Shown one piece after another: positions 1-64,000 of a stretch of DNA of 64,000 bases. A program made the translations under genes and the position numbers. Origin of the DNA: Hyphomonas chukchiensis. Lineage in GTDB: Bacteria > Pseudomonadota > Alphaproteobacteria > Caulobacterales > Hyphomonadaceae. The stretch covers positions 248,001 through 312,000 of the forward strand of contig NZ_AWFG01000001.1 of the NCBI RefSeq assembly GCF_000682695.1. Direction: 5' to 3'. The notes below the pieces were generated by a model. It worked only from the letters and a program-made list of their open reading frames with translations, searched no databases and was not told the origin of the DNA. The number at the start of each line of letters is the position of its first letter. The stretch's first letter is position 1.

Positions 1-521
1 TGCCTGACGCCTGGGATAACGGTCAGCGCTGCCGCCACTGAAACGATTGCGCCAATGACCACCCAGACGCGCCGCGTGACGTCCAGCCGGGTCGCCAGCT
101 TGCGCGCCGTCAGGTCATCCGGCTGGTCCATTTTCAGCATGGACAGGCGGCGTTTTATCAGTGCATCGACCGTGGTCGTAACCGCCCAGCCAATGGCGCC
201 GACGATGAAAACGCTGGAGAGCACGGACAGCGCACTGACGACGACAGGCGGCAGGGCAATGTCTGACGGCAGGAAATGTGGGCCTGCGCCGCACGCGATC
301 GCCAACAGCGCAAACACCACCGGCGGCCGGAAGCGTTTAATCCATCGGGTCCTATGCTTGAATGTCTCTCGTGGTGCGATCTGGCTAGCCTTCTCTGTCT
401 TCGACCTACGGTTACGGTCCCAATCCGGTTCCAATAGGTCAAGAGGCTCAGGCCAATTGCGCTGCCATGACAGGGTTTCGGCGCAATCGCGCCCAAGCCT
501 TGGGCAAAACACCGCCACCAT
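1..521 (-). CDS. MscS-type mechanosensitive channel, N-terminal part (runs off window)
   Basis: The reverse strand is open without a stop from an ATG at 521 to the left edge, giving about 173 residues; the C-terminal part is outside the window. The N-terminal 60 residues are polar (several Trp, Pro and Arg), followed by two or three hydrophobic segments (around [35 protein letters not shown] and [20 protein letters not shown]). The stretch with [19 protein letters not shown] resembles the segment just before the pore helix of MscS-family channels (tension-gated inner-membrane pores that release solutes on osmotic downshock). The pore and beta domains that would prove it are not visible. It is divergent from murB, where other bacteria often carry murC. 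The exact start is uncertain. Confidence 0.6.
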
Positions 522-561
522 CCGCTTGACAGGCGGCCGAGTTCCGGCGACGCCAGCGGCC

Positions 562-1506
562 GTGAAGAGCGCCGTTTCCCTCCCCCCCGTTCGTGGCAAG
601 CTGATCGCGCAGGCGAGCCTTGCCCCTTACACTTGGTTCCGCGTCGGTGGCCCCGCAGACTGGCTGTTCCTGCCGGCGGACGCCGATGACCTCGCTGATT
701 TCCTGACGCAGTTGGACCCCGTCATACCCGTCACCGTTCTGGGGGTTGGCTCGAATGTGATCGTGCGCGATGGCGGCATTGAAGGCGTGGTCGTGCGCCT
801 GATGGGCAAGGCCTGGGGCAAGGTCGAGGCCGAGGACGGTATCTCGCTTTCAGCAGGCGCTGGCGCCCTTGACCTGTCCGTCGCGAAGACAGCCGCCGAA
901 AACGGCATCAAGGGCCTGGAATTCCTGTCCGGCATTCCGGGGTCGCTGGGCGGCGCCACGCGCACCAATGCGGGCTGCTATGGCAAGGAGCTGCGCGATG
1001 TGCTGGTCAGCCTGCAAGGCATCAGGCGCGATGGCACTCGTGTGATCTATCGCGGCCCGGCCCGACCGGGCGCGCTGCCCGAGGCCCATTTCTCCTATCG
1101 CCATACCGACCTGCCGGACGACCTGATTGTCACCCGTCTGCTTCTTGAGGGCAATGATACCGGCGCCCCGGCGGATATTCTGGCCGACATTGAAGCCCTG
1201 CAGAAACGCCGGTCGGAAACCCAGCCGATCCGGGAAAAGACCTCCGGCTCGACCTTCGCCAATCCTGATCCGCCAGGCACGCCGAACCAGCGTTCGGCCT
1301 GGAAACTGATCGACGCTGCAGGCTGCCGCGGCCTTCGCGTCGGCGGCGCGCAGGTCTCCGAGCTGCACTGCAACTTCCTGATCAATACAGGAGACGCGAC
1401 GGCTGCCGATCTCGAAACGCTCGGCGAGACCGTTCGCGCCCGCGTGCTGGATCACAGTGGTGTCCAGCTGCGCTGGGAAGTGCGCCGCATCGGGCGGCCT
1501 GCCTAG
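562..1506 (+). CDS. murB: UDP-N-acetylenolpyruvoylglucosamine reductase MurB
   Basis: FAD-dependent cytoplasmic enzyme that reduces UDP-GlcNAc-enolpyruvate to UDP-MurNAc with NADPH, the second committed step of peptidoglycan synthesis. The protein (about 314 residues) shows the type I MurB pattern: TWFRVGGPA near the N terminus, the FAD-binding stretch [17 protein letters not shown], the catalytic serine in SGSTFANP around residue 230, and the conserved glutamate near the C terminus in WEVRRIG. The frame is open far upstream, but that part overlaps the divergent channel gene and has no MurB character. I chose GTG at 562; TTG at 526 is an alternative and neither has a strong ribosome-binding site. 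Its stop overlaps the stop of the convergent TonB-dependent receptor by four bases. Confidence 0.93.
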
Positions 1507-3560
1507 AAGGTGCCTTTAAGCTTGAAGGACACGATTGGCCCGAAGTCCCGCGAGCGCGCTTCGCGGGTTACGAGTGTGCCAAGCCGGTTGGGCGCATAGG
1601 TTTCGCGCCAACGCCAGTCATGCTGGTTCAGGATATTGCCGAGCGTCAGCGTGCCCGTCATGCCAAGCAGGTCCTTGTTTTCGACATAGACATAGGAAAA
1701 GGCGGGCTGGTTGCCCTGGTGGGTCACTTCATCAAGACGATAGACCTCATTCTCATTATAGGATTCGAGAAACAGTCCCACAGCCCAGTCCGTCTGCGGA
1801 ATATCACGCCGCAGTTCAGTATTGAGATAGTAGACATTGTCGCCGTTGATCGGCCGGTCCATGCCGGTCAGTGGGTCAGCAACACGGGAGTCGCGCCATT
1901 CGCCGTGAAAGGTCAGCTGCGTCCCCGTCAGGCCCAGCTTCGCAAATTTCACGGTCGCATCCAGATCGGCACCCACCCGCCAGGCTGAATCGAGGTTGCC
2001 CGGCCCATCGCCGGTGCCAATCGGCACACGGTCAACAATGTCTTCGATATCAGCTCCGAACACTGTCAGTGTCGCAGCACCCCAATCCCTGAAATCCTTT
2101 TCGGCAGACAGGCTGGCCTTCCATGACTGCTCGGGAACAATCTCCGAATTGCCTTGGTTGCCGTTGCCCTGATTGAGGTTCACCGACGAAATAAAGTCGA
2201 AGAAATCGAGTTGGCCCACTTCCCGGTCAAGCCGCGTGACGAGCTTCAGGGAGGGATCGACCTGCCAGGAGAGGCTGGCAAAGCCCTTGGGACGTGTGAA
2301 TGTGCGGACGTTCTCTGCATCGCCTGTCTGGGAGAGTTCCGACATTTCAGCACCGAGCGAGACCTGGAGGCTGACACTTTTCGACAGGGCGCGCCCATGC
2401 GTAACCGTCAGCTCACCGCGCTGCTCTTCCACACGAGAGTTTGCATTGGAGAGGAATATCTCAGTCAGCGGCCCGCCGCCCTCCGACTCGAATAATTGCG
2501 ATTGGGCCTCCAGGAAATTGAATGCGCCTTCGAGTGATATCTGCCAGTCACGGCCTGGCGCCGGCACCCAAGCGTATTCCCCACGCAGTATATATTCGCC
2601 TTCATAGACTGTCTGATTGAAGAGGGAGTCGAACGCGTCGCTCCCATCCAGATTTCCGCCGCGCACCCGGTCTGTCATCGGGCTTTCCTCGCGGCGTGCC
2701 AGCGTTATCGCCTTCAGCCGCCCCGGCCCCAGATCGAAGGCATAGTCTGCGCCAAGTTCCACCGTCTTCTCGTCTTCAGAGCCCTGGTAGAGGCGCCGCC
2801 CTTCAAGGCCATCGACGGGAAACAGCTTCGAGATCTCCTTGTCGTCCGGTTCGTAGATGCCGACCTTTGCGCTCAGGTTCGCGATGCTGCCCCCAACCGG
2901 CTTCCAGGCCAGCGATCCGGCGAGGGAGGCATACTCGGCCGCGTGGGTATAATCTTCCTTGCGGGTCTCTATCAGCATGCCTGCCCCGTCAGTTATGCGT
3001 TCAGGCCCGGCATCCGCACCGCGCTCCGGTGAGCTTTCTGCTTCCATCGTCCAGCTGAGCGGCCCCTTCCCGCCTGACAGGCTGAGCGCCATGTCATTAT
3101 AGGTGGGCGGCAGGTTTTCCCGCACCCGGCCCTTCCAGTGCCACGTCCCGGACACACCGCCCGTATCCCGCGTGATCACATTGACGACCTGGCCCGACAG
3201 GCCGGGAATCCCCAGCGCCGTTCCGTCGAGCAATTCGACGCGCGCGACATTGGCAATCGCGATCCGCCCGAGCGTGGACTCCGCTCCGTTCGACTTGCCG
3301 GAAACGCGCTGTCCGTTGATGAGGATATTCCCCGTCGCCTGGCCAAAGCCACGCGATCCGTCATCATCATCGTTGATCGAGAAGCCTGGAATCCGCTCGA
3401 CCATCTCCAGCGCCGTTCGCGGAGCAAATTGGGCGAAACTGTCGGGCGTATAGACTGTAGGTGTCTCGCCCGTGTTCGCCTCCACCTCCTCGGCGGCAAT
3501 TGCATGGGGCGCCACCACAGCGAGAAACATGGTTACGCAGAACGGGACATGGTGTTTCAT
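1503..3560 (-). CDS. TonB-dependent outer-membrane receptor
   Basis: Outer-membrane beta-barrel that would import a substrate using TonB/ExbBD energy. The 685-residue product starts with a signal peptide ending near AIAAEE. A plug domain follows ([40 protein letters not shown]), then a barrel region rich in alternating aromatic residues that ends in a C-terminal Phe, as usual for BamA-assembled proteins. Length is at the short end for the family, and I see no clear TonB box or N-terminal signalling domain. The substrate cannot be read from sequence. It lies on the minus strand and separates murB from ddl, breaking the usual wall-gene order. A perfect palindrome with a BlaI/CopY-type core lies about 80 bases before its ATG. 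Confidence 0.88.
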
Positions 3561-3641
3561 TGGTGTGTGTCCCTCGGATTTTTTGGCGACTGAAAGATCA
3601 CTGTGCCGGGCATCGCCGCGTATCGTGATTCGATAATGAAT

Positions 3642-3657
3642 GACTACATATGTAGTC
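3642..3657. promoter_or_regulatory. Perfect 16-bp palindrome, candidate BlaI/MecI/CopY operator
   Basis: GACTACATATGTAGTC is a perfect dyad containing the core TACA-N2-TGTA, the recognised operator core of BlaI/MecI/CopY winged-helix repressors. It sits in the divergent region between the TonB-dependent receptor (ATG at 3560) and ddl (ATG at 3803), 82 bases from the receptor start, so the receptor is the likelier target. No BlaI-type regulator gene is in the window. Confidence 0.5.
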
Positions 3658-3802
3658 TATTCTTGGCAATCCCCTCCCGGTGACTTTTTCGTAACTTGCA
3701 CCAGAGCATGATCCGATTTCGCCTGACTCGTGCCGCTTTCGTGCGGCATAGGCGGTGGCAAGCGGCAGAAAACCCGCACTTAATTTGCAAGAAGGACAGG
3801 CC

Positions 3803-4711
3803 ATGAAGCGCGTTGCAGTCATTTACGGGGGCTGGTCCTCCGAACGTGAAGTCTCTCTCTCCTCTGGCGGACAGATGGCCAAGGCAGCACGTGCGGCGGG
3901 ATATGATGTCGTCGAGATTGATGCCGGGCGCGATCTGGCTGCACAGCTCAGCGAAGCAGAACCCGATGTCGTGCTGAACGGCCTCCATGGCCCCTGGGGC
4001 GAGGATGGCTGCGTGCAGGGCCTGCTTGAAGTCATGGGCCTGCCCTATTCCCATTCCGGGGTACTGGCCTCGGCCCTGGCCATGGACAAGCTGAAATCCA
4101 AGGCGGTCTACCGCGAAGCGGGCCTGCCAATCGCCGCCGACAAGCGTGTCACCCGCGTAGAGGCCGCCGCAAGCCACCCGCTAAAGCCCCCTTATGTGGT
4201 CAAACCGGTCGCGGAAGGGTCCAGCTTTGGCGTGCTGATCGTGCGCGAAGGGGCCAATTCGCCGCCGCAGGAATTGCTGGGCTCCAGCTGGCATTATGGC
4301 GACAATCTCATGGCCGAGGAATTCATTCCCGGCCGCGAACTGACGGTGGGTGTGCTGGGCGACCGGGCCCTCGCTGTCACCGAGATCACGACCTTAAGGG
4401 ACTATTACGATTTTGATGCGAAATATCAGGCTGGAGGATCGCAGCATGTGATCCCGGCAAACCTGCCTGCTCACGTGACCGAAGCCGCGATGGACGCAGC
4501 TCTCAGGGCACATCAGGCGCTTGGTTGCCGGGGAGCCACGCGGTCCGATTTTCGCTATGATGACAAGAGAGACCGCCTCGTGATCCTGGAAACAAATACG
4601 CAGCCCGGCATGACGCCCACCTCGCTTGTCCCCGAACAGGCCGCTTTCGTTGGCATGTCCTTCGAAGCGCTTGTCGCATGGATGATCGAGGATGCTTCAT
4701 GCCAAAGGTAA
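3803..4711 (+). CDS. ddl: D-alanine--D-alanine ligase
   Basis: Cytoplasmic ATP-grasp ligase that joins two D-alanines for the peptidoglycan stem peptide. The 302-residue protein begins [20 protein letters not shown], the hallmark Ddl N terminus. It continues with [18 protein letters not shown], the [16 protein letters not shown]-grasp segment and the C-terminal [19 protein letters not shown] substrate/metal region. The start at 3803 is preceded by GAAGGA; an in-frame ATG at 3755 adds 16 unrelated residues and is rejected. The 3' end overlaps ftsQ by 13 bases, so ddl is the first gene of a ddl-ftsQ-ftsA block. Confidence 0.95.
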
Positions 4712-5568
4712 GCCGTAACCAGTCTGTCCCCTCCCGTTCGCGCCGCCGCCCTGCCACCATCGTCGATGAGACGACGGGCGAGGAAATCCGTGTCTCGTCG
4801 ATCCTGTTCGGCCTGGTCATGTTGATCGCCATCATTGTGGCCACGGCGGCATGGATGGGCGGATCGCTGTCACAGATCGAAACGCGTTTTGGTGGCTTCA
4901 TGGATGATACGGCCCGAATGGCTGGCGTGTCGGTCAATGACGTCTCCGTGCTGGGCCTTGAGCAGAACCCTGCACTGGCCGACGATGTGCGCGCCGCTGC
5001 CATGATCGAGCCCGGCGAGAACATGTTCCGCGCCGACCCGAAACTGATCCGCCACCGCGTCGAAGCTACCCGCAAGGTGCTGAACGTGCGTGTCCATCGC
5101 CTGTGGCCCGGCCAGATCGTCATTATTGCGGACGCTGCAGAGCCCGTTGCCCTCTGGCACGATGGCAAGGAGTGGACCGTCGTTGACGGCCTTGGCCGCA
5201 TCCTGCCGGACGCTAATGCCGATGACCACAAGACGCTCGTGCGCCTGGCTGGCCGTGGTGCGCCGCTGGCCGCCCCCGCCCTCGTCAAAGCGCTCAAGGA
5301 TGCGCCGGACGTTGCCGCACGCCTCGCCATTGCTACGCGCGTTGCCGATCGTCGCTGGGATGTGCGCCTTGTGAATGGCGCCACGGTTCGCCTGCCGGAA
5401 GACACCGGCCTGGAAAGCGCCCTCGCCCGCCTGACCAAACTGCAAACGCGCACTGCCCTGTTGCAGCGCCCGGTCACCATGATCGACCTGCGCAACAAGG
5501 GCCGCGTTTACCTGTCCCCCGCGCTTGAAGGCGGCGCAATCAAAGTTGCAGAGGCAGCCCGTTCCTGA
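4699..5568 (+). CDS. ftsQ: Cell division protein FtsQ
   Basis: Bitopic inner-membrane divisome protein linking early and late division proteins. The 289-residue product has a short basic cytoplasmic N terminus (SRSRRRPAT), one transmembrane helix (about residues 35-56, [20 protein letters not shown]), a periplasmic POTRA domain ([20 protein letters not shown] through [13 protein letters not shown]) and the FtsQ beta domain with [10 protein letters not shown]. The ATG at 4699 has GAGG spaced well upstream; an in-frame ATG at 4678 has no such site. It overlaps ddl at the 5' end, and its TGA shares a base with the ftsA ATG, suggesting translational coupling. Confidence 0.93.
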
Positions 5569-6860
5569 TGGCAAATGTACAATCCAGACGCATCGCCATG
5601 AATGGCTCCCGCAGCGGCACAGTGGCTGCGCTGGACATTGGCTGCTCCAAGATCACCTGCCTGATCGGCCGCAATGATGGCAGTGGCCCGCGCCGTTTCC
5701 AGATTCTTGGCGGCGGCCGCCAGCAGTCGCGCGGCTTCAACGGCGGCGCCATTACAGACATGGAAGGCCTCGAGCGCTCCATCCGCCTCGCTGTCGAAGA
5801 TGCAGAGCGCGAAGCCGGCGAGCAGATCAGTGAAGTCATCCTTGGCATCACGGGCCCGAAACTCGCCTGCACGCTGGTGACAGCCGCCATCGAGATTGGC
5901 GGACGCTCCATCACGCACAAGGAAATCAAGCGCCTGCAAGCGCTCGCCCTTTCCAAAGCGCCCTCCAAGGGCGTCGATGTTCTGGCCGCATGGCCTGTCG
6001 CCTATCGCGTCGACCAGCAGGAAGGCGTGCGCCAGCCCGCCGGCATGTATGCCGAACAGCTGGGTATCCTGCTCTCTGTCGTTACGGCCCCTCGCCCGAT
6101 TATCAAGAACCTCGTCGAATGTGTCGGCCGCGCCCATCTTGGCGTCTCTGCGCTCGTCCCCTCTTCCATCGCGAGCGGCGCAGGCACGCTCATCGATGAC
6201 GAGATCGAGAATGGCGCCATCTGTATCGATATGGGTGCCGGCGTTACGGCAGTCTCGGTCTATCTCAACGGCTCACCCGCCTGGCTCGGGCTGGTGCCCA
6301 CGGGCGGCACACATGTCACCAGCGATATCGCGCAAGGCATCGGCACGACATTCGCGGCCGCCGAGCGGCTCAAGTCTGTCTACGGTACGGCCAATCTTGA
6401 AGGCCCGGGCCTCGCAGAACGCATCGAAGCGCCGCGCCTTGGCGATGATGGCCGCTTGCAGGGCATGCGCATGGAAAAAGGTGCGATTGCCGAAATCATC
6501 GCTCCACGCATCGAAGAGACTTTCGAGCTGGTGCAGAAAACGCTCAATGCCAGCGGTGTGCGCTCCGTGCTCCCCCGCCGTATTGTTCTGACCGGTGGCG
6601 CAAGCCAGCTATCGGGCGTGCGCGACGTGGCCTCTCGCATCCTCAATGCACCTGTCCGGCTCGGCCGCCCGACAATCGCCGAATTTCTGGGCGAAACACT
6701 GGGAACGCCTGCTTTTTCCACAGCCTCGGGTCTGCTACTGTATTCGGAGTTGGGATTCGTGGACGCAGCTGGGGCAGGCGTCGCAGTGAAGGAATATGGA
6801 GCCGAAACGGGCAGCGGAGCAGTGAACAAGGCATTCCATTGGCTGAAAGAAAATTTCTGA
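5568..6860 (+). CDS. ftsA: Cell division protein FtsA
   Basis: Actin-like ATPase that tethers FtsZ to the membrane and recruits later divisome proteins. Over 430 residues it shows the actin-fold phosphate-1 loop (AALDIGCSKITCLIG), the phosphate-2 loop (ICIDMGAGVTAVSVY), the adenosine motif (RIVLTGGASQLSG) and a C-terminal amphipathic helix (NKAFHWLKENF) that would be the membrane-targeting sequence. The start ATG at 5568 overlaps the ftsQ stop; ATG at 5598 is an alternative. Confidence 0.95.
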   Translation: MANVQSRRIAMNGSRSGTVAALDIGCSKITCLIGRNDGSGPRRFQILGGGRQQSRGFNGGAITDMEGLERSIRLAVEDAEREAGEQISEVILGITGPKLACTLVTAAIEIGGRSITHKEIKRLQALALSKAPSKGVDVLAAWPVAYRVDQQEGVRQPAGMYAEQLGILLSVVTAPRPIIKNLVECVGRAHLGVSALVPSSIASGAGTLIDDEIENGAICIDMGAGVTAVSVYLNGSPAWLGLVPTGGTHVTSDIAQGIGTTFAAAERLKSVYGTANLEGPGLAERIEAPRLGDDGRLQGMRMEKGAIAEIIAPRIEETFELVQKTLNASGVRSVLPRRIVLTGGASQLSGVRDVASRILNAPVRLGRPTIAEFLGETLGTPAFSTASGLLLYSELGFVDAAGAGVAVKEYGAETGSGAVNKAFHWLKENF

Positions 6861-6876
6861 CGCCTTTTGTCTTCAC

Positions 6877-6891
6877 TTAACTGTCTTTTAG
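6877..6891 (+). promoter_or_regulatory. CtrA-like box before ftsZ
   Basis: TTAACTGTCTTTTAG matches the CtrA consensus TTAA-N7-TTAA with one mismatch in the last base. It lies in the ftsA-ftsZ spacer, 58 bases upstream of the ftsZ ATG, where an ftsZ promoter would be expected. CtrA represses ftsZ in Caulobacter (established knowledge); binding here is inferred only. Confidence 0.4.
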
Positions 6892-6948
6892 CCGTGAGGG
6901 GCCAAGGTGGCTTCAACCCGGTTCCGGAATGTTGATTGAGGTACGCGA

Positions 6949-8379
6949 ATGACACATGAACTCACGCCCAGGATTCTCGTCTTCGGTGTTGGCGGCGCAG
7001 GCGGTAACGCTGTCGACAACATGATCGAGGCCAACCTGCAGGGCGTCGAATTCATCGTCGCCAACACGGACGCTCAGGCGCTCAACCGCTCCAAGACAGA
7101 GCAGCGCATCCAGCTCGGTCCTGAAACCACCTCCGGCCTTGGCGCAGGCGCGCGGCCTGAAATCGGCGCGAAAGCTGCCGAAGAGTCGATTGCCGAGATC
7201 AAGGAATACCTGACCGACGCACACATGGTTTTCATCGCAGCCGGCATGGGCGGCGGCACCGGAACGGGCGCCGCACCAGTCATCGCACGTACCGCGCAGG
7301 AAATGGGCATCCTCACAGTTGCCGTTGTCACCAAGCCCTTCGGTTTTGAAGGCGCACGCCGCATGGCCCTCGCCGACCAGGGCCTGATCGACATTCGCAA
7401 GCATGTCGACACGATGATCGTCGTGCCGAACCAGAACCTCTTCCGCATCGCCAATGACCGCACGACTTTTGCTGAAGCCTTCCGCATGGCCGATGACGTG
7501 CTGTACTCCGGCGTTCGCGGCATCACCGACCTCATGGTCATGCCCGGCCTCATCAACCTCGACTTTGCCGATGTCGGCTCGATCATGCGCGGCATGGGTA
7601 CTGCCATGATGGGCATGGGCGAGGCTGAAGGCGAAGGTCGCGCCCTCGAGGCCGCCCGTTCGGCCATCGATAACCCGCTCCTCGATGAAGTCAGCCTCAA
7701 AGGCGCCAAGGGTGTCCTGATCAACATCACCGGCGGCTATGACATGACGCTGTTCGAGCTGGACGAAGCCGCCAATGAGATCCGTCGCGAGATCGATCCG
7801 AACGCCAACATCATTCTTGGCTCGGCCTTTGATTCAGAGCTTGAAGGCAAGATCCGCGTGTCGGTTGTCGCGGCAGGCATCGAGGCCGGCGAGGAAATCA
7901 AGGCCGACCCCCAACCCGTTCGCGAAACGGTTCGCCAGCCCATCGCTGCGCCAATCGCTGAGGAAGTCGAAACCAAGTCCGAAGCCGCCGAGGGCGACGA
8001 GCGTCCCCTGGTCATCACCGGGCACACATCGCCGATGCGTTCCGAAGAGAGCGACCCGCGTTCCGATTTCAAGGGCCAGCCCCTGCCGGCGGACCATTAT
8101 GAAGGCGCCGAGGGCGCGGATGAAGTGACCGCAGACGCCGTCTTCGGATCGCGCAAGGAAGCCCCTGCCCCGGACAAGGCCCGTCCTGAGCAAGGCGCGT
8201 CCGGCTTCTCCCACTTGTTCGGCTGGCGCCGCAATCCGCAGGGCGAGAATGACGACGCTCCGGACGCACGTGTTCCAGCCCAGATCATCTCTTCGCCGGA
8301 CGACCACCCAGAAGCCGCTCCGTTCGATGATGCAGACCTCGAAATCCCCGCCTTCCTGCGCCGCTCGGCCAATCACTGA
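6949..8379 (+). CDS. ftsZ: Cell division protein FtsZ
   Basis: Tubulin-like GTPase that forms the cytokinetic Z ring. In the 476-residue protein the nucleotide-binding [10 protein letters not shown] lies near residues 14-23, the tubulin signature [10 protein letters not shown] near residue 100, and the T7-loop region ([11 protein letters not shown]) near residue 204. A long acidic, Pro-rich linker (about residues 320-460) follows, as is common in alphaproteobacteria. It ends with the conserved C-terminal peptide [13 protein letters not shown] that binds FtsA and other partners. It is separated from ftsA by 88 bases holding a CtrA-like box, and a strong terminator follows. Confidence 0.97.
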
Positions 8380-8440
8380 TCGCGCCATAAAATGCAGGCC
8401 TGACAGGCTGGATTGTTTCAAAATAAGTACAATAAATACA

Positions 8441-8469
8441 GGGCCATGATGTAGATCATGGCCCTTTTT
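8441..8469 (+). terminator. Intrinsic terminator after ftsZ
   Basis: Perfect 10-bp stem GGGCCATGAT / ATCATGGCCC with loop GTAG followed directly by TTTTT. It ends the ddl-ftsQAZ transcription unit and implies that lpxC has its own promoter in 8470-8559. Confidence 0.88.
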
Positions 8470-8559
8470 GTAACACGCCGAAACAAGGCGTGTTTTGTAC
8501 TTGCGGCCAAGCCCCTCCAGATTGCAGCCTGAAGTGATGAATCGATAAGGTTAAGTGGC

Positions 8560-9471
8560 ATGCAGATGCAGCAGACAATTGAACGTCCGGCAGTGTGTGC
8601 CGGTATCGGCGTTCACAGCGGCGAAAAAGCCCGGCTTGTCCTGAAACCTGCGCCTGTCGGCACCGGCGTCGTATTCCGGCGGACAGACCTCGATGCCAGC
8701 GACATCACCATCCACGCACATGCTGATGCTGTGTCTGACACACGCCTCGGCACGACACTGACAAATGAAGCAGGGGTTTCGGTTGCCGTAGTCGAACACC
8801 TCATGGCCGCGCTTGCGGGCATGGGGATCGACAACCTGATCATCGACATTGACGGCCCTGAAGTGCCGATCATGGACGGTTCATCTGCCGTTTTCTGCGA
8901 ATTGTTGCTGCAGGCCGGTCTGAAGAAACAATCTGCACCGCGTCGCCGCATCCGCATTCTTGAGCCTGTCGAGATCGTCGATGGACCGAAACGCGCCACG
9001 CTGTCGCCATCGGATGATTCCGTGCTGACGCTTCGCGCACGTATAGAATACGACGATTCCATCATTGGCATTCAGCAAATGGCCCTGCGCCTGGCGCCGG
9101 GCATGTTCGCCCGCGACCTTGCCTTTGCCCGCACCTATGGCTTTGCCCGCGACGTGGAAATGCTGCGCGCCAATGGCCTCGCTCGCGGCGGCTCCCTCGA
9201 TAATGCCGTCGTCCTTGAAGACGGCGCCGTGATGAACCCTGAAGGGCTGCGCGCCGAAGACGAATTCGTGCGCCACAAGATGCTGGACGCCGTCGGCGAC
9301 CTCATGCTGGCGGGCGCGCCGATTGCCGGCAGTTATGACGCTGTCCAGCCGGGCCACGCGCTCAACAATGCCCTTGTGCGCAAGCTTTTGGCCACGCCGG
9401 CAGCCTGGTGCTGGGAAACGGACGCTGACATCGAGGCTCAAATGCCGGTTCGCGCACGCGTTTCGGTCTAA
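8560..9471 (+). CDS. lpxC: UDP-3-O-acyl-N-acetylglucosamine deacetylase LpxC
   Basis: Zinc-dependent cytoplasmic deacetylase, first committed step of lipid A synthesis. The 303-residue protein carries the usual LpxC residues: Glu79 and His80 in VVEHLMAAL, the PIMDGSSAVF loop, His239 and Asp243 in VRHKMLDAVGD as further zinc ligands, and catalytic His266 in GHALNN. The N terminus (TIERPAVCAGIGVHSGE) is typical. Its place after ftsZ and before bamD matches the common alphaproteobacterial order. It probably has its own promoter because a terminator lies just upstream. Confidence 0.96.
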   Translation: MQMQQTIERPAVCAGIGVHSGEKARLVLKPAPVGTGVVFRRTDLDASDITIHAHADAVSDTRLGTTLTNEAGVSVAVVEHLMAALAGMGIDNLIIDIDGPEVPIMDGSSAVFCELLLQAGLKKQSAPRRRIRILEPVEIVDGPKRATLSPSDDSVLTLRARIEYDDSIIGIQQMALRLAPGMFARDLAFARTYGFARDVEMLRANGLARGGSLDNAVVLEDGAVMNPEGLRAEDEFVRHKMLDAVGDLMLAGAPIAGSYDAVQPGHALNNALVRKLLATPAAWCWETDADIEAQMPVRARVSV

Positions 9472-9610
9472 GGCGATCTCCGCCAGCGCGCTCCACGCCG
9501 AGGCTTCATTACGCCCACTTAACATGCCGCATGACAATGATCCTTGGAAATCCAGTCCAGTTCAGGCTAATCAAGCTGAAGACATTCACAGCTGAAAGTT
9601 CCCGACAGGC

Positions 9611-10444
9611 ATGTCCCTTCTGAAACTCCGCCCGAGCCTTCTGATCCTAGCCACTGTAGTCGCTATTTCAGGCTGCCAGTCTGGCAGCAAGCGCAAGCAG
9701 GAACTCGCCTATGTTGAGCGTCCGGTCGAGCAGCTTTACAACGCCGCCGCCGTCCAGCTGGACAAGCGCAACTATCCCCGCGCAATTCTCCTGTTCAACG
9801 AAGTCGAACGCCAGCACCCCTATTCCGAGTGGGCGCGCAAATCCATGGTCATGACGGCCTATGCCAATTATCAGGCGCGCGACTATGACGAGGCCATCTC
9901 TTCAGCCCAATCCTATCTCAGCCTGCACCCCGGCGGCTCTGAAGCCGATTATGCCTATTACCTCATTGCCTGTTCCTATTTCGACCAGATTGTCGATATC
10001 GGCCGCGACCAGCGCACAACCGAGCTGGCGCTCGCCGCCCTGCAGGACGTCACACGCCGGTATCCGGACAGTTCCTACGCGCGCGATGCCAGCCTGAAGA
10101 TCGACATGGTCAACGACCAGCTCGCTGGCAAGGAAATGGAGATTGGCCGCTGGTACCTGCGCTCAAACCAGACCCTGGCGGCCGTAAACCGCTTCAAGAC
10201 CGTGGTGACGACCTATGACACCACGTCCCATACGCCCGAAGCCCTGCACCGCCTTGTCGAATCCTACCTGACGCTTGGCCTGCGCGACCAGGCGCTCGCA
10301 GCGGGTGCGACGCTCGGTTACAACTATCCTACCAGCGTCTGGTACAAGATGAGCTACCGCCTGCTCACCAAGGAAGGGCTCGATCCCGAGGCCGTGGCGC
10401 CGAAGCGCACCCTGATCCAGAAAATCCTTCCCGGCGGCAAGTAG
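9611..10444 (+). CDS. bamD: Outer-membrane assembly lipoprotein BamD
   Basis: Lipoprotein of the BAM complex that helps fold beta-barrels into the outer membrane. The 277-residue product has a lipoprotein signal with lipobox ISGC (Cys22) and then the BamD tetratricopeptide-like repeats: VEQLYNAAAVQLDKRNYPRA, FNEVERQHPYSEWARKS, AISSAQSYLSLHPGGSEADY, FDQIVDIGRDQ and YPDSSYARDA. Length and motif order fit the family. It ends three bases before the end of the convergent ligA gene. Confidence 0.95.
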   Translation: MSLLKLRPSLLILATVVAISGCQSGSKRKQELAYVERPVEQLYNAAAVQLDKRNYPRAILLFNEVERQHPYSEWARKSMVMTAYANYQARDYDEAISSAQSYLSLHPGGSEADYAYYLIACSYFDQIVDIGRDQRTTELALAALQDVTRRYPDSSYARDASLKIDMVNDQLAGKEMEIGRWYLRSNQTLAAVNRFKTVVTTYDTTSHTPEALHRLVESYLTLGLRDQALAAGATLGYNYPTSVWYKMSYRLLTKEGLDPEAVAPKRTLIQKILPGGK

Positions 10445-10447
10445 GGC

Positions 10448-14250
<3,803 letters not shown>

Positions 14251-14307
14251 GCCTGTTCCAATACCATTGGAACAAAGCAAGAACAATACGCTTTTTCGTT
14301 AACGCGA

Positions 14308-16119
14308 TCAGATCACTGCGCACGCCTGTTCAAGCCATGCCTTCACGTCGCCCTCAAGCTGGCCTGACAGGATGTCCTGAACACGCGCATGATAGGCGTT
14401 GACCCAGTCCCGCTCGGCCTGTGACAGCAGGTCGACCACGATCAGGTCCCGCGCGAGCGGCGCCCAAGTCAGGCATTCGAAGCCCATCATGTCGATCTCC
14501 CCGCCCGGAATGGCGGCAGGTGGCGTGACATATTGCAGGTTCTCGATGCGGATGCCGTATTGGCCTTCGCGGTAATAGCCGGGCTCGTTCGACACGATCA
14601 TGCCGGGCGCAAGCGGCACGGCATTCCATGGCTTCGCGATACGGTGCGGTCCTTCGTGGACGCCGAGATAGACGCCGACGCCGTGGCCGGTGCCATGCTG
14701 GTAATCGAGCCCGGCCTGCCAGAGCGCGTGGCGCGCCAGCACATCAAGGTGCGTGCCGGTCGTCCCTTTCGGGAAGCGCACGGCGGCGAGCGCAATATGG
14801 CCCTTGAGGACGAGCGTGTAATGCTTGCGCATGTCGTCGCTCGCCTTGCCGATGGGCACGGTGCGCGTGACGTCGGTGGTGCCGTCGAGATACTGGCCGC
14901 CGGAATCCACGAGGAAGAGGGAATCCCGCTCCAGAACAAGGTTCGAGGCGGTCGAGACCCGGTAGTGCGGCAGCGCGCCGTGCGGCCCGGCGCCGGAAAT
15001 GGTCGGGAAGGAGAGATCGTTGAGACCGGAATATTCCTCACGGAAAGCCTCAAGCTTCATGGCCGCTTCAATCTCGGTGACCTTGCCGCTCTGCGCTTCG
15101 GTATCGAGCCAGTGGAGGAACTTGGTCAGCGCCACGCCGTCGCGATTGTGCGCAGCCGTGGTGCCGGCGATTTCTGCTGCGTTCTTGCAGGCCTTTGGCA
15201 GGGCGACAGGATCGCGTTGCTTCAGCACTTTGGCACCCGCCGCTTCCAGTGTGTCGAAGAACCAGGCCGAGGCAACATCCGGATCGACGCTGACGGTCTT
15301 GCCCTTCAGGTCCTGCAGGCCCGCTTCGAGTTCAGACAGCGGGCGCAGCGTGACGCCATTTCCGAGATGCGTGCGGAGGGCATCGCTGACCTTCACTTCA
15401 TCAAGGAACAGCTCAGCCGAACCGTCTGCCCGCACAATGGCGCGGCCAAGCGGCAGCGGCGTGCAGCTGACATCGCCGCCGCGAATATTGAAGGCCCATG
15501 CCACAGATGCAGGGGACGTGATGACTGTTGCGTCGGCCTTGTCGGCCTTCAATGCCTTGCCGAGGCTGGCACGCTTTTCGGCATGCTCAACGCCAGCATA
15601 GGCGACATCATGGGGCACGACGGGCGCGGTTGGCTGCTCCGGGCGGCCTTGCCAGGCGCGGTCGATCGGGTTCTCGGCGACGGCGACCAGATTGGCGCCT
15701 GCGGAAGCGGCGGCCGCCTTGAGCTGGGCAACTTCATTGGGGCTGATCAGTTTCGGATCATAGCCGATCGTCTTGCCGGACATGTCCTGCTGGGCGAGCC
15801 AGCCAAAGGCGCCGGGCTCCGGAATGCCCTGAACCTCGAACAGGTTCGGATCGGTCTGGTCGGCGGCCTGCAATGTGTAGCGGCCATCGGCAAACAGCAC
15901 GGCACGATCCGTGAAGACGAATGCGTTCCCGAACGAGCCGGTGAAGCCGCTGACCCATGCAAGGCGCTCATTGGCGTCCGGCAGGTATTCGTTCTGGTAT
16001 TCATCATCATGCGGCACATAGAGGCCGTCGAGATTCATTGCGGAAAGCTCCTTGCGAAGGAGCGGCAAGTGGGTGCGACCGTCTTGCGGCCCGCCCTTGA
16101 TATCAAATGTCTGTCTCAT
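14308..16119 (-). CDS. pepP: Xaa-Pro aminopeptidase (M24B)
   Basis: Cytoplasmic metallopeptidase that removes N-terminal residues preceding proline. The 603-residue protein matches the long aminopeptidase P type with two creatinase-like N-terminal domains and a C-terminal pita-bread domain. The metal ligands can be seen in order: two aspartates in LVDSGGQYLDGTTDVTRT, a histidine in GTGHGVGVYLGVHE, and glutamates in IVSNEPGYY and IRIENLQY. It lies between prmA and recN on the same strand with gaps of about 60 bases on both sides, so probably one operon. The symbol is used in the general family sense. Confidence 0.9.
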   Translation of the reverse strand: MRQTFDIKGGPQDGRTHLPLLRKELSAMNLDGLYVPHDDEYQNEYLPDANERLAWVSGFTGSFGNAFVFTDRAVLFADGRYTLQAADQTDPNLFEVQGIPEPGAFGWLAQQDMSGKTIGYDPKLISPNEVAQLKAAAASAGANLVAVAENPIDRAWQGRPEQPTAPVVPHDVAYAGVEHAEKRASLGKALKADKADATVITSPASVAWAFNIRGGDVSCTPLPLGRAIVRADGSAELFLDEVKVSDALRTHLGNGVTLRPLSELEAGLQDLKGKTVSVDPDVASAWFFDTLEAAGAKVLKQRDPVALPKACKNAAEIAGTTAAHNRDGVALTKFLHWLDTEAQSGKVTEIEAAMKLEAFREEYSGLNDLSFPTISGAGPHGALPHYRVSTASNLVLERDSLFLVDSGGQYLDGTTDVTRTVPIGKASDDMRKHYTLVLKGHIALAAVRFPKGTTGTHLDVLARHALWQAGLDYQHGTGHGVGVYLGVHEGPHRIAKPWNAVPLAPGMIVSNEPGYYREGQYGIRIENLQYVTPPAAIPGGEIDMMGFECLTWAPLARDLIVVDLLSQAERDWVNAYHARVQDILSGQLEGDVKAWLEQACAVI

Positions 16120-16181
16120 GGCTGCTGTCTTACCGCTGCGCAGGCGCCTTGGAAAGGCGCTGGCCGCTGACAGGCCGCTTG

Positions 16182-17039
16182 TCAGCCCGGCTTACGGAAG
16201 ACCAGCGTGGACCAGCCATCCTTCTTGATACGGTGCTGGAAGCTGAGGCCGCGCGCGGCAAAAGCACTGCGCACAGGGCCAGCCTGATGGTGGAGCAGGC
16301 CGGACAGGATGATCGTGCCCCCGGGGGCAGTGAGCGGCGCAATGGTGGGCGCAAGGCCGATCAGCGGTTTCATCAGGATGTTGGCAAACACCGTGTCATA
16401 CGGCCCGCCCTGCCGGATACGCGGCGTGTTGGCGCCGGTAATGTGCAGGGCCGTGAAGCCGGACACATGGTTCTTCTCGGCGTTTTCGTTAGCAACGCGC
16501 ACGCTGTCGAAATCGATATCCGTACCGATGGCCGAATGCGCGCCGGCCTTCATCGCAGCGATGGCGAGCACGCCGGAACCGGTACCGAGATCCAGCACCT
16601 TGCCGATGGCACGGCGGCGGCGCACTTCGTCCAGCGCCAGAAGGCAGCCGAGCGTCGTGCCATGATGGCCGGTGCCAAAGGCGGGGCCGGCCTCGATCAG
16701 GACGGCGATCTTGCCGGGCGATGTGCGCGCAAGGGCATGGCTGCCTGCAACAATGAAAGGACCGGCTTCGACGGGCGGCAGGCCTTCCAGCGACAGCGTT
16801 ACCCAGTCACGGTCCTGCAGCTCTTCAATCCGTGCGATCAGCTCGGGCGAGGCCTCGGTAATGATCTCGACGCATTCCTCGGCCTCTTCCAGCGTTTCGC
16901 AGAAGGCATCAAGGCGCCAAGCCAGCCGGCCGTCTTCCTTGGCATCCACGGCGCCGGCAGGCGAGGGATCGGCCCAGGCGAGCGCGTCCCATGCAGTTTC
17001 GATTGGCGCGCGGGCGCCTTTAGCGGTTATCTGGTACAT
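16182..17039 (-). CDS. prmA: Ribosomal protein L11 methyltransferase PrmA
   Basis: SAM-dependent enzyme that methylates ribosomal protein L11. The 285-residue product has a divergent N-terminal substrate-recognition domain and a Rossmann methyltransferase domain with FGTGHHGTTLGCLLAL, the SAM motif VLDLGTGSGVLAIAA, GTDIDFDSVRVANEN and FANILMKPL, as in PrmA. I place the start at ATG 17039 (MYQITAKG). The frame is open to 17285, but that part overlaps the divergent cyclophilin gene and looks non-coding. It is probably first in the prmA-pepP-recN-ligA run. Confidence 0.88.
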   Translation of the reverse strand: MYQITAKGARAPIETAWDALAWADPSPAGAVDAKEDGRLAWRLDAFCETLEEAEECVEIITEASPELIARIEELQDRDWVTLSLEGLPPVEAGPFIVAGSHALARTSPGKIAVLIEAGPAFGTGHHGTTLGCLLALDEVRRRRAIGKVLDLGTGSGVLAIAAMKAGAHSAIGTDIDFDSVRVANENAEKNHVSGFTALHITGANTPRIRQGGPYDTVFANILMKPLIGLAPTIAPLTAPGGTIILSGLLHHQAGPVRSAFAARGLSFQHRIKKDGWSTLVFRKPG

Positions 17040-17095
17040 GGCGCAGGCGCTTAGCAGCCAAGCGGCAACTGCGCCAGAGGTCTGATTGAAAGGGG

Positions 17096-18025
17096 ATGCA
17101 GAGGATGCGGTGGATTGGTGCAGTCGGAGCGGCGTGGGCCCTGATGGGGTGCGCCATGGCGCAAACAGGGGATATGGGCGCGCCGACATCTGAATGGCGC
17201 CGCGTTGATGCCGAAAACCTTGTCCTCCTTGAAACCACGACAGGTACGGTCGCCATTGAACTGGCGGCCGATGCCGCGCCTGCACACGTTGCCGAGTTCA
17301 GGCAGGCGGTGCGCGCCGGAACCTATGACGGCGAATATTTCTATCGGGTCATCGAAGGCCATGTCGCACAGGCGGGCCTCGAATTCGAACAACGGCTGGG
17401 TGACTGGCCGCTCCTGCCGCTGGAGGCAGAGCGCACCGTTCCGGCGGAGGGCTTCACGACGCTCGGCAATGCTGACCTGTTTGCCGAAACAGCTGGCCAT
17501 CGGGACGGCTTTGCAGCCGGACGCGAGGGCGAGCAGGAATGGCTGCTGAACTGTCCCGGCGCGCTTGGCATGGCCCGTAACACAGGCCCGGATACGGCCT
17601 CCATTGAAATCTTCATACCGCTGGCGCCGCGCCGCTATCTTGACCGGAACTATACCGTTTTCGGGCGCGTCATTGATGGCATCGACAATATCAACCGCCT
17701 GAAACGGGTCGATCCCGTGGATGAGGCCGACATTCCGGAATTCTTCGACAAGGGCGAAGACGCCGCAAAAATGGCCTTTGCGGCGCGTGCCGAGCGCCTT
17801 GCAGGCAATGAAATCCTCAAGGCCTCGCTGGCAGCAGACCTGCCTGAAGCCGCACGGCCAGTATATGAAGTGATGAAAACGCCGAGCCCTGAATGGGAGG
17901 CGCTCAAGCTGTCCAAGCGGGACTATTCCGGCATTCCGGCCGTGGTGCATGTGCCCCCGATGGTGCTTGATGTCTGCAGCCTGCCCGTACCTGCCCGCCG
18001 CGTTAACGCCGAGCCAGCCCGATGA
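17096..18025 (+). CDS. Cyclophilin-type peptidyl-prolyl isomerase, probable lipoprotein
   Basis: Putative envelope proline isomerase. The 309-residue product starts with a signal sequence whose WALMGC suggests a lipobox (Cys19). The cyclophilin fold is seen in VLLETTTGTVAIELAADAAPAHV, YDGEYFYRVIEGHVAQAG (with the usual catalytic Arg), FIPLAPRRYLDRNYTVFGRVIDGID. The segment after the catalytic Arg is longer and more divergent than in classical cyclophilins, so activity is not assured. ATG at 17105 is an alternative start. It is divergent from prmA, and its stop overlaps the pgeF start by four bases. Confidence 0.8.
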   Translation: MQRMRWIGAVGAAWALMGCAMAQTGDMGAPTSEWRRVDAENLVLLETTTGTVAIELAADAAPAHVAEFRQAVRAGTYDGEYFYRVIEGHVAQAGLEFEQRLGDWPLLPLEAERTVPAEGFTTLGNADLFAETAGHRDGFAAGREGEQEWLLNCPGALGMARNTGPDTASIEIFIPLAPRRYLDRNYTVFGRVIDGIDNINRLKRVDPVDEADIPEFFDKGEDAAKMAFAARAERLAGNEILKASLAADLPEAARPVYEVMKTPSPEWEALKLSKRDYSGIPAVVHVPPMVLDVCSLPVPARRVNAEPAR

Positions 18026-18792
18026 GCGCCGGCATTCCGTTCACCACAAGCCATGCATTGTCAGGACTTCCCGGGGTCACGCATGGATTTTTCGGGCGTC
18101 AGGGCGGCGTCTCAACGGGCCTTTATGACAGCCTCAATGTCGGTGAAGGCTCCGGCGACAAGCCGGACAATGTGGCCCGCAACCGCATGCTGGTGGCAGC
18201 AACGCTCGGCGCGAAGGAACTGCTCTCCTGCTATCAGGTGCATTCGGCCAGCGTCGTGCCCGTTGAAGAACCCTGGTCAGAGCGCCCGCAGGCCGATGCG
18301 ATGGTAACCGACAGGCCGGGGATCGGCCTCTGCATCCTGACAGCGGATTGTACGCCGGTCCTCTTTGCAGATGCCGAAGCCGGGATTATCGGCGCAGCGC
18401 ATGCCGGCTGGAAAGGCGCCCTTGGCGGCGTGCTTGAGGCAACCGTCACAGCCATGACGCGGATGGGCGCTGAGCGCGCGCGCATTCATGCCGCCATCGG
18501 CCCCACGATCGGACAGGCAAGCTATGAAGTTGGTCCGGAGTTCCGCGATACGTTCATCACCGGATCACCCGGCAGCGAAGTTCTGTTCCGTCCGGGCGTC
18601 GGTGACCGGCTCCAGTTCGACTTGCCCGGCTTCGTTCGCCAACGGCTTGACGCGGTCGGCATTGGCGGTGTGACGGACATTGGCCATGACACCTGCGCGC
18701 TGGAAGACATGTATTTCTCCAACCGGAGGAGAAACCATCGCGGCGAGGCGGATTATGGCCGCAACGGCTCCGTCATCATGCTGAAAAGCTGA
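18022..18792 (+). CDS. pgeF: Multicopper-type purine nucleoside phosphorylase / peptidoglycan editing factor PgeF (YfiH, laccase domain)
   Basis: Member of the YfiH/LACC1 family. E. coli YfiH acts as a peptidoglycan editing factor and family members phosphorylyse purine nucleosides. The 256-residue protein has the family motifs [12 protein letters not shown], the metal/active-site histidine in QVHSA, the cysteine in LTADCTPVL, and [13 protein letters not shown], with [13 protein letters not shown] and the C-terminal [15 protein letters not shown]. The ATG overlaps the cyclophilin stop (ATGA). Confidence 0.9.
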
Positions 18793-18934
18793 CGCGCAAC
18801 CTGCAAGGGTTTCGAATTCACCCCGCGCATGTTTCTGGCGTCTATCGCAAAATCAACCGCGTTTGCCGGTTGCGACTCGCGGGGCTTTGTTACAAAAGCG
18901 ACACGGGTGGCGGGTAATCAAGGCTGATCGATCC

Positions 18935-19870
18935 ATGAAACTACTGTCGTGCAATGCAAACCGCCCTTTGGCCGAGGCCATCGCCGACTATCTGGACATG
19001 CGCCTGACGCGTTCTGAAGTTAAATCCTTCGCCGACCAGGAGATTTTCGTCCGCATCGACGAGAATGTCCGCGGCGAAGACGTCTTCGTGATCCAGTCGA
19101 CTTCCTACCCCGCCAATGACAACCTCATGCAGCTCCTGATCTGCATGGACGCCCTGAAGCGCGCTTCGGCCCGCCGCATTACGGCCGTCATCCCCTATTT
19201 CGGCTATGCCCGTCAGGACCGTAAAACCGACGGTCGCACGCCCATCTCGGCAAAGCTCGTTGCCAATCTCATCTGTTCAGCCGGCGCCGACCGGGTGCTG
19301 ACGGTGGACCTGCACGCAGGCCAGATCCAGGGCTTCTTCGATATCCCGACGGACAACCTGTTCGGCGGACCGGTCATGGTCGATGACATCAAGGAACGCT
19401 TCCACAAGGACAAGATCATTGTCGTCTCGCCCGACGTCGGCGGCGTGGTGCGCGCACGCTCGCTCGCCAAGCGGATCGATGCCGACCTTGCCATCGTCGA
19501 CAAGCGCCGCCCCGAAGCCGGCAAGTCCGAAGTGATGAACATTATCGGCGAAGTCAAAGGCGCCCGTTGCATCATGCTCGATGACATGTGTGACTCAGGC
19601 GGAACCCTCGCAAATGCTGCAGCGGCGCTGAAGGAACACGGCGCCGTTTCCGTTTCTGCCTATGTTACGCACGGCGTGCTGTCGGGCGACGCGGTCAAGC
19701 GGATCGAAGGCTCGGTGCTCGACGAACTGGTCATGACCGATACGATCCAGCCGTCGCCATCGGCCCTAAAGTCCAAATCGATCCGGGTTCTCCCGATCGC
19801 CCCCCTCCTCGGCGAAGCCATCCGGCGTATCGCCAATGAGGAAAGCGTCTCGAAACTCTTCGACCGATAG
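18935..19870 (+). CDS. prs: Ribose-phosphate pyrophosphokinase
   Basis: Makes PRPP from ribose 5-phosphate and ATP, feeding purine, pyrimidine, histidine, tryptophan and NAD synthesis. The 311-residue product shows [20 protein letters not shown], the ATP-contact [12 protein letters not shown], the [13 protein letters not shown] metal site, the flexible loop VDKRRPEAG and the PRPP-binding motif [14 protein letters not shown]. The family-typical start [11 protein letters not shown] places the ATG at 18935; an ATG at 18863 adds 24 unrelated residues. Confidence 0.96.
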
Positions 19871-19881
19871 GGATGCACAAG

Positions 19882-19907
19882 CGGGCGTTTTCGGCTCCGA
19901 AAACCCG
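19882..19907 (+). terminator. Hairpin after prs, possible terminator
   Basis: Stem TTTTCGG / CCGAAAA closed by CGGG and CCCG with a very short CT loop, 12 bases after the prs stop. No T-run follows on either strand, so intrinsic termination would be weak. Confidence 0.35.
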
Positions 19908-20001
19908 TCAAACTTCACGTATCAAAACCATATAGATGCCATGCCTGAACCGTACCGGCAGGCAAAAACCCTGTTCAGCGACAAGACGTTTGGGAAAGTG
20001 C

Positions 20002-20280
20002 CTACTCGACGGTCCAGCCGCGGGGCGTGCGGCGCGCTTCGAGCGTCACTGGCTCGGTGCCCGAGCGGGGACGCATCACAGGCGTGCTGCGGGCGCCGGC
20101 AAAGCGCATGACCAAGGCGGCCCCAGCGAGGATGAGGCCGGCAAAGGCGGTCATCACGGCAAACATGCCAGCAGCGGCCAGAAGGACCATGCCGATCATC
20201 ACCTGGATGAATAGAGCGATCCCGCCGCGCGCGGCGCCAGCGAGGGTGAAGGGAAACAGGCCTGATGCATTTTGTGTCAT
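20002..20280 (-). CDS. Small membrane protein of unknown function
   Basis: A 92-residue product that I do not recognise. It has a hydrophobic central region (about residues 20-60: IALFIQVMIGMVLLAAAGMFAVM, then AFAGLILAGAALVM), consistent with two closely spaced transmembrane helices, and a basic C-terminal tail (RPRSGTEP, ARRTPRGW). I prefer the ATG at 20280, preceded by AAAGGAT, to the upstream one at 20298. It follows the J-domain gene on the same strand after about 90 bases and faces prs tail to tail. Confidence 0.6.
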   Translation of the reverse strand: MTQNASGLFPFTLAGAARGGIALFIQVMIGMVLLAAAGMFAVMTAFAGLILAGAALVMRFAGARSTPVMRPRSGTEPVTLEARRTPRGWTVE

Positions 20281-20373
20281 GACAGATCCTTTTATCACCT
20301 ACCCAAGATGGCGGCATCATGGCGGCACGTCAATCGCGCTTACTGCGACCATGATGCCAATTTCGTGAGATGC

Positions 20374-21075
20374 CTAGTCGGGCCGCACAAGGAGGCCCCG
20401 TTCCGTGCGGATCTGGGCATAGGCGGCCGTGATCGAAGCGGCTTTCGCGTGGGCGGCATCTTCGAACTCACGCGGGGCGCCGATATGGACAACACGGTCC
20501 GGGTGGTTATCGGCCATTAACTGACGATAGGCCGCGCGGATGGACTTGAACTCCGCATCATGGGGGACGCCGAGGATGTGGTAGGGATCATCGCGGTCAG
20601 GCCCGAGATGGCTCGCCCGGATGCGGCGGAACGTGGCATCGCTGAAGCCGAACGCCTCGGCCACGGTGGCGAGGAACTGCATCTCGGCATCGGTAACCAC
20701 GCCATCGGCGCCGGCGATCTGGAACAGGCCATCCAGCACGCCTTCCAGCAGGCAGGGCCGGTTCTTGTATTTCCGGCCAATGCGGCGCGCATAGCTTTCA
20801 TAGCCACGCACGGTCTGGCGGGCGATATTGAACACGCGCCGCACATTGTCGGCATCCTCGGGCGCTGCACGGAAGACGCGCGAGAAGACCATGATTTCCT
20901 GATCCGTCACGGCGCCATCGGCCATGGCCAGTTTGGCGCCGAGCCCCACCACGGCGGCCGTGAAGCCGACATCATTGGGATCGGGCGCGCAGTCATTGCC
21001 TTCGGGTTCGGGATCGGACGAATCCGGTTCAAACGGGCGGTGTCCGCCCTCCAGCAGTCGAGACCATAGATTCAT
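20374..21075 (-). CDS. DjlA-like co-chaperone with TerB and C-terminal J domain
   Basis: The 233-residue product combines a TerB-like helical domain (residues about 38-150: KLAMADGAVTDQEI, repeated as FQIAGADGVVTDAEM) with a C-terminal J domain (DPYHILGVPHDAEFKSIRAAYRQLMADNHPDRV) carrying the HPD tripeptide needed to stimulate DnaK. This is the DjlA domain order, but the N-terminal membrane anchor of E. coli DjlA is absent, so the protein is probably cytosolic. The J domain lies at the very end with a short tail. The client is unknown. Confidence 0.85.
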   Translation of the reverse strand: MNLWSRLLEGGHRPFEPDSSDPEPEGNDCAPDPNDVGFTAAVVGLGAKLAMADGAVTDQEIMVFSRVFRAAPEDADNVRRVFNIARQTVRGYESYARRIGRKYKNRPCLLEGVLDGLFQIAGADGVVTDAEMQFLATVAEAFGFSDATFRRIRASHLGPDRDDPYHILGVPHDAEFKSIRAAYRQLMADNHPDRVVHIGAPREFEDAAHAKAASITAAYAQIRTERGLLVRPD

Positions 21076-21163
21076 CCTGCCCTCTTATAGCAGGAATTTC
21101 GCAGAATGTGAGTGAGCAGGGCTGACATATGCGTGGAGCAAATGCGCGCAGCTTGACGCAGGG

Positions 21164-22045
21164 TTAACGTTCGCGCGATTCGACGGCCTGTTTCAGTTCC
21201 GCAATCTCGGCGCGCAGGGCGGTCAGAAGCTTAACGATATCGCCGCGCTGGTCTTCGGCCTCATCGAATTCCTCTTCGATCTCCTCCTCGATATCGTGAA
21301 TGCCTTCTTCCAGCAGGGCTTTCTGCTCCGATGCGAGGGCGTCTACGACCAGGGCGATGAACAGGTTGAGGATGGCAAAGCTGGCGATAAAAATGAAAAT
21401 GAGGAAGAAAATCCACGCATAGGGATTGCCGTCATCAATCACCTTCTGGGCCACTTCGAAGCGCCAGCCATCCATCGTCATGACCTGGAAAAGGGAATAG
21501 GCGGATTTCGGCAAGTCACCGAAGAGTTGTGCAACTTCCGGATCATCGGTCTCGCCGAACATGTTGGTGGCCATGACCGCACCGACATAGGTGACCAGCG
21601 CCAGGACAGCGAAAATGGCCCCCATGCCGGGCAGCGCTTTCATCAGCGCCTCGGTAATGCGCTTCATTACAGGTACGATGTGCAGCAGGCGCAGGATACG
21701 CAGCACCCGCATCGCCCGGAGCACGCTGAAGGCGGCGCCACCGGGCGCCATGGAGACGCCGACGACGATGAAGTCGAACCAGTTCCAGCCAGACTTGAAG
21801 AATTGCATCCGGTAGACGACCAGTTTCAAGCCGATCTCCACCACGAAGATCCACGTCACGGCATGGTCAAAGACCTCCATGGCGAGCACGGCGCCGGACG
21901 GCAACTCGGCATGATAGGTCAGCACGCCGAGAACGATCGCATTGATGACGATCAGCACGGTGATGAGATGCCGGAACCATGGCCGCTCTATCTCGCGTTC
22001 GAGCTGGAAGTTGCTGGTCTCGTGATCAAGTGTTGCGCGCGTCAT
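21164..22045 (-). CDS. One-domain voltage-gated cation channel (BacNav type) with TMDGW filter
   Basis: A 293-residue subunit of a presumably tetrameric inner-membrane channel. Segments: S1 (24-45), S2 (55-78, with FVVEIGLK), S3 (86-101, WNWFDFIVV), S4 with arginines at 110, 113, 116 and 119 spaced by three, S5 (about 139-163), pore, and S6 (about 209-235, NLFIALVVDA). The tail is an acidic neck (246-265) and a heptad coiled coil, as in bacterial sodium channels. The selectivity filter reads T190-M-D-G-W194 where NaChBac/NavAb have TLESW, so ion preference is open. ATG 22045 has GGAG upstream; ATG at 22153 would overlap the next gene and is rejected. Confidence 0.9.
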   Translation of the reverse strand: MTRATLDHETSNFQLEREIERPWFRHLITVLIVINAIVLGVLTYHAELPSGAVLAMEVFDHAVTWIFVVEIGLKLVVYRMQFFKSGWNWFDFIVVGVSMAPGGAAFSVLRAMRVLRILRLLHIVPVMKRITEALMKALPGMGAIFAVLALVTYVGAVMATNMFGETDDPEVAQLFGDLPKSAYSLFQVMTMDGWRFEVAQKVIDDGNPYAWIFFLIFIFIASFAILNLFIALVVDALASEQKALLEEGIHDIEEEIEEEFDEAEDQRGDIVKLLTALRAEIAELKQAVESRER

Positions 22046-22113
22046 GCGTGACTCTCCGTCCCCTGCAGGCGTTTTTGCCTGCATTGACGCGCCATGCAAA
22101 TGCGGAATCTGAT

Positions 22114-22587
22114 TCAGTCGGCAGAAGTTGTCGTATCGGAAACGATCAGCCACTCACCGTCTATCTTTCGCATGACCAGTGTATACAGGCCCGATGGCCG
22201 GTCGCCGTCGCGTTCCAGCATCCAGGCACCATGGGCAATCGCCGCATCGGGCGAAAGCATGACAATCTCATAATCGGTTGTGGTCAGCCTGCCCATGAGC
22301 TCGGGCGTCCCATAGACGCGGTGATAACGGGCATTTGTCTCGTCCCAGCCACGCGTAACATTGCCGCCGGAGGCAAACCGCAGCTCTGGCGAGCGCCAGT
22401 AGCCGTCCATGAAGGCATCGATATCACCCCGGTTCCAGGCCGTATCCTGCGCGTTGAGCACAGAAACGATGGCCGCGGTCTCGGCCGCAGCGTCCACGGG
22501 CTGCACAACGTGTGCCGACGCGGACGGCGCAGTGGCACAGGCCGCCAGTGGTAGTGACAGGGCCAATGCGGCCAGCAGGTGTTTCAT
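22114..22587 (-). CDS. SnoaL/DUF4440-like (NTF2 fold) lipoprotein
   Basis: The 157-residue product starts with a lipoprotein signal (LPLAAC, Cys17). It continues with an NTF2-like domain of the DUF4440 kind: LNAQDTAWNRGDIDAFMDGYWRSPELRFASGGNVTRGWDE, YEIVMLSPDAAIAHGAW and GLYTLVMRKIDGEWLIVSD. Such proteins are often periplasmic with an unknown small ligand or no demonstrated activity. It is followed on the same strand, 68 bases on, by the channel gene. I infer no specific role. Confidence 0.75.
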   Translation of the reverse strand: MKHLLAALALSLPLAACATAPSASAHVVQPVDAAAETAAIVSVLNAQDTAWNRGDIDAFMDGYWRSPELRFASGGNVTRGWDETNARYHRVYGTPELMGRLTTTDYEIVMLSPDAAIAHGAWMLERDGDRPSGLYTLVMRKIDGEWLIVSDTTTSAD

Positions 22588-22648
22588 GGCAATCAGCCCT
22601 CATGCAGCAGGATTTGCTCACCCCACCTTAGTCATGTTCCCCAAACGT

Positions 22649-22685
22649 AAAAGGCCCGGCATGTCGCGAAATGGACATGCCGGGC
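22649..22685 (-). terminator. Intrinsic terminator of the acidic-protein gene
   Basis: Perfect 12-bp stem GCCCGGCATGTC / GACATGCCGGGC around an 8-base loop. Read on the minus strand it is followed by CTTTTACG. It lies about 55 bases past the stop of the gene at 22740-23141. Confidence 0.78.
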
Positions 22686-22739
22686 TGCTCACGGCGAACC
22701 GGCGGGGTGGGACACGGATCGCCAGGAAGAGGTGGGGAC

Positions 22740-23141
22740 CTATTGGTCCTCGATCTTCAGGTCGAGCTGGGAACCGATATCAATGTCGGGTTCCGGTTCG
22801 AATTCATTGGTGATCCGCGTGTCGACATCCGTCTCAGCACCGAGGTCGGCATCGCCCTGCGCTTCAGCTTCAGTATCCGCGCCAGCTGCCGCTTCTGCAT
22901 TTGCCTCGACTTCGGAAATGGGCATGCCTGCCTCTTCGCGTGTTTCAATATCCATCACGTCATCAGGATAGGGCTCGCCGTCAGCCATGATGTCAGCACC
23001 GGTTTCCATTGCCGGCGGCTCGATATCAATCGAGGCATCGGTTGAAGGTGTGGTGGTCGTGTCGATGCCGGAAACCTGCGCATAGGCAGGCATGGCAAGA
23101 AGGGCCACGATGGCGGCAGTTGCGGTGAGTGTGCGTTTCAT
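22740..23141 (-). CDS. Secreted, strongly acidic low-complexity protein
   Basis: A 133-residue product that I do not recognise. A clear signal peptide (MKRTLTATAAIVALLAMPAYA) precedes a mature region made almost only of Asp, Glu, Thr, Ala, Pro, Ile and Met, with very few basic residues and loose repeats such as TEAEAQGDADLGAETDVDT and EPEPDIDIG. It is likely disordered and exported. The ATG at 23141 has GGAG upstream; the longer frame to 23192 lacks support. A terminator follows, so it is probably transcribed alone. Confidence 0.65.
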   Translation of the reverse strand: MKRTLTATAAIVALLAMPAYAQVSGIDTTTTPSTDASIDIEPPAMETGADIMADGEPYPDDVMDIETREEAGMPISEVEANAEAAAGADTEAEAQGDADLGAETDVDTRITNEFEPEPDIDIGSQLDLKIEDQ

Positions 23142-23248
23142 GACGAGGCTCCGTTTGCTGGTCCTGAGCAACTGACGCCCAAGTGACCACAACGGTTCCT
23201 GCCGCCCGGAAAATGCCCCGAAACGGCCGCGTTTCGCCCTTCAGGCGA

Positions 23249-24040
23249 TCAATGCAGCTCGGCTTCCTTGGCAACCGGCCCGCCATTCGTGGCGGCGACG
23301 GTTTCATCATCTTCCGCTTCGATGACGTCTTCTTCCACGTCCTTCTCCACCTTGCGGCGCCCGAGCGGCCCCCGAATATCGGCATGCCGGTCGTACTGCA
23401 TATTGTAATATTCATGCGCTGTGTGGGTCAGCGGTTGCGGGGTCAGGTGCAGGCCATAAGTGCGCAGGCGCTCAACAACTTCGTCGCGCAGGTACATGCC
23501 CGGCAGGGCATCCTGGGTGAAGCCATGGCTCTTCATCCAGTCTCGGACATGCCAGCTGCGCACGGTTCCGGCATCAGAAGGGCGGGCGCCATCGTGCACT
23601 TCCCACATGTAGAGCGTGGCAATGCCGTTGATCACTGCGTCCATCGCATCATCCAGCGCCGCAGCAGGGTCGCGCCCCTGGGCGAGGACTGCGCGCAGGC
23701 TCATCTTGCGCGCTTCGAGTTCCTGATAGGTCGCGCCGACCACTGCAATCGCGTTGCGATTGGCACGGATCATGGTGGAATTGACGCCGTCGAGCTGGGG
23801 ATGGCGGATCGGCAGCAGCGCGTCCGGCCCGGCCTCGTGATTGGCGGCGAGCTGGGCCACTTCCGTCACCATGCGCTGCAGGTTAATGCGCAATTCGTGG
23901 CTGACGCCCTCGAGCGCAGACTTCGCGCCGTCGCGTTCGTCATCACGCACACGCCAGAGCTGCCAGGCGATCAGCAGCGCGGCCGCAATAAGCAGACCGA
24001 GGCCGCCGGTGAAGAAGGTGTAGAAATCCGACTCGCTCAT
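23249..24040 (-). CDS. Membrane-anchored protein of unknown function
   Basis: A 263-residue product that I do not assign. A single N-terminal transmembrane helix (about residues 10-29, GGLGLLIAAALLIAWQLW) is followed by a soluble, mainly helical region (for example SHELRINLQRMVTEVAQLA, NRNAIAVVGATYQELEARK) and a highly charged C-terminal tail (RRKVEKDVEEDVIEAEDDE). The ATG at 24040 is preceded by AAGGGGA; an upstream ATG at 24076 is less likely. It lies 66 bases downstream of mtnP on the same strand. Confidence 0.65.
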   Translation of the reverse strand: MSESDFYTFFTGGLGLLIAAALLIAWQLWRVRDDERDGAKSALEGVSHELRINLQRMVTEVAQLAANHEAGPDALLPIRHPQLDGVNSTMIRANRNAIAVVGATYQELEARKMSLRAVLAQGRDPAAALDDAMDAVINGIATLYMWEVHDGARPSDAGTVRSWHVRDWMKSHGFTQDALPGMYLRDEVVERLRTYGLHLTPQPLTHTAHEYYNMQYDRHADIRGPLGRRKVEKDVEEDVIEAEDDETVAATNGGPVAKEAELH

Positions 24041-24106
24041 TCTGAGGTCCCCTTCAATCGTCCCGCCGCCTCCCAAGGCCAGCCTTTGGTCAATTGAAAG
24101 AAAACC

Positions 24107-24985
24107 TTAACCTTGCAGGGCGCGGCCTGCAATCACCTGAAGTTTCGCGAGCAATTCAGGGTCACGCGCCGATGGCGCCGTGATCAGCGCATAATCGAGG
24201 CATGTATCGATACCGTCCGGAGAGGGTGTACGCTCCGTTCCGCTCAATGTTTCCGCGAGTTTGACGACGGCCTGGCGGGCTAGCGCGCTGTTCTGGCCCA
24301 TGATTTCCAGCACATTGGTCACGCTGACGGCCTCTTCCTCTTCGCGCCAGCAATCATAGTCGGTGACCATGGCGAGCGTGGCATAGGGCAGCTCAGCTTC
24401 GCGCGCGAGCTTGGCTTCGGGCATGGCTGTCATGCCGATGACGTCGCATCCCCACTGGCGATAGAGCCTGGATTCGGCCAGCGACGAGAATTGCGGGCCT
24501 TCCATGGCGAGATAGGTGCCGCCCCGGTGCATTTCCGCGCCAACGGCTGCAGCGGCATCGGCCGCGAGCGCGGACAGTCGGGAGCATACAGGGCGCGCCA
24601 TGGAGACATGCGCGACCATTCCCGGACCAAAGAAGGTGGATTCCCGGGCCACTGTGCGGTCGATGAACTGGTCCACGGCGACGAAATGGCCCGGAACGTA
24701 TTGTTCCTTCAGGCTGCCGCAGGCCGAAATGGAGAGGACATCGGTCACGCCGGCGGCCTTCAGCGCCGCTATATTGGCGCGGTAGGGCACGCCTGTCGGT
24801 GTGAGCCGGTGGCCCTTGCCATGACGCGGCAGAAAGACAAGTTCGACATCGCCGATACGGCCCCGCACCAGCGTATCAGACGGCGCGCCCCAGGGCGTCT
24901 CAACCGTCTCTTCGCGGCGGTCCTGAAGGCCATCGATCTCATAGAGGCCAGAGCCGCCGATTATGCCGAGTGTCCATTGGGTCAT
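24107..24985 (-). CDS. mtnP: S-methyl-5'-thioadenosine phosphorylase
   Basis: Cleaves methylthioadenosine with phosphate to adenine and methylthioribose 1-phosphate in polyamine/methionine salvage. The 292-residue protein has the purine phosphorylase family-2 pattern: GIIGGSGLY near the start, the phosphate-site RHGKGH, GVPYRANIAALKAAGV, SACGSLKE, YLAMEGPQFSS and IGMTAMPEAKLAREAELPYA, and VTDYDCW near the C terminus. The start codon overlaps the stop of the upstream GNAT gene (ATGA), so translation is probably coupled. Confidence 0.93.
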   Translation of the reverse strand: MTQWTLGIIGGSGLYEIDGLQDRREETVETPWGAPSDTLVRGRIGDVELVFLPRHGKGHRLTPTGVPYRANIAALKAAGVTDVLSISACGSLKEQYVPGHFVAVDQFIDRTVARESTFFGPGMVAHVSMARPVCSRLSALAADAAAAVGAEMHRGGTYLAMEGPQFSSLAESRLYRQWGCDVIGMTAMPEAKLAREAELPYATLAMVTDYDCWREEEEAVSVTNVLEIMGQNSALARQAVVKLAETLSGTERTPSPDGIDTCLDYALITAPSARDPELLAKLQVIAGRALQG

Positions 24986-25491
24986 GTATCAGTCCTGAAA
25001 ATCTTGCGCATGCCGAAAGGCGGCGGGGAAAGCGGGTTGGGTGTCGTCAGCACAACATCATCTGCGGGCCTGTAATCAAGCGCCTGATAGAACACGATCA
25101 GGCGAGGCTGATCCGCCCTGATGGCCAGCTGCGCACCTTCAGCCTTTCGCGCACGGCCCATGCGTTCCAGTTCATCAAGGATGACGGCGCCAAACCCGCG
25201 CTTCTGAAAGCCCGGTAGCACACCGATCCGCTTGATCTCGATCCAGCTTCCCTGCCCGCCGGGCCCCGGAACGGGCACAAACCGGCCCGAGCCGATCGGT
25301 TCACCGTCGACTTCAAGAATAACCCCGCCGCCCTTGGCAAGCTGGGCAGAAACGCTTTCCGGCGTTTCGCGAAAGACGGTGGATTCGGCGCTGACACGGC
25401 CGGTCCAGATGCGGCGCGTCAGGGCCTCCATCAAAAAGCCGTCCGCCACGGTCGCGTGGCGGACGGCTAAATTGTGGGCCTTTGCAGGCAA
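24982..25491 (-). CDS. GNAT-family N-acetyltransferase
   Basis: A 169-residue product with the GNAT fold: strand/helix 1 LAVRHATVADGFLMEALTRR, central beta strands (GGGVILEVDGEPIGSGRF), the acetyl-CoA pyrophosphate loop in IGVLPGFQKRGFGAVILDEL, and the C-terminal LIVFYQALDYRPADD. The substrate is unknown. Strand 1 lies upstream of the only nearby ATG (25431), so I place the start at TTG 25491, six bases after the petC stop. A perfect terminator-like hairpin (25437-25468) falls inside this 5' coding part. It overlaps mtnP by four bases. A start at ATG 25431 would remove the first strand and is less likely. Confidence 0.72.
   Translation of the reverse strand: MPAKAHNLAVRHATVADGFLMEALTRRIWTGRVSAESTVFRETPESVSAQLAKGGGVILEVDGEPIGSGRFVPVPGPGGQGSWIEIKRIGVLPGFQKRGFGAVILDELERMGRARKAEGAQLAIRADQPRLIVFYQALDYRPADDVVLTTPNPLSPPPFGMRKIFRTDT
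25433..25468 (-). terminator. Strong terminator-like hairpin after petC, inside the next gene
   Basis: Perfect 14-bp stem AGCCGTCCGCCACG / CGTGGCGGACGGCT with a 4-base loop. Read on the minus strand it is followed by a TTTTT run that overlaps the stem edge, so it is oriented to end petABC transcription. It lies within the coding frame of the GNAT gene. Confidence 0.8.
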
Positions 25492-25496
25492 GGCGC

Positions 25497-26540
25497 CTAG
25501 TGCTCGACCTTGCGCCAGATGCGCTTGTACGAGAACCAAAGGAGGACCGACAGAATGCCCAGATAGATCATGACCGGCAGGCCAAGCGACTTGCGGGTGA
25601 TCTGCTTCGGCTCGCTGGCCCATGCCAGGAACTGGGCTACGTCATGGGCCATCTGTTCCGTTGTCGCCTCGGTGCCATCCGCGAAGGTGACGCGTCCGGG
25701 GGTCAGCTGAGGCCCCATGGCGAGGAAACCGCCGGGAGGTGACCGGCGCGGATCGCCGATATATTGCGGGGTCGTGTCGCCCGCCATGTAGGGATTGTAG
25801 TACTGGCCAGCAGGCTGGATCAGCAGGCCGGCATCGCCGTGCTCGCCTTCAGCCGCTTCATGACCTGCAATATCGACCTTCGACATGTCGATGATCGTCT
25901 GCATTTCGGCAGGCGTCGACACTTCAGCGACGTCGTCGCTTGGATCATCCGGCGTGCCATTGTCCGACGCAGGGGTCGTCACGGCGGCCGGTGTCACTTC
26001 ACGCGTGCTGATCGCATCTTCATGCGGGTAGCCGGAGAGAAGGCTGTAAACATAGCTGGCGCCGCCATGACGGGCCTTCACGATAACCGACAGATCCGGA
26101 GGCGCCGCACCATTGTTCGCGGCGCGGGCAGCGTTCACGTTGGCGTAAGGCGAGCGGAACTGGTCGGCCGGCATTGCAGGGCGGAAATCATAGTCACCGA
26201 CTTCATTCGGAGTCGGGCTCTGGATTTCAACATCGGCAGCAAGCGCTTTGACGAACGGGTTGTCGTTCGGATTCGGATAGTCCGGATCGTAGAACGGGCC
26301 GCCGGGCTCACCCAGGTTGCGATAGCTCATCAGCTTCATCGAGTGGCAGGACGAGCAGACTTCCCGGTAGACCTGATAGCCACGTTGAAGGGACGGCATG
26401 TCGAACTGGCCGGTAATGCCATCGAATGGCCAGCCACCCTCAGGTTCATGCGGGTGGGCTGCGGCGCCGCCTTCGGCATGCGCCATGGCTGCGAGGCTAA
26501 GACCGGCAAGACCGGCAGCGAGGATGCGGAACGCTTTCAT
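25497..26540 (-). CDS. petC: Cytochrome c1 of the bc1 complex
   Basis: Periplasm-facing heme subunit that passes electrons from the Rieske centre to cytochrome c. The 347-residue protein has a cleavable signal (AMAHAEGG), the heme motif CSSCH (Cys62, Cys65, His66), GGPFYDPDYPNPNDNPFVKAL, the axial Met275 in GGFLAMGPQL, and a C-terminal anchor (MIYLGILSVLLWFSYKRIWR). Between SGYPHED and QYYNPY there are about 75 residues where the family usually has a short loop, so an insertion of roughly 60 acidic residues is present. Third gene of petABC; 19 bases after petB. Confidence 0.95.
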   Translation of the reverse strand: MKAFRILAAGLAGLSLAAMAHAEGGAAAHPHEPEGGWPFDGITGQFDMPSLQRGYQVYREVCSSCHSMKLMSYRNLGEPGGPFYDPDYPNPNDNPFVKALAADVEIQSPTPNEVGDYDFRPAMPADQFRSPYANVNAARAANNGAAPPDLSVIVKARHGGASYVYSLLSGYPHEDAISTREVTPAAVTTPASDNGTPDDPSDDVAEVSTPAEMQTIIDMSKVDIAGHEAAEGEHGDAGLLIQPAGQYYNPYMAGDTTPQYIGDPRRSPPGGFLAMGPQLTPGRVTFADGTEATTEQMAHDVAQFLAWASEPKQITRKSLGLPVMIYLGILSVLLWFSYKRIWRKVEH

Positions 26541-26559
26541 GGAATTCCCTCGAGGCTCC

Positions 26560-28020
26560 CTATTCGGCCGGAACGGCGGTGGCTGTCGACGCCTTGTGGC
26601 GCTTGAGCACGGATTTATGGATGGATTCCGGCAGTTCCTTCGGCTTCTCGGACAGACCGATAAAGAAGAGCATGAAGAAAAAGCCGAAGTAGCAGATCGT
26701 CAGAATCAGTGAGAGCTGGGCGAACTGGAAAGTCGGCGCGGCAACGGCGGCCAAGGAAGGGTTGGCATCTTCCGGCAGGCTTTCCATGAAGCGCTTGGCA
26801 TCAAGATAGGCTTCGCCGCCACCCTTGTATTCGCTGGTCGCTTCCTGACCGTTCTCCGTATAGCTCACAACGAGGACTTTCTCGCCCTGAAGCGCCGGGA
26901 TCACAGCTGCGTCAGGCGCTTTCGCACCGCACCAGCCGAGCAGAAGGCAGACCACGACAAAACCGAAGAAGAACTGGCGCGCGACCGGGCGGTAACGCAT
27001 CGACTTCACTTTCGACGTGTCGAGCCATGGCAGCACGAACAGGATGGCGATGGCCGCGAACATGAAGATCACGCCGAGCAGCTTGGCCGGGATCGGGCCG
27101 AGATCGAACGTGATGGCGCGCAGGATGGCGTAGAATGGCAACATGTACCATTCGGGCACGATGTGCGCCGGCGTGACCAGCGGGTTGGCCTCAATGGCCT
27201 GGTCGGCATGGCCGAGCGCGTTCGGGGCGTAGAAGACGAAGGCCGCGAAAAGGATCAGGTAGAGCACAATCGCGAAGCCGTCCTTGATCGTGTAATAGGG
27301 GTGGAACGGCACGGTGTCCTTTTCCACGTCCTGCACTTCAACGCCGGTCGGGTTGTTGTTGCCTGGCACGTGAAGCGCCCAGATGTGCAGGATCACGACA
27401 GCGGCGATCATGAATGGCAGCAGGTAGTGCAGCGAGAAGAAGCGCTGGAGCGTCTGGTTGCCGATCGACGGCCCGCCGAGGATCCATGTCTGAAGGCTTT
27501 CACCGATCAGCGGGATGGCGCCGAACAGCGACGTGATCACGTTGGCGCCGTGATAGGACATCTGGCCCCATGGCAGCATGTAGCCGAGGAAGGCCGTAGC
27601 GATCATGAGCAGGAAGATGACACAGCCGAGAATCCAGAGGATTTCGCGTGGCGCCTTGTACGACCCGTAATAGAGGCCGCGGAACATGTGGATATAGACG
27701 GCGAAGAAGAACATCGAAGCGCCGTTGGAATGGATATAGCGGAGCAGCCAGCCAAACGGCACGTCGCGCATGATGCGCTCGACCGAGGCGAAGGCGCCGT
27801 TGACGTTCGGCTCGTAGTGCATCGCCAGGATGACACCTGTCAGGATCTGGACGACGAGGCAGATCGCGAGGATGCCGCCGAACGTGTACCAGTAGTTCAG
27901 GTTTTTCGGCGTCGGGAACGTGATCGCCGTATCATTCGCAAAGCGGATGATGGGCAGGCGCTTGTCGAGCCATTTTTCGAAGCCGGTATTGGGCGTGTAG
28001 GATGATTCATGTCCGCTCAT
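26560..28020 (-). CDS. petB: Cytochrome b of the bc1 complex
   Basis: Quinol-oxidising core subunit with eight transmembrane helices and two b hemes. The 486-residue product shows the heme-ligand helices ([20 protein letters not shown] and [22 protein letters not shown]), the Qo-site PEWY in [21 protein letters not shown], and [15 protein letters not shown]. It is longer than usual because of a soluble stretch of about 50 residues ([18 protein letters not shown] and following) before the last helix. It lies 15 bases after petA and 19 before petC. Confidence 0.97.
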
Positions 28021-28035
28021 CAGAGATATCCTTCC

Positions 28036-28608
28036 TTAGAGGGAAATGTTGACTACGGTTGCCGACACATACGTGTAGTTCGGAACCGGGAGATTCGACG
28101 GGGCCGGGCCTTTGCGGATGCGGCCGGATGTATCGTATTGCGAGCCGTGGCACGGGCAGTACCAGCCGCCATATTCGCCGGTGTTGCCCTGTGCAGGGCC
28201 GACAGGCACGCAGCCGAGGTGGGTACAGGCACCAGACGTGATCAGGATCGCGCGGTTAAGCTTGCCGTCCTGCATCGGGCGCAAGCGCTCGTCATCGGTT
28301 TGAGGGTCGCGCAGCGTGGCAATGTTGACGTTCTCGGCGGCAGTGATCTCTGCCGGCGTACGGTGACGGATGAAGAAAGGCTTGCCGCCGATCAGGACGC
28401 GGATTTCGCTGCCCAGCGGCACTTTGGAGATATCGACATCCAGGGCCGACGCGGCGCGCGTATCGGCAGCGGGGTTCCACTGGTCGACAGCTGCGATCGC
28501 GAAGCAGGCGGCGCCACCAAATGCCACGGCGCCGGTGGCGATATGGATAAAGTTGCGGCGATCTTCATCGACGGCTTCGTCATGGGAATGTGCAGTTTGA
28601 TCAGTCAC
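28036..28608 (-). CDS. petA: Rieske iron-sulfur subunit of the bc1 complex
   Basis: [2Fe-2S] protein of the bc1 complex. The cluster ligands are in CTHLGC and CPCHGS. The N terminus has a Tat-like twin-arginine ([15 protein letters not shown]) that doubles as membrane anchor. The start is GTG at 28608 (190 residues), with AAGGACGGG upstream. The frame extends to ATG 28689, but that part overlaps the divergent promoter region with hemF and lacks family character. First gene of petABC. Confidence 0.93.
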
Positions 28609-28792
28609 GCTGTACCCGTCCTTCAAGGCAGAATCTTGGCCCCGTATTACACAAGCCTCCCTCCCCTGCCCATTGCGGCAAGGCGACACGGGAAGCCCGG
28701 TAAAACACTTATCCGACGCGCGTTATCCTGACTTGTGGCCTGTGACAACAGCGCGCTTGTCGCAGGAGCGCCAACAGCGCATCAAAAGCAGC

Positions 28793-29677
28793 ATGACCGA
28801 TCCTGATCTGAATGCCCGCAAGACCCGTGCAAGCGCATGGTTCAAATCCCTCCAGGAGGACATCTGCGCCCGGTTTGAAGCGCTTGAAGATGCGGCTGCC
28901 CCGCCCCTCTATAAAGGCCCTGCAGGCCGGTTCGACCTGACCGAATGGTCGCGAGGCGACGGCAGCGAAGACCTCGGCGGCGGCCGCATGGGCCTGATGC
29001 GCGGCCGGGTGTTCGAGAAGGTCGGCGTCCATTTTTCCCTTGTACACGGGACTTTTTCGGAAGCTTTCGCCGCCCAGATCCCCGGCGCAGACCAATCGGA
29101 CGGCCAGTTCTGGGCCAGCGGCATCAGCCTGATCGCCCACCCGCGCAACCCGCATGTGCCCGCCGCACACATGAACACGCGCATGCTGGTCACCAGTGAC
29201 AGCTGGTTCGGCGGCGGCGGCGACCTTAATCCCCTGCTCGATTACCAGCGCAATCAGGCCTTTGAAGATTCTGTGGATTTCCATGCCGCGATGAAGGCCG
29301 CGTGCGATTCGTATGACGGCGCAGATTTTGTCGCCATGCGCGATCATTGTGATTCCTACTTCCATCTCGCCCATCGCAACGAACCGCGCGGCACGGGCGG
29401 AATTTTCTACGACCGGTTCAATTCGGGCGACTGGGAAGGCGATTTCGCATTCACGCAGGAGGTCGGTCGCCAGTTCGCCGATATCTATCCGAAACTGGTC
29501 GCCCGCCGCATGAACCGGCCCTGGAGCGAAGCCGAGCGCGAGGAGCAGCTGATCCAGCGCGGGCGCTATGTCGAGTTCAACCTGCTCTATGACCGGGGCA
29601 CGACATTCGGCCTGAAAACGGGCGGCAATGTCACCAGCATTCTCTCCAGCATGCCGCCCGTGGTGAAATGGCCCTAG
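28793..29677 (+). CDS. hemF: Oxygen-dependent coproporphyrinogen III oxidase
   Basis: Decarboxylates coproporphyrinogen III to protoporphyrinogen IX with O2 in heme synthesis. The 294-residue protein has the HemF motifs [80 protein letters not shown] and the C-terminal [11 protein letters not shown]. The start is ATG 28793; a frame from 28673 adds 40 unrelated residues that overlap the divergent petA region. It is followed by tspO on the same strand. Confidence 0.96.
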
Positions 29678-29772
29678 GCCATTCCTGCCCTGCGCAGTGC
29701 AGTATGGCGAAATAATCCCTGTTTTCAACGATCTGTCATGACGGAGGGCCATTAGGCGCGTACAATCACCCT

Positions 29773-30273
29773 ATGGTGGTGGTACGCGAATATCCCTTTC
29801 CGTGGGCAAGCGGGGTTCTGGTCGTGGCCAGCGCCCTGGTCGCGTGCGGCCTTGGCCTGATGGTGGTCGGCGGCGGATCGCTGGATTGGTATGCGAGCCT
29901 CGCAAAGCCGCCTTTGGTGCCGTCTGGCCCTGCCGTGATGACCGCCTGGCCTGTCGCACTGATTACAGTTGTGGCGGGCGCACTCATGGTTTCGAAGGCG
30001 GCTGGCAGCTTTCGGGCGGCGAGCAGCGCGCTCGGCCTTTATTTCATGCTTCTCGGCCTGGGAATGGTCTGGAATCTCGCCTTTTTCGGGCTTGAAGATA
30101 CAGGCCTTGCCTTCTGCATCATGGCCAGCCTGCTTCTGATGGCCTTTGCCATGGTGCGCGAGTTTGACCGGCATTCGCGGACAGCGGCCCTGATCCAGCT
30201 GCCTTATCTGGGTTGGCTGCTGTTCGCGTCCTACATGACCGCGTCGCTCTGGGGCGTTAATCCGGGCGCTTGA
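29773..30273 (+). CDS. tspO: TspO/MBR-family membrane protein
   Basis: Five-helix inner- or outer-membrane protein of the translocator/benzodiazepine-receptor family that binds porphyrins and sterols. The 166-residue product shows family hallmarks: DWYASLAKPPLVP after helix 1, MTAWPVALITVVAGALMV, MVWNLAFFGLEDTGLAF (the WN..FFG motif), and PYLGWLLFASYMTASLWGVNPG at the end. It is somewhat divergent from Rhodobacter TspO in the loop after helix 1. Placement 95 bases after hemF fits a tetrapyrrole-linked role. Its 3' end overlaps the convergent cca gene by 17 bases. Confidence 0.8.
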   Translation: MVVVREYPFPWASGVLVVASALVACGLGLMVVGGGSLDWYASLAKPPLVPSGPAVMTAWPVALITVVAGALMVSKAAGSFRAASSALGLYFMLLGLGMVWNLAFFGLEDTGLAFCIMASLLLMAFAMVREFDRHSRTAALIQLPYLGWLLFASYMTASLWGVNPGA

Positions 30274-31480
30274 GCAGGGCGAGCAATTTTGTGCGGCCCA
30301 TCGTGAAATCACTATCGATCCAGGCCGCTTCTGCCACGCGGAGGGCCTGACCAATCTCTGGGCCGCTAAGCCCGGCCGCCAAGGCGTCATCGCCCCCGAC
30401 AGGAAAGACAGGCCGGTTCCAGCCGTCAATCATTGCGAGACGCGCAAATAGCCCCTCTGTTCGTTCCGTCTGGGCTGCCTCAAGGACGGCGCGATCCGCC
30501 ACGGCTTCAGCGCCATAGGCATAGATCGCCGCATGCAGGTCCTGCGGGGCGAGGCCCTCGACATGATCCATGCCGGCGCTGGCCCAGGCCGACAGGCGCC
30601 TGTGTTCCTCATTCGAAAGCTTCAGGCGCGCAGCCATTGCATCCACTTCCCGTCCGCGCCGGGGCAAGAGCGCCATGACACGCCGCATCGGGTCGGTGCT
30701 GAGGCCGGCCCGCTTCTCTGCCTCGCGCAGTGCTACGAGGCCGCCCGCCTCGGTGCCCGGCAGCACCTGGTCCAGCACGCCCGATTCCTCCATGGCCAGC
30801 ACGGCCGCTGATGGATCCGGCGCGCTGAGCAGCTTTTTCAGCTCTTTCCAGATACGCTCGGCCGCAATCTTCTCGAGGCCCTGCATCTGGCGCGCGCAGG
30901 CCGCGAGCCCTTCCGGGTCAATCGTTTCGCCATACCAGGCGTTGAAGCGGAAGAAGCGCAGGATCCGCAGATAATCCTCGCGCAGGCGCTCATCGGCATT
31001 GCCAATGAAAATGACACGGCCCGAGACGGCATCGGCCACGCCTTCGGCAATCGGTTCAAAAACCCGGCCACTCAGATCGGCATAAAGGGCATTCAGGCGA
31101 AAATCACGGCGCGCGGCGTCTTCTGCCCAATCCTCGGTGAAGGCAACGACCGCCCGGCGCCCGTCCGTCTCGACATCGCGGCGCAGCGTGGTGATCTCGA
31201 AGGGGCGGCCCTTGTAGATGGCCGTGATCGTGCCATGATCGATGCCCGTGGGCAGGGCGCGGAGGCCCGCCGCTTCCAGCGCCGCCATCGTGGCCTTCGG
31301 CTCAAGCTGCGTGGCAATATCGATATCGTCGTCGTCCTGCGTGGTGCCGCGAAACACGTTGCGTACGCAGCCCCCAACAAAGCGCGAGCCGCCGGGACGC
31401 GCGGCTTCGAGCGCCGCCATAACGGCCTGCGTCCCCTCCCCGCTCAGCCAGGATGGCGAAATCGGGTCAATCGGGGTCAT
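30257..31480 (-). CDS. cca: CCA-adding tRNA nucleotidyltransferase / poly(A) polymerase family
   Basis: Adds or repairs the 3' CCA of tRNAs. The 407-residue protein has the class II nucleotidyltransferase motif SRFVGGCVRNVF, the metal-binding DDDDIDIATQ, the RRDFRLNALYADLSG motif, and ERLREDYLRILRFFRFNAWYG with the helical C-terminal body. Without a biochemical test it could also be an A-adding or poly(A) polymerase enzyme. Start ATG 31480 (MTPIDPISP) overlaps the end of the preceding DUF6111 gene by 14 bases. Last gene of the DUF1285-NUDIX-DUF6111-cca set, an order common in alphaproteobacteria. Confidence 0.92.
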   Translation of the reverse strand: MTPIDPISPSWLSGEGTQAVMAALEAARPGGSRFVGGCVRNVFRGTTQDDDDIDIATQLEPKATMAALEAAGLRALPTGIDHGTITAIYKGRPFEITTLRRDVETDGRRAVVAFTEDWAEDAARRDFRLNALYADLSGRVFEPIAEGVADAVSGRVIFIGNADERLREDYLRILRFFRFNAWYGETIDPEGLAACARQMQGLEKIAAERIWKELKKLLSAPDPSAAVLAMEESGVLDQVLPGTEAGGLVALREAEKRAGLSTDPMRRVMALLPRRGREVDAMAARLKLSNEEHRRLSAWASAGMDHVEGLAPQDLHAAIYAYGAEAVADRAVLEAAQTERTEGLFARLAMIDGWNRPVFPVGGDDALAAGLSGPEIGQALRVAEAAWIDSDFTMGRTKLLALLKRPD

Positions 31481-31883
31481 CAGGGCTGTCGGATTCAACG
31501 GTTTCCGGATAGCGCGCCTGGATTTCCGAAGGATCATGCGCATCGGACGGGCCATCAGCGCCCTGAGGCACGATGCCAGGATCACGCTTCAGCGGGACGC
31601 CTACATCTCGCACATTCTGTTCGCACGGATAATCGCGCGCGGGAATGATCTCACCATTCTCGAACCGGGCGGGTTCGTGGCAGACATCGCGCTCCTTCTT
31701 CTCCAGCAGGATCAGGATGAACCAGACAGCCGTCGCCAGGACCAGGCCGATCAGGAACAGGATCTGGATCGGCCATTTGCGCCGCCCTTCGACCTCCGCA
31801 TTGGTCGTGACCAGCACATAGAGCCCGAACACGAGGAACGGGATCGAAAAGATAAAGAGCTCAAAAACGAGTCTGCCGGCCAA
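31467..31883 (-). CDS. DUF6111-like small membrane protein
   Basis: A 138-residue product with two N-terminal transmembrane helices (LVFELFIFSIPFLVFGLYVLV and WPIQILFLIGLVLATAVWFILIL) and a polar tail with paired cysteines (CHEPARFENG and YPCEQ). It fits the DUF6111 proteins often found next to cca; function unknown. I choose TTG 31883 because GGAGGGGAC stands at ideal distance before it; ATG at 31925 has no such site and adds 14 residues of poor character. It overlaps cca by 14 bases. Confidence 0.72.
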   Translation of the reverse strand: MAGRLVFELFIFSIPFLVFGLYVLVTTNAEVEGRRKWPIQILFLIGLVLATAVWFILILLEKKERDVCHEPARFENGEIIPARDYPCEQNVRDVGVPLKRDPGIVPQGADGPSDAHDPSEIQARYPETVESDSPDDPD

Positions 31884-31942
31884 AAGTCCCCTCCAATTCA
31901 GGTCTCTGTCTAGATAAGCCCCCAAGGGCCCAATCCAAACCC

Positions 31943-32569
31943 CTAATCGCCCCCTTCATATAGCGTCTGGTAAAGGCGGCGGATAATCCCGGCCGTCACT
32001 CCCCAGATACGATAGCCATTATGCGGCATCTCGTAATACTCGCGGTTCTTTCCCTTGTACGTGGCATGGCCCATCTTGTGGTTGGCGGTATTCATCAGGA
32101 AATCGAGCGGCGTTTCGAATACATCGGCCACTTCAGTCGGGTCCGGGACGGCGATAAAATCCGCCGGAAGCACACCCAGAACAGGCGTGATCCGGAAGCG
32201 CGTTCCGGTCACATAAGGCGCCGCCTTTCCGATGACATCGACATCCCCGGGCACGACGCCAACCTCTTCTTCAGCCTCGCGCAGGGCGGCAGCGACCTCG
32301 TCCACGTCAATCGGATCGACCTTGCCGCCCGGAAAGGCGACCTGCCCCGGATGGGAGGCCATGGTGGTCGGGCGCACAGTGAGGAGAGCCGTGGCGCCGC
32401 TTTTGCGCGGGATAATGCCGATCAATACGGCCGCAGGCCGGATGATGGCCACTTCTTCCGGCGTCAGGAAATCCATGTCGCCGGTATCCTGCAGCGTCAT
32501 TTCATCCATGGGCGGCGTCAGCCGGGCAGCGGCGCGCGTCAGGAAATCATCAAGATTGGTATAGGGCAT
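31943..32569 (-). CDS. NUDIX hydrolase, probable CoA pyrophosphatase (NudL type)
   Basis: The 208-residue protein carries a NUDIX box (GGKVDPIDVDEVAAALRE followed by AEEEVGV) and, before it, RPTTMASHPGQVAFPGG, the conserved UPF0035-type motif of CoA-pyrophosphohydrolases. These enzymes split CoA or acyl-CoA to phosphopantetheine derivatives and 3',5'-ADP. The C-terminal YRIWGVTAGIIRRL is also typical. It starts five bases after the DUF1285 gene. Confidence 0.88.
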   Translation of the reverse strand: MPYTNLDDFLTRAAARLTPPMDEMTLQDTGDMDFLTPEEVAIIRPAAVLIGIIPRKSGATALLTVRPTTMASHPGQVAFPGGKVDPIDVDEVAAALREAEEEVGVVPGDVDVIGKAAPYVTGTRFRITPVLGVLPADFIAVPDPTEVADVFETPLDFLMNTANHKMGHATYKGKNREYYEMPHNGYRIWGVTAGIIRRLYQTLYEGGD

Positions 32570-32574
32570 GCGGC

Positions 32575-33162
32575 TCAGGCTGCTGCGCCAAGGGGGAAGA
32601 ATACGCCCTGGCTCCAGACACCGAGCACAGTTTCGTCTTTCGGATCGGTCTCTGCCATGTCGACCAGTTCATAGAAGGCAGGCCGGGCGAGCTTGGCCTC
32701 CAGCCGTCCGCGCACCAGGACATAGGGCGCAGGTTCGCCGGTCTCGGCATCGGTTTCGACGCGGATCGGATTGTCCGGCCCGGCCACGGCCACATCGCCG
32801 ACATTGGTGAGGAAGGCGAGCGCCTGCTGCGGCCCTGCCTCCCCGGCGCGGTCGACGCGCACGGCAATGAAGGGCGCATCCTCGACATCCACGACGACTT
32901 TTTCATAGGGCGTGACGAGATAGGTCTTCCCGTCTTCATCCTTGCGCAGGATGCGCGAGAACATTTTCACCATGCGCTCGCGATTCATGCGACCACCTTC
33001 ATGCCACCAGCTGCCATCGGCGCGGATGGCCATATCAATATCGCCACAATTTTGCGGATTCCACGAATCCACAGGCGGCAGCTTCCCGGACAGCTTGCCA
33101 TCCGGCAGGATAGCCTTAAGCGTCTCCTCTAGGCTCAATGTGTTGTCGGGACTGGATTTCAC
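32575..33162 (-). CDS. DUF1285 family protein
   Basis: The 195-residue protein matches DUF1285 by overall pattern: WNPQNCGDIDMAIRADGSWWHEGG, RMVKMFSRILRKDEDGKTYLVTP, and a C-terminal FYELVDMAETDP. The family is structurally characterised but has no firm biochemical role. Conserved placement at the head of a DUF1285-NUDIX-DUF6111-cca unit and divergent from a moxR operon is common in alphaproteobacteria, which supports the call but not a function. It is divergent from moxR with 74 bases between. Confidence 0.88.
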   Translation of the reverse strand: MKSSPDNTLSLEETLKAILPDGKLSGKLPPVDSWNPQNCGDIDMAIRADGSWWHEGGRMNRERMVKMFSRILRKDEDGKTYLVTPYEKVVVDVEDAPFIAVRVDRAGEAGPQQALAFLTNVGDVAVAGPDNPIRVETDAETGEPAPYVLVRGRLEAKLARPAFYELVDMAETDPKDETVLGVWSQGVFFPLGAAA

Positions 33163-33236
33163 GTCTCACTCCGCCATGATGAGGCCTTAGACATAGGTTT
33201 GTTTACCAGATACGTGAAGCCGGAGGCGCTCTTTAT

Positions 33237-34235
33237 ATGGCCGATACTGCAGTCGATACGAATGACATAGTTGCCGAAGCCGAAGCCGCCACCGAGACAT
33301 TGGCTCAGGTGAAGACTGAAATCGGCAAGGCCGTCTTCGGGCAGGAGCGTGTCATCGAGCTGGCCTTGGCCGCTGTTCTCGCAGGGGGTCACGCGCTGTT
33401 GATCGGCGCGCCGGGCCTTGCCAAGACGCGCCTGGTCGAGGCCATGGGCACCGCGCTTGGCCTGTCGAACCAGCGCATCCAGTTCACGCCGGACCTGATG
33501 CCGTCGGATATCCTTGGCTCCGAAGTGATGGACGAGACCGCCGAAGGCCAGCGCAGCTTCCGCTTCCTGCGCGGGCCTATTTTTACCCAGCTGCTGATGG
33601 CCGACGAGATCAACCGTGCCAGCCCCCGCACGCAGTCTGCCCTCCTTCAGGCCATGCAGGAGCGTCATGTGACCGTCGCCGGCATGCGCCACGACCTGCC
33701 CGCGCCCTTCCATGTGCTGGCGACGCAGAACCCGATCGAGCAGGAAGGCACCTATCCCCTGCCCGAAGCCCAGCTCGACCGTTTCCTCTTGAAAGTGGAT
33801 GTCGCCTATCCGGACCTGGATACCGAGCGCCGTATCCTGATCGAGACGACCGGGGGCGCCGAAGGCACCGTGCGCGCGGCGCTTGACGCAGACCATCTCA
33901 TGGCGATCCAGGCGCTGGTGCGCCGCATGCCGGTCGGCGAGAAGATTGTCTCCGCCATCCTGAACCTGATCCGCGAGGCGCGGCCCGAGCAGACATCTGA
34001 CGCGCGCGTACAGCGGCTCGTCGACTGGGGCCCAAGCCCGCGCGCCGGTCAGGCCCTTATGCTGGCGGCGCGTTCCCGCGCCCTGCTGCGCGGACGTCTC
34101 GCGCCTTCGATCGAGGACGTGGAAGCCCTCGCTGAGCCGTGTCTCGGCCACCGCATGGCCATGCGCTACGACCCGACCGGAGAAGCGCCAAGCCTCACCG
34201 ACCTGATCAACGACCTCGCGCGGAAGGTGGGGTGA
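33237..34235 (+). CDS. MoxR-type AAA+ ATPase
   Basis: Chaperone-like AAA+ protein of the MoxR family that usually works with vWA and DUF58 partners in metal insertion or envelope stress. In the 332-residue protein the Walker A is GAPGLAKTRL, Walker B LLMADEINRA, sensor 1 VLATQNPIEQEGTYPLPEAQLDRF, and the lid domain follows. First gene of a tightly packed plus-strand operon running to 40396. Its substrate is unknown. Confidence 0.93.
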   Translation: MADTAVDTNDIVAEAEAATETLAQVKTEIGKAVFGQERVIELALAAVLAGGHALLIGAPGLAKTRLVEAMGTALGLSNQRIQFTPDLMPSDILGSEVMDETAEGQRSFRFLRGPIFTQLLMADEINRASPRTQSALLQAMQERHVTVAGMRHDLPAPFHVLATQNPIEQEGTYPLPEAQLDRFLLKVDVAYPDLDTERRILIETTGGAEGTVRAALDADHLMAIQALVRRMPVGEKIVSAILNLIREARPEQTSDARVQRLVDWGPSPRAGQALMLAARSRALLRGRLAPSIEDVEALAEPCLGHRMAMRYDPTGEAPSLTDLINDLARKVG

Positions 34236-34237
34236 CT

Positions 34238-34618
34238 ATGCGGACGGCCGTACTGGCCCTCGCGTTCTTGACAGCCGCCTGCGCCTCGCCCGGAACGGAA
34301 CCGGGGCGCAAGGCAGCGGGCGCGTGCGCGAACAGCGTCAATGCGGCGATGCAGTCCTCTCGCGAATTCGCCTTCCAGCGCAAGGAGCGCATGAAAGTGA
34401 TGCGCTTCGGCTCCGAGGCGGCCATGAATGCCTATGTTGCGCAGACCGACCGTCTGACCGCTGAGGCTGATCGTCTGGAGACCCGCCTTATGTTGCTCCG
34501 CGATCAATATAACGCCGTTCCGAATCGCGGGCCTGTCCCTGTGGATCAACTGACGGCCGAAGACGTGGATGCCCTGATCGCCTCCGCCGACACTTGCGCG
34601 GCAGGGTTTGTTCAATGA
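34238..34618 (+). CDS. Small lipoprotein within the MoxR operon
   Basis: A 126-residue product of unknown function. A lipoprotein signal (LAFLTAACAS, Cys15) is followed by a mostly helical segment (QSSREFAFQRKERMKVMRF, AQTDRLTAEADRLETRLML) that may form a short coiled coil, and two further cysteines in the mature part (GACANS and DTCAAG) that could pair. ATG 34238 is two bases after the moxR stop and has AAGGTGGGG upstream. Its stop overlaps the DUF58 start by four bases. I am not aware of this as a standard member of moxR operons. Confidence 0.7.
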   Translation: MRTAVLALAFLTAACASPGTEPGRKAAGACANSVNAAMQSSREFAFQRKERMKVMRFGSEAAMNAYVAQTDRLTAEADRLETRLMLLRDQYNAVPNRGPVPVDQLTAEDVDALIASADTCAAGFVQ

Positions 34619-35481
34619 CGCCCTCCTCCGATCTTCGCGCTGAAGCCGAGGCGCTGGCCCGCCAGCTGCCGAACCTGAACTTCAAGGCCGAGGCCTCTGA
34701 AGCGGCGCATATCGGAAGTGCGGGGCGGCGCCGCGCTGGCACGGGCGAACAGTTCTGGCAGTATCGCCACCATATGCAGGAAGACGCAGCCGACCGCGTC
34801 GACTGGCGCCGGTCGGCCAAAGGCAATGACCTGTTCGTGCGCGAGACCGAGCTCGAAACCGCGCGCACGGTGCTGTTCTGGTGTGACCCGCACCCGGGCT
34901 TCAACTGGAAGGGCGAAGGCGACATCCGTACCAAGGCGGACGAAGCGCGCCTCCTGATGCTGGCCCTCGGCCTGATGATGTCCAAGGATGGCGAGCGCAT
35001 CGGCGCGCTGGGCGCAGGCCGAACGCCCAGCTTCGGCAAACGGGCCGTTGATCGGCTGTCGGAGGATATTTCCAATGGCGCGGACCGCCCCTTCCCGCCG
35101 CCCCCGCGCACCTCGGCGACGCTCGTCATCGCGTCCGACTTCTATGATCCGATCCCGGAATGGCAGGCGCGGCTGAAACCACTCGCCGCCAAATGCCCCG
35201 AGGGCGTTCTGCTGGCTGTCGCCGCGCCCATCGAACTCGATTTTCCTTTCCAGGGCCGCGTGAAGCTGCACCGGCCCGGCGCCATGGTTGACCGCATCCT
35301 CGGACGCGCCGAAACGATGCGCGATGAATACAAGCGCAAGTTTGCCGAACAGCGCGACGCCCTGCAGACACTCACCACCCAGATCGGCTGGCGCCTTGTG
35401 ACCCACACGACCGCAACGCCCAGCCTGCATGGCGCCGCCCGCCTGAAAATGGCGCTTGAGAGTTTCGGGGCGCGCGGATGA
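34615..35481 (+). CDS. DUF58 domain protein (MoxR partner)
   Basis: The 288-residue protein shows the DUF58 signature in GTGEQFWQYRHHMQEDAADR then VDWRRSAKGNDLFVRETE, followed by a vWA-like remainder (TVLFWCDPHPGF, ATLVIASDFYDP). DUF58 proteins accompany MoxR ATPases and BatA-like proteins, with a probable role in envelope maintenance. No transmembrane helix is evident. ATG 34615 overlaps the lipoprotein stop, and its own stop overlaps the next start, so the genes are probably coupled. Confidence 0.88.
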   Translation: MTPSSDLRAEAEALARQLPNLNFKAEASEAAHIGSAGRRRAGTGEQFWQYRHHMQEDAADRVDWRRSAKGNDLFVRETELETARTVLFWCDPHPGFNWKGEGDIRTKADEARLLMLALGLMMSKDGERIGALGAGRTPSFGKRAVDRLSEDISNGADRPFPPPPRTSATLVIASDFYDPIPEWQARLKPLAAKCPEGVLLAVAAPIELDFPFQGRVKLHRPGAMVDRILGRAETMRDEYKRKFAEQRDALQTLTTQIGWRLVTHTTATPSLHGAARLKMALESFGARG

Positions 35482-38360
35482 CAGCGCTTGGCCCTTTCCT
35501 CTTCGGTGCGCCGCTGGCGCTGTTCGCGCTCCTGGCGCTGCCAATCATCTGGTGGGTGCTGCGGGCAACGCCGCCTGCGCCGAAAGATGTCGAACTACCG
35601 TCACTGCGCCTGCTCGAAGGCGTGGAGCCGAAGGAAGAAACACCTGCCCGCACGCCCTGGTGGGTCTGGCTGATCCGCACACTGGCGGCCGCAGCCGCCA
35701 TCGGTGGCCTCTCCCAGCCCGTTTATGCGCCGGGCGCGAAAAATGAAGCAGCCGATGCCGGCGGGGCATTGCTGGTTGTCGTCGACAATGGCTGGCCCTC
35801 GGCGCCGCGCTGGAGCGAACTGGTGGATGCGGCCACAGCCACGCTCGATACCGGCGGGCGCGACGCCCCCACTCACCTCCTGCTAACCGCACCCCAGACA
35901 CTGAACGCTGATCCGGCCACGCGCCTGTCGCGCGCCGACATGGCCAAACGCCTCAATTCCCTGCGCCCGCAGGCCTGGGCCACCGACCGGACCGAAGCGC
36001 TGAAGCGGCTTAAAGACTCCGGCCTCAAGCCTGATCGCATCTTCTGGGCCAGCGACGGCGTGGAGGATGAAGGCGGGCGCGCCTTTGCTGCTGCTCTCTC
36101 CGCGATGGCGCCGCTCTCGGTCTATGCGGCGCCCCCCACCGGGCCGGCAGCTATCACGGGAATCTCGTCGCAGACGGACTCGGTTTCGGTCACCCTTCGC
36201 CGTGTGCAGCCGCGCGGCGAGGAGCGCAGCTTTGTTTCCGCCCTCACGCTGGACGGATCGGCCCTTGCGACCTCCGAAGTCGTGTTTGCTGTAGGCGAAC
36301 GCGACGCCACGGCCAGCTTCTCCATTCCCGCTGCCGCCCTGTCGCGCATAGCGCGCTTTACCGCAACGGGCCGCCAGGGCGCCGGAACGGTCTGGCTCTG
36401 GGACTCCTCTGACCGTTCCCGGCGCGTAGGTCTCGTCGATGCGGGCGCCGCCGCGCAGCCGCTCCTCTCCGACATGCACTATGTCCGCAAGGCGCTCGAG
36501 CCGTTCGCTTCCATCACAGAAGGCACAATTGAATCGCTGGTCGCCACGTCCCCCGACGCCATCATCCTGACCGACATTGGCCAGATCCAGCCCGAGGATG
36601 CAAAACGCCTGACCGACTGGGTCGAACAGGGCGGCGCGCTGATCCGCTTTGCCGGGCCGCACCTGGCCTCTCAAGGCGATGACCTGTTGCCTGTCGCGCT
36701 GCGCCGTTCCTCCCGCGCGCTGGGCGGCGCCCTCGCCTGGGATGAACCGCAGGCCATGGCGCCCTTCCCTGCGACATCGCCCTTTGCGGGCCTCTCCATT
36801 CCGGCCGATGTGCGTATCCGCCAGCAGGTCCTCGCCAAGCCCGCGCCGGATCTCGGGCGCAAGACATGGGCGCGCCTCGCTGATGGCAGCCCACTGGTTA
36901 CCTCAGATTCTCGCGGGTCGGGCACGCTGATCCTGTTCCACATCACGGCCGGGCCGGACTGGTCGAATCTGCCCTATTCGGCGACCTTCGAGCAAATGCT
37001 GCGCCGCTCCATTGCGGCCGGGCGTGGGGAAGCGGTCAGCGACGCCGAGGGCGCCTACACGCCGCAACTGGTTCTCGACGGCTATGGCCGTCTCGCGGCA
37101 GCAGGCGCCAGCGCCGCGCCCCTGAAGGCCGCCGATTTCGGCACGGTCAAACCCTCCGAAGCCCATCCGCCGGGCCTCTATCAGGGTCCCTCAGGCACGC
37201 GCGCCCTCAATGCCGGCGCCGGAGCCAAGCCGAACCTGATCGATACATGGCCGGTGTCTGCCCACCTGCTTGGCGATGCTGAGGCCCGCTCGCTGCGCCT
37301 TGCTGGTCCGCTGCTCTCGCTCGCCGCCATCCTTCTCGTGCTTGACTTGTTTGTTGCTCTCTTGGTCGCTGGCCACCTGCCTCGGTTAGGCCGCAAGGCG
37401 AAGGGCGCCGCCGCATTGCTCCTGATCTGCGCCATGGCCACCGCCCTGCCCCACAGCGCTGAAGCCCAGTCCTATCGCTACCAGCAAATGCCGGACGGCT
37501 CCTTCCGCCGCGTCTCGACAGCGCCGCAGGTTGAGGCGTTGCCCCGCACCGGCAATGCCACCCAGAAGGAAATCGACGCCGCGCTGACAATGCGCTTCGG
37601 CTATGTCGAGACAGGCAACCGGGCGCTGGATGAGCGCACGCGCGCGGGTCTCTCAGGCCTCTCATCCGTTCTGAGCCTGCGCACATCGGTCGAGCCGGCC
37701 GAGCCGGATTCCCTCAACCTCGAAACCGATGCGCTGGAGCTTTACCCGCTGATCTATTTCAGCGTGCCGGAAGGCGCCCCGCCCCTTTCGGAAACTGCCA
37801 TTGCACATCTCAACACCTATCTCCGCTCCGGCGGCGCGCTGGTGATCGACACACGGGCGGGCGGCACGGTCGGAACGGACACGGATGTTGCACCGCTGGA
37901 AAAGCTCCTCGAAGGCCTCGATGCCCCGCCGCTGCAACCCGTGCCGGCCAATCATGTCCTCGGACGCAGCTTCTACCTCCTCGATGATTTTCCCGGCCGG
38001 TTTGCCAATCGCCGTCTGTGGATCGAGAAGACGGGCGGGCCGAATGCCCCGCGCGGCGACGGCGTCTCGCGTCTCTTCATCGGCGATGCTGACTGGATCT
38101 CGGCTTGGGCCGTGGATGAACGAGGGCGCGATCTTTATTCCGTCGATGGCGGGCCGCAGCAGCGTGAAATGGCACGGCGCTTTGGCGTTAATCTCGTAAT
38201 GTATGTCCTCACCGGCAACTACAAGGACGATCAGGTTCACCTCCCAGCCCTCCTGGAGCGTTTGGGTGAGGGTGAAAACGGCGACAAGGGGACCGACGCA
38301 GGTGGCGCCATCGCGCCGGACGACTTGAGGGGCACCGCTCCCGGGAGTGAGCCACAATGA
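35478..38360 (+). CDS. Large membrane protein: BatA N-terminal domain, vWA-like region, C-terminal DUF4159
   Basis: A 960-residue inner-membrane protein. Residues 1-90 form the BatA (aerotolerance regulator N-terminal) domain with two helices (PLALFALLALPIIWWVLR and WWVWLIRTLAAAAAIGGL). A vWA-like segment follows, but its metal motif is degenerate (VVVDNGWPS). Further hydrophobic segments lie near 611-633 and 643-660; the latter resembles a signal peptide (LLLICAMATALPHSAEAQ). The C-terminal DUF4159 domain (MRFGYVETGNRALDERT, LYPLIYFSVP, LRSGGALVIDTRAG) would be periplasmic. The arrangement suggests a fusion of a BatA protein with a secreted DUF4159 protein. Confidence 0.85.
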   Translation: MTALGPFLFGAPLALFALLALPIIWWVLRATPPAPKDVELPSLRLLEGVEPKEETPARTPWWVWLIRTLAAAAAIGGLSQPVYAPGAKNEAADAGGALLVVVDNGWPSAPRWSELVDAATATLDTGGRDAPTHLLLTAPQTLNADPATRLSRADMAKRLNSLRPQAWATDRTEALKRLKDSGLKPDRIFWASDGVEDEGGRAFAAALSAMAPLSVYAAPPTGPAAITGISSQTDSVSVTLRRVQPRGEERSFVSALTLDGSALATSEVVFAVGERDATASFSIPAAALSRIARFTATGRQGAGTVWLWDSSDRSRRVGLVDAGAAAQPLLSDMHYVRKALEPFASITEGTIESLVATSPDAIILTDIGQIQPEDAKRLTDWVEQGGALIRFAGPHLASQGDDLLPVALRRSSRALGGALAWDEPQAMAPFPATSPFAGLSIPADVRIRQQVLAKPAPDLGRKTWARLADGSPLVTSDSRGSGTLILFHITAGPDWSNLPYSATFEQMLRRSIAAGRGEAVSDAEGAYTPQLVLDGYGRLAAAGASAAPLKAADFGTVKPSEAHPPGLYQGPSGTRALNAGAGAKPNLIDTWPVSAHLLGDAEARSLRLAGPLLSLAAILLVLDLFVALLVAGHLPRLGRKAKGAAALLLICAMATALPHSAEAQSYRYQQMPDGSFRRVSTAPQVEALPRTGNATQKEIDAALTMRFGYVETGNRALDERTRAGLSGLSSVLSLRTSVEPAEPDSLNLETDALELYPLIYFSVPEGAPPLSETAIAHLNTYLRSGGALVIDTRAGGTVGTDTDVAPLEKLLEGLDAPPLQPVPANHVLGRSFYLLDDFPGRFANRRLWIEKTGGPNAPRGDGVSRLFIGDADWISAWAVDERGRDLYSVDGGPQQREMARRFGVNLVMYVLTGNYKDDQVHLPALLERLGEGENGDKGTDAGGAIAPDDLRGTAPGSEPQ

Positions 38361-40396
38361 TCGATGCCACGCGCCTCAGCTTTGAGCCCTTCCTCGGCTG
38401 GCCGGTGTTCTGGCTGGTTGTGGCGGTCGCAGTTCTCGCCTGGGCTGGCTATGTCGTGCTGCGTGGCAGGGCCGCGCTCACCCGAGGTCTGGCTCTGACT
38501 GTGCTGGCAGCGGCCCTTTCCAATCCGTCCCTTGTGGAAGAGGAGCGCGAGCCCCTCCCCTCCGTGGCCGCCCTCATTCTTGACCGATCCGAGAGCATGC
38601 AGTTCGGCGACCGGGCGAGCGCCGCCAATGCCGCGTTCACAGCGCTGAAATCAAAGCTGGAGGCCGACTCGTCACTGGAAGTGCGTGTGCTGGAATCCGA
38701 TCCGCACGATGACGGCACGCATCTCTATGGCGCGCTGGAAGGCCTGATGGCGGACGTGCCGCGCGACCGGATTGCGGGTGCAATTTTTGTTACCGATGGT
38801 CAGGTCCATGACCTGCCGACAGGCGCGGACAAGGGCAGCGCGATCGGGCCGGTTCATGGGCTTGTCGTCGGCGATCCGGACCGCGGCGACCGGCGTGTGC
38901 AGATCGTTGATGCCCCCAATTTCGGCATCGTCGGCGAAACGGCGAATCTTGTCGTGCGCGTCGATGATCCTGATGGCGGCGAAGTCGAACTCAGCGTGTC
39001 GCTGAACGGCGGTCAGGCCGAGCGCGTCAAGGTGAAGGCCGGTGAGGATACGCCGCTGCCCATCGAGATCGAGCGGCGCGGTGAAAATGTGATTGTCGTC
39101 GAAGTGCCGCCGGGGCGTGAGGAACTCACGCTGGCGAACAACCGTACGGCCTCCACACTGGCAGGCGTGCGCGACAGGCTGCGCGTGCTGCTGGTGACCG
39201 GCAAGCCGAACCAGGCCGGCCGTGTCTGGCGCGACCTCTTGAAATCCGATCCATCCGTGGATCTTGTCCACTTCACCATCCTTCGGCCGCCCTACAAGAC
39301 AGACTACACGCCGACGGACGAACTCGCCCTCATCGCCTTCCCGACTGAGGAATTGTTCGAAGACAAGCTGAAGGATTTCGACCTCATCATCTTCGACCAG
39401 TATGAGCGCCGGGGCGTGATCACGCAGTCCTACCTCGCGAACATGGCGCGCTATGTGACCGACGGCGGCGCACTGCTGATCGCGGCGGGCGAACCGTTCG
39501 CCGGTCCGGGCAGCCTTGCCCGCTCTCCCCTCGCCGCGGTGCTGCCTGCCTCTCCGACCGGACGTATCCGTACGGGCGAGTTCATCCCGGAACTGACCGA
39601 AGTCGGCAAGCGCCACGCCGTGACGGCGCCGCTTGATGGCCAGAAATGGGGCGGCTGGATGCGCTATATCGAGGCCACCGCGCAGGCGGGCGACGTGCTG
39701 ATGAGCGGGCCGGACGACAAGCCGCTCTTTATTGTCGACCGCGTCGACAAGGGCCGCGTGGGCATGCTGATGTCCGACCAGATCTGGCTTTGGGCGCGAG
39801 GCCATGATGGCGGCGGCCCCTTCTCGGAGCTCATCCGGCGCACGGTCCACTGGATGATGAAGGAACCTGAACTGGAAGAGCGCCGCCTCAGCCTTGTGGC
39901 AGAAGGCGACACCGCAAAAATGGAACTGCGGACCCTGCTCGACACCGCCCCACCACTGCAACTGGAAACACCGGAAGGCCGCATCCTCGAACCCATCTGG
40001 CGAGAGAAGGCGCCCGGCATCTTCACGGCCGAAGCGCCCATTGATCAGCTTGGCCTCTACCGGGCTGAAGCCGGCGGACTGGAAGCGGTGGCCCTCAACG
40101 GCCCGGCGAACCCCAAGGAATATGCCGACCTTCAATCGAGCACCGAGATCATGGCGCCTTTCGCGAAGCAGACCGGCGGCGCCGTATTCCGGCTAAATGC
40201 GGCGGGCACGGATCTTCCGGATATACGCCGCGTCAGCGCGCGCGGGGCAGCGGCGGGCAGCAACTGGCTCGGCCTGCGCGAGCGCGGCGCCTATGCGGTG
40301 CGCTCATCGACAAGCCAGCCGCTGCTGCCCGGCATCCTGGCGGCAGGCCTTCTGGTGATCCTGTTGATCCTGGCATGGCGGCGCGAAGGCCAATAG
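38357..40396 (+). CDS. Membrane protein with vWA/GATase1-like domains, MoxR operon
   Basis: A 679-residue protein with two N-terminal transmembrane helices (VFWLVVAVAVLAWAGYVVL and TRGLALTVLAAALS) and one at the C terminus (LLPGILAAGLLVILLILAW). The N-terminal soluble part is vWA-like (ALILDRSESMQFGD), followed by a beta-sandwich-like segment and a GATase1-like domain (FDLIIFDQYERRGV, YVTDGGALLIAAGEPF). It is typical of the last gene of alphaproteobacterial moxR-DUF58-DUF4159 operons. Its ATG overlaps the preceding stop by four bases and a strong terminator follows. Function is presumed in envelope homeostasis (inference). Confidence 0.82.
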   Translation: MIDATRLSFEPFLGWPVFWLVVAVAVLAWAGYVVLRGRAALTRGLALTVLAAALSNPSLVEEEREPLPSVAALILDRSESMQFGDRASAANAAFTALKSKLEADSSLEVRVLESDPHDDGTHLYGALEGLMADVPRDRIAGAIFVTDGQVHDLPTGADKGSAIGPVHGLVVGDPDRGDRRVQIVDAPNFGIVGETANLVVRVDDPDGGEVELSVSLNGGQAERVKVKAGEDTPLPIEIERRGENVIVVEVPPGREELTLANNRTASTLAGVRDRLRVLLVTGKPNQAGRVWRDLLKSDPSVDLVHFTILRPPYKTDYTPTDELALIAFPTEELFEDKLKDFDLIIFDQYERRGVITQSYLANMARYVTDGGALLIAAGEPFAGPGSLARSPLAAVLPASPTGRIRTGEFIPELTEVGKRHAVTAPLDGQKWGGWMRYIEATAQAGDVLMSGPDDKPLFIVDRVDKGRVGMLMSDQIWLWARGHDGGGPFSELIRRTVHWMMKEPELEERRLSLVAEGDTAKMELRTLLDTAPPLQLETPEGRILEPIWREKAPGIFTAEAPIDQLGLYRAEAGGLEAVALNGPANPKEYADLQSSTEIMAPFAKQTGGAVFRLNAAGTDLPDIRRVSARGAAAGSNWLGLRERGAYAVRSSTSQPLLPGILAAGLLVILLILAWRREGQ

Positions 40397-40449
40397 GCGA
40401 CGACGAGGCACCTACACAAACAAACGATTGGGTTTTCGGCTTTCGCAAG

Positions 40450-40499
40450 AAGGCAAATGCCAGGCAGCGGGGATACACTGCCTGGCAAAGTGCCTTTTT
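40450..40499 (+). terminator. Intrinsic terminator of the MoxR operon
   Basis: Perfect 10-bp stem TGCCAGGCAG / CTGCCTGGCA with loop CGGGGATACA. A second lower stem (AAGGCA at 40450 with TGCCTT at 40491) extends it into a T5 run. It lies about 55 bases past the operon's last stop. Confidence 0.82.
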
Positions 40500-40502
40500 G
40501 CA

Positions 40503-40538
40503 GTGATGTGGTACTGGGTGGGGGACGCGCCACATCAC
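40503..40538. repeat. Inverted repeat next to the terminator
   Basis: GTGATGTGG (40503-40511) is perfectly complementary to CCACATCAC (40530-40538) across an 18-base loop. It has no T-run on either strand. It lies between the convergent MoxR operon and a LysR gene and may be an mRNA 3'-end structure. Confidence 0.5.
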
Positions 40539-40634
40539 AAAGACATGTTCAGTTACGACAGCATACTCATGACTACAATTGAGTAATTATCGTTTATTTG
40601 TGCGCAATAGTTTCAAGTTAACCTTTGAGGGAAT

Positions 40635-41564
40635 TCACGGCATGCGTTTCAACCGCTGAGCATTTTCGCGGCTAAGCGTACGCGCCACGGAATCGACGCA
40701 GCCGAGAAGATCCCGAATATGCGGCTCCTGTTCGGCCTCTCGCCGGAAGCCGATGCCAACGCGATAGTCGGGTATCCCCGGAATCCGCTTGCCTTCAAGG
40801 CGGCCGCTATCAAGATGGGCCTGCGCAAGAGACACCGGGATGATTGTCAGGACGTCAGACATCATCGAGAGGTTCATGCAGGCTGTCGGGCTATAGAGCG
40901 TATATTGGGGGGCATCGGCGGCGGCGAGGGCTTCAGCCATGCCATCCGGCAATTGACCATCCAGATAGTCGAGATAACCGGGGAAGGCCCAGGGAAAGGC
41001 CAGCAGCGACTCAAAACGGTTGTCCATCTCCCTGATCGGATGGTTCGGCCGGAACACCATGATATAGGCTTCAGACATGATCTCATTGAACCGCAGCCGG
41101 CCGGCATGCGGCATGGCTTGCAGGGTCGACATGTTGAAAATGACCACATCGGCATGGCGTTGCACGAGGGATTCGACAGCGGCGTGCGGTGACATCACGT
41201 CGGCCCGGACACGCATGCGGGGCGCAACCTGTCGATAGGCATTGATCACCGTCGGCAGGAGGATGTCATAGGCGATGGGCCCGCCGACAATCTTGAGTTC
41301 CCGGTCACCGGACACGGTCTCGCGCATCACCGTCGCTGAAAAGGCCAGCAATTCCACGGCCCGTGGATACAGGCGCTCGCCGGCCTCGGTCGGCACGACT
41401 GACCGCGTGGTGCGATAGAAGAGCGGCGTGTCCCAGGCCTCTTCGAGCGTCTTGATGGCGCGTGTGACCGCCGAGTGCGTCAGATGCAGTTCCTCAGCGG
41501 CCTTGGAGAAACTCAGCAGCCTGTAGACGACCTCGAAATACTGGATCAGGCGGAGATCCGTCAT
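40635..41564 (-). CDS. LysR-family transcriptional regulator
   Basis: The 309-residue protein has the N-terminal winged helix-turn-helix (LLSFSKAAEELHLTHSAVTRAIKTLEE then PLFYRTTRSVVPTEAGERL) and a C-terminal substrate-binding fold. The effector is unknown. It is divergent from the MORN-type lipoprotein gene with 134 bases between, which may make that gene a target. It is convergent with the MoxR operon. Confidence 0.9.
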   Translation of the reverse strand: MTDLRLIQYFEVVYRLLSFSKAAEELHLTHSAVTRAIKTLEEAWDTPLFYRTTRSVVPTEAGERLYPRAVELLAFSATVMRETVSGDRELKIVGGPIAYDILLPTVINAYRQVAPRMRVRADVMSPHAAVESLVQRHADVVIFNMSTLQAMPHAGRLRFNEIMSEAYIMVFRPNHPIREMDNRFESLLAFPWAFPGYLDYLDGQLPDGMAEALAAADAPQYTLYSPTACMNLSMMSDVLTIIPVSLAQAHLDSGRLEGKRIPGIPDYRVGIGFRREAEQEPHIRDLLGCVDSVARTLSRENAQRLKRMP

Positions 41565-41698
41565 TTGTCACCCCCATGCACAAGACGCGCCTATTGGTCA
41601 CTAATCCGCGCAGGCCAGATTGGCAATCAGGCCTGTCGGCAGACATGCGCGCACGGGCAGTTTGTGATAGACTGAGAGTTCATCACACGGAGGCCGCC

Positions 41699-42172
41699 AT
41701 GCGATATTCCCAAACAACACTCATCAGTCTGGCTGCGCTCATCTGTGTCGCCTGCGGCCCGAAGGCCCCCACACCGCAGGACCCCGTCGCGCCGGTTCCG
41801 GAATCAGACGGTGCGGCACTTCCTGCAGCCCCCACCCCGACTCAGCTTGCTGCACGCGCGGCTGAGGCCAAGGCACTGGAAGTCGCCGCAAACTTTGAAC
41901 CGATCGAGCAATATGCCGATGACATCTATGAAGGCCCTGCCCTGATGGCGAGCTATCAGGGTGAGACAAGGGGTGGCGTCTATGAAGGCTATGGCGTGCT
42001 GACACTTCCCGACAGCGGTGTCGTGATGGCCGGCCTGTTCGCGAACGGCTTCCTGAATGGCCCGGGCACCGAGCGCGACATGCAGGGCGAACTGTTCCAC
42101 GAAGGCATGTATATTGACGGCGTGCCGGCGGAATACACCCTGCCTCTGGATCAACGCTCCAAAGGCGGTTGA
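41699..42172 (+). CDS. MORN-repeat-like lipoprotein
   Basis: The 157-residue product has a lipoprotein signal (ALICVACGPK, Cys19), a Pro/Ala-rich linker, and a C-terminal part with MORN-like units (GGVYEGYGVLTLPDSG, VMAGLFANGFLNGPGTE, GELFHEGMYIDGVP). MORN repeats form a beta-sheet scaffold that binds lipids or proteins. The start at 41699 is set by a strong ACGGAGG; the open frame reaches further upstream to 41576 but without support. Role unknown; possibly controlled by the divergent LysR protein. Confidence 0.72.
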   Translation: MRYSQTTLISLAALICVACGPKAPTPQDPVAPVPESDGAALPAAPTPTQLAARAAEAKALEVAANFEPIEQYADDIYEGPALMASYQGETRGGVYEGYGVLTLPDSGVVMAGLFANGFLNGPGTERDMQGELFHEGMYIDGVPAEYTLPLDQRSKGG

Positions 42173-42191
42173 GTCCGAAACACCTGCGTTC

Positions 42192-42683
42192 TTAGAGGGC
42201 CGTGACCAGACCCGAAAGCTGGCTGGCGTCGCCTGCGAGGCTTTTCACCATGACGCGACCCTGGTCCTGCGGCCCGGGGAAAACAAGCTGGCCGCGCGGC
42301 GTCACTTCAAACCCGATCTCGCAGAAATAGGCTGGCGCACCGATAAGCACGGCTGCCGGCCAGCCTGCGGCTTCACCCGCCTCAAGCGCAGCGACCGTAA
42401 CGGCCTGCCCAAGTCGGCTGCCGCGCTGTTCCGGCGTCACAGCAACCGGGCCGTAAAACAAGGCACGTGTGCGGGCCTCCCCCACGACGAGCGGCCAGAC
42501 ACGGCAGACAGCGACGATCTCACCATCCAGCACGGCCACGCGGCTGATCTCAGGCAGGGAATGGGAAAATTCGCGCAAGCGCTCGGCCGTCTTGGCGAAA
42601 TGGCCCGGACCGAACGTAACATCGAACAGCGACTCAATGGCGATGGCGTGGAGAGCGGGGGTTTCAGGAATGATTTCAAGCAT
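42192..42683 (-). CDS. GNAT-family N-acetyltransferase (YhbS-like)
   Basis: A 163-residue acetyltransferase of the YhbS type: IESLFDVTFGPGHFAKTAERLRE at the start, the acetyl-CoA loop in YGPVAVTPEQRGSRLGQAVTVAAL, AAVLIGAPAYFCEIGFEV, and a C-terminal LVFPGPQDQGRVMVKSL. Substrate unknown. It follows the acyltransferase gene on the same strand after 64 bases and is convergent with the MORN lipoprotein, 19 bases away. Confidence 0.85.
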   Translation of the reverse strand: MLEIIPETPALHAIAIESLFDVTFGPGHFAKTAERLREFSHSLPEISRVAVLDGEIVAVCRVWPLVVGEARTRALFYGPVAVTPEQRGSRLGQAVTVAALEAGEAAGWPAAVLIGAPAYFCEIGFEVTPRGQLVFPGPQDQGRVMVKSLAGDASQLSGLVTAL

Positions 42684-42747
42684 GGCGAGCGCGTCTAGAG
42701 CGCATCGCTGGCAAGTTCAAGTGACGCTTGCCGTCACACTTGCAGCG

Positions 42748-43650
42748 TCAGGGCTTAAAGACGGCAGCAGGGTTGGTGAGAAGGTCGTAGGCGACATGAT
42801 GCTTCAGCTTCTCCGTGAGAACGCCTGCGTCACCCTCAAGCAAGGCCGGGTCAATTAGCTGGCCAAATGTCATGCTGAATTTCGAGCCGCGCTTGTTCAG
42901 CAATTCATGGAAGAGCGTGATGTCGCGCAACTCGTCATTGAGGTCACAGAACAGGTAATAGAGCGCAGAATTCCGGGCATCTACATTGAGCGGCAGGATA
43001 GGCGCCTTCTGCTTGCGGGCGAGACCGATCACGGTGGAGAACCAGTCCTTCTCCTGCAGCACACCATCGACGCGGCGGGCCAGCCGGCCCGAGGGAAAGA
43101 TGACGACGCATTTCTCGTCGCTGAAGGCCTCGGCCGCGCGCTTCAGTGTCTCGCGCGTCTTGGCGGGCGTGCGCTTTGCGGCAACCCATTCGACGGGGAT
43201 GATGACGTCCTCGAATTTCGGGTTCACCCGCACGGCATCCGCATTGGCAAAGAAAATGATGTCGTCGCGCACCTGTTTCAGCAGGTCCCAGACGGCGACC
43301 CCATCTGCAAGGCCGGTCGGATGGTTGGCGGCGATGATGAGCCGGCCGGTTTTCGGCATGCGCTGAATGCCATCTATCGTGAGGTCGAAGGACAGCTGGT
43401 CTGACAGGAGATCGAAGGACTGGCGCCCGTTCAACTGGACAATCTCGTCGGCCATGCGCCGCGCCTTGCCATAGCCGAGCACCTTGTAGAGCGCCGGACG
43501 CACCAGAGGCCACGACCAGTGCCCCCTGATGTGCGGGCAACGCTCCTCAATCAGCACGTCGACAATATGCTTGTCTGCCGCGCTGTCATCGACGTGGAAG
43601 GCCGATACAAGCGGCGCCTTGCTGGCTGGCGGCAGGATTTCGTCTGTCAT
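42748..43650 (-). CDS. Acyltransferase of the PlsC-like superfamily
   Basis: The 300-residue protein carries an acyltransferase-type block: IIAANHPTGLADGVAVW (a variant of the His-X-Asp catalytic motif), a central AKRTPAKTRETLKRA, and VVIFPSGRLAR (the acyl-acceptor binding block). It lacks obvious transmembrane helices. Such proteins acylate glycerophospholipid or ornithine-lipid acceptors; the substrate here is not evident. The start MTDEILPPASK at 43650 is the only good one. Confidence 0.72.
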   Translation of the reverse strand: MTDEILPPASKAPLVSAFHVDDSAADKHIVDVLIEERCPHIRGHWSWPLVRPALYKVLGYGKARRMADEIVQLNGRQSFDLLSDQLSFDLTIDGIQRMPKTGRLIIAANHPTGLADGVAVWDLLKQVRDDIIFFANADAVRVNPKFEDVIIPVEWVAAKRTPAKTRETLKRAAEAFSDEKCVVIFPSGRLARRVDGVLQEKDWFSTVIGLARKQKAPILPLNVDARNSALYYLFCDLNDELRDITLFHELLNKRGSKFSMTFGQLIDPALLEGDAGVLTEKLKHHVAYDLLTNPAAVFKP

Positions 43651-43774
43651 GAAATTTTTTTGCTTTTTTCTTCGCGTGCGTTTCCCTGTCGCGCAGCATA
43701 CATGAACTCCCCTTACGGGAAAGCGGATGCGGCAGGGTTGGAGGCCTCAAAAAACTTTCCCGAAAGAGCCGATC

Positions 43775-43790
43775 TGTTGAGATTTCAACA
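43775..43790. promoter_or_regulatory. Inverted repeat before the receiver-domain gene
   Basis: TGTTGA-GATT-TCAACA, a 6-bp dyad about 115 bases upstream of the ATG at 43906, in a 255-base spacer without genes. It could be an operator; no match to a named regulator is claimed. Confidence 0.25.
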
Positions 43791-43905
43791 CTTCGGAAAG
43801 TTCTGCTTTACCAAGCTGTAAGGCCCCGGTGGCAAGGTCATCTCCAGACGGGCGCAGACAGACACAGACGCTCAGGCAGCAATAACCTTATCGGGGTAGA
43901 GTAGT

Positions 43906-44337
43906 ATGAAAGTTCTTTGGGTAGAAGATCACGAGCCGGTCCGCGACATGTTGGCGATTGCCGCCGACAAGGCCGCCCGCTCGCGCATCCAGGTGGATCT
44001 CGTGATGGCGCCGACATTGATGGCTGCCGAAGCACGCCTCCGCCTCGAACGCTTCGATCTCGTCGTCCTCGACCTTGGCCTGCCTGACAGTGTTGACCCT
44101 GACATGACAATCGCGCGCGTTGCCAATATGGGCAAATACCGCATCGCCGTCGTCTCTTCGATGGATACGCGGGACCAGGTTGTTGAAGCGGCGCTGCGTT
44201 GCGGCGCGAATATCGCCCCGAAAGCCGTGTTCAAGGCCACGTTGCCCTTCAATCGCTTTATCCAGCGCCCGGACACGTTCGAGGATTTCCTGCTCGAACA
44301 GATGCCTGCTGCTGCCGCACCGGCCCGCGCGGCCTGA
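43906..44337 (+). CDS. Orphan response-regulator receiver-like protein
   Basis: A 143-residue protein with a receiver fold: MKVLWVEDHEPVRDML (acidic pair near residues 7-8), FDLVVLDLGLPDS with the likely phospho-acceptor Asp, the IAVVSSMD switch serine, and a lysine in GANIAPKAVFK. The usual Lys-Pro after the last strand is altered. The C terminus (QMPAAAAPARAA) has no DNA-binding domain. No kinase gene is nearby, so its partner is unknown. A terminator-like hairpin follows. Confidence 0.75.
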   Translation: MKVLWVEDHEPVRDMLAIAADKAARSRIQVDLVMAPTLMAAEARLRLERFDLVVLDLGLPDSVDPDMTIARVANMGKYRIAVVSSMDTRDQVVEAALRCGANIAPKAVFKATLPFNRFIQRPDTFEDFLLEQMPAAAAPARAA

Positions 44338-44389
44338 GCGAATACCCCTCATGGGAGCTTGTGCTTGCAGACTCCCCAATGACCTTGCT

Positions 44390-44420
44390 AAGCCGCCCGG
44401 GTTAACCCTTCGGGCGGCTT
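44390..44420 (+). terminator. Hairpin after the receiver gene, probable terminator
   Basis: 10-bp stem AAGCCGCCCG / CGGGCGGCTT with an 11-base loop, 52 bases after the receiver stop. Only three T's directly follow (CTTTGCCC). The rhomboid start lies just ten bases downstream. Confidence 0.55.
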
Positions 44421-44430
44421 TGCCCATTTG

Positions 44431-45060
44431 ATGGACCCGAACGCCATGGACGCCCTGCTCGTCTACCCTGCCACACTTGTGCTGATCGCCCTGAATGTGA
44501 TCGCCAGCGTCCTGGCGTTCAACAATCGCGACCTGTTCGACCGGTACTGCTTCTGGATCAAGCCGATCCGGGAAGGCGAGGAATGGTTCCGCTTCGTCAC
44601 GTCGGCCTTCCTGCACGTCAATGGCATGCACCTCTTCATCAACATGTACGTGCTCTACACGTTCGGAAAGATCCTCGAAGCCTATGTCGGGTCTGGCGGC
44701 TTCCTGATCCTGTACGCGGCCTCCATGCTGGGCGGGAATGTCTGGGAATATGCAGACAAGCATAACCAGCCGAACTACCGCGCCGTCGGTGCCTCGGGCG
44801 CCACATCCGGTGTGATCACGGGCTTCTGCCTCTTCTATCCTTTCGCGATGCTCTACCTCTTCTTCGCCATCCCCATGTGGGCCATCGTTTTTGGCGTCGG
44901 CTTCATCGTGGTCAGCTTCATTCTCTCCCAGCGCGACCAGACCATGGTGGCGCACGGCGCCCACCTCGGCGGCGCGCTGACAGGTCTCGTCATCGCGATG
45001 CTGCTGCGTCCGGCTGCCTGGCGGGAACTGATTGAGCAAGTGGCGCACCGCATTGGCTGA
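44431..45060 (+). CDS. Rhomboid-family intramembrane serine protease
   Basis: A 209-residue polytopic membrane protease. The serine of the catalytic dyad is in GASGATSG (about Ser122) and the histidine in HGAHLGGAL (about His178). The family HLFINMYVL segment with its His and Asn lies near residues 67-71. Six hydrophobic segments fit the rhomboid core. ATG 44431 is used; ATG 44446 and TTG 44428 are alternatives, and none has a clear ribosome-binding site. The 3' end overlaps the next gene by 29 bases. Confidence 0.87.
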   Translation: MDPNAMDALLVYPATLVLIALNVIASVLAFNNRDLFDRYCFWIKPIREGEEWFRFVTSAFLHVNGMHLFINMYVLYTFGKILEAYVGSGGFLILYAASMLGGNVWEYADKHNQPNYRAVGASGATSGVITGFCLFYPFAMLYLFFAIPMWAIVFGVGFIVVSFILSQRDQTMVAHGAHLGGALTGLVIAMLLRPAAWRELIEQVAHRIG

Positions 45061-46195
45061 TGACAGCAATATCTCGGTGCTCGACCGCTACGAGGCGCGG
45101 ATCGCCGAAGGCCTGATCGATGCCGATAGCGCGCAGGCCAAGGCCGCCGCGCGCCTTGATGACCTCGCCCGCAGGCTGGCCAACAAGAACAAGGGCGGCT
45201 GGTTCTCGAAACCCGCGCCTGTCCATGGCCTCTACATGTGGGGCGGCGTCGGACGCGGCAAATCCATGCTGATGGACCTCTTCTTCGAGGCAGCCCCCGT
45301 CACCCCGAAACGCCGTGTTCACTTCCATGAATTCATGGGCAGCGTGCACGACATGCTTGGCGAATGGCGCAAGCTCGACGCGAGCGCGCGCAAGCGGTCA
45401 CAATGGCGCGTCAAGGGAGCCGGCGACGACCCGATCGCGCCAGCCGCGAAACGCATCGCCTCAGGCGCGAGCCTGCTTTGCTTTGACGAATTCCAGGTGA
45501 CGCAGATTGCCGACGCAATGATCCTGTCGCGCCTGTTCGAAGCCCTATTCGATGAGGGCGTCACCGTCGTGGCGACATCCAACCGCCATCCGGACGATCT
45601 CTATACCGACGGCATCAACCGTCCCCTCTTCTTGCCCTTCGTCGATATACTGAAAGCCAATTGCGACGTGTTCGAGCTGACATCCGACCGGGATTACCGC
45701 CTCGACCGGCTAAGCGAAGCGCCCGTCTGGTACGCGCCGCTTGGGCCCGAGGCAGACACGGCGCTGGACAAGGCCTGGAACCGGCTGACGCTTGGCGCGA
45801 CGCCGCAGCACTGCACGTTGAAGGTCAAAGGCCGCAAGCTGGAGGTTTCGCGCGAGGCAGCGGGGACGGCCCGTTTCACCTTTGAGGAATTATGCGCCCG
45901 CCCCCTCGGCGCCCGCGACTATCATACGATCGGCGCCCATTTCCACACCGTGTTCCTTGAAGGCATTCCCCTGCTCTCGCCTGAGAACCGCAACGAGGCT
46001 GCGCGCTTCGTGATGCTGATCGACGAGCTTTACGAGGCGAAGGTCAAACTCGTCGCGAGCGCCGCCGCCGAACCGGATGCGCTCTATCCCTCAGGCGATG
46101 GCAGTTTCGAATTCCAGCGCACCGCCAGCCGCCTGCACGAGATGCGCTCAACCGAATATTTCGCCGAAGCACACAAACAGGTCACCGACGTTTGA
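45032..46195 (+). CDS. zapE: ZapE/AFG1-like ATPase
   Basis: P-loop ATPase of the AFG1 family; E. coli ZapE acts on the FtsZ ring and the mitochondrial homologue in protein quality control. The 387-residue protein has Walker A GGVGRGKSMLMDLFF, the HFHEFMGSVHD motif, Walker B SLLCFDEFQVTQIADAM, VVATSNRHPDDLYTDGINRPLFLPF and a C-terminal RTASRLHEMRSTEYF. No ATG exists at the 5' end; TTG 45032 has GGGA at good distance, with TTG 45053 as alternative. It overlaps the rhomboid gene 5' and a LysR gene 3' by 14 bases. Confidence 0.9.
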   Translation: MSKWRTALADDSNISVLDRYEARIAEGLIDADSAQAKAAARLDDLARRLANKNKGGWFSKPAPVHGLYMWGGVGRGKSMLMDLFFEAAPVTPKRRVHFHEFMGSVHDMLGEWRKLDASARKRSQWRVKGAGDDPIAPAAKRIASGASLLCFDEFQVTQIADAMILSRLFEALFDEGVTVVATSNRHPDDLYTDGINRPLFLPFVDILKANCDVFELTSDRDYRLDRLSEAPVWYAPLGPEADTALDKAWNRLTLGATPQHCTLKVKGRKLEVSREAAGTARFTFEELCARPLGARDYHTIGAHFHTVFLEGIPLLSPENRNEAARFVMLIDELYEAKVKLVASAAAEPDALYPSGDGSFEFQRTASRLHEMRSTEYFAEAHKQVTDV

Positions 46196-47129
46196 TCGGT
46201 CGGGCAGCGGGCTGGAACGCATCTGAATCCAGCAAGTCCATGGCCACGTCGCGGAAGACGAGTCCAAGTGCTTCAATGTCCCGGCCCAGCGGCGAGCCCG
46301 TGCGCCAGATCAGGCTGACATCGCGGGTAGCAAGTGGATGGCGCAGCGGCCGAACCACCTGGCCCGGGTCGCGCTGGGCTTCCACCACGGCATAGAGATT
46401 GGGCAGGATGGCAACGCCCGCTCCCATGGCCGACATCTGCCGCATCGCATCCAGTGATGTCCCCTCATATTCCGTACTGACATGCGCACCGGCAGCATCG
46501 GCCAGCATCTGGATCACGACGCTGAGCCGGTGGCCGAAACCGAGGCTGAGCAATTCCCTGCCCTGTAGCGCACTGATATCAACGGGGCCTTCACCCTGGG
46601 AAAGTTCGTCATCCGGCGCGGCGCATATGAAAAGCGTTTCCTGAAACAGGGACATGCTTTCGCTGTTCACATGGTCCTCCGGCGTCGAGATGATCATGTC
46701 GAGACGACCGTCATTGAGCTTTTCCTCAAGGTCGATCGTGCGCTCCTCACGCACGCTCATGCGCAGGTCAGGGAACAGGCGGTGGAGTTCCCCCACCGCA
46801 CTCGGCAGAAGATAAGGCCCGATCGTGGGCACAGTACCGAGACGGTAGCGGCCCGCGACACGCCCCTCCGATTGCCGTGCAACGGTCTTCAGGTCTTCCA
46901 GCTGCGTCAGGATTACGCGCGCACGACGCACCACTTCCTCGCCCGTGGGCGTCATGATCGCACCGTTGCGACCGCGCTCTATGAGCACGGTGCCGAGTTG
47001 CTCCTCTGCTGCGGCAATCTGGGCGGAGAGGCTCGGCTGGGAGACATTCAACAGTTTCGCCGCCTCGTGGAATTTACCGGTTTCGGCCACCGCGACGAGA
47101 TACTGCAACTGTCGGAGGGTTGGACGCAT
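46182..47129 (-). CDS. OxyR-like LysR regulator lacking both redox cysteines
   Basis: The 315-residue protein has a LysR helix-turn-helix (HEAAKLLNVSQPSLSAQIAAAEE) and an OxyR-type regulatory domain (RLGTVPTIGPYLLPSAVGELH, EGTSLDAMRQMSAMGAGVAILP, TGSPLGRDIEAL). At the place of the OxyR GHCL motif it reads GHRL (Arg201), and the second redox cysteine is replaced by Ala210; the only cysteine is Cys169. Disulfide switching as in OxyR is therefore excluded. A near-consensus OxyR operator lies about 33 bases before its ATG in the region shared with the carbonic anhydrase gene. Confidence 0.85.
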   Translation of the reverse strand: MRPTLRQLQYLVAVAETGKFHEAAKLLNVSQPSLSAQIAAAEEQLGTVLIERGRNGAIMTPTGEEVVRRARVILTQLEDLKTVARQSEGRVAGRYRLGTVPTIGPYLLPSAVGELHRLFPDLRMSVREERTIDLEEKLNDGRLDMIISTPEDHVNSESMSLFQETLFICAAPDDELSQGEGPVDISALQGRELLSLGFGHRLSVVIQMLADAAGAHVSTEYEGTSLDAMRQMSAMGAGVAILPNLYAVVEAQRDPGQVVRPLRHPLATRDVSLIWRTGSPLGRDIEALGLVFRDVAMDLLDSDAFQPAARPIKRR

Positions 47130-47161
47130 CAGATATCCTTTGGATTGCGGATTTCATTTTG

Positions 47162-47198
47162 ATAGGTTTTGACTATCGAAACAAGAGTGTTTTCGTAT
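47162..47198. promoter_or_regulatory. Tetrameric OxyR-type operator
   Basis: ATAG-N7-CTAT (47162-47176) is followed after exactly seven bases by AGAG-N7-GTAT (47184-47198), reproducing the OxyR array ATAG-N7-CTAT-N7-ATAG-N7-CTAT with two mismatches, both in the second half. It is placed 33 bases before the OxyR-like gene and about 220 before the carbonic anhydrase start. Confidence 0.55.
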
Positions 47199-47417
47199 TG
47201 GAACTATGTATTGGAAGTCCCGAAATACCGGTTGTGCGAACGAACCGGAGTGCCCCCTTAGTGCCAGCGACAGACCTTAAAAGCCGAAGTGCTTGCCGCT
47301 GCTACAGCGAGGTCACCCGCTCAGCTGTGGATCCGCCGCGCAAGACCTGAGACGCCCACCGCGTCACACCTGACATCCTATCCAGCTTTCCTCCCACGCA
47401 TCGAAAAGGAGTTTCGC

Positions 47418-48086
47418 ATGCCACGCTTTGCTGCGGGCGTCGTCCGCTTCCAGAATAACGTCTATCCCGGCAAACAGGACCTGTTTGAAGAACTCAGCCA
47501 GGGCCAGTCTCCCGAGGCCCTGTTTATCACCTGCTCCGACAGCCGCATCGAAACGGCCATGATTACGCAGACAGAACCCGGCCAATTGTTCCATGCGCGC
47601 AATGCCGGAAATATCGTTCCGCCGCACACCGAGCATACCGGCGGCATGACAGCCGCCATCGAATACGCCGTAGCCGTCCTGCAAGTGCCGCATATTGTCG
47701 TGTGCGGACACACAGGCTGCGGCGCCATGAATGGCGCCATGCACCCGGAAGGCCTTGATGGCCTGGATCATGTGCGCAAATGGCTGGCCTATTCCAAGTC
47801 AGCAGTCGACATCGTCGACGAGCTGGCCCCGAACGGCACGCCGGAAGACCGGATGCAGATGCTGATCGAGCAGAACGTCCTCGTCCAGCTGCAGCACCTG
47901 CGTACGCATCCAAGCGTCGCGCGCCGCCTCGCCAAGGGCGATCTCGAACTGCACGGATGGGTCTACGACATCCGCACAGGCGACGTGTCCGCCTTCGACG
48001 CCGACCAAAACACATTCATCCGGGTTGATGCGCACTATGCCAGCCAGATCGCCGAACTTGCCGGCGATCATGACTGCGCCGCCTGA
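47418..48086 (+). CDS. Beta-class carbonic anhydrase
   Basis: Zinc enzyme interconverting CO2 and bicarbonate. The 222-residue protein has the zinc ligands Cys39 (FITCSDSR, with Asp41), His98 and Cys101 (VCGHTGCGAMNG), and FHARNAGNIVPPH. The ATG 47418 has AAAAGGAG upstream; the frame is open to 47289 without support. It lies 23 bases before the SulP transporter and is divergent from an OxyR-like gene. With SulP it forms a likely bicarbonate supply module. Confidence 0.94.
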   Translation: MPRFAAGVVRFQNNVYPGKQDLFEELSQGQSPEALFITCSDSRIETAMITQTEPGQLFHARNAGNIVPPHTEHTGGMTAAIEYAVAVLQVPHIVVCGHTGCGAMNGAMHPEGLDGLDHVRKWLAYSKSAVDIVDELAPNGTPEDRMQMLIEQNVLVQLQHLRTHPSVARRLAKGDLELHGWVYDIRTGDVSAFDADQNTFIRVDAHYASQIAELAGDHDCAA

Positions 48087-48109
48087 CCCCCAGACAACGG
48101 AAAAAGTCT

Positions 48110-49762
48110 ATGACAACACCCCAGACAGGGGCGCAGCCGAAAGGCGCGCCCTATTTTGATCTCTCGAACCTGAAGGGCGACCTTTTCGGCGGATTGACCG
48201 CCGGCATCGTCGCCCTTCCCCTCGCGCTCGCCTTCGGTGAAGCCTCAGGCGCCGGCCCCATTGCCGGCCTCTGGGGCGCCATCTTTGTAGGCTTCTTTGC
48301 CGCCCTGTTTGGCGGCACGGGCTCGCAAGTCTCCGGTCCGACGGGCCCCATGGTCGTCGTCTTTGCCGGTCTCTATGCAGCACTTGGCGGCAACCCGGCG
48401 CTCGTCTTCGGCGCCGTCATCCTTGCGGGCCTGATGCAGATCCTGCTCGGCTTCATGCGGTTCGGCCAATATGTGAAACTGGTGCCCTACCCCGTCATCT
48501 CGGGCTTCATGAGCGGCATCGGTGTCATCATCATAGCGCTCCAGCTCGCGCGGCTGTTCGGCCACGAACCGGATGGCGGCGGCACGATTCCAGCCTTCAC
48601 TGCCGTTCCGGGCGCCGTGATGGATCCCAACTTCATTGCCGTCGGCATCGCGATCCTGACACTCGGCATCGTGTTCAGCTGGCCGAAGAAGTTTGCCGCC
48701 TATGTGCCCGGCCCATTGGCCGCGCTGGTGATCGGCACGCTGGTCAGCATCGCCATCCCGGGCGCCCCGCTGCTCGGTGACATCCCGACAGGCTTCCCCA
48801 GCTTCGTGCTGCCGGCCGTGAATGTGGACTCCGCGCTCATCGTCATCGAAGCGGCCTTCATTCTTGCCGTGCTCGGCTCCATCGACAGCCTGCTGACGTC
48901 ACTTGTCGCCGACAACATGACCCGCACGCGCCACAAGTCGAACAAGGAACTGATCGGTCAAGGCATCGGTAACGCGCTGGGCGGCTTCTTCGGTGCCATT
49001 CCTGGCGCCGGCGCCACCATGCGTACCGTGATCAACATCCGTTCCGGTGGGCGCACGCGCATCTCCGGCATGACACACGCCCTCGTGCTGCTCGCCATCG
49101 TCATCAGCCTTGGCCCGCTTGCCGCGAAGATCCCGCATGCGGTTCTGGCCGGCATCCTGGTGAAGGTTGGCGTCGATACGATCGACTTCTCCTATCTGAA
49201 GCGGGCCCACAAAGGGCCCCGCTGGGACCTGGGCCTCATGGTGCTCGTGCTTGGCCTGACCGTATTCGTCGACCTGATCACGGCGGTGGCGGTCGGCGTG
49301 GTGCTCGCGGCCCTCGCCTTCATCAAGAACCTTGCCGATGACCAGATCAAGGCCGTTCAGGAAGACGAGCCGCGCCTCTCGACCGAAGAAGAGACGCAGA
49401 TCCTGTCGCGCTCAGGCGGCCGGGTGATGATGTTCGACTTTGGCGGTCCGCTCAGCTTCGGCGCGGCGGCTGACCTTGGCCACCATGTCCGCAGCAAGGC
49501 GAGTGACAAGGTGGAGATCATCATTCTCGACTTTTCCCGCGTGCCCTTCATCGATGTATCAGCCGTCAGGGCCGTGGAAACCATCGTCGAGGACGCAGCA
49601 GACTCCGGCAAGCAGGTCTATGTCACCGGCATGAACGAGTCTGTCGGGCGTGTTCTGGAGCAATTCGCCACCGGCCTGCCCGGTAGCAAGGAGAAGCAGT
49701 TCAGCACGCGACTGGATGCGCTGAAAGCTGCGCTCACGAGGTTGGAACCAAGTCGGGCATAG
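48110..49762 (+). CDS. SulP-family anion transporter with STAS domain, probable bicarbonate transporter
   Basis: A 550-residue inner-membrane carrier of the SLC26/SulP family. The signature region LFGGLTAGIVALPLALAFGEASGAGPIAGLWGA is followed by the TGSQVSGPTGPM motif, a run of hydrophobic helices, and a C-terminal STAS domain (about residues 425-535, MFDFGGPLSFGAAADLGHH and IIILDFSRVPFIDVSAVRAVE). Close linkage to beta-carbonic anhydrase makes bicarbonate (BicA-like) the likely substrate; sulfate is the alternative. A terminator follows. Confidence 0.88.
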   Translation: MTTPQTGAQPKGAPYFDLSNLKGDLFGGLTAGIVALPLALAFGEASGAGPIAGLWGAIFVGFFAALFGGTGSQVSGPTGPMVVVFAGLYAALGGNPALVFGAVILAGLMQILLGFMRFGQYVKLVPYPVISGFMSGIGVIIIALQLARLFGHEPDGGGTIPAFTAVPGAVMDPNFIAVGIAILTLGIVFSWPKKFAAYVPGPLAALVIGTLVSIAIPGAPLLGDIPTGFPSFVLPAVNVDSALIVIEAAFILAVLGSIDSLLTSLVADNMTRTRHKSNKELIGQGIGNALGGFFGAIPGAGATMRTVINIRSGGRTRISGMTHALVLLAIVISLGPLAAKIPHAVLAGILVKVGVDTIDFSYLKRAHKGPRWDLGLMVLVLGLTVFVDLITAVAVGVVLAALAFIKNLADDQIKAVQEDEPRLSTEEETQILSRSGGRVMMFDFGGPLSFGAAADLGHHVRSKASDKVEIIILDFSRVPFIDVSAVRAVETIVEDAADSGKQVYVTGMNESVGRVLEQFATGLPGSKEKQFSTRLDALKAALTRLEPSRA

Positions 49763-49793
49763 AGTTCCGATACGTTAACCAACGCCCTGTAAC

Positions 49794-49831
49794 TGCCCCG
49801 CTCTTCCCCCCCCGGAGCGGGGCATTTTTTT
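49794..49831 (+). terminator. Intrinsic terminator after the SulP gene
   Basis: Perfect 10-bp stem TGCCCCGCTC / GAGCGGGGCA with an 11-base loop, followed by a run of seven T's. It separates the carbonic anhydrase-SulP unit from rpoH. Confidence 0.9.
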
Positions 49832-50006
49832 AGCCGCCCCACCTTCACAGGAAGGCCGTATTTCCTATTTATGCTGCAGCGCGATGACATACATGCGCAT
49901 TTCCGGGGAATACGTCGCCGCAAAGCGGGGCTAAGAACACACTCGGAACACCTAAACGGGAACCATTGCTGCAGGTGCGGGATAGGTTCCAAAAGGAGGA
50001 TATAAC

Positions 50007-50921
50007 ATGGCCAACCCAGTTTCTGCACGTAGTTCGGTCGCCCTCAGCCCCGAACAGGGCCTCAGCCGGTATCTCAGCGAGATCCGCAAATTCCCAATGC
50101 TCGAGAAAAACGAAGAATTCATGCTCGCCCGCAAGTGGCTTGAGAATGATGACACGGAAGCCGCCGAGAAGATGGTGACCTCCCACCTTCGCCTCGTGGC
50201 GAAGATCGCGATGGGCTATCGCGGCTATGGCCTGCCCATGGCTGAAGTGATTTCGGAAGGCAATGTTGGCCTGATGCAGGCCGTCAAGAAATTCGACCCT
50301 GAAAAGGGCTTCCGCCTGGCAACCTACGCGATGTGGTGGATCCGTGCTGCGATCCAGGAATATATCCTGCGTTCGTGGAGCCTCGTGAAACTCGGCACGA
50401 CAGCTGCGCAGAAGAAGCTGTTCTTCAACCTGCGCCGCCTAAAAGGCGAGATGAAGGCCCTCGACGAGGGCGACCTTCGCCCTGAACAGGCCCGTCTGAT
50501 CGCCGAGAAGCTGAACGTCACAGAGGCCGAAGTGTTCTCGATGAACGGCCGCATGTCCGGCTCCGATGCTTCGCTCAACGTGCCGATGGGCACCGATGGC
50601 GACATGGAATGGCAGGACTGGCTGGCCGATGATGACCAGGGCCAGGCCGAGGACTTCGCCGACCGCCAGGAATATGATGCCCGCATGGACCTGCTCAGCA
50701 ACGCCATGACAGACCTCAATGAGCGCGAGCGCCACATCCTCACCGAGCGGCGCCTCTCGGAAGAGCCCAAGACGCTCGAAGAACTGTCCGAAACCTACAA
50801 TGTCAGCCGCGAGCGTATCCGGCAGATCGAGGTGCGGGCATTCGAGAAACTGCAAAAGGCCATGAAGCGCATGGCCAAGGAACAGGGCATGCCGACAGCC
50901 GCAGGCGCCGTGGCAAACTAA
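50007..50921 (+). CDS. rpoH: RNA polymerase heat-shock sigma factor RpoH
   Basis: Alternative sigma-32. The 304-residue protein contains sigma region 2 (VTSHLRLVAKIAMGYRGYG, ATYAMWWIRAAIQEYILRSW), the RpoH box (QKKLFFNLRR) that distinguishes it from RpoD, and region 4 with ERHILTERRLSEEPKTLEEL and VSRERIRQIEVRAFEKLQ. AAAAGGAGGA lies just before the ATG. It has its own spacer of about 175 bases after the upstream terminator, probably with its own promoter; which rpoH paralogue it is cannot be told from this window. Confidence 0.95.
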   Translation: MANPVSARSSVALSPEQGLSRYLSEIRKFPMLEKNEEFMLARKWLENDDTEAAEKMVTSHLRLVAKIAMGYRGYGLPMAEVISEGNVGLMQAVKKFDPEKGFRLATYAMWWIRAAIQEYILRSWSLVKLGTTAAQKKLFFNLRRLKGEMKALDEGDLRPEQARLIAEKLNVTEAEVFSMNGRMSGSDASLNVPMGTDGDMEWQDWLADDDQGQAEDFADRQEYDARMDLLSNAMTDLNERERHILTERRLSEEPKTLEELSETYNVSRERIRQIEVRAFEKLQKAMKRMAKEQGMPTAAGAVAN

Positions 50922-50924
50922 GCC

Positions 50925-51515
50925 TCACTCTTCGGCAGCCGGGTCCATTGGGACGTCGGCTGCCGCTTCAGGCGCCTCTGGGGCCATCTTGTCGGCCTGC
51001 TCCGCCTTGTCGAGCAGAACGGACTGGTCGCTATAGGTCACATTGAAGCCGATAATCTTCCAGGCCTCGTCCTCCCTCACCCATTGCACCGTAACGCGGC
51101 CCGGCGATTCTTCCGAGACGACCGACATGGCACAATCGGCGAAAGTGCCCGACTTCGCCGCGTCCGTATTGGCCGCGGTCCTTATCGTGCAACTCGGGGA
51201 CGAGAATTCCGTAACAGTACCATACTGGCGAATATAGCGGTCCGTATCATCCACAGCCTTTTGGGTGATCTCGATACGGCGCGAGTAAATCGGGTCGCTG
51301 GCGGGCGGCAAACCGTCAGCCATGAATTGCCTGACAATCTCATCCGTTGCCGCACTGCGGGCGCTGACGGCCTTGAAAGCCTTCACGCCGCCATTGACGC
51401 AGGTCCCCAGCACAATGGCCGCAAGGATGAGCGAGCCAACGATCCAGTACACCTTGCGGGACTTGCGCGGTTCCGGCGATTGCTCATAAGGCTTCGGTCC
51501 AGCCGTATCGGTCAT
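50925..51515 (-). CDS. Bitopic membrane protein of unknown function
   Basis: A 196-residue product not recognised. A single transmembrane helix (about residues 23-43, YWIVGSLILAAIVLGTCVNGG) separates a short polar N terminus from a larger soluble domain, probably periplasmic, with GTVTEFSSPSCTIRT and GTFADCAMSVVSEESPGRVTVQWVREDEAWKIIGFNV. The latter resembles the end of NTF2-like or DUF4019-like domains. Two cysteines in it could pair. The C terminus is acidic/Ala-rich. ATG 51515 has GGGGGAAC upstream. It is convergent with rpoH, three bases away. Confidence 0.65.
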   Translation of the reverse strand: MTDTAGPKPYEQSPEPRKSRKVYWIVGSLILAAIVLGTCVNGGVKAFKAVSARSAATDEIVRQFMADGLPPASDPIYSRRIEITQKAVDDTDRYIRQYGTVTEFSSPSCTIRTAANTDAAKSGTFADCAMSVVSEESPGRVTVQWVREDEAWKIIGFNVTYSDQSVLLDKAEQADKMAPEAPEAAADVPMDPAAEE

Positions 51516-51558
51516 GCAAGTTCCCCCGTTTTCCCATCTACAGGACAGAACCAACCAG

Positions 51559-52392
51559 ATGTTACCTGATCAGGCAATACGCATTCTGGTTGCAAACGAC
51601 CCTCGCCTCGCGCCCTACACGTCCATTCGCGAAAAGGACCTTACATCCGGCCATGGCGGGCGGTTCATCGTCGAAGGCAAAGTCACAGTCGAAACGCTGC
51701 TCCGCCGCGGGCGTTTTGCGGTCGAAAGCCTGTTCCTGTGCGAAACACGACTGGAACCACTGGCCGATATCCTGACCCGCGTGCCTTCGGACGTACCGGT
51801 CTATGTCGCCCCGCAGGACGTGATGGACGCGGTCGCCGGCTTCCCCATGCACCGGGGCGTGCTCGCTTGTGGCGTGAAGGGCAAAACGGCAACAGATGCA
51901 GCGCTCGTCCTGAGCCAGATCGCACGGCAATCCCCCCTCCCCTCAACCCTGCTCATGCTGTCCGACCTTTCCAACCACGACAATGTCGGCGCCTGCTTCC
52001 GCAACGCCGCGGCCTTTGGCGCTGATGCCGTGCTGCTGGACGGGCAATGCTGCGACCCGCTCTATCGCAAGGCCATCCGCGTCTCGTCCGGATCCACCCT
52101 GTGGCTGCCCTTCGCCCATGGCGGCAGCGGCGCGGAGATGATGCAGGCTGCACGGGATGCCGGCTATACGGTCTGGGCGATGACGCCGCGGGCGGATGGA
52201 GCCCCGCTCGCCTCCCTCCCCGTACCGGACAAGCTTGCCATCCTGCTCGGCGCCGAGGGTCCGGGCCTGCCGGACGACCTGATCGCCTCGGCCGTACCGG
52301 TGCGCATCCCCATGTCGGCGGGCTTTGACAGCATTAACGTGGCGACAGCGGGAGCAGTGGCGCTGGCGCATGTTTTCGCCAGCAGGGCGTAA
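51559..52392 (+). CDS. SpoU-type (TrmH) RNA 2'-O-methyltransferase
   Basis: A SPOUT-fold enzyme for ribose methylation of rRNA or tRNA. The 277-residue protein has an N-terminal substrate-binding domain (GGRFIVEGKVTVETLLRRG) and the knotted catalytic motifs LLMLSDLSNHDNVGACFRNA, KLAILLGAEGPGLPDDLIAS and RIPMSAGFDSINVATAGAVAL. The target nucleotide cannot be read from sequence. ATG 51559 gives a family-like N terminus; TTG or the longer frame from 51514 overlaps the divergent gene. A terminator for the opposite strand follows. Confidence 0.88.
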   Translation: MLPDQAIRILVANDPRLAPYTSIREKDLTSGHGGRFIVEGKVTVETLLRRGRFAVESLFLCETRLEPLADILTRVPSDVPVYVAPQDVMDAVAGFPMHRGVLACGVKGKTATDAALVLSQIARQSPLPSTLLMLSDLSNHDNVGACFRNAAAFGADAVLLDGQCCDPLYRKAIRVSSGSTLWLPFAHGGSGAEMMQAARDAGYTVWAMTPRADGAPLASLPVPDKLAILLGAEGPGLPDDLIASAVPVRIPMSAGFDSINVATAGAVALAHVFASRA

Positions 52393-52425
52393 AAAGAAAA
52401 CGCCCCCTCCAAGCCGGAGAGGGCG
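52391..52425 (-). terminator. Terminator of the sulfate-assimilation operon
   Basis: Stem CGCCCCCTCC (52401-52410) with GGAGAGGGCG (52416-52425), one mismatch, loop AAGCC. Read on the minus strand it ends in GTTTTCTTTTT, so it closes the cysG-to-cysH operon. Confidence 0.82.
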
Positions 52426-52466
52426 CTGCGGGAATGCGTGGTGTGACGCCCCACCCGTAGTGTTGG

Positions 52467-53210
52467 CTAGAATACCCGAGGGCGCTCGTTCTTGTCGACA
52501 TGCAGGCCGCACTCGGTTTTGGCCTGACCGGCCCAGCGACCAGCGCGGACGTCTTCGCCTTCAGCGACAGGCTTGGTGCACGGCCAGCAGCCAATCGACG
52601 GATAGCCCTGCGAGACCAGAGGATGACGCGGCAGGTTGCGCTGCTGAATCATCAACTCGACGTCTTCCGGCGTCCAGTTTGCCAGCGGGTTGACCTTGTA
52701 GCGGCCATTGGCGAATTCAAAGACCGGCAGCGACATGCGTGCGCCGCCATGAAACCGCTTGCGGCCCGTGATCCAGGCCGAGAAGCCTTCAAGAGCCGGC
52801 TCGAGCGGACGCACCTTGCGCAGGGCGCAGCAGGCATCGGTATCTGTTTTCCAGAGATCGTTCTTGGGATCGAGCACCTTGCGCTCTGTCTCCGACGGCG
52901 GGATCGAGCGCACACCGGTCAGGCCGAGCCGTTCGATCACTTCGTCGCGGTGATCCAGCGTTTGCGGAAAATGCATGCCCGTGTCGAGAAAGACGATGGG
53001 CAATGATGGATCGACATCAGCGATAAGGGCCAGCATGGCGACGCTCTCGGCGCCGAAGCTCGACACATAGGTCAGGCTTTCAGGCCATTCGCGGATCATC
53101 GCAACGCGCAGAACCGTCTGGGCCGAGGCGTCGCGCAGCTCGGTATTCAGGCGTTCGAGGCGGATCTCGGGCGCTTCAGCGTTCCGGGCAATGATGTCAC
53201 CATAAGGCAT
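52467..53210 (-). CDS. cysH: Assimilatory phosphoadenylyl/adenylyl-sulfate reductase
   Basis: Reduces activated sulfate (APS or PAPS) to sulfite. In the 247-residue protein the PP-loop segment is VSSFGAESVAMLALIA, with FLDTGMHFPQTLDHRDEV. Cysteine pairs TDACCALRKV and GCWPCTKP mark the [4Fe-4S] type, which points to APS rather than PAPS as substrate, and the catalytic Cys is in KTECGLH near the C terminus. Last gene of the minus-strand sulfur operon; six bases after DUF934. Confidence 0.94.
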   Translation of the reverse strand: MPYGDIIARNAEAPEIRLERLNTELRDASAQTVLRVAMIREWPESLTYVSSFGAESVAMLALIADVDPSLPIVFLDTGMHFPQTLDHRDEVIERLGLTGVRSIPPSETERKVLDPKNDLWKTDTDACCALRKVRPLEPALEGFSAWITGRKRFHGGARMSLPVFEFANGRYKVNPLANWTPEDVELMIQQRNLPRHPLVSQGYPSIGCWPCTKPVAEGEDVRAGRWAGQAKTECGLHVDKNERPRVF

Positions 53211-53216
53211 GTGGCT

Positions 53217-53705
53217 CTAGTTTCCGTGTCTCTTGCGGAACACCGGCACCCGACCGCCCGCAGCGGGCTGGTAGACTTCGGAATATTCCTTCAATGCTTC
53301 CAGCACTTCAGATAGGGCAGCACGGGACGTCTCGTAAGCATAGATGCCTGAACGGTTCATATAGAATAACTGATCCCGCAGGACGTGGCCGACCGCGCGC
53401 AGCTCGCCTTCATAGCCAAAGCGGCGCCGCAGGAGCTGGGCCTGGCTGAAGCCGCGCCCATCCGTATATTTCGGGAAAGTGATCTCGATCAGCTGTATTT
53501 GCTGCAGGTACGGCTCCAGAAGGGCCGCATCGTCATCTGGCGAAAGTCGCACCCCAACCTGCGTATTGCGCTCGGCCAGGGTCGACGCTTCAGCGAGGAA
53601 ACGCCCCAGCGGAACCGTGAAGCAACCGCCTTCGGATAGCTCTGCTTCACCGTCAACATAGGCCCATATATCGTCGATTTCGGCGCCATTCTTAATCAGC
53701 GGCAT
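53217..53705 (-). CDS. DUF934 family protein in the sulfur operon
   Basis: The 162-residue product (MPLIKNGAEIDDIWAYVDG at the start) carries the DUF934 pattern: VPLGRFLAEASTL, VGVRLSPDDDAALLEPYLQQIQLIEITFPKYTDGRGFSQAQLLR, RFGYEGELRAVGHVLRDQLFYMNRSG. DUF934 genes routinely sit between sulfite reductase and cysH in proteobacteria; the biochemical role is unproven. The frame continues upstream to 54083, but that part is antisense-like sequence inside cysI. It overlaps cysI by 14 bases. Confidence 0.88.
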   Translation of the reverse strand: MPLIKNGAEIDDIWAYVDGEAELSEGGCFTVPLGRFLAEASTLAERNTQVGVRLSPDDDAALLEPYLQQIQLIEITFPKYTDGRGFSQAQLLRRRFGYEGELRAVGHVLRDQLFYMNRSGIYAYETSRAALSEVLEALKEYSEVYQPAAGGRVPVFRKRHGN

Positions 53706-55350
53706 AGAGGGCTTCCTTGAATGGGTCATGGCCGAGGCGGCCCAGTGTGTCGATGAACAGCTCGTCCTTGCCACTGCGCAGTTCGCGGTAGCGGTCAACA
53801 ACGCGCTTGAGGGCGCCGGGAACGTCTTCGGATTTGAGGCCGGGGCCGGCGATATCCCCAATCGCCGCCTTCTCGTCGGCGCGGCCGCCAAAGGTGATCT
53901 GATAGAATTCCTCACCCTTCCTGTCGACGCCGAGGATGCCGATATGGCCGACATGGTGGTGGCCACAGGCATTGATGCAGCCCGAGATATTGATGTGCAG
54001 GCGGCCGATGTCTTCTTGGTAGTCCGGATCGGCAAAGACCTTCTGCACCGCCTGACCGACCGGAATGGAACGGGCATTGGCAAGGTTGCAATAGTCGAGG
54101 CCCGGGCAGACGATCAGGTCGGTGATCAGGCTCTCGTTTGGCGTCGCGAGGCCTGCCGCGTCGAGCTCTGCATGCAGCGCCGGCAGGTCGTCCAAGGCAA
54201 CATGCGCGAGGATAATATTCTGCGCATGGCTGACGCGGATATCGTCCTGGCCATAGGTCTCGGCGAGGTTGGCGATGATCTCCATCTGCGCGTCGGTCGC
54301 ATCGCCAGCGAGGCCACCAATCGGCTTCAGGCTGACCGTCACGGACGTGTAGCCGGGCGTGACATGCGGATGCAGGTTCGTGCGGGCCCAGCGGGCGAAG
54401 ACCTTGTCGCTCGCCTTGGCCGCCTCGAACACATCCGATGTCTCAGGCTTGGTCGCCAGTTCAGGTGGCGCAAAATACGCATGGATGCGGTCGATCTCTG
54501 CCTGCGGCAGGTCGATCTTCTCGTGGCTGCGCTGGGCGGCGAATTCCGCTTCCACCTGACGCGTGAACTCTTCCTCGCCAAGCTCGTTCACGAGGATCTT
54601 GATCCGCGCCTTGTACTTGTTGTCCCGGCGACCGTGCAGGTTGTAGACGCGCATGATCGCTTCGAGATAGTCGAGCAGACGGTCTTCCGGCACGAAGTCG
54701 TTGACCAGCGCAGCAATGTGCGGCGTGCGCCCCTGCCCCCCGCCGACATGCACTTCAAAGCCGCGAACGCCGTCTCGCTCGCGCATGTGCAGGCCAATGT
54801 CATGCACGCGGATCGCCGCGCGGTCATGAGCGGCGCCGGTGACGGCGATCTTGAACTTGCGTGGCAGGAAGGCGAATTCCGGATGGAAGGTCGACCACTG
54901 GCGGATGATCTCGCACCAGGGGCGCGGATCCATGATCTCGTCGCGCGCGGCGCCCGCATAATGGTCCGACGTCGTATTGCGGATACAGTTGCCGCTGGTC
55001 TGGATGGCATGCATCTCGACCTCGGCCAGCAGGGCCAGAACGTCCGGAATGTCCTTCAGCGCGACCCAGTTGAACTGGATATTCTGGCGCGTGGTGAAGT
55101 GGCCGTAATTGCGATCGTACTCGCGGGCGATGCGCGCCAGCATGCGCATCTGGCGGGCGCTCAGCTGGCCATAGGGAATGGCCACGCGCAGCATATAGGC
55201 GTGCAGCTGCAGGTAGACACCGTTCTGTAGGCGGAGCGGCTTGAACTCGTCTTCCAGCAATTCGCCCGACAGGCGGCGCTCGACCTGCCCGCGGAACTGG
55301 GCGACGCGTTCCTTGACGATCTGCGCGTCGAATTCGTCATATCTATACAT
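53692..55350 (-). CDS. cysI: Nitrite/sulfite reductase hemoprotein, sulfite-reducing in context
   Basis: Siroheme and [4Fe-4S] enzyme reducing sulfite to sulfide. The 552-residue protein shows the two ferredoxin-like halves, GHFTTRQNIQFNWVALKDIPDVL, TSGNCIRNTTSDHYAGAARDE, and the cluster cysteines in CPGLDYC and SGCINACGHHHVGHIG. The family also includes ferredoxin nitrite reductases, so the sulfite assignment rests on the neighbouring cysG, DUF934 and cysH. Start ATG 55350 (MYRYDEFDAQIV); a longer start at 55386 would intrude into the GST gene. It overlaps GST by 8 bases and DUF934 by 14. Confidence 0.92.
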   Translation of the reverse strand: MYRYDEFDAQIVKERVAQFRGQVERRLSGELLEDEFKPLRLQNGVYLQLHAYMLRVAIPYGQLSARQMRMLARIAREYDRNYGHFTTRQNIQFNWVALKDIPDVLALLAEVEMHAIQTSGNCIRNTTSDHYAGAARDEIMDPRPWCEIIRQWSTFHPEFAFLPRKFKIAVTGAAHDRAAIRVHDIGLHMRERDGVRGFEVHVGGGQGRTPHIAALVNDFVPEDRLLDYLEAIMRVYNLHGRRDNKYKARIKILVNELGEEEFTRQVEAEFAAQRSHEKIDLPQAEIDRIHAYFAPPELATKPETSDVFEAAKASDKVFARWARTNLHPHVTPGYTSVTVSLKPIGGLAGDATDAQMEIIANLAETYGQDDIRVSHAQNIILAHVALDDLPALHAELDAAGLATPNESLITDLIVCPGLDYCNLANARSIPVGQAVQKVFADPDYQEDIGRLHINISGCINACGHHHVGHIGILGVDRKGEEFYQITFGGRADEKAAIGDIAGPGLKSEDVPGALKRVVDRYRELRSGKDELFIDTLGRLGHDPFKEALYAAD

Positions 55351-55954
55351 GGGTGACCTCGTGAAGGTGTGGCAGGCCGAGTTCAAGCTCGCAGCGGGCG
55401 ACCCAGGCTTGCACGGCAGGAAATTCGTTCAGGTCAAAGCCGCCTTCATGCGCAAGACGCGTATAGGCGAGCAGGGAAATATCGGCGAGCGTCAGGGCCT
55501 CTCCCCCGGCAATCCAGTCGCTGGAGATGAGCGCCATTTCCATACGGCCGAGCGCACGGCGTCCCTTGGCCATCAGGTCGGCATCGATCTCGTCGTCCGA
55601 TTTCTTCAGGTAAAGCTTCTGGAAGCGGCGCACGGCAATCGTCGGCTCATGGGAATATTGCTCCCAGAACATCCACTCCAACATCTTGGCCCGCTCGAAC
55701 GCATCGTCCGGGATCAGGTCAGAGCCCTCGGCAAGATGCAGGATGATGGCGTTGGACTGGGCCAGCGTGCGCCCGTCCTCAAATTCGACAACCGGCACCT
55801 GGCCAAACGGGTTCAGCGCAAGGAATTCATCCGTCCGGGTCTCACCCTTCAGGATGTCGATCTCGATCCATTCATGCGGAAGGGAGAGCTGCGTCGCCAC
55901 CCACTTCACTTTCAGGCAGTTGCCTGAAATGGAATCGCCAAAGATGCGGATCAT
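55343..55954 (-). CDS. Glutathione S-transferase family protein
   Basis: A 203-residue GST-fold protein. The thioredoxin-like N-terminal domain begins MIRIFGDSISGNCLKVKW (Ser and Cys candidates for the catalytic position), with the glutathione-binding NPFGQVPVVEFEDGRTLAQSNAI motif; the C-terminal helical domain contains WIAGGEALTLADISLLAYTR. It overlaps the upstream DUF2849 gene and the downstream cysI gene by 4 and 8 bases, so it is a coupled member of the sulfur operon. A role in thiol or sulfide handling is inferred only. Confidence 0.85.
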   Translation of the reverse strand: MIRIFGDSISGNCLKVKWVATQLSLPHEWIEIDILKGETRTDEFLALNPFGQVPVVEFEDGRTLAQSNAIILHLAEGSDLIPDDAFERAKMLEWMFWEQYSHEPTIAVRRFQKLYLKKSDDEIDADLMAKGRRALGRMEMALISSDWIAGGEALTLADISLLAYTRLAHEGGFDLNEFPAVQAWVARCELELGLPHLHEVTHV

Positions 55955-56256
55955 GCCTTGTCTCCATAGGCCACGGTTGGGCCATTGGCGCGGATGGATT
56001 CGCGCAGCGTTTCGCGGCCCGTAATGCCGCCTGTCTCTGTCACTTCCATGAAATAGGGATCGGTAATGATGGCCTCCTGCTTCGCGGCGGCAGCAAGGCG
56101 TTCCTCGGCCTCATCGCCTGTAAAGGCAGCGATCTGCGCAGTGTCAGCCGTCCAGCCGCCATCTGCTGTCATCCAGACAGTGCGACCCGTGGCCGTTTCC
56201 CAGGCGGTGATGGATTTTGGCGTTTCAGGCTTCAGCTTGGGACGGACGGAGCTCAT
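55951..56256 (-). CDS. DUF2849 family protein
   Basis: A 101-residue protein with the DUF2849 pattern (KSITAWETATGRTVWMTADGGWT, AEERLAAAAKQEAIITDPYFMEV, ETLRESIRANGPT). The family lies next to cysG and cysI in many alphaproteobacteria and has no known role. It overlaps cysG at the 5' end and GST at the 3' end by four bases each. Confidence 0.85.
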   Translation of the reverse strand: MSSVRPKLKPETPKSITAWETATGRTVWMTADGGWTADTAQIAAFTGDEAEERLAAAAKQEAIITDPYFMEVTETGGITGRETLRESIRANGPTVAYGDKA

Positions 56257-57644
56257 GCGACATGTTCCTTGAAGGCTTGGGCAATGGCTTCTGCCGGCAG
56301 CCCAGCCACTTCGCCGATGACGAGCAGTGCGGGGCCCTTGATGCCCGCGCGCTGGATAAGGTGAGGGAGTTCAGCGAGTGTTCCGAACACACGGATTTCA
56401 TTGTCGCGCGTGCCATTCTCGATGACGGCAACAGGCGTCGACGGCGCGCGACCAGCGGCAATAATCTTCTCGGCAATCGTCGCCGATGTGCCGACACCCA
56501 TGAAAACGACAACCGTCTGGGCAGGCCGTGCGAGCGAGACCCAGTCAAGGTCCGGCACGCCGCCCGCCTTGGCATGGCCTGTCACGAAGGTGAGGCTCTG
56601 CGCATGGTCCCGGTGTGTCAGCGGCAGGCCCGCAGCCGCCGCGCAGCCAAGTGCCGAGGAGATGCCGGGCACGACCGTCGCCGCGACACCCGCCGCGCGC
56701 ACCGCTTCCAGTTCTTCCCCGCCCCGACCAAAAATGAACGGGTCGCCGCCCTTCAGGCGAACGACGCGCTTGCCTTCCTGCGCCGAGGCAATCAGCAGCT
56801 CGTGGATCGTTTCCTGCGGCACCGAATGGTCGCCCTTGGACTTGCCCACGGGTACACGGTCGGCATCGCGGCGGATGAGCGACAGGATTTCCTCACTGAC
56901 GAGGCGGTCAAAATAAACAATGTCGGCTTCCTGGATCAGGCGAAGGGCCTTGAGCGTCAGCAGTTCCGGGTCGCCGGGGCCTGCGCCGACAATATGGACA
57001 ATGCCTTCGGCAGCAGTGCCGGACGCCAACTGCGCGCGCATGGCGACTTCAGCGCCCTCAATGTCCCCTGCATAAGCGAGGTCGGCGGTCGGGCCAGTCA
57101 GGGCGCCTTCCCAGAAACGGCGGCGGGCCTTGTTGTCAGGAATCGCGGCCTTCACGTCCGGGCGAAGACGGCTCGCGAGCGCAGCGAGGTCGCCAATACG
57201 TTTCGGCAGAAGCGCTTCGAGTTTCTCGCGGATGGATTTGGCGAGGACGGGCGCCGACCCGTTCGTGCCGATGGCCGCAACAACATCGCCCCGGTCGATG
57301 ATCGACGGCACGGTGAAATCGCACAATTCCGGATGGTCGACGACATTCAGCGGCACACCATACTGGCGCGCCATCGTGATCGCCTTCTCGGCATTGGCAT
57401 CAAGGCGGTTCGCAACAATGGCGAAACGGGCCACGTCCAGCGCGGGACCGGCATGTTCCGGCGGCGCAATCGTGATGCGGCCAGCGAACTCCTCCGCAAA
57501 ACCGGGGTCGATCTTGGAGACAATGACGGTAATCCGGGCCGGTGTCGCGGCCAGAAGGCGCACCTTGCGGCGCGCTTCTTCCCCGCCTCCGAAAACAACA
57601 ACGGATGCATTATCAAGGTTGAAGAAGGCCGGAAACTGGCGCAT
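56253..57644 (-). CDS. cysG: Siroheme synthase CysG (precorrin-2 dehydrogenase/ferrochelatase plus uroporphyrinogen-III methyltransferase)
   Basis: A fused enzyme making siroheme, the cofactor of sulfite reductase. The 463-residue protein has an N-terminal Rossmann domain (NLDNASVVVFGGGEEARRKV, VPLNVVDHPELCDFTVPSII, AAIGTNGSAPVLAK) and a C-terminal SUMT domain (VHIVGAGPGDPELLTLKALR, VRLKGGDPFIFGRGGEE, PGISSALGCAAAAGLPLTHR). Start ATG 57644 (MRQFPAFFNL); the longer start at 57689 is less likely. First gene of the minus-strand cysG-DUF2849-GST-cysI-DUF934-cysH operon and divergent from a LysR gene. Confidence 0.95.
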   Translation of the reverse strand: MRQFPAFFNLDNASVVVFGGGEEARRKVRLLAATPARITVIVSKIDPGFAEEFAGRITIAPPEHAGPALDVARFAIVANRLDANAEKAITMARQYGVPLNVVDHPELCDFTVPSIIDRGDVVAAIGTNGSAPVLAKSIREKLEALLPKRIGDLAALASRLRPDVKAAIPDNKARRRFWEGALTGPTADLAYAGDIEGAEVAMRAQLASGTAAEGIVHIVGAGPGDPELLTLKALRLIQEADIVYFDRLVSEEILSLIRRDADRVPVGKSKGDHSVPQETIHELLIASAQEGKRVVRLKGGDPFIFGRGGEELEAVRAAGVAATVVPGISSALGCAAAAGLPLTHRDHAQSLTFVTGHAKAGGVPDLDWVSLARPAQTVVVFMGVGTSATIAEKIIAAGRAPSTPVAVIENGTRDNEIRVFGTLAELPHLIQRAGIKGPALLVIGEVAGLPAEAIAQAFKEHVA

Positions 57645-57671
57645 GCGAAGGCCACTCTTGTTTAGTATTGC

Positions 57672-57681
57672 TGATCGATCA
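57672..57681. promoter_or_regulatory. Palindrome in the cysG/LysR divergent region
   Basis: TGATCGATCA, a perfect 10-bp dyad 28 bases before the cysG ATG, in the 109-base spacer between cysG and a GcvA-type LysR gene. A possible operator; low confidence because such short palindromes are common. Confidence 0.25.
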
Positions 57682-57753
57682 AAGGTCAAATTGGCTATTG
57701 ACGGCTCAGGCGCAACCGTGAACCCCTACAGCGAGCCTTTAGAGTTACTATTC

Positions 57754-58686
57754 ATGTCCGATCCGAACGACCGACTGCCGCCCCTGAACGCCCTGCGCGC
57801 CTTTGAAGCGGCTGCCAGACGCCTGTCATTCACACAGGCGGCCGACGAACTCAATGTCACGCCGGGGGCGATTTCACAACAGATTCGCCAGCTCGAAGAC
57901 TATGCCGGAACGCCGCTTTTCAAGCGTACGGGCCGTTCCGTCCTGCTGACCGACGCCGCGCAGGCCAGCCTGCCGCTGGTGCGCGAAGCGTTCGAGCGCA
58001 TTTCCGAAGCCGGGCGCATCATGCAGGCCCCTGCCCGCAAGGGCCGGGTCATGGTCTCCTGCGCGCCGAGCTTTGCCGCCAAATGGCTGGCCCCGAAACT
58101 TGACGGTTTCCACCGTGAACACCCCGATACAGAGGCCTGGATCTCGGCCGATATGGGCCTGACCGATTTCACCATGGCCGATGCCGATTTCGCCATCCGC
58201 TATGGACGCGGTGTCTATGACGGCCTGAAATCGGAGAAACTGCTGGATGAAACCGTCCTGCCGGTCTGCTCCCCTGCCCTGCTTGAAGGCCCGGACGCGA
58301 TCCGCCGCCCGGAAGACCTGCGCCACCACACGCTGCTGCACGATGAAAGCAGCGAGAACGATCCGTCCTGTCCTGACTGGGCGAGCTGGCTGCGTGCCCG
58401 CCGCGTCGAAGGCGTCGACGGCACACGCGGGCCGCGTTTCAACCAGGCTATCCTTGTGATCGAATCCGCTGCCGCAGGGCGTGGCGTCGCGCTGGCCAAA
58501 CAGGCCATTGCTGCTGCAGACCTGGCTTCAGGCCGGCTCGTTGCGCCGTTTGCGGATGGGTCAACGCTGATTGATTTCGGCTACTGGCTGGTCTGGCCGA
58601 AGGGCCGCCACCTGTCGCCGGATGTGCGTGACTTCATGAAATGGGTGAAGACCGAAGCCACAAAGGGCGAGATTGTCGGCGTCTAG
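57754..58686 (+). CDS. GcvA-type LysR transcriptional regulator
   Basis: A 310-residue LysR protein with a GcvA-like N terminus (RLPPLNALRAFEAAARRLSF, TQAADELNVTPGAISQQIRQLED, PLFKRTGRSVLLTD) and regulatory domain (VMVSCAPSFAAKWLAPKLDGF, YGRGVYDGLKSEKLLDETVLPVCSP). ATG 57754 is supported by the domain start; the frame is open further upstream through cysG but that is shadow. Divergent placement next to the sulfur operon makes it a candidate regulator of it (inference). Its stop overlaps the stop of the convergent TipN-like gene by four bases. Confidence 0.88.
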   Translation: MSDPNDRLPPLNALRAFEAAARRLSFTQAADELNVTPGAISQQIRQLEDYAGTPLFKRTGRSVLLTDAAQASLPLVREAFERISEAGRIMQAPARKGRVMVSCAPSFAAKWLAPKLDGFHREHPDTEAWISADMGLTDFTMADADFAIRYGRGVYDGLKSEKLLDETVLPVCSPALLEGPDAIRRPEDLRHHTLLHDESSENDPSCPDWASWLRARRVEGVDGTRGPRFNQAILVIESAAAGRGVALAKQAIAAADLASGRLVAPFADGSTLIDFGYWLVWPKGRHLSPDVRDFMKWVKTEATKGEIVGV

Positions 58687-60764
58687 GAGGCACTGGCGCC
58701 TGCAGCGGCGTCCAGCAGCAAGTAGGCGGCAAGGCGCGGGCTCGCATTGCGGCTGGTCTTCTGAGTCTGCTCCAGCGCGTTGAGCGCGTCTTCCTCTTCC
58801 AGCGAGATGAACTCGCGGGCAAGCTGTAGCAGGTCCCGGTCGCTGCGCAGGCGCTGGGTCACGCGTTCCACCTGACGCCCGGCATTGTCCATGATCGCTG
58901 CGCGACGCTCGCGGTCGCCGTGACGGGCCGCTTCGGCAATCTTGCGCTTGGCCTTCGGACGGAAGGCTTCCGGCAGCAGGATGCCGGAGGTCTGCAGGCG
59001 CTGGATCATCTCGTCGGCAATCTCTTCACGATCTGTCGGCGTTGCAGCAGGTTCGTCGCGGCTCATGTCGGAAATGATGTCCCGCCAGCCCATGTCGCTG
59101 CTCGACTGCAACGACCGGCCGGGCGATGGCACGAGCGCGCCGCTGCTGGCCTGTGCGCCGGGCACATCCGTCGCCCGACGCGCAGGCGTCGCGGGCATGG
59201 CGGGTTCGTTGTCATCGAAGCGGCGGCGCAGCATGGGCGGGCTCGACTCGGCCGGGCCGGCATCGTGCGCGGGTGCCTCAGGCGCCTTGATATCCCTGTC
59301 TTTTTCCTTCTCCACATCCGCACCAAGGCTGGCTGAGGCCAGGAGGTCGGCAGCGGCGTCGAAGAGTTCGTCTTCCATGCTCGGACGCGGCGCAGGCCGC
59401 GTCGGGGCCGGGCGCGATGGCGGTGTGACGGGCGGCGTGGCGGAAGGGTCTGCAGCAGAATGCGCGTGGCCATTCGCGTAGCCGTTGACGGCGCCATTGC
59501 CGTTGGCATGGCCGTTCATGCGCGGCGGTTCAGCGGGCGCGGCTGGCGGCTCGACGGGTCGGCTTGCGGTCGCGGCCGGGGGAAGCTCGGACCGTTCCCG
59601 GACCGTTTCGGGGGCTTTTGCGGGCGTTGCAGGCAGACTCGGCGCCGCTGACGTCGCCCCGAGGCGCCGGTTCATCATGTCCGTCTCGGCGCGTGCGGCA
59701 TTGCCGGCAGCACGCACGGCGACGGCGGCCTGCTCGCCGGCTTCGCGCAGGCGGGCGAGCGCGCTGGCGGCTTCCTCGGCAGCGGCGCGGGTCGACTGGT
59801 TGATTTCGCGATTGGCAAAACGGGCCCCATCGAGCGCGGAGGACACGGCATCCTTGAGCGCGTCGCCCGTGGTCGAGGCGGCGGCGGCCGCGATCTCCCC
59901 TGCCCTGACGGCGGCGTCGACCAGTTTGCGGGACTGTTCGAGTTTCTCTTCGACGCGGCTGACGGCGAATGTGAGCGTTTCGGTGCGGACGGAGGCGTCG
60001 CGCGCCAGGCCATCGAGATCGATCAGCTTGGCGGCGAGCGACTCGCCCGCCACGGTCATGCCATGCAGGCGCGCCTCGAGCGCTTCATCGGCGCGGGCGA
60101 CTTCATCGCCGGCCATGCGGGCGGCATTGACCATCTGCTGGGCCTGACGGGGGATCGCTTCGTTCATGGACTCGATCTGCGCGCGCAGGTCCCGGGCGAG
60201 GCCTTCAAGGGCCGTCCGCTCGGACGCCAGGCGCTGGGCCAGGTCGCGCGCATTGTCGGCGCTGGCATAGGCGACCGATTCAAGCCGCATCCGCTCGTCG
60301 CCAATCTCGCCGGACATGGCCTTCATGGCCGAGATCGCGTGCGCCATGGCGCGGTCGACTTCGGAGGCCGACTGTTTCATCTGCTCGGCAATCGTGATGC
60401 CTTCGGTGCCAGCTTCCCGCGCTGGCGAGAGCAGGCGAATGGCCGCTTCCATCACAAGGGCATTGGAGGCCGAGGCGCGGCGATTGGTGCGCGCCATGAA
60501 GCCGGCCATGATGATGATCATGCCGGGAATGAGTGCTGCAAGGCCGCCAGCCAGCAGGATCGCGGGAGGCTGTGCCAGCAGCGTATCGAGGCCGACAAAG
60601 CCAAGCGCGCCTGCCGCGACAGCGACGAACCAGAGCACACCGATCAGGAATCCGGTGACCACCATCCAGCCGCCACCATGCCGGGCGTACTCGAAGTTCT
60701 CCGACGCCTCTTGCCTGGCCAGGAGATCCCGGCCGGACGGGCGAGCTGAAGGCGTATCCGTCAT
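58683..60764 (-). CDS. TipN-like polarity protein (two N-terminal helices plus long coiled coil)
   Basis: A 693-residue inner-membrane protein. Two transmembrane helices (about 33-57 and 68-90) are followed by a long Ala/Glu/Arg-rich helical region (about 110-360) of coiled-coil character, a Pro/Ala/Asn-Gly-rich disordered linker (about 380-470), an acidic segment and a conserved C-terminal helical block (MGWRDIISDM, ADEMIQRLQTSGILLPEAF, SPRLAAYLLLDAA). This order and tail resemble TipN, the birth-scar pole marker of Caulobacter, but the protein is shorter and I cannot align it here. ATG 60764 is chosen over 60785. It is a membrane coiled-coil protein with high confidence, TipN with moderate confidence. 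Confidence 0.6.
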   Translation of the reverse strand: MTDTPSARPSGRDLLARQEASENFEYARHGGGWMVVTGFLIGVLWFVAVAAGALGFVGLDTLLAQPPAILLAGGLAALIPGMIIIMAGFMARTNRRASASNALVMEAAIRLLSPAREAGTEGITIAEQMKQSASEVDRAMAHAISAMKAMSGEIGDERMRLESVAYASADNARDLAQRLASERTALEGLARDLRAQIESMNEAIPRQAQQMVNAARMAGDEVARADEALEARLHGMTVAGESLAAKLIDLDGLARDASVRTETLTFAVSRVEEKLEQSRKLVDAAVRAGEIAAAAASTTGDALKDAVSSALDGARFANREINQSTRAAAEEAASALARLREAGEQAAVAVRAAGNAARAETDMMNRRLGATSAAPSLPATPAKAPETVRERSELPPAATASRPVEPPAAPAEPPRMNGHANGNGAVNGYANGHAHSAADPSATPPVTPPSRPAPTRPAPRPSMEDELFDAAADLLASASLGADVEKEKDRDIKAPEAPAHDAGPAESSPPMLRRRFDDNEPAMPATPARRATDVPGAQASSGALVPSPGRSLQSSSDMGWRDIISDMSRDEPAATPTDREEIADEMIQRLQTSGILLPEAFRPKAKRKIAEAARHGDRERRAAIMDNAGRQVERVTQRLRSDRDLLQLAREFISLEEEDALNALEQTQKTSRNASPRLAAYLLLDAAAGASAS

Positions 60765-60841
60765 TGTAAGACTATACCGCGACAATAAGCCTGCGGCGAG
60801 GCCGGAATACAGGCTTTTTCGAGGCCCGGCAGGCCGTAGCC

Positions 60842-60997
60842 CTAACCCAGCATACTGACAACAACAGGCTCTGCCTGCGATGTGTCAGCACTCTCATCAG
60901 GCTCTGAAGGCGCGAATTCGAGACCCAGCCAGGCCAAAATGCCTGCAAGGACAAGGTTTCGGATGAACACGGCGATCGCGATCATGATAGTCCCCAT
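60842..60997 (-). CDS. Small single-helix membrane protein (51 residues)
   Basis: A short ORF with a strong GGAGG four bases before ATG 60997 and one clear transmembrane helix (about residues 4-27, IMIAIAVFIRNLVLAGILAWLG) followed by an acidic tail (PSEPDESADTSQAEP). It lies on the same strand 77 bases upstream of the TipN-like gene and could be co-transcribed. Unknown family. The start site and hydrophobic profile support coding, but at this length chance cannot be ruled out. Confidence 0.55.
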   Translation of the reverse strand: MGTIMIAIAVFIRNLVLAGILAWLGLEFAPSEPDESADTSQAEPVVVSMLG

Positions 60998-61168
60998 TAC
61001 CTCCGGGGCATCTCTCAGGCCGCGGATCAAGGCTTGATATTACCGCAATCGGGTGTTTTCGCCAATCGATAAATCTTCGTAAGGGTTCGTGAACAGATCG
61101 ACGGATCGCGTTAACCCTTGAGGAAAGATGATCGTGAGAGAGTGCGCCAGAGCTTCCGGAGTCTGCCC

Positions 61169-61561
61169 ATGACCGATACTGCCCCTGCCCCGCTTGCCCT
61201 GCTTGACCGGGACCATCTGAACGCCATGACAGGCGGCGACCAGTCATTGGCGGTCGAAGTCATCGAGATTTTCCGGCATCAGGCGGAGATATGGTCGCGT
61301 CTGCTCGACCCCATGGCCGATCGCTCGCAATGGGCCGATGCCGCCCATACGCTGAAGGGGGCCAGCCTCGGCATCGGCGCCCTGCGCCTCGCCTCCATCT
61401 GCGAGAAGGCCGAGCGCCTCGGCCGGGGCGAGGCCACTCCCAGCCGTACGGCGGCCGCCGTCATGCTGGGCGATGTGAAGGATACCTTGGGCGACACGCT
61501 GGAGGCCGTCGCAAGAGCTGCTTACGAGTTGGCGTCGCCAGGCCCGAAGCGTTCATCATAG
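61169..61561 (+). CDS. Hpt-domain phosphotransfer protein
   Basis: A 130-residue protein with a histidine phosphotransfer domain: EIFRHQAEIWSRLLDPMADRSQ, then AAHTLKGASLGIGALRLASICEKAERLGR, the canonical Hpt motif with the phospho-acceptor His. It lacks a kinase or receiver domain, so it would relay phosphate between partners encoded elsewhere. ATG 61169 follows CCGGAG at good distance. It is divergent from the small membrane protein and overlaps the convergent chorismate mutase gene by 40 bases. Confidence 0.87.
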   Translation: MTDTAPAPLALLDRDHLNAMTGGDQSLAVEVIEIFRHQAEIWSRLLDPMADRSQWADAAHTLKGASLGIGALRLASICEKAERLGRGEATPSRTAAAVMLGDVKDTLGDTLEAVARAAYELASPGPKRSS

Positions 61562-61866
61562 CTTGCAAATTCATAGGCGATGCAGCGGTCGATCAGCGTG
61601 CGCCAGACAGGCTCCGCGATGGCCGGTGACAGGCCTGCCTCGGCACTTGCGGCCAGCACCTTGGCGACGACATCCTCGATGCGCGGCCGGTCGTGCACGA
61701 TCTTGCGGTCGCCCTTGATCCGGGCCGCCGCATCCATGAAGGACTGGCGCTCAGCCAGGATTTCCACAAGCAGGCGGTCGATGCGGTCGATCTCGTAGCG
61801 GACCTGTTCCATGGTCTCGCTCGTCTCGGCCGTATGATGGCGCTGGTCGGATGTATAGGTCGTCAT
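61522..61866 (-). CDS. Chorismate mutase (AroQ type)
   Basis: A 114-residue all-helical enzyme converting chorismate to prephenate, the first step towards Phe and Tyr. The AroQ pattern can be seen: METVRYEIDRIDRLLVEIL-like (here MEQVRYEIDRIDRLLVEIL), AERQSFMDAAARIKGDRKIVHDRPRIEDVV, and a C-terminal VWRTLIDRCIAYEFASYDE. ATG 61866 is chosen; ATG at 61812 would give a shorter core. Its 3' end is antisense to the last 40 bases of the Hpt gene. Confidence 0.85.
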   Translation of the reverse strand: MTTYTSDQRHHTAETSETMEQVRYEIDRIDRLLVEILAERQSFMDAAARIKGDRKIVHDRPRIEDVVAKVLAASAEAGLSPAIAEPVWRTLIDRCIAYEFASYDERFGPGDANS

Positions 61867-61999
61867 GGGCTTTGCCCCGTCTGGCTGAGTGCTGCCCGTT
61901 ACATGGGGATGGCACGGGCGGCAAGGGAGGCAGGTGCGACAGGCAATCGCGGGCAAGCCCGCGTCTTGAAAATCGGCACGCCGCTGCTATTGAAGGCAT

Positions 62000-62089
62000 A
62001 TGCACACGACAAACACCCTCCAGCAGCAACAGCAGGTCCGGATTTCCGGGCGGAGCGGGCGTGTGCATGCCGAAAGGGCCCCTGACTGA
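62000..62089 (+). other. Possible leader ORF or structured 5' RNA
   Basis: A 29-codon ORF (ATG 62000, GAAGG just upstream, TGA at 62087) encodes MHTTNTLQQQQQVR followed by an Arg/Gly/Ser-rich end. It contains five consecutive Gln codons. Its first nine bases (ATGCACACG) are perfectly complementary to CGTGTGCAT at 62060-62068 near its own end, and GGTCCGG (62035-62041) is complementary to CCGGACC (62109-62115). With the terminator that follows, this looks like a transcription attenuator or structured leader for the gene at 62187. No known RNA family was recognised. Confidence 0.4.
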
Positions 62090-62117
62090 ACCCCAGCAGG
62101 ACCAGCCCCGGACCCAC

Positions 62118-62151
62118 AAGCCTCGCCACCGCCGGCGGGGCTTTTGTTTTT
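62118..62151 (+). terminator. Intrinsic terminator between leader and the 62187 gene
   Basis: Stem AAGCCTCGCC / GGCGGGGCTT (one G-T pair), loop ACCGCC, followed by TTTTGTTTTT. It is 36 bases before the ATG of the next gene on the same strand, so read-through would be needed unless that gene has its own promoter. Confidence 0.8.
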
Positions 62152-62186
62152 CCGGGACCCTGCCGGCCTCAGAACGGACACCGAAA

Positions 62187-62615
62187 ATGACCTTTACATC
62201 CGATACCGAGATTGAACGCATCGCCCGCGGCCTTATCGACCGCACCCTGCCCAAGGCGGAATGGACCCATGCAGGCCATTTCGCGGCCGCGCTCTGGCTG
62301 GTCAGTGCGGACTTTGACGCCGCGCAGCGCGACATGCCCGGCATGATCCGCGCCTATAATGAATCCGTGGGCGGGATAAACTCCGACACGGAAGGCTATC
62401 ATGAGACAATCACGCAGGCTTCGCTGCGGGCGGCGCGGCACATGACGGACAGCGCCGCGCCCGGCACGCCGCTTCATCTGGTCCTGCGGGACTTGATGGC
62501 AGGCGAATTCGGGAAGTCGGATTGGCTGCTGACCTATTGGTCGAAGCCGGTCCTGTTCTCGGTGGAGGCACGGCGAAGCTGGGTGGAGCCTGATCTCCAG
62601 CCCCTTCCCTTCTAG
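62187..62615 (+). CDS. Conserved-looking protein of unknown function
   Basis: A 142-residue soluble protein I cannot assign. Notable conserved-looking residues are EWTHAGHFAAALWLV, a central AYNESVGGINSDTEGYHETITQ and WLLTYWSKPVLFSVEARRSW. The histidines in THAGHF and YHETIT could form a metal or catalytic site (inference). The ATG 62187 has ACGGACACC upstream; the frame is open to 61851 but the longer form has no support. It comes after a leader ORF/terminator. Confidence 0.72.
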   Translation: MTFTSDTEIERIARGLIDRTLPKAEWTHAGHFAAALWLVSADFDAAQRDMPGMIRAYNESVGGINSDTEGYHETITQASLRAARHMTDSAAPGTPLHLVLRDLMAGEFGKSDWLLTYWSKPVLFSVEARRSWVEPDLQPLPF

Positions 62616-62619
62616 ACCC

Positions 62620-62880
62620 CTAAACTGGCGGTGCGCGGCGCATGGACCGCACGGCCTTGACCAGCCCGTACAGGCTGATCAGGGCCCAGCAGCCCTCCAT
62701 GAGGGCCGCCGAGAGATTGAAGTTGAAAGCGAGCGACACGAGGATCGCGACCGAGCCGAACAGGTTCAGCGCCGAATAGAGCCGCGAGCGCGATTCAATC
62801 CGCTCCGCCTGCAGCAGCAGGTAGCCGAGAAGGGTCAGGCCGACGCCAACAATGCCGATGGCGTCGAATAGGCTGACCAT
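62620..62880 (-). CDS. CBU_0592-like small membrane protein
   Basis: An 86-residue protein with three hydrophobic segments (AIGIVGVGLTLLGYLLLQ, SALNLFGSVAILVSLAFNF, EGCWALISLYGLVKAV) separated by AERIESRSRLY. The pattern matches the CBU_0592-like family of small membrane proteins; function unknown. It lies six bases downstream of the E2 gene on the same strand and may be co-transcribed with it. Confidence 0.72.
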   Translation of the reverse strand: MVSLFDAIGIVGVGLTLLGYLLLQAERIESRSRLYSALNLFGSVAILVSLAFNFNLSAALMEGCWALISLYGLVKAVRSMRRAPPV

Positions 62881-62886
62881 CAGGGA

Positions 62887-64000
62887 CTAGACTTCCAGCA
62901 GCATGCGTTCCGGATCTTCCAGCGCTTCCTTGACGCGAACGAGGAAGGTCACCGCTTCCTTGCCGTCAACGATGCGGTGGTCATAGGAAAGCGCGAGATA
63001 CATCATCGGACGGATCACGACCTGGCCATTCACGGCGACCGGGCGGTTCTCGATCCGGTGCATGCCGAGCACGCCGGACTGCGGGGGGTTCAGGATCGGG
63101 GTCGACATCAGCGAGCCATAGATGCCGCCGTTCGAGATGGTGAACGTACCGCCCTGCATGTCGCCGATCGTGAGATCGCCGTCACGGGCGCGCTTGCCGA
63201 GGTCCGCAATGTATTTCTCGATACCGGCCAGCGACAGGTCATCGCTGTCACGCACGACCGGCACGACGAGGCCCTTGTCGGTGCCGACGGCAACGCCGAT
63301 GTCATAATAATTCTTGTAGATGATGTCGGTGCCGTCGATCTCGGCGTTCACAGCCGGGACTTCCTTCAGCGCATTGACGCAGGCCTTCACGAAGAAGCTC
63401 ATGAAGCCGAGCTTGATGCCATGCTTGGCAACGAAGCTGTCCTGGTGCTTCTTCCGCAGGTCCATGATGGCGCCCATGTCCACGTCATTGAACGTGGTCA
63501 GCATGGCGGCGCTGTCCTGGGCCTCTTTAAGGCGGCGGGCGATCGTCTGGCGCAGGCGCGTCATGCGCACGCGCTCTTCGCGTGGACCGATGTCGCGCGG
63601 GGCGCGCGACTCGGTCACGGCCGTGGAGGACGAGGCCTTGGATGCGGCATTGTTCACATAGTCGAGCGCATCGGCCTTGGTGGCGCGGCCATCACGGCCG
63701 GAGCCCGGGATATTGGACGGGTCCACACCGGCTTCAGTCGAGATGCGGCGCACGGACGGCGACACGGGCGCGCCTTCGGCGGCGGCCTTGGCGGCTGGCG
63801 GTGGCGGGGAGGCCGGGCTGGCGGAAGGCGCCGACGCACCGGCCCCACCAGCGCTGATGCGCGCGATGACGGAGCCTGGCGTCACGCCGTCGCCTTCGCT
63901 GGCGACGAGTTCGGCGATGACACCATCAGCGGGCGACGGCACTTCGAGCGCAACCTTGTCGGTTTCGATCTCGGCAATCGTCTCGTCCTTCTTGACGCTG
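62887..64000 (-). CDS. sucB: Dihydrolipoyl succinyltransferase (E2 of 2-oxoglutarate dehydrogenase), 5' end outside window
   Basis: Core acyltransferase of the 2-oxoglutarate dehydrogenase complex. The frame is open to the right edge, where the lipoyl domain is seen in part ([19 protein letters not shown], lipoyl-Lys in ETDK). It continues through a Pro/Ala linker, the E3-binding domain ([23 protein letters not shown]) and the catalytic domain ([39 protein letters not shown] with the HxxxDG active site, DPERMLLEV at the end). About 370 residues are present; only the very N terminus is missing. SucB is favoured over PDH E2 by the [26 protein letters not shown] segments. Confidence 0.92.

Follow-up and report, generated by a model that had tools for sequence, protein, structure and literature searches.

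Introduction

LysR-type regulators of carbon fixation and uptake include CbbR, CcmR/NdhR and CmpR, and nhaA of Escherichia coli is controlled by the LysR regulator NhaR. To our knowledge, little is understood of how bacteria other than cyanobacteria and cbb autotrophs sense inorganic carbon. The closest described system for the regulator characterized here is OxyR, a sensor with a peroxidatic Cys199 and a resolving Cys208 that is linked to ahpC or katG. Other switches have been described among its relatives: the one-cysteine OxyR of Deinococcus radiodurans is reported to sense H2O2, and from a primer printed in that paper we read its Cys210 as aligning with Cys208 (PMC2225504), while mycobacterial OxyS is reported to sense through Cys25 in its DNA-binding domain and to act on katG (PMC3260234).

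Here we analysed a window of 64,000 nucleotides from Hyphomonas chukchiensis, which contains an OxyR-like regulator divergent from a carbonic anhydrase-SulP operon. The regulator shares with the OxyR proteins of E. coli and Pseudomonas aeruginosa (4x6g) the LysR fold, the type and spacing of the operator and the location of the site before its own gene, but it has neither Cys199 nor Cys208, and its neighbours are carbon and Na+ genes instead of ahpC or katG. Like the Deinococcus protein as reported it deviates from the cysteine pair, although one of the two is absent there and both are absent here, and the neighbours differ; like OxyS as reported it is an OxyR-like LysR protein in which the Cys199-Cys208 pair is not the redox switch, but it has no cysteine in the DNA-binding domain. 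Control of inorganic-carbon genes, as proposed below, would be shared with CbbR, CcmR/NdhR and CmpR, although CbbR belongs to a separate subfamily. A tie to nhaA is common to NhaR and the subfamily described below, but OxyR is by far the nearest model to the window regulator. Judged by title, no report that links a subfamily of OxyR without its cysteines to genes for bicarbonate or Na+ was found among CC-licensed PMC papers.

The regulator and its relation to OxyR

The regulator gene lies on the minus strand at 46182-47129 and encodes a 315-residue LysR-type protein, assigned to the OxyR clade by means of an AlphaFold2 model and NCBIfam. The model (pLDDT 89.6) consists of an HTH and a periplasmic-binding-like effector domain, as expected for a LysR-type regulator, and the solved folds ranked first against it are OxyR proteins, with a TM-score of 0.79 (by query length) over 295 columns for 4x6g_D. 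Among 49 NCBIfam families the best is OxyR PRK11151 (NF008361) with 196.1 bits; this score is below the cut-off of 329, which leaves the protein outside the curated OxyR family. The scores for CbbR (NF045990, 78.3 bits, cut-off 450) and CynR (NF008416, 125.2 bits, cut-off 277) are also below their thresholds, and no model named NhaR is among the 25 of the 49 matches listed.

In the translated sequence residues 199-202 read GHRL, and alignment to OxyR places Arg201 at the position of Cys199 and Ala210 at that of Cys208. The only cysteine of the protein is Cys169, and the substitutions and this single cysteine are as had been predicted. The Cys199/Cys208 numbering relies on the E. coli OxyR sequence; independently of it, the alignment with the P. 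aeruginosa structure 4x6g, a C199D protein, pairs Arg201 with the Asp of GHDF. Both the peroxidatic and the resolving cysteine of an OxyR sensor are replaced, and neither position offers the one sensing cysteine of a 1-Cys OxyR; the linkage to ahpC or katG is likewise replaced, by carbonic anhydrase-SulP. The regulator is an OxyR-clade LysR protein that agrees with OxyR in fold and operator and departs from it at both cysteines and in gene context. The regulator of H. oceanitis is 94% identical to it. At its 3' end (46182-46195) the lysR gene overlaps by 14 bp the 3' end of a convergent AFG1-family ATPase gene (45032-46195).

A subfamily without Cys199

Close relatives of the regulator (E <= 1e-60) were found at 64 places in 49 of 101 genomes, namely its own and 100 relatives. 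Sixty of these places were analysed as order-set loci (L043-L102); L149 and L150, both without Cys199, came with the wider set, and G038 and a partial second match in G031 were left out. The 60 loci carry Arg (53), Lys (3), Gly (2) or Asn (2) at position 199 and Ala (59) or Ser (1) at position 208, with cysteine at neither. For the wider set, 385 genomes of the class and 398 of the phylum were searched, and the 52 best-scoring loci among the matches returned yielded 33 distinct proteins without Cys199 and 18 with it (L151, a repeat of L099, is left out of the counts). Since absence of the cysteine defines the 33, only the letters that replace it are a finding: His 15, Arg 10, Ala 3, Gln 2, Thr 2 and Tyr 1. 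Glu or Ala occupies this position in two Mrp-linked plasmid members.

Cys208 is kept in 29 of the 33 outside proteins without Cys199; unlike most of them, the window regulator has lost this position too. Those that keep it could still be redox sensors, because the one-cysteine Deinococcus OxyR, with a cysteine aligned with Cys208, is reported to sense H2O2. The two sets also differ at Thr129, which is Thr in 50 of the 60 order-set loci and Pro in 32 of the 33 outside proteins, and at the position of Cys169, where Cys occurs in 57 of 60 as against 1 of 33.

In a tree of 87 proteins, from which 27 near copies of the 114 had been left out, the Cys199 OxyRs and the proteins without Cys199 form the two sides of one branch (SH-aLRT 100), and a careful unrooted tree of 50 chosen rows reproduces the split with support of 100/99. 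When seven distant LysR rows are used as outgroup, the group without Cys199 nests inside the Cys199 OxyRs (84/100), at a weak root where long branches meet. These sequences point to an old subfamily that probably arose through loss of Cys199 first and of Cys208 later. A loss in a single strain, named in the original prediction as one of the findings that would overturn it, is ruled out by the tree split and by the lack of either cysteine in all 60 related loci.

Gene neighborhoods

At least one gene for carbonic anhydrase, SulP, NhaA or SbtA lies within about 5 kb at 49 of the 60 order-set loci (two of the 49 through carbonic anhydrase matches of 33-34%), the individual counts being 16 for carbonic anhydrase, 14 for SulP, 19 for NhaA and 16 for Sbt. 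The locus classes include divergent carbonic anhydrase-SulP, divergent NhaA, and SbtA with the PII-like SbtB, each identified by Pfam in one member. Outside the order set, at least one of these four genes was found within 1.5 kb at 8 of the 33 loci without Cys199, where ahpC was at none (katG was not among the queries), and at none of the 18 Cys199 loci, 11 of which have ahpC. At 6 kb, a partner gene is present at 8 of 20 wider loci, and some wider loci adjoin a Usp or an isocitrate dehydrogenase gene instead.

We also examined 19 annotated plasmid loci, picked for genus spread from 51 matching records; among those left aside are the enteric oxyR records and repeats. Three of them have Cys199 (two from near-identical Pseudochrobactrum plasmids) and adjoin ahpCF or katG. 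Among the 16 others a partner is present in 11. SbtA accounts for four: Cereibacter sphaeroides, where it is next to cbbLS, Maritalea, Tritonibacter, and Aureimonas, where it lies behind a TerC gene. The cbbLS genes of C. sphaeroides have another LysR gene next to them, distinct from the OxyR-like gene that faces SbtA. Multi-subunit antiporter genes, which we read as Mrp-type, adjoin the regulator in Haematobacter, Ketogulonicigenium and Tateyamaria, and NhaA does so in Ensifer and Novosphingobium; Actibacterium has a run of carbonic anhydrase, NhaA and Usp genes. In Aminobacter genes for a proton-conducting subunit and a DUF2309 protein, which we take to be a DabB-DabA pair, lie about 1 kb away beyond another LysR gene. 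In Sphingobium, one of the five loci counted as having no partner, a gene for carbonic anhydrase lies at a distance of about 3 kb. The only peroxide gene annotated among these 16 loci is katG of Ensifer canadensis, beyond nhaA. In 10 of the 16 records the regulator is labelled 'hydrogen peroxide-inducible genes activator'; a subfamily that often bears this label may instead regulate bicarbonate and Na+/H+ transport.

Informative neighbours separate the two kinds: ahpC, ahpF or katG adjoins the proteins with Cys199, and carbonic anhydrase-SulP, SbtA, NhaA or Mrp those without it. Many proteins without Cys199 have no such neighbour: none was found within 1.5 kb at 25 of the 33 outside loci, within 6 kb at 12 of the 20 wider loci, at 11 of the 60 order-set loci, some of which lie on short contigs, or at 5 of the 16 plasmid loci. 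The proposed link to inorganic-carbon genes recurs far beyond the window locus, though it has to be broadened, as the partners also include Na+/H+ antiporters. Their common thread is the transport of HCO3-, Na+ and H+.

In 61 genomes of the family, SbtA, NhaA or SulP occurs in 40 of 43 with the regulator versus 5 of 18 without it (Fisher P 5e-7, kinship uncorrected), while NhaA alone does not track the regulator (P 0.15). In 40 other genomes of the order the figures are 6 of 6 versus 25 of 34, which is not significant (P 0.31). Family genomes that hold both SulP and NhaA have two or more regulator copies in 10 of 12 cases. Neither NhaA nor SbtA was found in the genome of the window, so carbonic anhydrase-SulP is the partner of its regulator.

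An ordinary peroxide-responsive OxyR, with cysteines replaced in one lineage and accidental neighbours, would account for the best NCBIfam model and for an operator type common to both, but its 196 bits stay below the cut-off, the gene links recur across separate lineages, and the same genome encodes an OxyR with both cysteines adjoining an AhpC-family gene and a carboxymuconolactone decarboxylase-family (AhpD-like) gene; we regard this reading as hardly tenable. Redox could instead still be sensed through Cys169, as OxyS does through Cys25, linking oxidative stress to carbon uptake. OxyS as reported shows that an OxyR-like LysR protein can use another cysteine (PMC3260234), and Cys169 is well kept within the order set. 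Outside it, though, the same gene links occur where all but one of the members have no cysteine at this position, ahpC is absent beside these members, the plasmid loci offer only the Ensifer katG, and one lone cysteine may be structural, all of which makes sensing through Cys169 improbable.

A direct response to Na+ or alkaline pH, in which the bicarbonate genes are merely part of an alkaline-stress response, deserves more weight. As partners, antiporters of the NhaA and Mrp-like kinds occur roughly as often as bicarbonate transporters, and the SulP and Sbt transporters themselves are reported to require Na+ (PMC12628692). The carbonic anhydrase, SbtA and Dab-type pair nevertheless point to inorganic carbon, and the missing NhaA in the genome of the window also speaks against a Na+ or pH signal, which we consider possible although the less expected outcome.

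The operator

A four-element OxyR-type site precedes the regulator gene at 47162-47198, where a pattern search matched 14 of 16 positions (ATAG-GTTTTGA-CTAT-CGAAACA-AGAG-TGTTTTC-GTAT). The array and its two mismatches are as first described, while the gap to the regulator ATG is 32 bp instead of 33 and the conserved unit is longer than four elements. At up to three mismatches, dinucleotide shuffles gave an expectation of 0.02 sites per window, a site turning up in 2 of 100. Across the 3.86 Mb of the genome the pattern occurs at this threshold in two places, the window site (two mismatches) and directly before the canonical oxyR (three mismatches); the backward control pattern has eight matches, so that the locations of the matches, and not their number, are telling.

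What relatives keep is the palindrome ATAG-N7-CTAT (47162-47176), adjoining lysR and present as an exact copy only once within the window, together with ATTGGAACTAT (47197-47207, plus strand) on the carbonic anhydrase side, the two ATAGs being separated by 31 bp; conservation of the AGAG-N7-GTAT half is loose. By analogy with LysR-type regulators generally the palindrome would be the high-affinity recognition site, and ATTGGAACTAT may overlap the -35 box of carbonic anhydrase. In the sense of lysR (minus strand) this gives the extended operator ATAGTTCCAAT-N20-ATAG-N7-CTAT at 47162-47207, which has no mismatch in 19 positions, the pattern having been drawn from the window and related loci. It is found with at most one mismatch in 13 of 14 aligned carbonic anhydrase-SulP loci. 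In the 61 genomes it has 77 matches at up to three mismatches against 11 for the backward control, and all 24 sites at up to one mismatch stand directly before regulator genes of the subfamily without Cys199. Conservation in relatives had been set beforehand as a test of the operator, and it held; shuffles, conservation and these 24 near-perfect copies rule out a chance match.

Outside the order set, the extended operator reaches significance (shuffle fraction <=0.02) before 13 of the 18 Cys199 OxyR genes and before only 14 of the 33 genes without Cys199, and it is significant before 8 of the 16 plasmid loci without Cys199. Because it is significant before genes of both kinds, the DNA-binding mode looks like a trait of the clade that was kept, in line with the earlier idea of a DNA site retained after loss of the redox switch; this loss appears to be old and common to the whole subfamily. 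Many places with two or three mismatches in the 61 genomes follow another recurring motif, resembling ATtGatCCAATcgAT...CTATAG-N6-CTAT (at G000:C1:172372-172417 and in several relatives), perhaps the site of another LysR regulator.

At most loci other than those with carbonic anhydrase the distance from the end of the operator to the lysR start is 0-5 bp, and in most NhaA and SbtA loci (e.g. L050 and L074) it is 1-5 bp. A ribosome site would not fit into this space, and lysR may have a leaderless mRNA in these NhaA and SbtA loci. The short distance fits strong autoregulation and could suit a ligand-free protein that activates or represses constitutively, to a degree given by its own level, but the regulatory domain is conserved, with 10 of the 17 columns invariant in 78 sequences located beyond the DNA-binding domain, and a protein without ligand seems very unlikely to us.

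Proposed mechanism

On balance we favor a regulator that belongs to an old OxyR-clade subfamily without Cys199, was re-purposed to the balance of bicarbonate, sodium and pH, and would activate the divergent carbonic anhydrase-SulP operon. Carbon and ion balance, and not peroxide defence, is probably what this widespread group controls, since its members often lie next to genes for bicarbonate, sodium and carbonic anhydrase. From the residues and the gene context we infer a signal other than peroxide. By analogy with LysR-type regulators, a tetramer would anchor one dimer on ATAG-N7-CTAT beside lysR and the second on ATTGGAACTAT, which lies towards the carbonic anhydrase promoter at a distance of 31 bp, and would repress its own gene. 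A small ligand would enter the cleft where OxyR holds peroxide and switch the contacts on the second element, upon which carbonic anhydrase-SulP would be activated. Our guess is that bicarbonate, or some other indicator of high pH or scarce inorganic carbon, serves as this ligand and is read through the Arg or His that replaces Cys199 in most members; these residues are compatible with an anion pocket and prove nothing.

A bolder reading, which we put forward tentatively, is that bicarbonate or low CO2 became the signal sensed by a widespread OxyR-clade branch, its Cys199 replaced mostly by Arg or His, its peroxide pocket turned into an anion pocket and its OxyR operator kept. This branch would run a common circuit of inorganic-carbon, Na+ and H+ homeostasis (carbonic anhydrase-SulP, SbtA-SbtB, Dab, NhaA, Mrp) in heterotrophic and autotrophic Alphaproteobacteria, to which the window would add a leader peptide as a second layer of control. 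The locus would offer a clean case of a redox sensor with a changed signal and a conserved DNA site, in a cell that also has a true OxyR and a related site, and its small operon would make the question of bacterial inorganic-carbon sensing directly testable.

The divergent operon and its leader

Divergent from lysR, a beta-carbonic anhydrase gene occupies 47418-48086 on the plus strand (Pfam PF00484, E 1e-49), with an ATG that is conserved in the alignment. It is followed at 48110-49762 (plus strand) by a gene for a SulP-family transporter with a STAS domain (PF00916 and PF01740), which is probably a BicA-type bicarbonate transporter, the substrate being suggested by the adjoining carbonic anhydrase gene. 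No sigma-70 promoter or terminator was found by a scan of 47100-47450, and no Rfam element in 46000-48500 at E up to 1.

The carbonic anhydrase leader contains a conserved small ORF at 47261-47350 (plus strand), with a GTG start, 29 residues and a core of about SACRxYSEVTRSxVDPP, present in 13 of the 14 carbonic anhydrase-SulP loci of the order set (absent from L068). In its core, differences among 12 loci at codon positions 1, 2 and 3 number 70, 79 and 504, while 33 synonymous changes are obtained in each of the other two frames. It has no Pfam match and could possibly encode a leader peptide that stalls at PP close to its end. The leader RNA fold is no more stable than those of shuffled sequences (z 0.45). 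The ribosome site of carbonic anhydrase lies inside a small palindrome, CGAAAAGGAGTTTCG (47402-47416, plus strand), just before the ATG, and related leaders have a similar form.

Other classes of locus have divergent ORFs of their own with good ribosome sites (among L048, L050, L051, L056, L058, L060, L061 and L065-L067): Arg-rich ones of 60 residues between lysR and nhaA, and ones of 55-58 residues in SbtA loci. One of each was compared with Pfam and gave no match, and the 60-residue set displays a moderate codon-position signal (503, 474 and 884 differences at positions 1, 2 and 3).
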